From Hypomesus transpacificus (Eukaryota > Chordata > Actinopteri > Osmeriformes > Osmeridae), in NCBI RefSeq assembly GCF_021917145.1, contig NC_061082.1:5378032-5442031 (forward strand): a DNA stretch of 64,000 bases. The letters are read 5' to 3'. The notes under the pieces are model-generated. The model did no database searches. It saw only the letters and a list, made by a program, of their open reading frames with translations, and was not told the origin of the DNA. This document shows, in pieces, positions 1 to 64,000 of this stretch; within the stretch, counting starts at the first letter, position 1; every line of letters begins with the position of its first letter. A program made the position numbers and the translations under genes.

Positions 1-1107
1 CAGTGGGGTGTAGTGGGGTAGGGTGGGGTAGGGTGGGGTAGGGTGGTTCTATATAAAGGCTGCTGTCAGTTATTATGGATTCTATTGAAGTTTGCATCTT
101 GGGGAGGTGGATTTGCACAGCTGCATGCTGGGAATGCTGCTCACGAGCAAGGAGGAATAAATATACATCGCTCATCTCTTCCTCACAAACATTTCTGCAC
201 GTTTGGATGTTGTATTCAGGAGGTGTCTGGTTTTATTTGTCTAGCGGCAGACATAGCATAAAGGCAAAAGTTCCTACAGTATTTCTGTGATTTGATGATT
301 TTACAATGATACTGATGTTACTCAACATTTGAGATGGTTTCAGGTTCAGGTTACTTTATTTGTAGGTAGATTTTGCTTGCAGTGAGACAAGGCATACTTT
401 GAAGACACAGTAGACAACAGACACATCATCAGAGCACTCACTGTTCCAGTCATCACTAAACCACTAAAACTAAAAACAAATAAAAGGATAGAATATTAAA
501 ATATATATAATATATGTTGTTTCTTCTTTATGACATCTGCAATATTGCTACAACCTTTTCTTTAAAAGGTGTTGAGGGATAATACGAGTTTGAAGGAATC
601 TGATACAGGTGGCAATAAGTAGCCTACTGGGTTAAGGTTGAGCTCATGTAGGCCTACACATTTTGAAATGACTGTCATGGCACAGAGACAGAGGGAGACC
701 CTCCCTCTTCTTTGTCAATCTTCACCCTTTCCTTCCTTTCTCAAATAGTCCTGCCTTCTTTTCTCAAGCTACACACATTTTCTGCTAATTTAAAATTCAA
801 CAGTCTTACCGGTTTACGTTACAATCTTCTGCCCTCTTGTGGTCGTCAAACGGTAAATGATTTAACGTTTTGTGCAGGCTGGGTGTGCGTACCTTTAGCT
901 TGGCTAGCTATGTGTCCAGGCTTTGTGATCCCACCCAGCGGTAATTAGCCCAGCTGTACAAGTTACTTACTGGTCCGTGGGTCAGGTCTGAAGCTAGGAG
1001 CGAAAAAGAGCACAGCCGGGTTCTCCAGATGAGAAAAATGATTGTACCCTCTGGTTAGTATATAGTTGTATATATACTATATAACAGTTGTATATAGTAT
1101 ATATGTA

Positions 1108-1185
<78 letters not shown>

Positions 1186-1329
1186 TAAAATATTGGCGGT
1201 TGAGATTATTTGCAGTCTGGCATAACATATGACGACTATGTGAGGCCGCGGATTTTCCGTCAGGCAGTACAATTGATGCCAAAGAGGGGTCCTGTAGACA
1301 CACGTGTGCGTGCGTGCTCAGCTGGAATA
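1..1329. other. Intergenic DNA upstream of DDX18
   Basis: No gene is recognised. The first 45 bases are a short G-rich tandem repeat (ggggtagggt-type). Around 480-540 the DNA is A/T rich. A long TA dinucleotide tract lies at about 1108-1182, only some 150 bp before the DDX18 start codon, so it sits in the proximal promoter or 5'UTR. Small open frames here overlap simple sequence and match nothing I know. Confidence 0.6.
1108..1182. repeat. (TA)n microsatellite in the DDX18 promoter region
   Basis: About 37 uninterrupted TA dinucleotides, preceded by degenerate tata/gtata sequence. The Tyr-Ile repeat frames seen here on the minus strand are artefacts of this tract. Confidence 0.95.
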
Positions 1330-4300
1330 ATGGCAGACCTGCAGATGAAGCTTCTTCGGAAGAAAATTCAGAAAAGAAACGATAAAAATAAAGAGCGCAA
1401 ATTACTTATAAAACAAAAACAAAATGAAGAGAATGGTAAGTAGTCACTTTATGATTTAGATGATGTGATGTCAACATGTGAACAGTTAACATTTACGTTT
1501 ATGTTTAGCTAGCGTTAGTCTACCTAAATAGCTAGGTAGCTAGCTAGTAGTATGAAGCATGGCTATCTACTTCGTATACCTCATAATTTCGCTAGTTAGC
1601 AAACGGCTTGCTGTTCATTTTCTTCAGACGACGTTCGTACAAGTAGCTACTAAATGTATATATAATAGAATAGTATTTGGTATTCAACTTAAATGTTTGC
1701 TTAACAATCGTTCTGTGTAGCAAGCTTTGGGAAACTAGTTTTTCCTTTGCAGTGGTAGTATACTGGCTAGGCTAGTTTGTTACGTGTTTGGAATAACGCT
1801 CCTGGATTGAGTATATCCCATTTGGCGATGGAATAGCACATTATTATCTCCTTTTCTCGGAAAATTGTATAACTTCGGTCCAGCGGAAGTTATCATGCGT
1901 TGGTTTTTTCATCTACTCTCACTCGTGTTACATCCAATAACAATCATTGGTTTTATATTATGTAAATAAGAAAAGGATTGTACATTTTTGAACTGCATTT
2001 TGAGCCCTCAGTTGTGCTCTTGTGTTCTCAGAAGATGCAAACGTACTGCCAGAGGACTGCTGCGGAGAGACGGGTCACGACGCGACGTCGTCTTTGAAGC
2101 CGGTTAAAGCCAAACCCACGAAGAAGCAGACGAAACAGAAAAACGTGACAGAGACGGAGAACACCGCAGATGACAAGCCTACGAAAAAGAAAAGGAAGCT
2201 TGCCAATGCTGCTGAATGTCCAGGTAAAAGGGAACATTTCTTTTCAGGTTGTCCTTGGGAGGGAATACATCTATTTTGTAATGCCTTAATAATTCTTCAT
2301 ATAATAGATACGTTATAAGCACCTTTACTGGACCATACAGCTGTACATGTAATTTTATGACTTCAGGAGTGAAAAAGGTGAAGAAGAATGAGGTTGATGT
2401 GGAGGAGGAGGAGGAGGAGGAGGGGATGAAGATGACAGAGGACATCAAACAGACCACAGACAAACCAGCTAGTGCAGAGGATGGAGAGGAGGAGGATGGG
2501 GATGATGATGACGATGATGATGACGATGATGATGACATTGAGATGGATGAGGAAGAAGGTGATGGGGAGAAAGAGGGGGGTGAAGATGAGGAGGACGAGG
2601 AGGAAGATGGCCCGGAACTTCCCACTGGACTGACAGGTTTGTGTCTACGGAATCACTCGGGTCTTTTGCAAGACTGCACATTGAAATATGTACACAGGCA
2701 TGGTCATGTCATAATGGTCATGCTTAGAGTGCAATTTTCAGATCAATGAGGTTTCGGATTTATGCTCAGTTTTTCTCATTGTTGTTGACACGACTATGTT
2801 CTACTACGTTTCCTGTGATCCATGAGTTATATGATGTATGTTGTGGATCAGGAGCCTTCGAGGACACGTCGTTCGCCTCTCTTGAGACGCTGGTGAGCGA
2901 CAGCACACTGAAGGCTGTCAAGGAGATGGGCTTTGAGCACATGACTGAGATCCAACACAAAAGTATTCGTCCTCTTTTAGAAGGAAGGTAAGCCAGCACA
3001 ATATTAATAATAATACATTTTATTTATATAGTGCTTTTCAAGATACTCAGTCACTGTACATGGTTAAAATAAACATAAAACAGGTACATCATATAAAATA
3101 AACATAAATCAGGTACATCATATAAAATCACAGCATAAATTACACATTAAAATCAGATCTATCAGTGATTATCCCAGCACATCTCTCCCACATATACTGC
3201 CTGTGTATGAGATGTCAAAGTGTAATGATGTGGTTTAGAATAAAACGTCCACTACTGACACAGTCTCTGTCTTGTAGGGATGTTCTGGCAGCTGCTAAGA
3301 CAGGCAGCGGTAAAACTCTGGCCTTCCTCATCCCCTCCATCGAACTCATCAACAAACTCAAGTTCATGCCCAGAAATGGTAAGCATTAAAACGTGTTTTT
3401 TAATATGTTTGATTTATCTCACTAGCATTAGTGGTTTCCCCCATCCGATCAATATGACAAACGGAACTAGATGCTAAATTGGAAACCAAGCCTCTTATCT
3501 CCCTCCCTCCGTCAGGCACCGGCGTGGTCATCCTGTCTCCCACCCGTGAGCTGGCCATGCAGACGTACGGCGTGATGAAGGAGCTGATGGCGCACCACGT
3601 CCACACCTTCGGCCTCATCATGGGCGGCAGCAACCGCTCTGCAGAGGCCCAGCGGCTGGCCAACGGCGTCAACATCGTAGTGGCCACGCCCGGCCGCCTG
3701 CTGGACCACCTGCAGGTGGATCAGAGGCTCATTACAGAGGGAACACTGTAGATAAGGGAGACATTTGATCAAAGTTGAAAACATGGAAATCCCTAGATAT
3801 CTAACAAGGTCTCTGTCTGCAGAACACCCCTGGCTTCATGTTCAAGAACCTGCAGTGTCTGATCATCGACGAGGCAGACCGGATCCTGGAGGTGGGCTTT
3901 GAGGAGGAACTGAAGCAGATCATCAAGCTGCTGCCCAGTACGTCCCTCTGGCCTGCACATGAACCCCTCTGAACCTCGCTGTCAATCTAAGAAATGACCG
4001 GAGCAATTTAATAGAAAGTTAATGTTTCTGATGGTTCTGCTCTTGTCCCTCAGAGCGGAGACAGACCATGCTGTTCTCGGCCACCCAGACACGCAAGGTG
4101 GAGGACCTGGCCCGAATCTCCCTGAAGAAGGAGCCTCTGTACGTGGGCGTGGACGACAACAAGGACAACGCCACGGTGGACGGTCTGGAGCAGGTACTCG
4201 AGGAGGAAGGAACACAGAGTAGAAGGAGAAGAGGGAACAAGAGACAAAAGAGAGAATTGATCAAGACTTATGAAAGTTGGGAGTCACACTAGTGAAACTT

Positions 4301-6336
4301 GGCCTCGACTCACATTAGATATCATTGTTAGGCGCTATCATATTTACTTAAAGATCTAATCCCGTGTGTGTGTGGGTGGCTGTGTGTGTGTGTGTGTGTG
4401 GCGTTGCCCAGGGCTACGTGGTGTGTCCCTCTGAGAAGCGCTTCCTGCTGCTCTTCACGTTCCTGAAGAAGAACCGGAAGAAGAAGCTCATGGTGTTCTT
4501 CTCCTCCTGCATGTCTGTCAAGTTCCACTATGAGCTGCTCAACTACATCGACCTGCCCGTCATGGCCATCCACGTAAGAGAGACCCCCAACGTCCAGTCT
4601 GTCTACCTGTGGGTGTGTTGCTTGGGTGGTGTGGCTGGTGAGTGGCAGCAGACATGGCCCTGTCAGTGGAGTGACTCTGCTGTGGTCCTCCTCTCTCAGG
4701 GCAAGCAGAAACAGACCAAGAGAACCACCACCTTCTTCCAGTTCTGCAACGCCGACTCTGGGATCCTGCTGTGCACTGACGTGGCAGCCAGGGGCCTGGA
4801 CATCCCAGAGGTGGACTGGATCGTCCAGTACGACCCCCCAGATGACCCCAAGGTACGCGCTCCACTCACACCGGGACATCAACCGGCAGAATTAACATGA
4901 GAGTATCAGAGATGTGGTTTTGTCTTGACGTTGGAATTTTAAACTGATGCATGCGAAATATATATACACACATAGACGGTAGTGTTTTACCAATAGTCTG
5001 CAGAGTAGTGTAGTATTGCTGGTTAATCCCCTATTAGGCCTACAGGAGTACATCCGCTGGGTGAATACTGCAGTAGTACTACAGTAGTATTGTGTATTAT
5101 GTTGTATTGCAGGAGTACATCCACAGGGTGGGCAGGACGGCTCGAGGGATTGACGGCCGAGGCCACGCCCTCCTCATCCTCAGACCCCAGGAGCTGGGCT
5201 TCCTACGCTATCTCAAACAGGCCAAGGTACCCTCCACCTTCCCTCTCACCCTCCACCTTCCCTCTCACCCTCCACCTTCCCTCTCACCCTCCACCCTCCC
5301 TCTCACCCTCCACCCTCCACCTTCCCTCTCACCCTCCACCTTCCCTCTCACCCTCCACCTTCCCGCTCACCCTCCACCTTCCCGCTCATCCTCCACCTTC
5401 CCGCTCACCCTCCACCTTCCCCCTCACCCTCCACCTTCCCTCTCACCCTCCACCTTCCCCCTCACCCTCCACCTTCCCTCTCATCCTCCACCTTCTCTCT
5501 CATCCTCCCTCCTCTCTCTCTCCTCCCTTCCTGTTTTTCTCCCTCCCCCCTTGTTTCCTCTTTGTCTGCGCCCTCAGCCGTGTCCAGGCCTAGTGGCAGG
5601 CTTAGTGCTCCTATGTCTGAGTAACGGCCATGTGTCATTTCCAGTACCCTCGTGTGGTCGTCACATGGTTCTCCTCTTCCCCTCAGGTCCCTCTGAGCGA
5701 GTTTGAGTTCTCCTGGACCAAGATCTCTGATATCCAGTCTCAGGTGAGAAGTCCTTGGTGTCCACCCACCTTCCCCCCCCTCCTCCCTCCTCCTCCCCTG
5801 ACCGTGTGACCCTGTTCCTCTCCTGGGCAGATGGAGAAGCTGATAGAGAAGAACTACTACCTTCACAAGTCAGCCCAGGAGGCCTACAAGTCGTACGTGA
5901 GGGCGTATGACTCTCACTCGCTCAAGCAGATCTACAGTGTCAACACCCTCAACCTCCCCATGGTGGCCGTGTCGTTCGGATTCAAAGTGCCGCCCTACGT
6001 CGACCTCAGTATCCTTCCTTCTGTCGTTTTAACTAGTTAATTTGTTGAACAATGACATTTGTAGTGCTGTAGCTTAGATGCTGCAGGTGTTTTGGTAGTG
6101 GTTGTCATGGACACCCCCAGGTGTTTCTGTAGTGGTTGTCATGGACACCCCCAGGTTTTAAAACCTTGACCAGCGTTCTTCCAGACGTCCACTGCAGCAC
6201 CAGAGGAGTGAAGATGCAGAAGAGAGGAGGTGGCGGAGGCTTTGGGTACCAGAAGGGGTCCAAGAACGTCCACAAATCCAAGATCTTCAAGCACGTCAAC
6301 AAGGGCAAGAGGGACGGGAGGCAGTTCTCCCGCTGA
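1330..6336 (+). CDS. ddx18: ATP-dependent RNA helicase DDX18, 14 coding exons
   Basis: Nucleolar DEAD-box helicase (yeast Has1 family) acting in ribosome biogenesis. Coding exons: 1330-1435, 2032-2223, 2367-2636, 2852-2987, 3278-3378, 3516-3715, 3823-3937, 4054-4193, 4412-4573, 4700-4852, 5113-5226, 5687-5743, 5831-6008, 6185-6336; they sum to 2076 nt (691 aa; the human protein is about 670). The N terminus [17 protein letters not shown] matches the vertebrate start. A lysine-rich segment and a long Asp/Glu tract follow (exons 2-3). Helicase motifs in order: Q motif ([11 protein letters not shown]), Walker A (AAKTGSGKT), PTRELA, TPGR, DEAD (IIDEADRIL), SAT, then ARGLD and HRVGRTARG in the second RecA domain. 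The basic Gly-rich C terminus ends KRDGRQFSR. All introns are GT-AG in phase. Intron 11 and the 3'UTR carry tandem repeats. Confidence 0.97.
5227..5515. repeat. Pyrimidine-rich minisatellite starting at a DDX18 splice donor
   Basis: About 15 degenerate copies of a roughly 19-bp unit (ccctccaccttccctctca) fill the start of the intron after exon 11. The first unit begins with the donor itself (CCAAG|gtaccctccacc). A C/T-rich tail extends to about 5560. Confidence 0.9.
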
Positions 6337-6364
6337 GCCCTGAAGGAAGAGCCCAGGACACCAC

Positions 6365-6541
6365 CTCCTCCTGGGCTGGCGTCTCCGAGGAGGAGAGGGT
6401 GGCCTGCTAGCCTCGGTAGAGCCTCCTCCTGGGCTGGCGTCTCCGAGGAGGAGAGGGTAGCCTGCTAGCCTCGGTAGAGCCTCCTCCTGGGCTGGCGTCT
6501 CCGAGGAGGAGAGGGTAGCCTGCTAGCCTCGGTAGAGCTTC
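6365..6541. repeat. 60-bp tandem repeat in the DDX18 3'UTR
   Basis: Three consecutive, nearly identical copies of a 60-bp unit (cctcctgggctggcgtctcc ... gcctcggtagag) start about 30 bp after the stop codon. The unit has internal self-complementarity (cctcctcc and ggaggagg), so the transcript could form repeated stem-loops here. Confidence 0.9.
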
Positions 6542-6752
6542 TGGATGTTTCTCTCCCACTGTGTTTAGACCACTTCTCAATGTAAGAGACTTCATTTGTC
6601 TCCTGTGACTTGATGAAACAGGTCTCTTGTGAAGGCTGTTCCTGACCCTAGTCCTTGCATTCCGGTGTTCTTGACAGCAGATGTGTATTTTATGGATGAA
6701 AACTTTGATATATGGAAGTTATGTTGATTTCTCTGCTTATACTCTTCTGTTT

Positions 6753-6758
6753 AATAAA
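6753..6758 (+). terminator. DDX18 polyadenylation signal
   Basis: An AATAAA hexamer lies about 415 bp after the stop codon, followed by A/T-rich sequence and a TGTTTGT downstream element. This is the likely transcript end. Confidence 0.7.
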
Positions 6759-7132
6759 ACTATTAAACACCACAAGTGTTTGTATGCCTACAGAATGTCA
6801 GACCTTCAGATGGTTAATTATTGTAAAGGGTGAAGGAAAGACAATTTCAATGCTTTGAGGATGACCCTGTTGCATCAACTAAATCTTAGGATTGCTTGTG
6901 TTTTGTGATATTGTCAGTTTATAAAGGAAAAAACACATGGTTCTTACAAGAAAACTGCAAGTGTGTTCTTTCAAGTAAAAGGTTTAATCCACAGTGAAAT
7001 GTATACAAATGCTAAACAACTGCCTGGCTGGAAGAGAGGAGGGGGGTGCTCAGATCCATTTGTAAAAAGCAAAATGTTAAAAGGGAGATATATATATATA
7101 TATAAGGGAGGTTAAAATATATATATATATGA

Positions 7133-7206
7133 GCCAAATGTGTCCGGACCGTCACTGGTATTATATATATGATGGTAATACCAGTGACGGTCCGGGCACA
7201 TTTGGC
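7133..7206. repeat. Long hairpin: 31-bp inverted repeat
   Basis: Bases 7133-7163 pair with 7176-7206 with a single mismatch around a 12-base A/T loop. The arms read gccaaatgtgtccgg... outward. It abuts TA-rich microsatellite DNA. It resembles a solo palindromic MITE or fold-back remnant; no coding content. Confidence 0.85.
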
Positions 7207-7269
7207 GCAAGGGGCAAGGTTAACACCCCCTCATACGTTTATTTTTTACTTTAGTTCCGTTACTTTTTT

Positions 7270-7562
7270 TGCGTCATTGCAGAGTTTGTTTATTTACTTT
7301 GCGACACTCACCGACCGCTTTGTTGGTGACAGGTTGGACCACTTTTGCCTTGGGAGATGTTCGTCATGCATTGATTGAACACACATGTGATGTCAATCTT
7401 GAAATTGGAACATCAACATGAACCAAAATGTGGGAACACCTCCAACACTGTTCAATCCAGGCAAAAGGGGTCCAACCCGGCTCCAGCAAGGTTTTCCCCA
7501 ACAAAGCGATCAGTGAGTGAGTGTAGCAAAGTAAATAAACCAACTCTGTAATAACGCAAATT
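7270..7562. repeat. Fold-back element with imperfect inverted arms of about 85-105 bp
   Basis: The left arm (about 7270-7355, containing gtttatttactttgcgacac) is the imperfect reverse complement of the right arm (about 7457-7562, containing gtgtagcaaagtaaataaac). About 100 bp lie between. The arms also share a ggttggaccacttttgcc-type block. No open frame; probably a nonautonomous DNA transposon or an inverted duplication. Confidence 0.7.
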
Positions 7563-7739
7563 AGAGCTGGTCGCATTCCTTGGAAGTGCGGTCAAACTGA
7601 TGCGATAAAAGCTTTCAGGTAACACCTTTGGTGCTTTGGAACAGACCGGAGCATAAAATCGTCTTTTACCCCTTCCTTTGCTAAAAAACCCTCGGAAAGA
7701 CCCGTTGGTCTATCATTTTACTCTATCATTTACCATGAT

Positions 7740-8400
7740 CTCTCAATCATCCTGGGATCTGTGACGTTGACCCCTTCAATCTCTGCCAGGAACCTTGGGG
7801 TTACCATGGATGACAAGCTCTCCCTCACATCCAAAATTGCTGCGGTCTCCTGGTCGTGTAGATTCACCCTCTACAACATCCGGAAGATCAGTAGATACCT
7901 GTCTGAGCACTCCACCCAGCTGCTTGTCCAAGCACTTGTCCTCTCCAAGTTGGACTACTGCAACTCACTGCTTGCCGGTCTCCCAGCATGCAACTCGCCC
8001 TCTGAGGATTCAGAATGCAGCAATCTGCCTGGTCTACAATCTACCCAGACGCTCCCACGTTACCCCGCTCTTCATCTCCCTCCACTGGCTTCCCATCACG
8101 GCCCGCATCAGATTCAAGACCCTGGTACTAACCTTCCGAGCGGCGAACGGGACTGCACCCGACTACATCAAGTCTCTCCTGCAGCCTTACACCCCCACCC
8201 TCCACCTACGGTCTTCTTCTGACAACCGTCTGGTGGTCCCACCGCTCAAGAGCGCCCGCTCCCAACCCAAGCTCTTCTCCTGCATGGCCCCCCAATATTG
8301 GAATCACCTCCCCACCTCCATCAGAGATACTGCCTGTCTCTCCACCTTCAAGAAAAGGCTCAAGACGCACTTGTTCCGGGAGTACAACGGTACTTAAGAA
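7740..8400 (+). pseudogene. Broken non-LTR retrotransposon, 3' end of the ORF2/RT region
   Basis: Translated segments are typical of the C-terminal part of a fish LINE polymerase protein: NLGVTMDDKLSLTSKI, LSKLDYCNSLLAGLP, then LHWLPITARIRFKTL and APQYWNHLPTSIRD. The first part lies in the frame starting near 7761 and the rest in the frame open from 7795, so a frameshift occurs near 7980-8000. Endonuclease and the RT core are missing: a 5'-truncated, decayed insertion. An L2/CR1-type clade is my best guess; the exact family is not resolved. The LINE 3'UTR probably runs on toward about 8640. Confidence 0.85.
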
Positions 8401-8719
8401 AGATTTGTTGGATCAAAGATTTTGTTGGATGTTAGTTTATTTCCTCCAGGAACACGATAACACTTATTGAGGGACTTGTTGCACTTGTTGGTTAGTTGTA
8501 ACATATTTAACTATTTGTACTCGCTGTGAATTATATTATTGTTGCTTGCTTTCCTCCAGGTACACTAGCACTTTCGAGGATCATGTTGTTTAATTTGTAA
8601 TTTGTTTAACTACATGCTCTTCTGGTTCTACCTATTGGCACTTATTTGCTTTTCACAATGTAGCCTATGCTTCATGTTATAGCTACCTGCAATGTTTTTG
8701 GGGCTATCATGTGACCTAT

Positions 8720-8785
8720 GGACTATCTGAATTTCAGCAATCTGAATTTCCGCAATCTGAATTTCAGAAATGTGTATTTCCGGAT
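8720..8785. repeat. Short 15-bp tandem repeat
   Basis: About four imperfect copies of a tctgaatttcagcaa-like unit. The surrounding stretch to 9150 is A/T-rich with no gene visible. Confidence 0.6.
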
Positions 8786-9150
8786 GAAAATGATTCAGTT
8801 TTATTAAATTCAATACAAATATAATACAAATAATTCAGATATCATACATTCAACAACAAAAATATTTCAGTTTGATAAAATTGGACATACAAATATTTCT
8901 GATCTTTCATATTTAAATTCAGATCAGTCATTAGTCAGCTTTCTAACTCCAAAGTACCAAGGCTGTTGTGGACCGCTGCTGATTGTTGACGCTCCGCTGC
9001 CAGGAGCCATTCTCTCTGCCTGTGAATTCCCTCATTTAGTTCCTTGGCAGTGAAGTGTCCTGGTTCAAATCCTACTGACTGTGACCTGAGAGTTTAGAGG
9101 GGGAGAAGGGCATGAGATAAAAGTCATCACAAGACCTGTGCAAACCAACA

Positions 9151-9176
9151 GACACACACACACACACACACACACA
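9151..9176. repeat. (CA)n microsatellite
   Basis: Uninterrupted CA dinucleotides shortly downstream of the GK stop codon (GK lies on the minus strand), so probably in its 3'UTR. Confidence 0.9.
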
Positions 9177-9189
9177 GAAGAGCCAGACC

Positions 9190-22814
<13,625 letters not shown>

Positions 22815-23312
22815 CGCTCTCCCACACTCTTCTAGCAAACTGCCAGTCGTGTGAGACGTGTTCAGTTTCATGAGTCTTAATTACCTTAATATGACTTCGC
22901 TTGTATGACCAAGCTAAAGTAGGTAATCAAAAAATTATGTGATAAAAAGCCAGTCGGTGCTCGTCCGTTAATAAATAAAAACTAGTACACGGCAAAAAAA
23001 AAAGTGGCCAGTGAGGAAAAATAAGTATGCTGGATAACAGTAGTGTGTTTTGTGTTTTGCTTTCAGCAAACACACTAAATATGACCGCTCAGAAGGGGCA
23101 CGTTTCTGTTTGCAAAGACGTCAGAAGACGTTGTCTTCGTGTCACCCAATGAAAACAGAGGGCCCGTCCTAGAAAGAAAGGTGAACGAGCTCCTACCAGT
23201 CGGTTTGGATAGCCATGTCGTGATATCCATGGAAGTCAAGGTTCCTAGTAAGGGTGTGCGATACAAGGAAAAACATGGTCCCGGGGTATTTTCCCTAGCT
23301 AGGCAAGGTTCC

Positions 23313-23313
<1 letters not shown>

Positions 23314-23348
<35 letters not shown>
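23314..23348. repeat. Poly-C homopolymer, about 35 nt
   Basis: Uninterrupted C run. Its length in the assembly should be treated with caution, since such runs are error-prone. Confidence 0.9.
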
Positions 23349-23502
23349 ACCTGCTGGTAGTGCGTTTAAGGACAGCGGGAGGTCGGGTTAATTTAAATGG
23401 ATGCACTTGAGAAATTGCTGCCCCCCTCTTCATCCGTATGTCGCCGGCACTGGTTGTTGGAAGACCACCGGATAGAAATTCAGGAAATTACGTACCCGAA
23501 TG

Positions 23503-23605
23503 AACAGAGTTCGTGTGACTTCGGCTCTTTAAATCGATGGTCATTATTAGGCTACCCGATTGAACAGAGTTCGTGTGACTTCGGCTCTTTAAATCGATTG
23601 TCATT
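23503..23605. repeat. 60-bp direct duplication
   Basis: Two copies of a segment beginning gaacagagttcgtgtgactt and ending with aaatcgat(g/t)gtcatta. The second copy abuts the MITE at 23606. Confidence 0.85.
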
Positions 23606-23745
23606 AGGTGTGTTTGACTTCATGCACCGCCGGGGGCGCCGACAGTCGGCTGCAGCCGGCTGCCTTTAAGCTGAGAATGCCATTGGCTGCTTCAAGTCAG
23701 CCGGGCTGCAGGTGACGCCAGTGCTGCATGAAGTCGAACACACCT
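23606..23745. mobile_element. MITE, 140 bp, with 21-bp terminal inverted repeats
   Basis: The left end aggtgtgtttgacttcatgc and the right end gcatgaagtcgaacacacct are inverted with one mismatch. Both sides are flanked by att, a 3-bp target duplication. The interior is GC-rich and non-coding. A PIF/Harbinger-type origin would fit a 3-bp duplication, but I cannot assign the family. Confidence 0.8.
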
Positions 23746-23829
23746 ATTGGTTTGAGCGTTTCCTTGGCATTTAGAAATATACAAACACACATTGAAATCA
23801 GAAATGTATGAGCGGGCATCAAACAAAAC

Positions 23830-23950
23830 AGGTTTATTTATTTTTTTATTTCACCTTTATTTAGCCAGGTAGGCTAGTTGAGAACAAGTTCTCATTTACA
23901 ACTGCGACCTGGCCAAGATACAGCATAGCAATAAGACACGTACAACAGAG
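23830..23950. mobile_element. Common fish interspersed repeat fragment
   Basis: Contains tttatttagccaggtaggct, agttgagaacaagttctcat and actgcgacctggccaagata, a block I recognise as high-copy in several fish, salmonids included. Element class not settled. Confidence 0.6.
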
Positions 23951-26900
23951 TTTCACATAGAATAAACAAACATGATAACATAGGTACTTTTTAATAATTT
24001 TGTCGTTTTTAAAGACAGAAGTTGTTTGCAATGCAATTTGTTTGCGAGTTTTTAATTAATGAGTGATAAGTCAGTCAGAGTTATCCCTACGTTGTTAGCT
24101 AGTGGTGGGTTGATGCTGCCCCCTAACCCGGTTCTGTGTACAGTCCTGGCCCCATCGACCAAAGCTCTATGTTTCATTGCTGCACAGACTATCAAACAGG
24201 TCTGCTTTGAACTTTGAACTGTTCTTCAGTCAATACTGGACATGTACTAAAATCCTGAGGAATTGCAACACCACCTCTGCGATACAACTAACACTTCTGC
24301 GATACTGCTAAATTGATCCGATACCAAGTAAATAGGGCCAGTATGCCAATACCGATACCAATACTTTTTACGTTGAAAAGCAGCTCATCTACTTTCGTGT
24401 CGGGCAAAAGAAATGCCTCATACTTTATGAAGAGAATGCATCATCAATATGCAAGGTTGAATGGAAATATGAATTTTCATGATCATTGAATGATTAATTT
24501 GGTAATTTTTCCTTTATTTAGTTGTTCATGATTATGATCATAATAGAAACACAGGACAAAAAGTCAGGCCGGTAACAACTCACAGCATAGCAGGGGAGGA
24601 ATGAGAGATGCGGTGTTTGCACAACCACTATGATGCAAAGGGTTGTGTAGGCTACTGAATGTAGAGAAGAGAAATTGAAACTTAAGTATCAAGTATTAAG
24701 TATTTTTTTCAAAAAAAAAAATATCTACCGGTTTTGTCTTTTCAGTGAAAAGAGAGGGCAGATGAGAGAACAGAGAAGAGACAGAGAAGTCTTAAACAGA
24801 GTAGAATGCAAAGCCGAACTCAAAAAAAAAAAAAATATAATATATATAAAATATATATATTAGTACTTTTCATTTTCATTTCATTTTTTTTCAAACAACT
24901 TTTTCAACCTTTTGAAAACAGAAATCCAAACTTTTTGTCTTCATATGTAATCAACTTTCTTTTGACAATTTTGATAACTATAACTGATTGTGATTTCAAA
25001 AATATATAATTGTCTGTTTAAAATATATCTTGGTACCAGGCCTGTGTCCCAGTCTGTCACACATTCCTTTTTTAGAACTGGGTGTCATTCCTTCTCCTGT
25101 AACAATAGAGGGCAAGAGGAGCCTAAAATAGACAGGCTTTATGTGGCCTGTTCAGAAATGTATTTGCCTTCCAACTATTCGAGACTGTGAGCTAAGACAG
25201 ACTGGCACGTGAAGATTCACAATTAGGCTTGTGTGTGAGTGCCCGAGGCTTAGAGCCCAGATACACTCAATCAGGACGATTTTAAATGTATACATCTGTT
25301 TTAAACAATTTTAAACTTCTTTACCTCTTCTTAGAATGTTGAATTGTGCAAGGTGACAAGGCCTTATGTTTGGTCATGTGGTTGCAGATCCTCAAGCTGC
25401 TTCTGCTTGTGTAGTAATTCCCCAGGGTAATCTCCTCACCTCATCCAGCCGTCACACATCATGAGATCCATAAATCATCTGTTGTGGTGAGTCAGAGTGG
25501 GATGGTCCGACTGCTTCACAGGTCACGAGTTTCAGTTCAAACAGTCCATGTTCTAATTGTGTTGCCCTATTGACAAACCTTTAATTGTATTTTGTAATTA
25601 CTTTAGCATTTTCATGTCAATGGCATTTCATTTAAAGTCATGTGTTGCCTATTTACACTGACAGAGGCAACTCATGTCATGGCCTGAACAAATTGAGAAA
25701 TATAAACAGATGTTAAACATGACACTAAATAAGTGTAGTTGGGTTAGTCAGGTCCAGTGTGACACAGGAGCACCTGCAAATTTGCTACCCTACAGAGGAA
25801 TCTGGAGGGGTGTGGTGTTCCTGCTGGTGTCAGATCTCCTTCCACCAGGGGATTGTAATTCCATTTTAATATCCACCTTTGATAATGTCAAGTGTGAAAG
25901 GTGGTTGCATATACATGGAAAAGCTTTTACAGAGATGTGCAAGACAAGAGAAGCCAGTGTGTGTGTGTGTGCTTTGCAAAGCCCCCGAACCTACATGAAC
26001 TTTAAAGCTTGTGAGTCAGAACATCTGATACAGACTACTTTCTTTCCTTTATATTTATTAGAGTAATCTAAAAGTAATATTGTATGAAGCTACGAGAACT
26101 AAAGCGAGACCCAATATTAAATGTTATGCAACAATCGTCCCTCTTACTTCAGCCACTGTTATTAATACACAAATAAAGAGAATGTTGGCCAAAACATATT
26201 GCGCTCTGTACCCATCCAACATAGACAGGATCGTCTTCCCAGAATCCAATGGTTGAAGCTAAATGTAGGGTGAGAGTAAAATTCTTTGATAATCTTTAGG
26301 TATCAACCATACACAGAAAGATGGATGTTGATCTACTGGCACCTAGTGTCCTCATGAAGGATGGACATCGAATAAAAGGAAGATATTTATAGTCTCTATC
26401 ACTTGCAAAAACACATCAATGCCTTTAATTCTAAGCGTTATGTCACTGGTGTGCTTCCATAGAGACGCTATAGCTGCTTCTGGATTGGTAAATTTGTTCT
26501 TTCATACATTTGCATTTAGTTAAAAGGAAAACGTGTAGCCTGCACAGGCATGTACAAATCTTATTTGGATGATGTCTCTGACCATTAATTTCCAAGTCGT
26601 CAGTTTACTTTGCTTTATTTTGGTAAAATTGGATTGAATCCTGTGGCACCTCTCCACTAGGCAGCACTAATGCATCGTCCGTTTACAACAGTCAAGGACT
26701 GTCGTCCAAGAAGAAGACTGAGTTACCATAGTAACTACTAGTAAAGTCTATCCGTTGTACCAGTAGCACTATTTGCTTGTTAACGAGCTAGTCAAAGCTA
26801 GCTGGACCTTCCTATGGTCTGGTTGTATGTCCCGATTGTTCTCTATTTAGCTACCTGCGTAGCTGACTTTGCGTCATTACACTAAATCGTATTGAAACTT

Positions 26901-27231
26901 AAAGGTAAGACGTTAAGCGAACTGTTAGCTTCAGCGTGCTACAGTACAGTACTGTACTGTTTTTGGATGGCTACTGTAGCTCGTTACAGGAGGCTTGCTA
27001 GCTAATTTGGTTTAGTAGCCTGACTAGAATTGTGTGCTTACCGCCAGAGGCAGCACCACCTTGCAAGTAGCTCGTAGACTGACTTGTTAGACTAGCAAGG
27101 TTGGGTAACGTCAGTTGTGCCGATTTGCGAATACAGTACGTAGTAACTACCTGTTTGCATATTTACTAGTGATTTAACTAACAACGTTTCTTTTCTCTAA
27201 GGCAGGTGGTCAGTAACACAGTGGTCAGAGT

Positions 27232-29566
27232 ATGTCGGGCGACCTTGTTGGCGTGTGGGAAGTGGCGTTAAGTGATGGAGTTCATCGGATTGAGTTTGAA
27301 CATGGCACAACCACAGGAAAACGAGTGATCTGCATTGATGGAAAGGCAAGTGCAACGTACGCGTTTAAATGAAACGTTTGGTTTATGATGGAGCAAATAT
27401 AAACTTTATTGTGTTCACCTGAAATTAAAGTAGTACTCATAGATTATGATGCTCTTAAATGCATGCATATCTATCGGTGGAAAACATCAATAATGCGACA
27501 TGACCCATTGAATGAACACTTCCATTGTCCCTTTTGTTCCACCTAATAGGAAGTTGTGAGGAGAGACTGGATGTTTAAACTGGTGGGCAAGGAGACTTTC
27601 CAGGTGGGTAGCTCGGAAACCAAAGCCACCATCAACATTGATGCGGTCAGCGGCTTTGCGTACGAATACACCCTAGAGATAAACGGAAAGAGCCTGAAGA
27701 CATACATGGAGAACCGCTCCAAGACCACCAGCACCTGGGTGCTCAACCTGGATGGCATCGACAGCAGGGTGGTCCTGGGTGAGTGTTCCAGGGGCCTGGT
27801 CTGTGGGGAACACGCACTTGGACATTTCCCTGAGTGGATGTTTGGAGGAAAGGGGTGGATGAGGCGAGATTGAAACTGATTTAGCTGATTGAGGTCCTTT
27901 TAAATGTGTTGGAGGTCAAGCACGAGTCTACATGTAGGGAAGGCAAGATAAGACTGTGTGGCCACCTCAGCTTGCCCATGCAGACTGAGGGGATGGGGGC
28001 TGGGACTGGTGTCATATATGACATGAATACATGAACTTCAGTACTCGTTAAAAGCCTTTGTTAAATCAACCCTACAAATGAAACGCCCTCTGTAGATAAA
28101 TGGATAGAGGCGCTACTGTTAGCGACTCTGGGCTTAGCCTCTGCCACTGCAGTGATTCACTGATGTTGTATCAAGGAAGGAGGGTTGATCTCTTTAGCTG
28201 CCTAAACCCCTCACCGTGAGTTATGTCACTTGAGAGGGTTAATCCCTCTCCGTGCATGTCTCCATGGTTACCTTCCTGGTGGACTACACTGCAGGCTGAG
28301 CCTCTCAGAGACCTGTAGGGCCAGCAGTGTGGGTGGGGCCACTGGTACAGATTAGCTTGTGTGCCCTCTTGTTTGCCCCTGCCTCCATGACACGCTCCTG
28401 CCTCCATGACACGCCCCTGCCTCCATGACACGCCTCTGCCTCCATGACACGCCTCTGCCTCCATGACACGCCTCTGCCTCCATGACACGCCCCGTTGAGT
28501 CATGTGACCATCTGCCCCCCTGCTAAGAACAAAGTCAGCAGCGTTGATGGTGTTGTTGGTAAAACCCCTGGGCACAAACTAGACTGCAACACCCTTTGCA
28601 ACCCTGAACTGTAATCACCGAGAGAACAGCAGCCGACTGTCACTAAGCAACTGTGTTTACGGCAGGGGATGTTTAAGAGGCTTTGCACTTTGGAAATCAT
28701 ACAGTGTTGGCTCACTCCTTGTAAAACCTTTTGATAATGTGAATGTCGGGTCATTGTACCTTATCACAGTGTGTTATTGTGTAGTGAGTTACGCATGAGT
28801 TATTGTACCTGTCAGCAATCATTTACAAGGCCCTCTGTAAAAGCAGCCTGCTCTGTAAATGTTTATGTTAAAATGAAACAGAAAGGAAAGCTGAATTATT
28901 TTCACTGCTTAAGATTGCACATGAGAAACTTGTTTTGCAGCAATCACATACCTTTAAAGGTCTTACAGATATGCCTTTCTGTTCAGGGTGGCGATTACAT
29001 CAAAGAAAATATGATGAACGTGTATTTGTCTTTTGCCTTAAAGCATCTGGATGAAATTGACTCAACCTGTGTTCTCTCTCCTGTGACCAGAGAAAGACAC
29101 CATGGATATCTGGTGTAATGGACAAAAGATGGAGACAGCGGTAAGCATAGATTCAGCCACACGTAGAGAAGTGCTCTCATTACAGATTACAAACAGCTTT
29201 ACCTACATGAGCCCTGCAACAACCTCACATTCACCACACGGCACTGTGAATAAAAGGAGCCACAAAATACACACATGATCACCTTAACTAAGGACGCATA
29301 CTTATTCAAATGAATGGAAGGATGAACTCAAGATAAGTCACTGTTTTAATACGAGCTGTTATTGACTGCGAGGTGCTCTGAGATGGATGTTAAGGGATGG
29401 GTGTTCTTGTTGGTAGGGGGAGTTTGTGGAGGACGGGACAGAGACCCACTTCACGCTGGGGGACCATGACTGCTGCATCAAGGCTGTGAGCAGCGGGAAG
29501 CGGAGGGACGGCATCATCCACACCATGCTGGTGGACGGCACAGAGATCGCAGAGTGCACAGAGTGA
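27232..29566 (+). CDS. faim: Fas apoptotic inhibitory molecule 1, 4 coding exons
   Basis: Soluble cytosolic protein that protects cells from Fas-triggered death and, per published work, limits protein aggregation; two beta-sandwich domains. Coding exons: 27232-27345, 27550-27778, 29091-29140, 29417-29566; 543 nt, 180 aa (human short form 179). Conserved text runs from the start (MSGDLVGVWEVALSDGVHRI) through FEHGTTTGKRV, WMFKLVGKETFQVG, INIDAVSGFAYEYTLEINGK and ETHFTLGDHDCCIKAVSSG. The first intron uses a GC donor (GGAAAG|gcaagt), a known minor class. The last coding bases are triplicated in tandem just past the stop. The start is chosen because it matches the short vertebrate isoform; a longer 5' form was not seen. 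Confidence 0.97.
28378..28493. repeat. 20-bp minisatellite in FAIM intron 2
   Basis: Six copies of ctgcctccatgacacgcc(c/t)(c/t). Confidence 0.93.
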
Positions 29567-29652
29567 CTGTTGCTGGTGGACGGCACAGAGATCGCAGAGT
29601 GCACAGAGTGACTGTTGCTGGTGGACGGCACAGAGATCGCAGAGTGACTGTG
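29525..29652 (+). repeat. 45-bp triplication across the FAIM stop codon
   Basis: The unit gctggtggacggcacagaga ... gtgactgtt occurs at 29527, 29572 and 29617; the third copy lacks 8 bp. Copy 1 is coding and ends with the stop TGA; copies 2 and 3 lie in the 3'UTR and carry their own in-frame-like ends. Confidence 0.95.
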
Positions 29653-31039
29653 TGTGAGGAAACTCTGGGGCACATGCTGTTATCACAATGTTTGACACGT
29701 ACTTGCATCAACAATAGCAATTCAGGGTCCAAATTACAGATTGAAAGTGAGTTTGTCAATATTTCACTGTCAAGCTGGATTTCCGATTGAATGCAGTGGA
29801 AATGTTGCTGCTCATACTTCTCCAGCAGGATGAGACTTGAGCTGAGACTGGCCAGCTGCAGGGGCCAGCCGAAATTGTGTTGAAAGGAAAGTAAAATGTC
29901 TTCATTTTACTCATTTGACACCCCTGTGCAATTCCCAGGAGTTCACAGTTGTACAAAGGGACTACAAAATAATTTGAAGGCTACTAGATCTTTCTGAAGA
30001 AAAACTAATGAAAAGATGCCTAAATTCCAGTCCATGCCACTGGCTTATACAGTAATGCAATAATGTGCCAGTAAGGAGCTTTTTCTTGTAGTCTGCAACA
30101 TGTAGATAACTAAAGTGTTGTGTTGTTATTAGTAACAGCATCATGTCCGTAATAACTATAAATCAGTCCATAAGCATTTCATCTGGTTTGTCGATCATGA
30201 GTTCTGTGCAGGAATTTACAATATGTTTGTATAGAGGGAAAGTAGGATTTGGCTTTGAAACAGATTTTTGTATGTTCAGCAGCACTGTTACCCTCTGAAA
30301 TAGAATTTGATTACATTTCATAAATAACATGAAGTATTCAGGTATAGTAATATTAAATTATGCTTACAGTGTATATTTTAGTTAACTGTTTCAGTGATGT
30401 AATATTTATCATGTATATTTTATTTCAGCATGTCAAAACTTATTTTATTAAATAATTGTAACTGAAGTATTTCATTGTAGTGCATTATGTGAGGTGAAAC
30501 AGTAAGTTATGTAGGTGTTTCAGTGTGGCGCATTATGTGAGGTGAAATAGCGAGAGTTATGTAGGTATTTCCAGGTAGCTGGTGAGACAGTCTGGTGACT
30601 TGTTGGGACCAGATTTCCGAAGATGGCCCTGTATAACCACATGCTCTACCACTTCCACTGCTCAAAATCGTTGGGAGCAAAAAAAAAACTAAAGATACGT
30701 AGAATCTTGAAATTCTCATAGAAAGTTGGTTGATTTTTATTGCTTTGTCACAACAGTGTAATACAGATCAAGATTATGTTAAATTTAACATTTTAAAACT
30801 ACAAGATAGTAAAGTTACAAACCCCAATTGCTACTTGATTATTTTTACATTTAAAATAACAATTCAGTTGTATACAAACTACAAATGATAAGATACAAAA
30901 AATTATGAAATAAGAAATAGCAGGGAAAAGAAAATGTACACTAATCATACGTTTCAAAATCAAAATGTATGGCTATATTCGAAAAGAGGATCGCAATCAT
31001 TTAGACGTGTGCATTTAGGGGATCTGCATATATGCATGA
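29653..31039. other. FAIM 3'UTR and spacer to PARP9
   Basis: A/T-rich with no conserved open frame. FAIM and PARP9 converge here, so it holds both 3' ends. Bases 30470-30570 include a short duplication (agtgtggcgcattatgtgag / tgtagtgcattatgtgag). Confidence 0.5.
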
Positions 31040-34000
31040 TTATTGACGCTTTTTGCAGATGAACAGATACTCAGGGAGAGCCTGGTACCCGTTGAATACG
31101 ACATGGATGTCCTTACTCGTATTGGTGAGGCTGTCGTACAGAGACGAGGGATCTGAGCCGGGGAGGGAGGGTGGAAGGATTAGGTCTGGTGAACCAGTCG
31201 TGGACCTCCCCGTCAGCACCTGCGCCTCAACAAAGTACAGATACTCGTCTTCTGACGTGTTCCTCCACAGCTCCATCGCCAATCTGGGGCTTTCGCAGAA
31301 GTAGATCCCCTGTCCATACTTTTGCTCTAAGAAACACCCCGAGAGAATACAGAGAATAAAGTCACTTTTAATGGAAGGAAACACCAACGTGTGCACTTTT
31401 CAGCAGGTGAGATGAACTACACTGTGTTTAGAGAAATATGGCTTCCATGTAGAAGGAGAGGGAATCTTTATTAAGCTCCTTTGCTCAGTGACACAGTCTG
31501 CATGGAGGCCTGTATGCTTCCTTAATGTCCTCTCTAAATGAAAAGCTCCTGCTCATACCGTCAGGTGGGGCTAGCTCCCTGTGGAAGCCCACCCTGCTGA
31601 CCAGCTCACAGAACTGTGCAGGCAGGCGCTGGTACATCCTTCTGGGAGTAGCCGACAACTGCTGCTTCTTTAGCTCAAACATCTGCTTCAGGCAAGGATT
31701 CTCCAGCTTTTCAACCTGGAAAATAACCCCCAACTCATTACTGCAAGAGTGCAACCTGTTTTTCTCAATGATTATACTGTGATCATTTTTATTTTAGATG
31801 ATTCCTGTACTGGCTAGACTCACTCTGACAATCGGGAACTCTTTTGAACCTTTGTCTCCATTATCAAATCTGCTCCTCTCATAAGAGACTTTTCTGTTTA
31901 GTAACTGTACCAAGGCATCCTCTTCTTCTCTTGCAAACTCTTCTTGAGCCTTGCAGCACATTGCCTCCACCTCCACCCCCACTACAGATACTTCGATGGA
32001 ATTACTTCCTGTTATTTGAATACCGGCACAACCATCTTGGAAAGACTCTGTTATGGAGATGTTCCACATGGTCTGGAAGGACAGCAGGTTCTCATGCTCG
32101 CGCTGGCCAAAGTGCTGAATGAAGTTGTTACGAATGTTGAAGCTGTTCTGGTGAAGGCACATATCATTCCAGATCCAACGCCTGGCCTCAGACATCCTCT
32201 CTTGAGTGGCACTTATCAGCTCGATGTGTGGAGTTTCAGCACTGCTCTTGGCATGGTCATTTGTCCTCATTAAATCTACTATAAAGAACATTAAAACTTG
32301 TGTTAAAATGAGACCATATTACATATAATCAGCAGGTTAAGTGCGTTGTGATGATGATGATAGCACTTGTCTTAAGTCTTTTGCTTGGGGTGTCACCTTG
32401 AGGGGACCCGCTGGGGTAGTTAGCACTACCTTGAGGGGACCCACTGGGGTAGTTAGCACTACCTTGAGGGGACCTGCTGGGGTAGTTAGCACTACCTTGA
32501 GGGGACCTGCTGGGGTAGTTAGCACTACCTTGAGGGGACCTGCTGGGGTAGTTAGCACTACCTTGAGGGGACCTGCTGGGGTAGTTAGCGCTACCTTGAG
32601 GGGACCTGCTGGGGTAGTTAGCACTACCTTGAGGGGACCTGCTGGGGTAGTTAGCACTACCTTGAGGGGACCTGCTGGGGTAGTTAGCGCTACCTTGAGG
32701 GGACCTGCTGGGGTAGTTAGCGCTACCTTGAGGGGACCTGCTGGGGTAGTTAGCACTACCTTGAGGGGACCTGCTGGGGTAGTTAGCACTACCTTGAGGG
32801 GACCTGCTGGGGTAGTTAGCGCTACCTTGAGGGGGCCTGCTGGGGTAGTTAGCGCTACCTTGAGGGGACCTGCTGGGGTAGTTAGCGCTACCTTGAGGGG
32901 ACCTGCTGGGGTAGTTGTCCCTGGGGGGGACAACTACCTAGGGGGAATGTCCCTGTACTTACTGTAAGTCGCTCTGGATAAGAGCGTCTGCTAAATGACT
33001 AAATGTAAATGTAAATGTAATGTAGTTAGCGCTACCTTGAGGGGACCTGCTGGGGTAGTTAGCGCTACCTTGGAGGGTTCTCATCCCGTCTTCAAATGCC
33101 TGTAGAGATGCACAAGGAAGGTAAATATCCTAATCATGTCCCTAATAACCCTACCAAATCTTAACCGTAGGGTATTTGTTTTGCATACTTGTTGCTAAAC
33201 ATTGAGCATTTATAGTCAATTTACAGTTATCCTGATTAACATTAAGTCATTAAGGTCACTTATAATGGTAAAAAAAATATATTGCATGAATAATAGTAAT
33301 AATAATATGTTCTAGCAATACTGACATGTTTTGTACCAAAACTTACTTTGTATGTATTTGTGTCAGTTGGATACATCAGGTAGGAAATGTCCAAGTGCAC
33401 TCCATTGGTTTGCTGTGCAAATGCGACAGCACCTTCCATCATAACTCTGGCGACCACATCTTTGTCATAGCCTAGCAAACCAGTGCCGATGGCTGGGAAG
33501 CAGATGGATTTCTGCTGACTGTTGTGGGCCTTGTTCAGACATTCCCACACAATGTCAGCTAGAATCTGTTGAGTAATCCATGTGAGTCTTGGAAAAACTA
33601 CTTGTTCAATGTTAATTTATGAATCTAGAAATAATTGTGGTAAAAACAATTTTAGTTGAACAAAGTACTTTGTATTAGCCCCACAAATACTTTTCTAATA
33701 AACTTTACTTTACAAATACCTTATCATATGGTACTCTCCAGTATTTTTCAGGACATATTGTGTGGTACACATATTGGCAGTTTAAGCCATATCCTTTAGT
33801 CTCAATGACGTTATAGTGTTTTTTGGATTTGGATTTTTTATTTATTTCATCCTGGATCCCTTGGCCAGCAGCTTGTAGAATACTTCTTGTTATAGCTCCG
33901 TTTGATAAATTCAAATCAGCACCAATTGTATTCACAATGATGTCCGTCTGTCAAAAGAATACACAAAAAAACTAAATGAATGTAAGTTGCAGAGCAGCAT

Positions 34001-35006
34001 ATGAGGTAATTAACAAGATCGCCTCGATCAAAACTGTTGTGTATCTTCATGCAAAAAAACATGCATATGAATATAATAATTTCCAACACATGTGAAACAC
34101 CACTCACTTCAAGACATCAAACATGTTTAGTAAAACACCTTATGACTTTACCTTTTGTCTCTCAATGCTTCCTTTCTTGATGGTGAGTGTGACATTGTTG
34201 ATGGTTAGTGTTGGACAGGGGCTGTTTCCATGGCGCCCAGCTGCGCTGGATGTAGCCTGCTGTGTCTGCGGCAGAAACTCCCTGCATGCTCGCTCCATTT
34301 CCTTCACACTGGGCTCGTCATTGTTGACCAGGTGAATCTCCAAGGGCCTGCCCTTAGATCTCTGATCATGCTCGCTCAGGGTTTTCACTATGGTGTCAGC
34401 GCAAACGCGCAAAGGGAAGTTGAACAGGCCAGAACTGATGGCAGGAATGGCAACAGACTGCAGGTTTTCCTTTTCCATTAATCTGAGAATGTTCTTGATT
34501 GCATCCTTCAGAATGGGTGTGGCTCGAACAACATCATGCGTAGTGTGGCTGGATTGAAGGCATGGACCCACAGCATGAATGATCTTCTGGTAATTTAGCT
34601 TTCCAGCTGTGGTGACAGCGGCCTCACCAGCAAACACCTTTCCTTTACTCTGAACATAACGGTCACTCTCCCGTTGGATATTTGGGCCGCCCGCATCAGA
34701 GAGCGCTAGGGCGAGACCTCCACCATGGCTCAGGCGCTCGTTGGCTGCATTGACAACAGCATCTGCTTGGTGTGTGGTAAGGTCATCCTTCCACACTGAA
34801 ACAGTCATACCTTTGGGCAACTGCGTGGAAAACCGTTGATCAGGAACGACACTGGGCTTCTTGCCAGAGCCCCATTCAGCACTCACGCCATGGATTACAG
34901 CTTCACATCCAAACTTGTGTTTAAGGACGTCTATCAGGGCAGGTCCACATTGCTTGACAATGCTTTCCAATTTGTCATCCAGAGGGATTTTCACAGAGTC
35001 AGCCAT
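31040..35006 (-). CDS. parp9: PARP9-like macrodomain protein, 7 coding exons
   Basis: Interferon-associated ADP-ribosyltransferase-like protein; in mammals it works with the E3 ligase DTX3L. Minus-strand coding exons: 35006-34152, 33947-33720, 33565-33347, 33099-33069, 32278-31824, 31715-31559, 31326-31040; 2232 nt, 743 aa (human about 820-850). Two macrodomains: residues about 62-235 (SVWKDDLTTHQADAVVNAAN, LSHGGGLALAL, IIHAVGP, AIPAISSGLFNFP) and about 275-440 (DIIVNTIGADLNLSNGAI, CFPAIGTGLLGYDKD). The C-terminal PARP fold keeps KYGQGIYFCESP and VLTG but lacks a recognisable HGT motif, as in human PARP9. The WKDDLTTH motif is shared with human PARP9. A longer GTG-led reading upstream is rejected because the 3' splice site falls there. 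A noncoding 5' exon probably lies at 35454 and above (CGCTAG|gtaagt on the minus strand). Confidence 0.95.
32393..33068. repeat. 33-bp minisatellite starting at a PARP9 splice donor
   Basis: Sixteen contiguous 33-bp units (accttgaggggacctgctgg ggtagttagcact/gct) plus one more at about 33031, then the real exon end at 33069. On the minus strand each unit contains CCTCAAG|GTAGTGC, nearly identical to the true donor CCTCCAAG|GTAGCGC. A SINE-tail piece (about 32955-33015) splits the array. Since 33 is a multiple of three, both strands stay open for about 200 codons, an artefact. Confidence 0.95.
32955..33018. mobile_element. SINE 3'-tail fragment inside the PARP9 array
   Basis: Ctgtaagtcgctctggataa followed by gagcgtctgctaaatgac and taaatg repeats; same tail as at 9676. 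Confidence 0.85.
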
Positions 35007-35453
35007 TGCTTTCACTGAGGAAAACTGGTGAGAGAATGTAGGTCAGATGGCCTACACATTTTACATCAAGCTTAATTGGACATACAGTATACTAAATCAT
35101 TTATAGCGCTGTTGCCAAATAACTACATTAAAGGAAAAAAACTACTTATAATTATACAACTGCTTATGTGTTATGAACACGTGAAGTTTAGATAGATGCT
35201 AAATGATGCCACTAGATCTATCCTTATGTAGTCAGTCTGAATGTAAACCCAGTGAAACACTAAGCTACCGTCTGTAGCGTTGGACGCTTACAGTAGTGTT
35301 GTAGGCTACTGTTGTAGTGCTATAGGCTACTCAATCCAAAAAGTTACTTTACAAAATGCTACGGTACAACCATAATTGTTCGCTTACTGATCTCTCCCAT
35401 GCAAATATGTTTACAGACATGTATAGAAAACATTGGATACTCATGTAACTTAC

Positions 35454-35848
35454 CTAGCGAACGATCGGTGTTTTCCAAAACTGTAATGATACGTTGTGAC
35501 TCAACTCGAAAGTAAAACTGGATGGTATGCTAAATTAGATTCTAATAACGCCCCGCCTGAATACTTCTCTCGGATTTACGTTCGTGTAAGTAGTTTTTCT
35601 CGAAATTATTTGACTACTACAGAAGGATAATTACTTTTTTACTACAGTAATTACTTTACTAGCCTACTAGCAAAATAATTGCAAATTCACCCATTGCCGC
35701 GTAGTTGATAGCTCAAAGGTGCGTCTCGAAAGTTGGAGTAAACGAAGCCGAAGGTTTGACTCCAGTTCTTAACAGAAACAAAAGTGAAAGTGAACAAGCA
35801 CATTAAAACATAGGCTACACAGAATATGCTCGCTAGTTAGCTACAGCG
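35454..35848. promoter_or_regulatory. Bidirectional PARP9/PARP14 promoter with ISRE-like motifs
   Basis: The two start codons are 0.84 kb apart and point outward. Between them lies a purine-rich ISRE-like cluster at 35774-35794 (gaaacaaaagtgaaagtgaa), containing overlapping GAAANN repeats 55 bp before the PARP14 start. A second ISRE-like site is at 35508-35519 (gaaagtaaaact) next to the noncoding PARP9 exon. ISREs bind ISGF3/IRF proteins after interferon; mammalian PARP9 and PARP14 are interferon-inducible. Confidence 0.7.
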
Positions 35849-38800
35849 ATGGCAGACGCGTATTTGTTTCCTTTGCTCGTCGAGCTAGAGAGTAACCAAA
35901 ATGTCTTAAAACTCAAAAACAAGTTGGTGAAATATTTTCAAAGTAAGAAGGCTAACGGGGATGACTGTCAAGTGGAATGCGGAGCAGACAAAAGCACCGT
36001 AGTGCGCTTTAAAACTGAGGATGGTAAGTAGGCCAACTTGGCCAAGCGTTTGCTAACCATCAACAAAATATGTGATTTACATTGTATTACTTATTTTGTG
36101 TCTTGTGTTTTTTGGAGTTGATTGTAGGGACAATAGCCGGAGTGTGCACCCATGGGCAGTCGTTGGGCGTTGTTGACAAGGCTGTCCGTACGGTGAACAT
36201 CGTACTGCAGAACTTGACTCGTATTTTTTGTTCCATTATGCAGCCAGGCAGAAAGTTGTCAGTAAACAGGTGCACGAAATCATTTTGGATCAAGAACGGA
36301 TAAAACTGACTGTTCGATTACCAAAAGAGGTCTCAAGTGCAAATGTGAGTTCATGGGAGTTGTAGGAGAACAGCTCTGGAAAAGTTACCGCTGTATTTGC
36401 AAAGTCACTGTTGCCCTGAATGTGGGCTGAATGTCTGTAGGCTAATGATTTATACCGTCATACACAGGAATAGACTAACTGATGATTTCCTGTAATCTAA
36501 AGACTAGTCAAATGTAAAACTTAATATATAGAACAGAAGTTAAATCATACTTACAAAATATAGCTACACAAGTGAAATAACGCAACTTGTGTCTTTGTTT
36601 AGGAAGCATCGGCTGACCCTCTCGCAGACAACACATGTAAGTAGCCTACACCTATGAGTGTTTCTGAGGTGGTTCGCTAAAACTAATATTCTGAACATTT
36701 CTGTCACATCATCTGATCTGGATGACACACTCATCAAGACTGACTAACAGTTGGATTTAGACTGAATATTTTATCGTGTCAAATTTGCATGGATGATGGG
36801 AGTGGGTGGCCTACACAGGCAACGCTACTGTTGTAGAAGGAGAACAAGACGGTCCATTTCAGTACATAAAATGGCATTGTTTACCTGCTATTTAATATAA
36901 TATATTTGTATGTATGGATATTTATCTGACTGATGAAATGTATCAGGTGTTAGGGAGCCAGTGGACAGCCTTCTCATGCCAACATATAAACGGAAGGCAG
37001 AAACCGACACACCACAGCCGGAAGTGTTAGGCTTCAAAAAGAAAGCTATAGGTTTGTGTTATGCTAGCTTATCCTAGTTTTCAATGTGAGAAAACAACTG
37101 ATATTGCATATGAATGATGTGATCAGGTCAGTTCCTGTCACTGAGAAACGTGTGACAGTCCTGTATCCTCAACATGTAAAATTATTTTCTTCATAGTTGT
37201 TGCCAACCAATTAAGCTACAAGGTTCCGGAGGAGGAGGAAAAGGAGGATGAGGAAAAGGAGGAGCAAGGCTCTACCTCGTCTGTGCTTGGGAACGTGAAG
37301 GAGAACCAGGAGTTCCTGGAGATGCTGGTGGAGAACATCCTCAGTAGTCTGGGATCTGGTTCTGACTCCCCTTCGGCATCAGAAACCTTCAGTCTGGAGA
37401 TTCTGCCTGACACTGCCATGGCTGTGGTGACTTTCCAAAGTGTTCAAGGTAGTAAATACTGTTTTTTAAATACTGTTTGAGGTAGTAAATACAGTTTTTT
37501 TAAATAGTGTTTGAGTTAGTAGATACTGTATTTTAAAGTGGAGGTAGCTTATTCTTCATATCAGAAATAAAAAACATTATATATTATGTAAATAGCCCTA
37601 TATAGTACAGAGACAACAGATGCAAAATAGCTGCTAATTACTTTTAATTGTGCGCTATCCCTGCAAAAGAAAGAATGAAATTTACATAAATAAATGCTTT
37701 GTTTCCTATTTGACAGAGAGCAATAATTTCGTCTCAAACTGCATCGCAAACAGAGTGTTCAAAAAAAATAAGTTGACAGTCAGGCCTCTGGAAGTCACAA
37801 CTAAAGCCATTTTGGAGGACGTTCCCCCAAATGTCAGTTCAGACCACCTCCTCCTGTACTTTGAAAAAGAAGGCGAGGATGTGCAAGATGTTTCAGTAAA
37901 TGAAGAGGAGCAAACTGCCATCATCAACTTTCAGGATCCTAGAGGTATTGTAATTCTAACTGAAGTTTTGAGATTTTTTGTTCTCTACACTGTATCTGAC
38001 ACATATTATATATGTATATTAAACATGTATGTTTTCTTTTAGCTGTTGGCAGAATAATTAAGAGGAAACATCAAATTCACAACCAACCAGTAATGGGTTT
38101 CCCATTCTATGAATCCCTGGGAATGGCGCTATATGGTAAAAACAGACCCTCTTTAAAACTCCCGCCAGCCCACAGTGAGAACATCGATCAAGACGTTTGG
38201 AAATACCTCTGTGATACTCGGGAAGCTGCAGACTCCATCCACCATGACCTCGCCCAGCATTTCTGTAAGGTGGACCTCCAACAACCAACTGTCAAGTTGA
38301 GCCCGCTGCCTGAACTCCTTAAACAGAAGGGGATCAAAGCCAAGGATCTCCAGGAGTGGAAGGGCACTGTGCAGACAGCTTTCCTTCAAGCATTGGCTAA
38401 ATACAAACTGTTGAAGCTCCTTGTCCAGGCTGCAGCCTGGGAAGAAGCTGAGCGAGAGATCAAACACACAGTGTCGGGGGCAGAAGTAGTGGTGGTCCCT
38501 GACAAGGCCCAGGGTGTCATCACAGTGGTCGGCCTTGTAGAAGAAGTGAACAGACTAAAACCGACACTGAATGAGATATTGGATAATATAGACAAAAGAA
38601 TACAAAGGGAGAAATCTAGCATCAAACAAGATGTCAATTTGTGTCCGTCTATCTATCAAATCCTGTTAAAAGATGGCCTAAATGACAAGCTGGCGATTGA
38701 ATACCCAGAGCTGAAAATGACATACGATGGCAATAAAGGGTTTGTCACCTTTTACGGCCTGCAGCAGGAAGTGTTGGACGGCAAAAAAAAGGTTTTAGAC

Positions 38801-41800
38801 AGAGTTGTGGCATTGAAACGGAAGACTCTGGAATGGGACGACTACATGGTTGAGTTTCTGCAGGGTGAAGACCAAGAAAAGCTCACAGACTCTCTTCTGA
38901 TTTCAAAGGGAATTCACGCAGCTCTAGAGATTGACAACCGTCTGCAGTTACTTGCTTTATCAGAGGAATCATTGAGTGAAGCAGAAGATCATCTTAACAG
39001 GCTTCTGTTGTCCGAGTACATAGATATTGAAGACTGCAATGTCCTGGAGATGTCAGAGTGGCAGGATCTGGTTTCACGCATGGAACACACCTCCAACATG
39101 TCCTTTAGAAAAGTCAGGATCCAGACTACTGGGGACGATCAGAGAGTAGTGGTATCAGGATACAAAGACAGTGTTTTATCAGTACGGAATGACCTAAATG
39201 ACTTTATGCACCAAAATGCTGAAGTTGAAGAAACTCTTGAGGTCAAGCGAGAGGCCATAATCAAATTCATTCAGAACCATCACCGAAATGCCTGGTCTGA
39301 TTTGGCTAGCGATAAAGTGAATGTAACTTTCAGGAAAGAGAAAGTTGTCTTAAACGGTGCCAGGGTTCATGTCACATCTTGCAAATCTGGATTTGAAGAC
39401 TTGATATCATCCACATGCTTTAGTGTGTTGACAGTGTCCAAGCCTGGAGCAAAGAAGTTATTCCAGGATGAAGGTGCCATGTATGTGTCCACAGTTATGG
39501 GCCAGACAGGCTGTTTGGTACAGCTAGTTGAGGGGAGCCACGATACCGGACAAGATTCGGCACTTGGAGGTGCTTCAAAGCCAATCTACCAAGTTACAAC
39601 ATCAGACGGGGTAGAAATTGCCGTTTCTAAGGCCGATGTATGCAGCTATGCCGTGCATGCGGTCGTCAATGCAGCAAATGTAGACCTACAGCATAGTGGA
39701 GGTTTAGCCGGGGCGCTCCTGGATGCCGCTGGACCTCGTCTGCAGGACGAATGTGACCAGATCATCAACCGCAAGGGGAAACTGAAGCCAGGAGACTGTG
39801 TCCTCACGGGCGCGGGAGGTCGGCTCCGTTGTAAAAGTATCATCCACGCAGTGGGACCCCGGTATGATCACGCAAACCCCCAGAAGGCTGAGGGGCAGTT
39901 GAGGAGAGCGGTGAAAGGGAGCCTGGATTTAGCGGAGACTAACAACTGCCTCTCTGTGGCTCTGCCAGCTATCAGCTCTGGGAACCTCGGCTTTCCCCTG
40001 AGCTTGTGTACCCAAACTATAGCAAGAGCTATCAAGGATTACTGTGACGACAAGTTTGGTGAGAACACCTTGAAGAAGATCCATTTGGTGGACAACGATG
40101 ACAGGACGGTTGAGGCCATGGAGGCAGCAGTGAGGAAGGAGTTTGGTGACCACGGAACAAGCCACGCTCAGCTGAGCCCTCTGACCAGCGCCACACCAAC
40201 CCAGCATGTCCCTATGGTCCTCAGTACAAAGAACTCAGACAGAGTGAAAACCAGAGAAGGGCTTTCCATCGTGTTAATGAGAGGAAACATTCAAGATGCT
40301 TCGGTAAGCTGTCATTTGTGAGGCCTTTCTTTAAGTAAAAGTAACATTTAAGGACGTTTCCTGATTCAGTCCTTATTTCTTTTACATAACCATTAAATCA
40401 CAGACAAATATTGAGTCAGCAATCATTTTAAATAAAAGGCTGACAACCGCAACAACAACTTAGTTTAAGATAAAAAATCATTTTGGGGAATTTTCTTAAA
40501 GTTCAGGGGGTATTTTAAAATACATACATTATTTATCTTACAGACTGAGGCACTTGTGAACACGGTGGGTGAAGACTTAGTTCTTAACAGCGGCGCAGTC
40601 TCAAAGGCCATCTTGAGTGTGGCTGGACCTGAACTCCAGGCCCTGGTCGACCAGCAAGCTGTCAGAGGTAACTGCGGGGACATCATTGTCACCAGCGGTG
40701 GCAACCTCAAGTGCAAGGTTGTGTTTCACACCATCGCCCCTAACTGGGACAATGGAGGAGCAGTGGCTCAAAAGGTAATACAGCGTACCTACATTTGATG
40801 CAGTTAATTATTGAAAGTTACCCGACTACGAAGTCTATTCTTATGAAGTGATCTTTGAAAAACATTTAATAGTTTTTTGTTGTTGTTTGTTTTCTGGTAG
40901 ATGTTGAGTAGGATTGTGAAGGAATGCCTGGATAAGGCAGAGCATCAGCGACTCAGCTCCATAACGTTCCCTGCAGTGGGAACGGGGAACCTGGGCTTCC
41001 CCAAAGACCTCGTGGCTTCTCTTATGCTAAACAAAGTCCTCAAGTTCAGCAGTAAGAAGAACCCAAAGCACCTGAAGGAGGTGGTGTTCGTTCTCCACCC
41101 AAGTGATCCGCAGACTATCCAGGTAAAGACACAGCTCCACTGTCAGATGCAGAGTTAGAATGCAGCTATTTTGCTCTGCGCCTGGAAAATACAGCCCGTT
41201 CCTTGACTTTGATCCCTGAAGTACTGTTAGAACTTGAAGTACTTTTAGTACTATGCACTTTTGATCCTTGATTCTCGGCTGTAGAGAATGATTCTCTGCT
41301 TTGGGTAAATGCATCTGGGGTTAAATGAGATAGTGTATCTGTGAGTAGGTTTGGATGTTGTACAGGTATATTTGATTTAGTTCATTCAGGTTTTTCTCTG
41401 TGTAACTTTCAGGCTTTCAATGATGAATTTACCAAGAAGTTCACAACCCAGTCTGCTTTCTCTGGGGCAACCACAGCTGCAGCCACAGCAACACCTAAAG
41501 GTCCACTTAAAACAATTTGGCAACGTTTTCCATCTATGGTTTGACTAATATTCAACAGTTGCTTGATATTGTAAATGTAGTCTTAAAAACAACTTTTCTA
41601 CTTCAAACTAGGCTTTTTTTCCAAGGTCACGTCAAGTTCAGGGGTGCATGAGACAACCATGTCAGGCGTGGTTATACAGGTTGTCACGGGAGACATCACC
41701 AAGGAGACCACTGATGTCATTGTTAACTCCTCCAATCAGGACTTCAGCCTCAAGTCAGGTATGCAATGTATGCGTACATCCAGGTGATCATGTCCATTAT

Positions 41801-44800
41801 AGTTTGTTGTTTAGATTATATTAATGAATAACACGGAAATCAGTCATTACATTTGAAGCAGGCCATGGAGACACTGGTTTGAGGTTTAATCAGCTTGCAT
41901 CTTTAGGATTGATGTAATGTGAGTCTTATGTTCCTGTAGGGGTATCAAAGGCCATTCTGGATGCAGCTGGGCAGACTGTGGAAGCAGAATGTCAGCTACT
42001 GGGTAACAACTGTGTTGCCTCATAATGTTTGACACTCACACTTTGTTGACTTCTTGAATTTATGAAAAAGCGTTATTAGATATATTAACTATTATTGTAA
42101 AGGGTTACTTCTTACTGGTTGATGAAGGTGTTGATGGAAAGAAGTAGGGGTTGATTTGCGGAAAAAAACTAAAAAAAACTTGTCTACCAAGTTAGCATAA
42201 CAAAATGAAATCATACAAACTACTATAGTTACTGAACTAACCTTTGTCCGATTTTAATGTGCTATGGTCAGTTGCCATCTACACAGCAACATCGTAAACA
42301 CTTGAGTTGGTCCTACCGATCCAGCTATTCACAAAACCCATCATAAAAAGTTACGTGAGCAAAGTTCATATGTACACAAATCTTAATTGGTATTCCTTGT
42401 AAAACCTGAATGTTTTTTTCTGACAGGAGCCCAACCTAACGCAGGAATGATAATGACCCAGCCTGGCAACCTGCAGGCAAAGAAGATCATCCACCTGATT
42501 GGCCAGACAGCTCCACAGAAAATCTTCAAGGCTGTGAAGGAGGCACTCCTTATGTGCGCTGTAAACAACTACACTTCCATCTCCATCCCTGCTCTAGGAA
42601 CAGGTACTTAAGTAGCTTTTAGAAGAACTAGGAGACGAACTTTAGTGGTAGGAACTATAGTAGTAGGTATTTAACATTTACATTTAGTCATTTAGCAGAC
42701 ACTCTTATCCAAAGCAACTTACAGTAAGCACAGGGACATTCTCCCCGAGGCAAGTAGGGGGAAGTGCCTTGCCCAAAGACACAACATCATTTCGCACGGC
42801 CGGGAATCGAACTGGCAACCTTCTGATTAAAAGCCCCGATTCCCCAACTGCTCTGCCATCTGACTTTGAAATCACGTCTCCTGACATTATTATACCATTT
42901 AAGCTGATTGTTTGTTGTTTTAGAAAGAGTAGAAACTTTTATTGAAAAAAAACAGGTGAGGACACATTCAGTAGTAGTTTTGTTTATCTGGAAAGTGTTA
43001 TTTATTTTACTTGACTAAAAGAAAGCTAAATCCTGATGGTTTCCTTGTAGGCCGAGGCCAGGTTCAGGCGGGCCAGGTGGCAGATGCCATGTTGGATGCT
43101 GTTGTAGACGTGATCAACCAGAAGTCTCATAACAATCTGACGCTGGTCAGAATCGTGGTGTTTCAAACTGCTATGGTCAAAGATTTCCTCAGCAGTATGC
43201 AAAATAAAGAAGGAACAGAGGACATTGCTGAAGAAAAGGACACAGTCTGGGGGAAAATCAAATGTAAGGGTTATCTAAATTGCTCACAATGTCCGTGTTG
43301 TTCTGTGTGAGTTATTTTCTTGCAATATTTCAAGTATTCCTTACAGTATGTTTCAAATACTAGAATAGTGACGATAGTAGCGACAAAGCAGAATCTCTCT
43401 GTCACACTATGTCCGATTCTTATCATAAATAATAAAGCACACGTTTTCCTAACAGCATTTTTCGGCTTGACTGGCACTCAAAAGCCCCAAAAGGACAAAG
43501 ACTTTGTCATTGAGGGCAAGCAGGCAGACCCGGCCTGCTTCCACATCTGCGGAGACTCCCTGACCAGAGTGGACCATGCCAAGCAGCTGATCAGTGACCT
43601 GATAACCAATCAGCAGTTCTCCAACAGCATCAAAGACAACGCCATCCTCAGCCTCTCCGATCCGGACCGCCAGCGCATCAGAGACATGGAGGCCACTATG
43701 GACGTGAGCGTCACGCTGGAGTACGCCTCGTCCCAGGCCGTCATCACCGTGGAGGGCATGAGCAAAGACGTGTCAAAAACCACCAACGAGATCCACGAGA
43801 TGCTGAGGAGAGCACGCGAGCAGGAGGCCTTTAATAAGAACGTGGAAATGATCGGTAGTATGACCGAGTGGCAGCACCAGCAGCAAGGAGGACCGTTTGT
43901 GAACTTTGACCCCGTCTCGAACTTCCATCTAGAGGATGGGTTTCAAAAGAAGCGTGCTTATGTGGAGGTCAACCTTCAGGGTCAGATTTACAAGGTTCTC
44001 CTGCCGGATGGACCTGGGACCGATGCACAGGGGAACACTCTGCAAATCAGACGCATCGACAAGCTAGCAGGTAGTTTGTTTTTAGTACAGTTGTCAACAC
44101 ACAGTCTTTGATTTGTGTTTCTAGTTCAAACGTGTTCTACCGTCTGTCTCGACGATAAAGCATGTGATCGAGGAACAGAGAAATACTCGTAGTCCAATGT
44201 GTCAAAACTGTAGATATTCCTAAAACACCCTAATATGCACAGGACTTTATGGCGATTGTCAAATGTAACATAGCCTTGAGATGGCATACTTGTTTTGAAA
44301 ACCCTGACTGTTGATTTTCCGCCCCCAGGCCAAAAGGATAATCTCCCCCCCCATTGGGATGCCATGCCAGCCAACACGTCATGCCTGTCCTGCCCCATCC
44401 AGCCAGGCAGCACAGAGTACAACACCGTTCAAGGCCTGTTCAAGGCCACCTGCCCAAGGAACATAATAAAGGTAGCACTTTTCCCTCTCAGTAGCTACTA
44501 GGGGTGTAACAATACATGCATTTACATCAAACCTCGTCTTCTGTGTACCGTTACACCCCTAAGTAGCATGGAAGATGTTGATAGGTAGCGACTTGGTAGG
44601 CTATTGAGACGTAGCTACTTGCTAACGCTGGGTTGAACACCTCCGCCCAGATTGAGAGGATCCAGAACTCGACCCTTTGGAAGAGTCTTCAGATCAAGAA
44701 ACAGGGGATGGAGAAGAGGAACGGGCACCAGAACAACGAGAAGCAGCTCTTCCACGGAGCCTGCTACCAGTCCATCGACCACATCACACACAACGGCTTC

Positions 44801-45008
44801 AACCGGAGCTACGCTGGGAAAAACGGTATGACATTCTTTTAAATACATGTTTCCAGGCATATGTGAATGAATTGTTACACCCACTAATACTTAAACATTT
44901 GAAGTGATCCTTGTGGTCTTAAATAGCTCTTTTAGAGGGAGACCCCAGTAGCTCAGCGGATGAGTGCAAGAAACATGTAGGGTTAGCTGCATGTCCTCCT
45001 CTTTCTCT

Positions 45009-45063
<55 letters not shown>

Positions 45064-46082
45064 GTCTCTCTCGTCACGTCACTTAAAACCAATAAAGCAT
45101 AAAACATACAAAAAACATGTTTGAAATATATATTAATCGATTACAGGGATCCAGTAGTGTGAGAGAATGTTTAACCCTTCCCTGAGCCAAGTGGGTAGGT
45201 TGAGGTCTTCTGGTGTGTTTAGGTTTGAGAGGGTACTGACCTCTGACCTTTCTATGGGTCAAAGGAATGTAGCCTTTACTGACCCTAACTGATGATAACT
45301 AGTTGGGAGTTAATCAATGAATAGACTGTCTTTACAACTATAACCAAACCTTGTGATGCCACACAAATCTGTTCTTTGTCCTGGTATGTTTGAATAAGGC
45401 TGCTGCATGTAGAGCAGCACAGCAAGCCTTTTCTCCACGCATGAATAAACTGAATGATTACACCATTGCATCCTGTAAGTCTTAATCATCATCGAACTAC
45501 GATTGTTGGTTAGTATGCTAACAGAGATGTCCTATTGTTGGTTAGTATGCTAACAGAGATGTCCTATTGTTGGTTAGTATGCTAACAGAGATGTCCTATT
45601 GTTGGTTAGTATGCTAACAGAGATGTCCTATTGTTGGTTAGTATGCTAACAGAGATGTCCTATTGTTGGTTAGTATGCTAACAGAGATGTCCTATTGTTG
45701 GTTAGTATGCTAACAGAGATGTCCTATTGTTGGTTAGTATGCTAACAGAGATGTCCCATTGTTGGTTAGTATGCTAACAGAGATGTCCTATTCTTCAGCT
45801 GCAGCCTATGGAAACGGCACCTACTTTGCAGTGGAGGCTAGATACTCTGCTAGCGACACTTACTCCAGACCAGACCCCCAAGGCCAGAAGTTCATGTTCC
45901 TCTGCTGCGTCCTGACTGGCGACTTCACCAGAGGACAACATGGCATGATCGTGCCGCCGAGTAAAGGCAACACCAACGCTCAACTTTACGACAGCGTGAC
46001 AGACAATCCCGCTAGACCCTCCATGTTTGTAATCTTCCACGATTGCCAGGCCTATCCTGAGTATCTAATCACGTTCAATTAG
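35849..46082 (+). CDS. parp14: PARP14-like mono-ADP-ribosyltransferase, 18 coding exons
   Basis: Macro-PARP with roles in antiviral and STAT6 signalling in mammals. Coding exons: 35849-36023, 36244-36344, 36603-36636, 36947-37051, 37197-37448, 37717-37944, 38043-40303, 40544-40774, 40901-41122, 41413-41500, 41612-41758, 41940-42002, 42427-42603, 43051-43263, 43456-44070, 44329-44471, 44651-44825, 45799-46082; 5514 nt, 1837 aa (human 1801). Domains: N-terminal RRM-like unit (FPLLVELESNQNVLKLKNKL), an acidic linker, KH-like repeats in the giant exon 7, macrodomain 1 (about 811-990: AVVNAANVDLQHSGGLAGAL), macrodomain 2 (about 1045-1200), macrodomain 3 (about 1245-1430), WWE (about 1565-1650: MTEWQHQQQGG), and ART (LFHGACYQS, AGKN, YGNGTYFAV). 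The catalytic set is H-Y-L, the mono-ADP-ribosylating type; the usual HGT is HGA here. It ends YPEYLITFN. Confidence 0.97.
42668..42872 (-). mobile_element. tRNA-derived SINE in a PARP14 intron
   Basis: On the plus strand it runs from the tail (catttagtcatttagcagac, cttatccaaagcaacttaca) to a tRNA-like head carrying gggaatcgaactggcaacc, a reversed B box. The element is thus oriented on the minus strand. A near-identical copy lies at 54934-55120. Confidence 0.88.
44940..45112 (+). mobile_element. SINE-like insertion with (CT)n tract
   Basis: Begins with a tRNA-like agtagctcagcggatgagtg and ends aataaagcataaaacata. Its middle is a CT microsatellite (about 45018-45056). It lies in the last PARP14 intron. 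Weaker than the other SINE calls. Confidence 0.55.
45505..45790. repeat. 32-bp minisatellite abutting the last PARP14 acceptor
   Basis: Nine near-perfect copies of gttggttagtatgctaacag agatgtcctatt. The last copy runs directly into the acceptor (agatgtcctattcttcag|CTGCAG). Confidence 0.96.
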
Positions 46083-47226
46083 ACACTGCTTACTGTAAAA
46101 TAATGCTGCCATCAAACCTATGCCTTTTGATCATAGTTTCTCAAACTTTTATAATTTGTTGCAGGGAAACGTGCCTTTACATGTGACTGTTGTCACTTTT
46201 ACAATAAACGCCAAACACATCCTCTGAACAGTGTTTACGCTGATGTTCATTTGCATGCTTAACTTTTAAGTGTGATTTTCATTTGAGGACTTTTAAGAAA
46301 ACGTTTCATCCCTCAATTTCTTAATGTTGAAAACTGATTTAATCTTCAGGTAAACGGCATTGTATTTGGAATTACATTTCTGGCCTTTCAGTTTTCAAAT
46401 TGAGGTTTTTGTAGTAAGTGTGTAGGCTTTGGCGTGGAGTGAACGCATACCATGTGATAACATTATGAATCTGTTTGGGTAATGAGAGATTCCAGGAAAT
46501 ACTGCCTGAAGTGCCTTGTGTTCAATCGTGTGATGCCATTGAATGTATGCTTATTGCTTACTACGTCAACTCTAGCATTGTCACCTGAAAACTGAAGAAC
46601 CACAAGTATTTAGATATGGTACATATATCTAAATGTGACAAAACTGAAATGCAATTACATTAGGCCTACACAACTTACTGTTATTAAATACATGGTAGCT
46701 TCTCTGAAAGAGATTTCATTAGGCGCAGATCTGTTATCAATAGAGTAGTAGTTTGCGGGGTAGTGGCTCCCTCTACAGTTTGAAGCTCGTAATTGCACGC
46801 ATGTTTAGAAATTTGGGGCCTGTTTTATGTTCAACATTTATGCAAATGTTACCTTTTTGGGTTTATAAATGTGTATTTCATCTGTGTTAAGATATGCATT
46901 AAAGAATTCAGCACTTTAACGAGTAATCATCTTATTAGATGTGGTAGGCTACTCTGATATGCGTCACATCATTTTAGAACTTTTCCTGTTGGCGTGTAAC
47001 GCATCGGAGTTCCAATGTGAGGCAGGCAAGGGGGTGGATGCTTTTTGGGAGTGCCTACCTGTTAGGTAGCTCAGAACCTATACGGAAGTTCAGTAACGGC
47101 TTCAGGAATAGCAAGGCTACCACATTCGAAACAACATTTTAGGTGTCACTTTGTTACATGTACCACACATTTATGTAGCAAATGTTCAGCGAATCTTGAT
47201 TGGGACCAGAAGCTAAAAGCACGGGA
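46083..47226. other. PARP14 3'UTR and ESYT3 promoter spacer
   Basis: An AATAAA at about 46203 is a plausible PARP14 poly(A) signal. The rest is A/T-rich until about 47000; no gene seen. Confidence 0.6.
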
Positions 47227-50200
47227 ATGCGGCGACGTGACGCACTTCTGTCGGAGAGCGGGGGAATTCAACAGCACCAGGACCAAAGCCAATCTTTACC
47301 TAGTGCCGAACAACCTGTGACATCCACAAGCAACATGAACCCAGACGCCTTCAGCGACACCGGGACCTCTGGAGGAGGGAGCCCAGTCCAGGAATTGAGT
47401 TCGAGCGCCGTCAACCAAATTCTGATGGAATTCCTGATGTATTTTGGGAGAGCCATTTTATTATTTTATCCTGTTTACCTGACAGGATATTTGGGATTTA
47501 GCATCAGCTGGGTTTTGTTGTGTATGATGATGATCACCTGGTGGAAGAAAAATCGAAAGTGGAAAGATGTCCGAATTGATTCGGCCATAAACTTTTTCGA
47601 TAACGAAAAACAAGTTATCATCAAAGAATTGAAAACTTTAAATATTGCATCATGGGTATGTATGGATCGCCGAGCCCTCCAATATCCTGACACCATGGAA
47701 ACCACTGGTCCAAATAGGCCTACCACAATGTAGGCTAATAACTTTCGACACAAGAAACGTAATTATTTAGCTTACCAGGTTATGCGAACTTAAATAGCCT
47801 AGCCTATACATTTACCGACAACACTCACATGCCTCTAATGAAAATAGAGTCACATAGAATAGGCTGTAAAATAGGTTGTTTACGATGTTTAATAGCTTAG
47901 CTATGTCCCACAAACATTTTTAAACGAAAGCAGAGAAAACAGGCTAATATCCTTTAGTTCCAGATCCTCAATTTAGTAAGCTATCTAAGACAAGTCGATG
48001 ATGCACAAATATTACTCAACCAATGAGTCATCTGTCTCAAATTCTGTGTTTTGCCATTGAGAGAATTTGAATGACATGGCTCACTATAAGTATCACATTA
48101 AGCAGAACGGAAAGACACTAACATCTGGGGCAAATAAGTGGTTACGCCTTAGTTTGCATTCCCCGAAAATATACCAAATGTGTGGACTACCCTCAAAGGG
48201 AAGGGGAACAAAAAACCAGCAAATTACAGTCAGTAGTTCTCCTAAGACGCTATGCAGCTGGACAAGGTCGATGCCCTCTAAACTTTAAACAAGACTCAAT
48301 GTTTTTTGTTGACACACTTGTCATCACATCGAGACATTTGTGTAGACACCTGGCACAAATAGAGTAAAATGGACTAAGCCTTGCTTATTGTATACGATTG
48401 TAGTTGTGAATTGTGATTTATAAAAACATCATTTCAATGAAAGTGGGCGTGCATATCTATGGTCCCTTATTTACAATCCTGTTTCAAATTTTCTAAACAG
48501 AAACCTTATTAGTCATTTGATCCTGCCAAACCTGTTCCTGCCAAACCTTTGATAACTCCCCTTAGTATTTAGTATTCAATTGATGTGTTAAAACAATAGG
48601 GGCTCCAGTCTAATTTACTATACAGTTTATACTAATCTGGAAACTATATTGACATACAAATAAGAGAGCAGTGTCTCAGACTTTGAGGCTGCTGATGATC
48701 TTAATCTGATTTGATAGATGACCAACAAACTACCCAGTGTGTGACCTCATCTCTGCTTCCATTCACAGTGTCATGGTAACGATGCCAGGCATGTAGAAGC
48801 CCGAGAGCTTGCAGACATCCTGAAATAATTGTGGTTCTAATATTCCTGTCCTCACCTCACAACGATTACCTTGCTCAAACATAACATGCCAGAATGGAAT
48901 GAATTACAATTATGTTTATTATCATATCAGCAATGTGTATGAATCTCATTGTGCCTTTTCTAATTTGCCCTGATTCGACACATCATTTCAAGAGACAAAT
49001 TGGCTACTGGGCTAATCATTTGACACTTCTTTGAATGTGCACAAAATGTGACAGTGAATGAATGTGCTGTATTTCACTGGCCACCATCAAAAATATGTAG
49101 TATCTTTTTTTAAATCATCATACCATGTTATACTCAATATTGTCTTTCTCCAAGGTCCATTTTCCTGATGTTGAGAAAGTTGACTGGCTGAACAAGGTAA
49201 AACACTTGAACTAATCATTCCCATTCCCATTCCCATTCCCATTTCAAACGAAGGAGGTGGTTGTGTAGTTATCAGGACGTGATCAGGTGTCAGTTCTCTG
49301 AAACGGTGTCCCACCTGTAGATCCTACAGCAGGCTTGGCCTTTCTTTGGCATGTTTATGGAGAAGCTCCTTGAGGAGAAGATCCAGCCCTCCGTCAGGCT
49401 GTCCAGCCCCCACCTCAAGACCTTCTCCTTCAGCAAGGTCCACTTCGGTCAGAAGGTGAGCCGCCTGTTCCCACCCCAGGGGCCTGTTCCCCCACCAGGG
49501 GCCTGTTCCCCCACCAGGGGCCTGTTCCCCCCCGGGGGCCTGTTCCCCCACCAGGGGCCTGTTCCCCCACCAGGGGCCTGTTCCCCCCCCAGGGGCCTGT
49601 TCCCCCACCAGGGGCCTGTTCCCCTCCGGGGGCCTGTTCCCCCACCAGGGGCCTGTTCCCCCACCAGGGGCCTGTTCCCCCCCGGGGGCCTGTTCCCCAC
49701 CAGGGGCCTGTTCCCCCACCAGGGGCCTGTTCCCCCACCAGGGGCCTGTTCCCCCCCCAGGGGCCTGTTCCCCCACCAGGGGCCTGTTCCCCCACCAGGG
49801 GCCTGTTCCCACCCCAGGGGCCTGTTCCCCACCAGGGGCCTGTTCCCCCACCAGGGGCCTGTTCCCCCACCAGGGGCCTGTTCCCCCACCAGGGGCCTGT
49901 TCCCCCCCGGGGGCCTGTTCCCCACCAGGGGCCTGTTCCCCCACCAGGGGCCTGTTCCCCCACCAGGGGCCTGTTCCCCCCCGGGGGCCTGTTCCCCCAC
50001 CAGGGGCCTGTTCCCCCACCAGGGGCCTGTTCCCCCACCAGGGGCCTGTTCCCCCCCGGGGGCCTGTTCCCCACCAGGGGCCTGTTCCCCCACCAGGGGC
50101 CTGTTCCCCCCCCAGGGGCCTGTTCCCCCACCAGGGGCCTGTTCCCCCACCAGGGGCCTGTTCCCACCCCAGGGGCCTGTTCCCCCACCAGGGGCCTGTT

Positions 50201-53200
50201 CCCCCACCAGGGGCCTGTTCCCCCCCGGGGGCCTGTTCCCCACCAGGGGCCTGTTCCCCCACCAGGGGCCTGTTCCCCCACCAGGGGCCTGTTCCCCCCC
50301 GGGGGCCTGTTCCCCCACCAGGGGCCTGTTCCCCCCCGGGGGCCTGTTCCCCCACCAGGGGCCCCAGATCAGATGGGGTCATGTTTATGAAATGAGTTTG
50401 TTTTCCTGGATATGGCATGTTAGTGTTTTGTATAATTATACGGTATGCCATATAATCATGCACCGTTGATTTCAGCCTGTCAAGATTACTGGGGTGCAAG
50501 TGTATACTCATGAGGTGGATAAGAGGGAGGTGATCCTGGATATGAATGTGAGGTACGGATCATTGTTTTTTACTGTTTAAAGTGGTGTCTGTTGCTGAAG
50601 GGTGATACTAGTGGAACTGTACAGTGGGATATCAGCCACCACAGCCTGGCCACCCCGCTTCCTGTTGTGTTCTTAGTGTGTGCTGTTGGTGTGCTTAGCA
50701 TGTTCTTAGCGTGTGTTGTCTTACAGTTACGATGGAGATGTGGACATCGACGCTCAGGTGAACCCCGCCATCTCCGCTGGAGTGAAAGGAGTTGAGGTGG
50801 GTTAGGGTTAGGCTTAGGGATCGTCTCGGTTGTTAGAGGTTAGAGGTAAAGCCACTGTAGTAATGAACCGTGTGATGTGACAGCTGAGGGGTGTGTCTTC
50901 AGTTCCAGGGGATGCTGCGCGTTATTCTGGAGCCTCTGGTTGGACAGGCTCCTCTGGTGGGAGGAGTCACCATGTTCTTCATTCGCCGCCCGGTAAACAG
51001 GAAAGAAAACACAGACATTTTAATGTGAACCCACCATTTACATTCTTAGTCCTGCTAAGTTTTTATGTTGGAACTTGTTTTCTTCTCAGACCCTGAAAAT
51101 AAACTGGACTGGGATGACCAATTTACTAGACACTCCAGCTCTAAGGTTTCATTTTCTCAAATTTCTCAATTTCTTTCAATTGTAATATATCTTGAAGCAT
51201 ATCATAAATCATTTCATGTCAAATTATCTTCTTAAAAAAAAATACATATAACTTTTGCCTCTCAGTCACATCTCCGAGGGGGCTATCATGGACATCATCG
51301 CCTCCCTCATGGTCCTCCCCAACCGCATGTGCTTCCCCCTCATAGACCAGGTCAAGGTGGACCAGATGAGGTTCCCTCTGCCCCGTGTACGTATGGGGGA
51401 CGTCTGTCTGCATCCTTGAAAAGATTCCAGCTCTTGTTTCGTTTGCACGCCAGAGAAACAAGTTGGAATGTGTTTAAGTTAGTAACATTTAGGCTGAGGT
51501 GTGTCTGTAGTTCTTTTGGGTGGTGTTTTCGTCCATTCTGACTGTGGTGTTTGTTCCCCGGCTCCCCTCCTCAGGGGGTGGTGAGGGTCCACCTGCTGGA
51601 GGCCAGGGACCTGGTAGCCAAGGACACCTACATGATGGGGATGGTGAAGGGTAAGTCTGACCCTTACGCTATCCTCAAGGTGGGCAACAGACAGGTCAAG
51701 AGCAAAACCATCTTCAAGAACCTCCATCCACGCTGGAATGAAATATACGAGGTACACGCATGCACACACTGTCAGGGAAGTCTGAGCGCTTCCATCAAGC
51801 AGTTCACTGGAAATAACTGTGTGTGCGTTTGAAGTTTGAAATAAACTTCTTGAGCAGAGACTTGGACATGCAGAGATGACACCAACATTTTCTGTGCTTG
51901 TGTCTGGGGATCGTGTGTTTCCCCGGGGCAGTTTGTGGTCCATGAGGCCCCAGGACAGGACCTGGAGCTGGAGCTGTATGATGAAGACACGGACAAAGAT
52001 GACGACTTGGGCAGGTGAGCAAATACATCTAATACCATACATCCAATACCATACATCCAATACCATACATCCAATACCATACATCCAATACCATACATCC
52101 AATACCATACATCAAAGAGCAGTATAGAAACAAGTCTTTTAAGGTGTCACAAGTTGACACCAGCTCTCCTGCCTCTGTCTGTTAAAACGTGGCGCAGTCA
52201 TATTCTAGTTATATTATATGGGATGCACTGAGGACATTATTGGATCACCATTAGGACTGGTTACATCTTCTTTTCCAGTTTTAATCTGGACTTTGGAGAG
52301 GTCAAGAGGGAAAAAGAGATGGACCAGGTGAGAGGTCCAAAAATCACTTCATGTCATAATCTTGAGAAAAAGTGTATTAAGTGTAAAGTAAAGATACTAG
52401 TAATGGTAGTAAATTGAAAGCTTGTAAAAGCTTTGCCGGTGGTTGACGACCGGCTCATGAAGCGTTGACATGTTGCAGTGGTTTCGTCTGGAGAAAATCC
52501 AGAGTGGAGAAGTGCACCTGAAGCTACAGTGGCTCTCCCTGCAGACAGACCAGAGCCTGCTAGCACAGGTGAGCTGTACCTGTCAGACCAGAGGCTGCTA
52601 GCACAGGTGAGCTGTACCTGTCAGACCAGAGCCTGCTAGCACAGGTGAGCTGTAGCTGTCAGACCACAGCCTGCTAGCACAGGTGAGCTGTAGCTGTCAG
52701 ACCAGAGCCTGCTAGCACAGGTGAGCTGTACCTGTCAGACCAGCTGTTTACTGACTGTAAATGTTTGCGTTCAGACCACAGATGGATGTGCCTGTGCCAT
52801 GTTGGCTGTGTACCTGGACAACGCCTCAAATCTACCGGTAAACAGTCACAATCTTTGTCACCTCCCTTAGCACCCTCCTTCACGCACATTTTCATACTTA
52901 CTGTAACGACAATTGTCAAGCCTGATGCTATTTTTGGGGGTTTAATGTTTTTATTGTACAGTATGAAGTCCATTCTTACAGTGCAGATAGACTGCAGTGA
53001 ATCATTAGTTTCCATGATGTATTTACATGAGGTCTTCTACTGATTCTGAATGTTTGTGCTTCTTCTCTAAAGACAGAGCAAAGTGAGTTCAGCCACAATG
53101 AGAAACATGGGAAACACGCCAAACAAGCCCGGGTAAGAGGGCCGTCTGAGGTCACTGGTACAGACCTGCCCCCTGGTGGCAGCCTGGGTGAAATGGTCTT

Positions 53201-56200
53201 CGTGTGGCTGGTATTTCCTGTCTGTCTGGTGGCTGTTTGCAGCTGGGTGGTGGCTGTATCAGGGTGTGAGCAGCTGGTGTTTCACACCTGGGGCATGTTC
53301 TGGACGGTGTAAAATTACAGTGTTGGGATGGAAATGTAGAATGGGAAGCTTGTGTAGCGAAGACCTCAGGGCATCTTGTTGGCTTCATTAAGTTTCAGTG
53401 CATCTCTGACATGCCCCTCACTTGTCCTCTAATCTAGAGGTCTGGATTAGAGCGTCTGCTAAATGACTAAATGTACAGGTGACTAGTCAACCTCTAGCCC
53501 CTCCCCATTATGACGGCTCTGGTTATGCTCCCCCACCTTTGTTTAGATGTCTCTGTATGGCAAATGGCAAATCTGTCCCACCCACTTTCCATTAAGAAAA
53601 AATCGTATTTAACTGCCGCATCATTTGTAAAAGTAGCTGTCCCACCCACATTTATAACAAACCTACGACTCTGGCGTTCATTATGTGTGTGTGTGTCTGT
53701 TGTGGATGTGTTGTCTGCTTGCTGAGGTCTCTACGGGCTGAGCTGGGCTGGCTGTGTTGGAGCTACACTCAGAATGGAATGTGTTGTCTGCTTGCTGAGG
53801 TCTCTACGGGCTGAGCTGGGCTGGCTGTGTTGGAGCTACACTCAGAATGGAATGCAGACGCATGCCTTTGCAAGGGAGTTGTCACCCGGCAACATTCCAG
53901 ACTGCTGTCTGATGCAAAGTGGTTCTCTGCCTTTCCTTCTCTAACCGCACACGTTCTCTCACGTTGACATGCTAAAGTGTGTGTAGACATTAAGGTGTTG
54001 ATAAAAATCAGTGACCCCTGACCTCTTGCTCTCCCTGTAGCTAACGAAGAGAAGTGCCAATAATCTCAACTCCTACGTGGAGTTCTCCATCGCTGAGCAG
54101 AGCAAGAAAAGCAAGGTTCAGATTCCAGTTGGAACATACACAGGGACAAAATAATCCATAATCCTCATAATAATCATATTCTTAGGACAGCATTTTCATT
54201 TTTGTAGAAGAACCGTTACGTTTGTATTTTTTATTTTTCCTGAATGATTGCCTGGCGTTCTGTCCGTTACAGATTGTATATGGATCCAAAGACCCTGTAT
54301 GGGAGGAATGCTTCACGTTCTTCGTTCACAGTGTAACAAATCAGCAGCTCAATGTTCAGGTACCAAATAAGCAACAATTCCTCCTGAAGGATAGGTATGT
54401 TTGTATTCAAAATATAAACAACACCATCATTTATATTGTTTCCTACAATAATCTTTATTTTATTATATGTTAGCTTATCATAGGTGTAATCTATGTTCTG
54501 AGTACTTTTATGTCATGTTATGCCAGGTTGCTTTACATTGTCTTGTCCAAAGAATTTCAGTGCCCAGTCTGACCCTGTGTTGTCCTGTGCATCTGAGAGT
54601 AGAAAACTTGAACTTGAATAATCTATACTAATCCATTGTAATTTTGATGTCTAGACATACAGTTTATATTAAGACGGTTGTCTTCTCCACTTAGGTAAAG
54701 AAACCAGACAAGAAGTCAATACTGGGCACGCTGAGCATCCCCATGAGCCGCCTGCTGGGAGCCTCAGACATGACCCTGGACCAGCGCTTCCTGCTGGAGC
54801 GATCCGGAGCCATCAGCCAGGTCCAGATGAAGGCCACGCTGAGGGTGAGCTCTGGGCGCAAGGAGTTATTGATTCACAGCTAGTGACAAGTTAAATATTC
54901 ACTTTTATACACTTTAAAACACTTTTTTACATTTACATTTAGTCATTTAGCAGACTCTCTTATCCAGAGCGACTTACAGTAAGTACAGGGACTTTCCCCC
55001 GAGGCAAGTAGGGTGAAGTGTCTTGCCCAAGGACACAACGTTATTTGGCACAGCTGGGAATCGAACCAGCGACCTTCTGATTACTAGCCCGATTCCCTAA
55101 CCGCTCAGCCACCTGACTCCCTGACACATTTTTTAAACAGAAATGCGTTTTTGCTAAGGATATATTATTGGTCTGTAATGTTTTGAATTACTTTAGTTTT
55201 TGTCACTATCCTTCATTTCAGATCCTGAAGATTGAAAAACCCCAACCTAAGGTCGTCAAGGATCCACCTCCCCAACGTCAACCTCAAACACAACCCTTAC
55301 ACAGCAGCCAGGGTGACCCTGGACCCCCACCCGCATCCTCCTCCACCCTACCCTCCTCTCACGCCCAGGCACCAGCCTACGCCCAGGCACCCTCCAGCAG
55401 CCAAACACCTTCTGCTGGAGCTCCTTCTTTCAACGGGCACCAGGGTGACTACGTCTCCCAACGTCACGGGTCCTTCCTGGCGGCTGACGCCCGCAGGACA
55501 GCCCCCTCCACCCCGCTCATGCGGCGCTACGACTCTCACAGCCTCCTGTCGGAGAACTCCATCGCCTCATCGCGATTCGACCTCACCGAAGGAGCGTCCT
55601 ATCCGGAGTGAGTCTCCTCGTACTGTTAAACGTTAGAATTTTTATTTTTACCTCTTTTCAGACAAATGTTTGATGAAAACATTTGACGTGATTGAGAAGC
55701 ATTGCCATACACGTTATGAGTTATAACTCAAATATTGCATACTAAAATAGCATCCGGATGTTAAGTGGTCTACACTGTTGACTGTTGTGAGAGTTTAATA
55801 TCCTCAGTGGTCCTTGAAAAGCCTCTCTTACTGACCTACACGTCTGTCTCCAGGGCCATCATGAACCACCAGGGCACCTTCGGAGACATCCAGATCACAG
55901 TGCGCTACGCCACCCTGAGGACCAAGCTCATCGTCCTGGTCAACTCCTGCAGGTAGGCCTGCTCTGCCCACACCACTGAACACTCACACCATCTCTAACT
56001 AGTGTTTTTACTCACCAGTACAAACAGCAGGTATTCAAGTTTCTCCTCCATCCTGTAGAGAAACCACAACATTTGTTTATCTTGTGATCCTGATCGGGGT
56101 GATTTCCCCCGGCCCTCTCTTCAGGAACCTCGTCCCCTGTGGTGAGAACGGCTCTGACGCCTACGTCCGCCTCTACCTGCTCCCAGACCAGTCCTGGAAG

Positions 56201-57110
56201 CACCGCGTGAGGACCCAGGTCAAGAGAAGGACCGTCAATCCTGTCTTCAACGAGAAGTACGAGCCGCTACACCAGGACCTCACCTGATTCATGATCATTT
56301 TTGTTACCATATTATATTTTATATTTATACCTTTATACTACAGTATTTGTTTTATGTTTCTTTATATTTATACTGACTATTTTAATTGCTAGGCACCACC
56401 TACCAAAGAAAATACCTTGTCTGTGTAAACCTACTTAGCAATATACCGGATTCTGATTCTCAAATATATTCATGGTCCTTTTCAGTTTTCAAGTTGTAAC
56501 CAAGGATGAGAAAAAAATGATTATAAGTTGTCACATATTTAATATGATGAATTTTCTCTTTAAATACATTTTTACATTCTGATCTTGATGCGTAGGTTTG
56601 AGTTTGATGCATCGATACAGGAAGCAGCGACCAGGAAGTTGGATGTCGCCGTGAAGAACAACAGGATGTTTCACACACGGGAGAGGAAGGAGATTGGAAA
56701 AGTAAGCCACTAACTTTTATCATGTCTTTGGATGCTAACTAAGTATATTTTAAAGATGGATGGCTCAGATATAGTCGCTTATCCACTGTCACAAGTTTTG
56801 CATAACTAAAGATCAGATTTGTTGCCACAGGTTCTTATTGATCTGTCCCAGCTAGACCTGGCGAAAGGCTCGACAGATTGGTAAGTACTTAATAATTAAG
56901 TAATCTGCCGTTCTCTCATAGCCCATGCCCAACATAATCAAAACCACGCCTGTCTGTACACTTTGCACTTCATTTGCCAGTCTCCTATTTTCATCAATGT
57001 TTTATGTTTCATCAAAGTAAATAAAAGGATAGTAAGTCAAACAAGCTAATTTATACTTATTTTGTGACAGGTATGAGCTCACTCTACCAGGGTTGAGAAC
57101 CCCCAGCTAG
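47227..57110 (+). CDS. esyt3: Extended synaptotagmin (ESYT3-like), 23 coding exons
   Basis: ER-anchored lipid-transfer protein bridging ER and plasma membrane. Coding exons: 47227-47655, 49155-49196, 49321-49455, 50476-50552, 50727-50796, 50903-50992, 51090-51145, 51266-51386, 51575-51751, 51932-52014, 52279-52327, 52479-52568, 52775-52837, 53073-53132, 54041-54115, 54273-54359, 54695-54844, 55222-55607, 55854-55952, 56125-56256, 56596-56701, 56831-56880, 57071-57110; 2667 nt, 888 aa, close to human ESYT3 (886) and shorter than ESYT2 (about 920). Order: hydrophobic hairpin (LLFYPVYLTGYLGFS, WVLLCMMMITWW), SMP domain, C2A with acidic Ca2+ loops (KSDPYAILKVG, YDEDTDKDDDLG), C2B (NPVW-like DPVWEECFTFFVH) with few acidic loop residues, Ser/Pro-rich linker, C2C (NGSDAYVRLYLLPD, LDVAVKNN). 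Neighbouring faim fits ESYT3 (both at human 3q22). Translation starts at the first ATG in a frame also open upstream. ESYT2 is the alternative. Confidence 0.93.
49215..49244. repeat. (CCCATT)n microsatellite
   Basis: Five copies of the hexamer in the short intron between ESYT3 exons 2 and 3. Confidence 0.85.
49463..50363. repeat. 19-bp C-rich minisatellite, about 47 copies, at an ESYT3 donor
   Basis: The unit cctgttcccccaccagggg begins a few bases after the exon 3 donor (AGAAG|gtgagccgcctgttcc) and fills 0.9 kb of the intron. Variants have cccccccaggg or cccccccggg. Every standard unit ends a pyrimidine run with ccag|g, i.e. resembles a 3' splice site. The Pro-rich plus-strand frame and Gly-rich minus-strand frames (up to 395 codons) are repeat artefacts. 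Confidence 0.97.
52028..52112. repeat. 14-bp tandem repeat at an ESYT3 donor
   Basis: Six copies of aataccatacatcc starting about 15 nt after the exon 10 donor. Confidence 0.93.
52548..52745 (+). repeat. 38-bp tandem repeat of an exon end and its splice donor
   Basis: The last 21 bases of ESYT3 exon 12 (gaccagagcctgctagcaca g) plus the following gtgagctgtacctgtca are repeated, giving five consecutive CACAG|gtgagct donors at 52569, 52607, 52645, 52683 and 52721. Confidence 0.95.
53443..53477. mobile_element. SINE tail fragment
   Basis: Ggattagagcgtctgctaaa followed by tgactaaatgt; a short relic of the same SINE tail as elsewhere in the window. Confidence 0.65.
53706..53853. repeat. 73-bp direct duplication in an ESYT3 intron
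   Basis: Two essentially identical copies of the block atgtgttgtctgcttgctga ... ctcagaatgga. Confidence 0.93.
54934..55120 (-). mobile_element. tRNA-derived SINE in an ESYT3 intron
   Basis: Tail atttagtcatttagcagact and cttatccagagcgacttaca, body with gaggcaagtagggtgaagtg, head with ggaatcgaaccagcgacctt, a reversed B box. Same family and orientation as 42668-42872. Confidence 0.9.
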
Positions 57111-58008
57111 GCAGAGCCATTATCATGAAGAGATGCTCTTCAGGATCTACACTGAATTGCCAACTGAACTGATTAGACTTTGACAACAGCCTATGTACCA
57201 TTTAACATGTGGATGCTATTGTAGGATATCTTTATGAAGGACCTCTGCCCTTACATGGTTGCACTGTTCTAAACAATTTTCAAAATTATTATTTTTTGCT
57301 TCATAATAGTTGTGCATATTTTTACCTTAATTGTATGAAAGTGTAGTATTGAGTATGCGGTGTCTGTGAACTTATGTCACAAGAATCTTTACTTTTACTT
57401 ACAGTAACTGACAAATGGCAAATTATTTTTCCTATTTGTATGTTTTTCTATTTTTATATGGTTTTGTTGACTAGACAATATATGGTTTAGCCATATTGGG
57501 GACATTTTAATGTTTTGTATTTTTATTTCCTATCTCAATCCAAACAATTATTTATTTGATTGGAGCAAAAAAAAGTTTTTATTGCTGTGCATAGACTGAA
57601 ATACAAGTGATGTCGTTTTATTTGAATGCATTTTATTTGTACATGACGAACAACAATATAAATTCCTTATTCTACAATTTCCTAATGTTATTTTCTGTTT
57701 TATTAAATTATTTTACAATTATTATTCTCTTCCTCAAACTGTTTTCCAGACCTATTTTTAACATACGGTGACAACTCATAAAAGCTTCAGTCGAAGAAGC
57801 AAGTTTTGCTGAAGTCTAACTGTAGAGGGCGGGGCAGTGACGTTCAGAGGCTCTCCAAGCAAAGGTTTTGTTTATCTCGTGCAGCGGGTGTGGTAGGCTA
57901 CAGTTCAAAACAAGTCAAAAGTTTCTGAACAGCAGTTTTCTATCTATGTCGTGCAACAATTGAAAGCAAAAGGTAAGCTACATTACTGCACAGCAATTTT
58001 AGGTCTAC

Positions 58009-58073
58009 AGACTTGGCCGAGCATGGGTAGGCCTACGTGTATTTTCAAGTACTACCCATGCTCGGCCAAGTCT
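58009..58073. repeat. Perfect 21-bp inverted repeat (hairpin)
   Basis: Bases 58009-58029 are the exact reverse complement of 58053-58073, with a 23-nt loop. Arms contain cttggccgagcatggg. It would fold into a stable stem in DNA or in the first-intron RNA of the downstream gene. Confidence 0.93.
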
Positions 58074-58491
58074 TTATAAAATGTGTTTAATGAAAGATTA
58101 GTAAAGCTTGGAGGATAGGACAAAATAATCGTTAAACGTATTATTACGTACTGTATAATCGTTAAATCGTATTATTTACAAGAGAGCTGGCAAGAATGCG
58201 TTAGCATAACCCGTGAAGCAAGTTCAAGATATAGGCCTAGATAAATTTTCATATCAATGCCTATAAAATAACCGTTACCAAAAGTAGGCTTAAATACGTT
58301 AACCTTTTTCGATTTCCGTAAGACAAATCCCAGTTCTACTCAGATTCAACAGAAAAACACGGAGACAGGTTGTTTTAGTTTTAGTTAAAACAATGTTTTA
58401 TGTCCCACTCCCAATACATTCATGGTAGCCTGTTTACAGAGTACAGAATGAACAGGACGTCCCGCAACATCCGGTCTCGGCTAGTCATATC

Positions 58492-58527
58492 GAAAGTGAA
58501 AGTAATCTACAGTGTTGAAATTGAAAC
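58492..58527. promoter_or_regulatory. Two IRF/ISRE-type GAAANNGAAA sites
   Basis: GAAAGTGAAA at 58492-58501 and GAAATTGAAA(C) at 58517-58526, both exact to the IRF-element core, 16 bp apart and about 0.7 kb before the APOL-like start codon. They could drive an alternative interferon-responsive promoter or act as an intronic enhancer. Confidence 0.65.
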
Positions 58528-59238
58528 ACATTAAGTAGACGTAAGCCATTTTTATTCAGTTGGTTTGTGTCTGTTTCTGTTCACTTTGAGATAAACAGCA
58601 TATGACAATGACACTGTCAACTTAAATGTGTATTGAATAAAACATTAGGGAAATTAAATTGGATAATTACTGGGTAGAATAATTGAGTAACGTGAGCTTG
58701 GGGCGCAGATGTGGGGGCTAGGAGGACTCGGGGGAGAGGAGTAAGCTGAGTGGTTCCCTAAAGGCCAAGAACTCCCCTGAGTTCTACCTCCACACAGAAA
58801 CACACTGAACAGTAATCACCTGGCATCCTAAAAATGTATAGTGTATACTATAAATAAATAATTCTATACATTAGCTTTCTATTGCTGAATTCTAATGAGA
58901 AATGGTGCAAAACAGGATACATTATAAAGTATTGCAATGGTAGCCAACCTTTTTAATTGGATACTAACTTCCATAATATTTATGAATTGTGACTCAGAAT
59001 TGTGAGTCATAATTATTAAATTGTTGAAGTTTCTAACCCAGTTGTCGATTAGCTGCCACACAACCTTTTGTGCAAGTACAACTCTTTCATGTAGAAACAA
59101 AACCAGTTTCCCAGTGTGTCTTTTGAGAATTTGTAAATAAATCAAATAGGCCTACTCTGAGTATTATAGAACTAACAATATATTGTCTGAACAATTTCAT
59201 GTCTTTAATCTTTCCAGTCACCTACTCACTGAATCACC

Positions 59239-61773
59239 ATGGAGATCGCCAAAAACTTGTGTGATAAGCTGTACTCTCTCATCGAGAATCAAAAGCGATG
59301 TGCTCCTCAACTAGTGAACCTGGCCAAAGAGTTGGAGTCCCAGAGAAAAGCCTACACTGTGGCTAAGTATGCTGGGAACACCGCCTCTGTGCTGGGCTCC
59401 GTGGCGGTAGTAGGGGCGGGCTTGGTCACCTTCTTTAGCGGGGGTGTGGCTGCTCCCCTCCTGGTCGCTTCGATGGCTGCAGCCGGGGCCACGGTGGGAG
59501 GGGCCGGGGTCGTCCTTAACCTGGGGGCCCAGTTATTTGAGTGGCTGCAGTCCAGCAGTACCTTGAAAGATGCGGAGAAGATCATAGAGAAGATTAGGAA
59601 GCTTAGAGAGAAGATCGAGAGACTTCAGAAAGAGCTGAAAGAAGAGTGTGAGAAGTTCCCCAAGTTAGAGTCCTCGGGGCCCCTTGGAGGGACGGAGTTT
59701 GTTCTGTCAGAGTCCCCAGGGGGCCTTGACCCGATGGAGTACTTTCTGAGAGCCATAGCCGTGCGGAGCGGTGTGAAGTGGCACACTCATGAGCCGTTGC
59801 TCCGGGTGGTGTCGAATTGGCCCAATCATAGGTTCACGGTAAACAATATCCATCATGGCCACGGTGATTCTTTTCATTTGATGGTGGCGTTTCCAGTTTT
59901 GGGTGCTGCCTGCCTGGCTTTGGTTCCAAAAGAGGTTGGAAAAGCAGTCTTAAAGACAACTCTTGCTGGAACTTTAAAGGGTGCAGCGCAAGTAAGTGTT
60001 TTAACTTATGGGGTAATAACAGGTCAGCGCAAATAACAAAGTGTGCCAGGAATGCTTCTTTTAAATGGAGGGTATGTTTGATTTAAATTTGACACAAAGG
60101 ATTCTTATTTGCAGTATACAAAATAAAACAGGGAACAAATATTATTTCGAGGTCATTTCAACTGCTAGTTCAAGTTGTCAAGAGGTGTACTAGGTGAGTT
60201 TCCAATGCACAGATGGTGTTGTACATATCACAGGTTCTGTTCAGTAATTTCTCGGTCTCTTTCAGATCGGTGGAGGAGTTCTTGGTGTGGCACTGTCTCT
60301 TCCAGGAATGATTTCCAATATACAAGAATTAGTCAAAGGCGATCATGTGACAGAAGCCAGCCAATCTTTGAGAGATACAGCCAAGGAAATGAAGACTGTT
60401 ACGGAGGACTTGGAGAAAGAGCTTGACTCGATCCAGTAAGCTATTTCTTAATGTTCTACATGCAAGGCAGACATTTCAAATAAATGACTAATTTCTCTGA
60501 AATTAATTTTCAAATGTAGCCTAAAGGACTTGCTGTATTCAATGTTCTATTTGTTTTGAAATACAGATTCAAAGGTTTTTTGTAAAATGTTGATTAATCT
60601 TAAAATTACTTCTGGAGTGCAATGTAAAGTGTATGTTTCCTGATAGTGGTAATTCATCCATTTCTCTCTCATCTGCCTTTGTCTTAGTAGCTGAAAATCC
60701 CATTCAAGTGTACCACTATCTTCTTAACATCCACAGTGTGAAAACACACATATAACTGTGGACCCATGAATTAGTATTTCCAGCAACATTTCTGTGGTCT
60801 AATTACATTGTGTACCTTCTACATCTTTTCTCACAGGGAGATCATCAAGGAGATTAGTGAGGTGAAGCGCTGCATTGACAGCCTTGAATACTCTGATCCT
60901 GCCACTAAGAAGAGTGAAAGTCAAATTCAAAGGGAAAGAATAATCCTGGACTTTCTGAGGAAGACATCTCAAAATCAATATCTGCTGCAGTGGATAGAGA
61001 GCATGGCCAGTATTGCACTGTTTCTCAACCTTGTGCTTTATTTAAACATGCTGCTACAGGAAAACAAGAAGAAGAAGAAGAAGAAACAAACAGATGAAGT
61101 TGACATCATCATCGTGGCACATGGAGAGATCACAAAACACCTCCTGCCAGCCTGTCTCCTTGTGCCCAGCCCTGCCATCAAAGACACCATTCTCTACTCT
61201 CCCTGGAACTGTGCCATTGACAGTAAAGTGGCCTATGGCATCGCAAAAGGCTGCATCGAACCTAACCACCGAGACTTTTTCTGCTCCTGGTGTAAAGCAC
61301 CTGAATCCGATCACAAGCCGTCTGACCTTCCTGGCAGATGGAATCACATGAAAGATGCCAGTCTCATCCCGGAGATCATTCTCCGTCCTGTGAAACCAGA
61401 TGAAGATGCGTGGGAGAGGCTTGGATCTTTGGACACGGAACTTTCAGAGAGCCGCTTCCTTTTCCCGTACCTCTTACCAAAGGGTGTGAACCCAGAGCTC
61501 TTCCCAGGGGTTTCATTCCATGTCTTCATCTCAGCCTTGAACCTGGTCCTTACGCTCTGTGGAGTCAAAGCCACTGTCCATCTGGCAGCGTTCCTGTGCC
61601 AGTACAGCCGAAGAGATGAGAGTGTGTTCCTTGAGTACTCCTACGCTGACGACTACACTATAATGACCACGAAAGGTGACATGAAGGTAGATCGTCAGTC
61701 AGACCTGTACAAAGCGTTCAAACCTATGTTCGGGGAGTCACCGTCCTGTCGCAGCAGAAGTTACCATCCCTAA
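59239..61773 (+). CDS. Apolipoprotein-L-like protein fused to an uncharacterised fish C-terminal domain
   Basis: Coding exons 59239-59991, 60266-60435 and 60837-61773 join in phase to 1860 nt, 619 aa. Residues 1-250 resemble the APOL family: amphipathic helices, then a Gly/Ala-rich hydrophobic hairpin (VVGAGLVTFFSGGVAAPLLV, AAGATVGGAGVVLNLG), then a coiled coil (DAEKIIEKIRKLREKIERLQ). After an insert (SGPLGGTEFV to about residue 225) a second hydrophobic helix pair follows (VAFPVLGAACLALVP; GGGVLGVALSLPGMI) and further coiled coil. Residues 390-619 form a different domain: DIIIVAHGEITKHLLPACLL, ILYSPWNC, AYGIAKG, a Cys/His cluster (FFCSWCKAPESDH), then a hydrophobic ATVHLAAFLC segment. I recall this type of domain from unnamed fish proteins but know no function. 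APOLs of primates are interferon-inducible pore-type membrane proteins. If intron 1 is retained, the frame stops at 60036. Confidence 0.8.
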
Positions 61774-61774
61774 A

Positions 61775-62040
61775 CAGATCACCAAGCTGCGTATCACCAA
61801 GCTTCGTATCACCAAGCTGCATATCACCCAGCTGCGTATCACCAAGCTGCATATCACCCAGCTGTGTATAACCTTGCTGCGCATCACCCAGCTGTGTATA
61901 ACCTAGCTGCGTATAACTCAGCTGCGTATCACCAAGATGCATATCACCAAGCTACATATCACCTAGCTGCATATCACCAAGCTGCGTATCACCAACCTGC
62001 ATATCACCAAGCTGGTATCACCAAGCTGCGGCCTCCGTCG
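61775..62040. repeat. 17-bp tandem repeat in the APOL-like gene 3'UTR
   Basis: About 15 copies of atcaccaagctgc(g/a)t(a)-type units directly after the stop codon. Confidence 0.92.
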
Positions 62041-62337
62041 CTGGTGAATTAGCTGTTGTGGATTTTAATAGAAGTCGTTGTAATGAATGAATTAAATCCA
62101 TGCAAGTGGGAATAACATGTGAGCTTGTTATTAAGAAAATAGGGTTAGCTTCTGTAGTGATGTTTCTCATGTTAATTAAGTTCATAATTTTCAAGCCTAA
62201 ATCTATCCTGTCCTTATTTCAATATGATTTTCAAGTATTACTCAATGCATATTCTACCACATGAATTAGACAGTTATATGTTTGTTTTTCATTACTGATG
62301 TGTTATTGCCATATTATTGGTTGATTTTATTCTACTC

Positions 62338-62344
62338 AATAAAG
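62338..62344 (+). terminator. Polyadenylation signal of the APOL-like gene
   Basis: CAATAAAG about 565 bp after the stop codon, in A/T-rich context with a downstream T-rich stretch. Confidence 0.65.
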
Positions 62345-63363
62345 ACTTAATGGAAATCACGTTTTTCTGTCATTATGGTTGTCATGACAGTAAATAGAAA
62401 CAGATGGAACTAAATATTTTCTCCTCAAACAAGAAAACAGGATACACAGGTGGATCCTACCCCCAGGAAGATGAGACCAGAAGGGTTCTGTCTCTCCACA
62501 CATACACTGTCTATTAAGTATACCACATAAACAGTTACAATATATACATTTGTTATGACAGCTGTACATTATAAAATAACATGCAGCACATTTAACCTTT
62601 AAAGTGACAGAAGAACCTATATTTTACCAATCCTTTAAGAGGAGACCAGTTCGTAAAAGTCTACTTAAATGGTGTTCTCAATTTGACTCATACAAAATCA
62701 TAATTCATCCCCAATCACAGTCCCACATTTAGCCAATCAATAATTCTTATCGGCCTGTCTCTAATCCATTTGTCTCCTGTTCCTAATCAATTAGGGGGTC
62801 TTCATGGAATACTTGATTTAAGTGATAAATACACACATTTTCTTTTATGTTTTATATTTAACTTAACTCAAGTAATTTAACATACATGAGTCATTGCATC
62901 TGAGTAAGCACAATATGGTGGATCACAGGCACAATTTCCTGTAAAAGTTGTAGACTGTTCAGGAGCAACAAGTGCTGAATTCATTCATATCAACAGCTAA
63001 CTAGTTACAGTAGGTTGAAACTACAGGCGGGCGGGCAGGCAGACGGACAGACAAGCAGATAGACAGACAGACAGATAGATACAAATATAGATAAATAGTT
63101 CCGCTTACACATAGCCTCTCTCAGGCTTTATTGCATAATTTTCTTTTAATGTAAATACTCTGCATTGATTGTTTGTTGTTGCTATGGGTATCACCGGTGC
63201 TTGGCAACGTTAACTGCTTCGCGCAAGCGCTCTGTCTATCAATGCTGCATTGTGGGATTGGAGTGTATTGACATAGCGACAGCAGAGCTGTGTTTTCTGA
63301 CTGAGGTGAAACTGAAATTTAGCTTGTGTCACGATTTGTATTAAAATCGACATTACTAGCTGC
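62345..63363. other. Spacer with the TRAF3IP1 promoter
   Basis: A/T-rich, no gene seen. A short gacagacagatagata microsatellite lies at about 63038-63090. An X-box-like region is at 63178-63208. Confidence 0.6.
63178..63208. promoter_or_regulatory. X-box-like RFX sites upstream of TRAF3IP1
   Basis: Gttgctatggg (63178-63188) and ggtgcttggcaac (63196-63208) each resemble the RFX X-box (GTTGCC-spacer-GGCAAC), typical of ciliary gene promoters, about 160-185 bp before the start codon. Confidence 0.5.
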
Positions 63364-63487
63364 CATGAACGGAGCAGTGGTAAAAAAGACCCAAGATACC
63401 TTGGGGAAAGTGATCAAGAAACCGCCGCTCACCGAAAAACTGCTAAGCAAACCGCCGTTTCGATACCTGCACGACATATTCAGCGAG
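63364..63487 (+). CDS. traf3ip1: TRAF3IP1/IFT54, first coding exon (gene runs off the window)
   Basis: Encodes [20 protein letters not shown] followed by [18 protein letters not shown] and FSE, which matches the N terminus of vertebrate TRAF3IP1 (MIP-T3, IFT54), an intraflagellar transport complex B subunit needed for cilia; this part starts the calponin-like tubulin-binding domain. The exon ends at GAG|gtgaga. No further exon is recognisable up to 64000; the remaining 513 bases are intron 1. The frame is also open upstream of the chosen ATG, which is preferred because it aligns with the family start. Confidence 0.93.
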
Positions 63488-64000
63488 GTGAGATGTTTAG
63501 CTGGCTACTGTACTTGTCTCTACTATACTAGACAACCGTCTAGACTAGCGTTAGTTAGCGTGATTTGTATGTACATTGTGTGTGGGCCCTTGCTTGACTT
63601 CAGTTAAATCGTTAAACTATGAAATATAAATTGTTTGATGCAAGATGCAGAACCATATATTTCACGTTTTCCAGAAAAACGACATGACTAGTTAGCTAGA
63701 ACTAGCTAATTAGCTGACGTCGCGAGCATACTGAAGTTGTACTGAAGTCAGTCCAGTTAGCTACCGCCAGTAGGGATAGCTAAGGTTTGTGTCTGCTACT
63801 TGAGCTTGAAATTGGATTTTTTTTGCTTCTGGTAAACGTTACCTACTTAGATGTAATTTATTTCATGAAGCCGGTTGACTAGAATTCGTTCAATTGTAAT
63901 CCTGTAGTTTATTCCATAAATAAAACACGTACTGTACAACTCGTCTGCCAGCCAGCATCGTCACAGTAATTTTCTAGCTGTGAGCTGTCGCTAAGCAATG
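63488..64000 (+). other. TRAF3IP1 intron 1 (partial)
   Basis: Starts with a good gtgaga donor; A/T-rich, no exon, RNA or repeat recognised. Confidence 0.7.

Follow-up and report, generated by a model that had tools for sequence, protein, structure and literature searches.

Apolipoproteins L (APOLs) have been described as interferon-induced proteins with a membrane-inserting hairpin, according to a review (PMC7891394) and to PMC8358165. In the latter source, most human APOLs are without an obvious signal peptide, and APOL5 and APOL6 carry extra C-terminal sequence after the APOL module, in extensions of 76 and 45 residues, respectively. A gain in copy number of the APOL2 gene has been reported for stickleback (PMC4159527); PMC6854765 concerns ApoA/C/E and not ApoL, and the term 'fish' is absent from the main text of PMC12248677. 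An APOL joined to a C-terminal domain of the kind described below was not found among the matches listed in the open-licence literature.

A stretch of 64,000 nucleotides from Hypomesus transpacificus (contig NC_061082.1, positions 5,378,032 to 5,442,031; hereafter the window) was analysed, and an APOL-like gene was identified near its downstream end. Its predicted protein resembles the Apolipoprotein L family (PF05461; human APOL1-6 and loci L003-L018 of the same genome) in possessing a long helix, a glycine-rich hydrophobic hairpin and a second long helix within residues 1-140, with more hydrophobic segments further on and a stretch that may correspond to the APOL coiled coil. In common with most human APOLs, no obvious signal peptide was seen by eye. 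It differs from the family in that it lies under Pfam detection, has no pore-lining aspartate and possesses an extra C-terminal domain of about 225 residues. The order of an APOL module followed by additional C-terminal sequence is shared with APOL5 and APOL6, whereas the addition here is far longer than the extensions given in PMC8358165 and comes after a further hydrophobic segment. The features of the locus are listed in Table 1.

Table 1. Features of the APOL-like gene and its flanks, in window coordinates.
Feature	Position	Strand	Basis
Two IRF-type sites, GAAAGTGAAAG at 58492 and GAAATTGAAAC at 58517, 25 bases apart	58492..58527	+	sequence
Coding exon 1 (predicted), residues 1-251	59239..59991	+	open reading frame, 5' splice site GT at 59992, codon score
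Glycine-rich hydrophobic hairpin, residues 48-93, where APOLs have their membrane-insertion region	59380..59517	+	hydropathy, own-genome ApoL profile, invariant Gly
Hydrophobic segment, residues 211-229	59869..59925	+	Kyte-Doolittle mean 2.05
Coding exon 2 (predicted), residues 252-307 plus two bases of codon 308	60266..60435	+	splice sites AG and GT, continuous frame
Hydrophobic segment, residues 252-270, where APOLs have the pore-lining helix; Ser262 for Asp	60266..60322	+	hydropathy, weak alignment
Amphipathic stretch, residues 272-350, split by intron 2 (60436-60836), similar to the leucine-zipper region of APOLs	60326..60963	+	hhalign to residue 351; C-half profile
Coding exon 3 (predicted), through TAA	60837..61773	+	AG acceptor, no stop in frame, codon score
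Hydrophobic segment, residues 363-381, seven Lys shortly after	61000..61056	+	hydropathy, sequence
Unclassified C-terminal domain, residues 394-619 (VAHGEI, LYSPWNC, AYGIAKG, TVHLAAFLC)	61093..61770	+	no accepted database match
His/Cys cluster HxxxxCxxCx6H, residues 452-467	61267..61314	+	pattern in protein
15-base tandem repeat, 16.9 copies, presumed 3' UTR	61778..62030	+	repeat search
Candidate polyadenylation signal AATAAA	62338..62343	+	sequence

Conceptual joining of the three exons gives a coding sequence of 1860 nt, which encodes 619 amino acids followed by TAA and contains no internal stops. Both introns begin with GT and end with AG, and the phases agree at both junctions. The ATG of exon 1 lies within CACCATGG, and exon 3 is stop-free over 312 codons, the chance of which is 2.8e-9 at the local base composition. 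Codon scores, for which the PARP14-like open reading frame of the same window served as training set, were positive in frame for exons 1, 2 and 3 (0.20, 0.23 and 0.12, respectively) and negative for both other frames of each exon and for every frame of both introns. From the nucleotide sequence we infer that the three exons are spliced into one frame. A three-exon gene with matching phases had been proposed in the earlier note, and this structure is borne out; its junctions (59991/60266 and 60435/60837) were correctly placed at the level of splice sites and frame join.

The Pfam ApoL model showed no match to exon 1 at E<=10, was not among the families listed (25 of 28) at E<=1 for the full-length protein and missed the window gene when run over the organism's own genome. 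Elsewhere in that genome it identified sixteen stretches over its cut-off on contigs C10, C17, C21, C60 and C210, some of which are pieces of one gene. An eleven-row profile was built from these, with one row each for L003, L005-L009 and L011-L015 (L009 and L014 being pieces of one gene); L004, whose score and span are the same as those of L003, and the fragments L010, L016, L017 and L018 were excluded. Against this own-genome profile the window protein scored 33.7 bits, and the best of 1000 shuffles scored 18.1, the controls being 500 full and 500 block shuffles (500 of them keeping local composition). An hhalign comparison with own-genome ApoL, run without a shuffle control, covered residues 1-351 with a probability of 94.7%, an E value of 1.3e-8 and 20% identity. 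The strongest APOL part is residues 21-135 (28.2 bits with the own-genome profile), corresponding to the membrane-insertion region, and in alignment A1 (11 rows, namely ten ApoL rows and the window protein) all seven invariant columns, L25, A29, G46, G53, G59, G68 and G83, fall within this region. An AlphaFold2 (AF2) model of exon 1 with the ten ApoL rows has helices at 2-46, 91-105 and 107-138 around a low-confidence hairpin, with ten-residue pLDDT means of 68-78 over residues 1-40 and of 63-80 over residues 101-140 and an overall mean of 49. When the whole genome was searched with exon 1 (E<=10), three non-self matches were returned (E 0.047, 0.24 and 0.25), none of which is significant alone; all three had also been picked up, independently, by the ApoL HMM.

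An alternative is that this likeness is convergent only, as might be expected of any long helix-hairpin-helix membrane protein such as DUF726 or the ClyA-type bacterial pore formers. DUF726 itself comes close to its cut-off (E 7e-5, 22.4 bits against 22.6), HblD is matched at E 0.0085, far under its cut-off, and the L1 chain of hemolysin BL is the best PDB match for residues 1-308 (E 0.043); the silence of the Pfam ApoL model points the same way. The own-genome profile score argues against convergence, being 15.6 bits above the best of the 1000 shuffles, as does the fact that each of the non-self genome matches of exon 1 is an ApoL locus, and we regard convergence as unlikely. Neither Pfam nor NCBIfam gave a family at its curated cut-off for the full-length protein, for exon 1 or for the C-terminal domain; DUF5798 (E 4.3e-5) and RPW8 (E 3.7e-4) were also below cut-off and were read as coiled-coil composition. 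As judged from these comparisons, the N-terminal half (residues 1 to about 350) is a divergent, APOL-derived module, in agreement with the APOL-like N-terminal module of the earlier note.

The likeness to APOLs is lower in the part that corresponds to the pore-lining helix and the leucine zipper. A profile of this C-terminal half of ApoL gave 9.1 bits, ranking second of 1001, with one shuffle scoring 9.7. The pore-lining aspartate is present in all nine own-genome ApoL rows compared (L003, L005, L006, L007, L012, L013, L014, L016 and L017), and the window protein has Ser262 in its place; these rows were cut by eye in a weak alignment, and they amount to fewer than nine independent cases since L003, L005 and L017 are near copies. 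Outside this comparison were L004, L018 (which shares its ORF with L016), the pieces L008-L011, which are N-terminal, and L015, from which the pore-lining segment is missing altogether. In APOL1 the pH gating and cation selectivity depend on this residue, D348, according to PMC8358165. Because this half is weakly matched and is without the aspartate, APOL-type channel behaviour is not to be assumed. The 'APOL-like pore domain' of the earlier note is thus retained as APOL-like, its membrane-insertion region being homologous to that of APOLs, and the word 'pore' exceeds the evidence.

Several own-genome ApoL loci have features of their own. ApoL matches are grouped at C60:223706-254133 and C10:8812571-8824855. 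The ApoL match at L014 runs on into a long Lys/Glu-rich tail in a 568-residue open frame, and the ApoL open frame at L003 (1450-2601) finishes with a long, leucine-rich tail of low complexity, in which respect its near-copy L005 differs.

Two products encoded in a row would be another explanation of the locus, in which exons 1-2 would give an APOL-sized protein and a second protein, of 256 residues, would start at Met364 (61003) in exon 3. Retention of intron 2 brings a stop right at the donor (60437-60439), leaving an APOL-sized protein of 308 residues, and with intron 1 retained the frame of exon 1 terminates at 60036; furthermore, Met364 directly precedes a hydrophobic segment, the one such segment at the start of that protein. 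These observations are to be set against the GT/AG sites and the phase agreement at both junctions, and against the portion of exon 3 between the acceptor and Met364, which is still coding-like with a codon score of 0.095, above the 95% point (0.067) and below the 99% point (0.127) of a background of 2141 overlapping flank segments, mostly non-coding. We consider two separate products distinctly unlikely and prefer a single protein with an APOL-derived and a C-terminal part.

The C-terminal domain has no detectable relatives in the searches made. At E<=10 it matched no family of Pfam or NCBIfam, and a sequence search of the PDB gave nothing below E 1.2. A tblastn search of phages and plasmids returned one weak match each (E 2 and E 8), neither of which was accepted. 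Peptide patterns derived from the single protein gave 6, 7 and 34 matches in viral and prokaryote genome contigs, none of them confirmed; such patterns reach close relatives only. In the 437-Mb genome (376 contigs, with the window on contig C23) one copy was found, namely the domain itself, and the fourteen 10-kb stretches around the sixteen ApoL matches held no match at E<=1. Apart from itself, exon 3 matched the genome once (L039, E 0.057); this match was dismissed as chance and its locus judged to be an unrelated gene, from its peptides presumably a dynein heavy chain gene. Since the domain is without database or genome relatives, it is not simply a known APOL region, a possibility that the earlier note had named; the Pfam, genome and ApoL-locus searches gave no APOL match, and the domain lies beyond the APOL-matching residues. 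Its description in the same note as unnamed is therefore confirmed for Pfam, NCBIfam and the PDB.

Within the domain, the HxxxxCxxCx6H cluster could bind metal, and a hydrophobic stretch of its own was identified by hydropathy at residues 533-551. The order of its HG, Y-x-P and Cys motifs is similar to that of the Stv domain; the Stv model (PF21527) had no match in the window protein or in the genome, in a genome search whose controls were silent too. AF2 modelling of the domain from its single sequence did not yield a usable model (pLDDT 33). That it is a clan CD (caspase/CHAT) enzyme whose H403 and C562 dyad acts on the attached membrane module is highly improbable. In favour of this are a motif order like that of clan CD peptidases, in which one strand would close with His-Gly (VAHG, H403) and a later one with Cys (AAFLC, C562), and the strands that the single-sequence AF2 model places, at very low confidence, at VDIIIVAHG and TVHLAAFLC. 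Against it, neither a Pfam family nor a PDB chain was found for the domain within the limits given above. Equally improbable is a reading of the C-terminal part as an enzyme or sensor of a new kind, perhaps a protease resembling caspases or CHAT by its His-Gly and Cys strand ends, which by its fusion to the APOL module would make a one-protein sensor-executioner of fish cell-autonomous immunity.

Upstream of the gene, a third IRF-type site was identified at 58307 on the opposite strand, in addition to the two in Table 1. The 1.34 kb upstream hold three GAAANNGAAA sites, for which the Poisson P is 0.002 at the rate of the window itself; at least two such sites were obtained in 2 of 300 simulations. 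The presence of IRF sites upstream, as claimed in the earlier note, is supported in the form of these IRF-type sites. By eye, the pyrimidine-rich AG at 59216-59217 points to a non-coding exon further upstream, and a GTAAGC at 57973 is a candidate donor of a 5' exon, which would possibly place the IRF-type sites inside a 5' intron. Downstream, the stop codon's own frame remains open for 92 codons (61774-62052), across the 15-base repeat. Rfam and ARAGORN searches found nothing.

A PARP14-like gene with KH domains, Macro and WWE occupies at least 38.0-44.1 kb, within about 15 kb of the APOL-like gene. Between the two lies a C2-domain gene, which we take to be an extended synaptotagmin (ESYT) and which ends near 57.1 kb by eye. 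The placement of the gene near PARP9/PARP14 therefore holds for PARP14, although with a gene intervening; PARP9 was not identified, and a Macro-domain ORF on the minus strand (34.1-35.0 kb) was found instead. On the other side, a MIP-T3 gene, presumably TRAF3IP1, starts near 63.4 kb. Two adjacent ORFs of 234 and 123 residues were seen by eye at 16885-17961 on the minus strand; they look to us like a Tc1/mariner transposase.

The explanation that we tentatively favour, and which could well be correct, is that the gene encodes a variant APOL which is induced by interferon and acts on membranes, and to which a domain for regulation or targeting has been added. Its mechanism is proposed as follows. 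Interferon would probably induce the gene via the IRF-type sites. In residues 1 to about 350, long helices would flank a glycine-rich hairpin that enters the membrane, followed by two hydrophobic segments and the coiled-coil-like stretch, and a hydrophobic segment with a lysine run would connect this APOL module to the separate domain of about 225 residues. The protein may act from the cytosol upon a membrane, either intracellular or microbial, and the C-terminal domain may steer the membrane module or hold it back. The APOL-like gene may be an immune gene. The architecture given in the earlier note stands, with the corrections that the APOL relationship is distant, that the pore-lining aspartate is absent and that PARP14 is near and non-adjacent.

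APOLs have been studied chiefly in mammals, as interferon-induced membrane proteins. If the proposed reading is true, the presence of a large separate domain on an APOL-type module would mean that two-part effectors have arisen within the family, and the gene would offer a way into an unnamed domain recognised by none of the classifiers tried.
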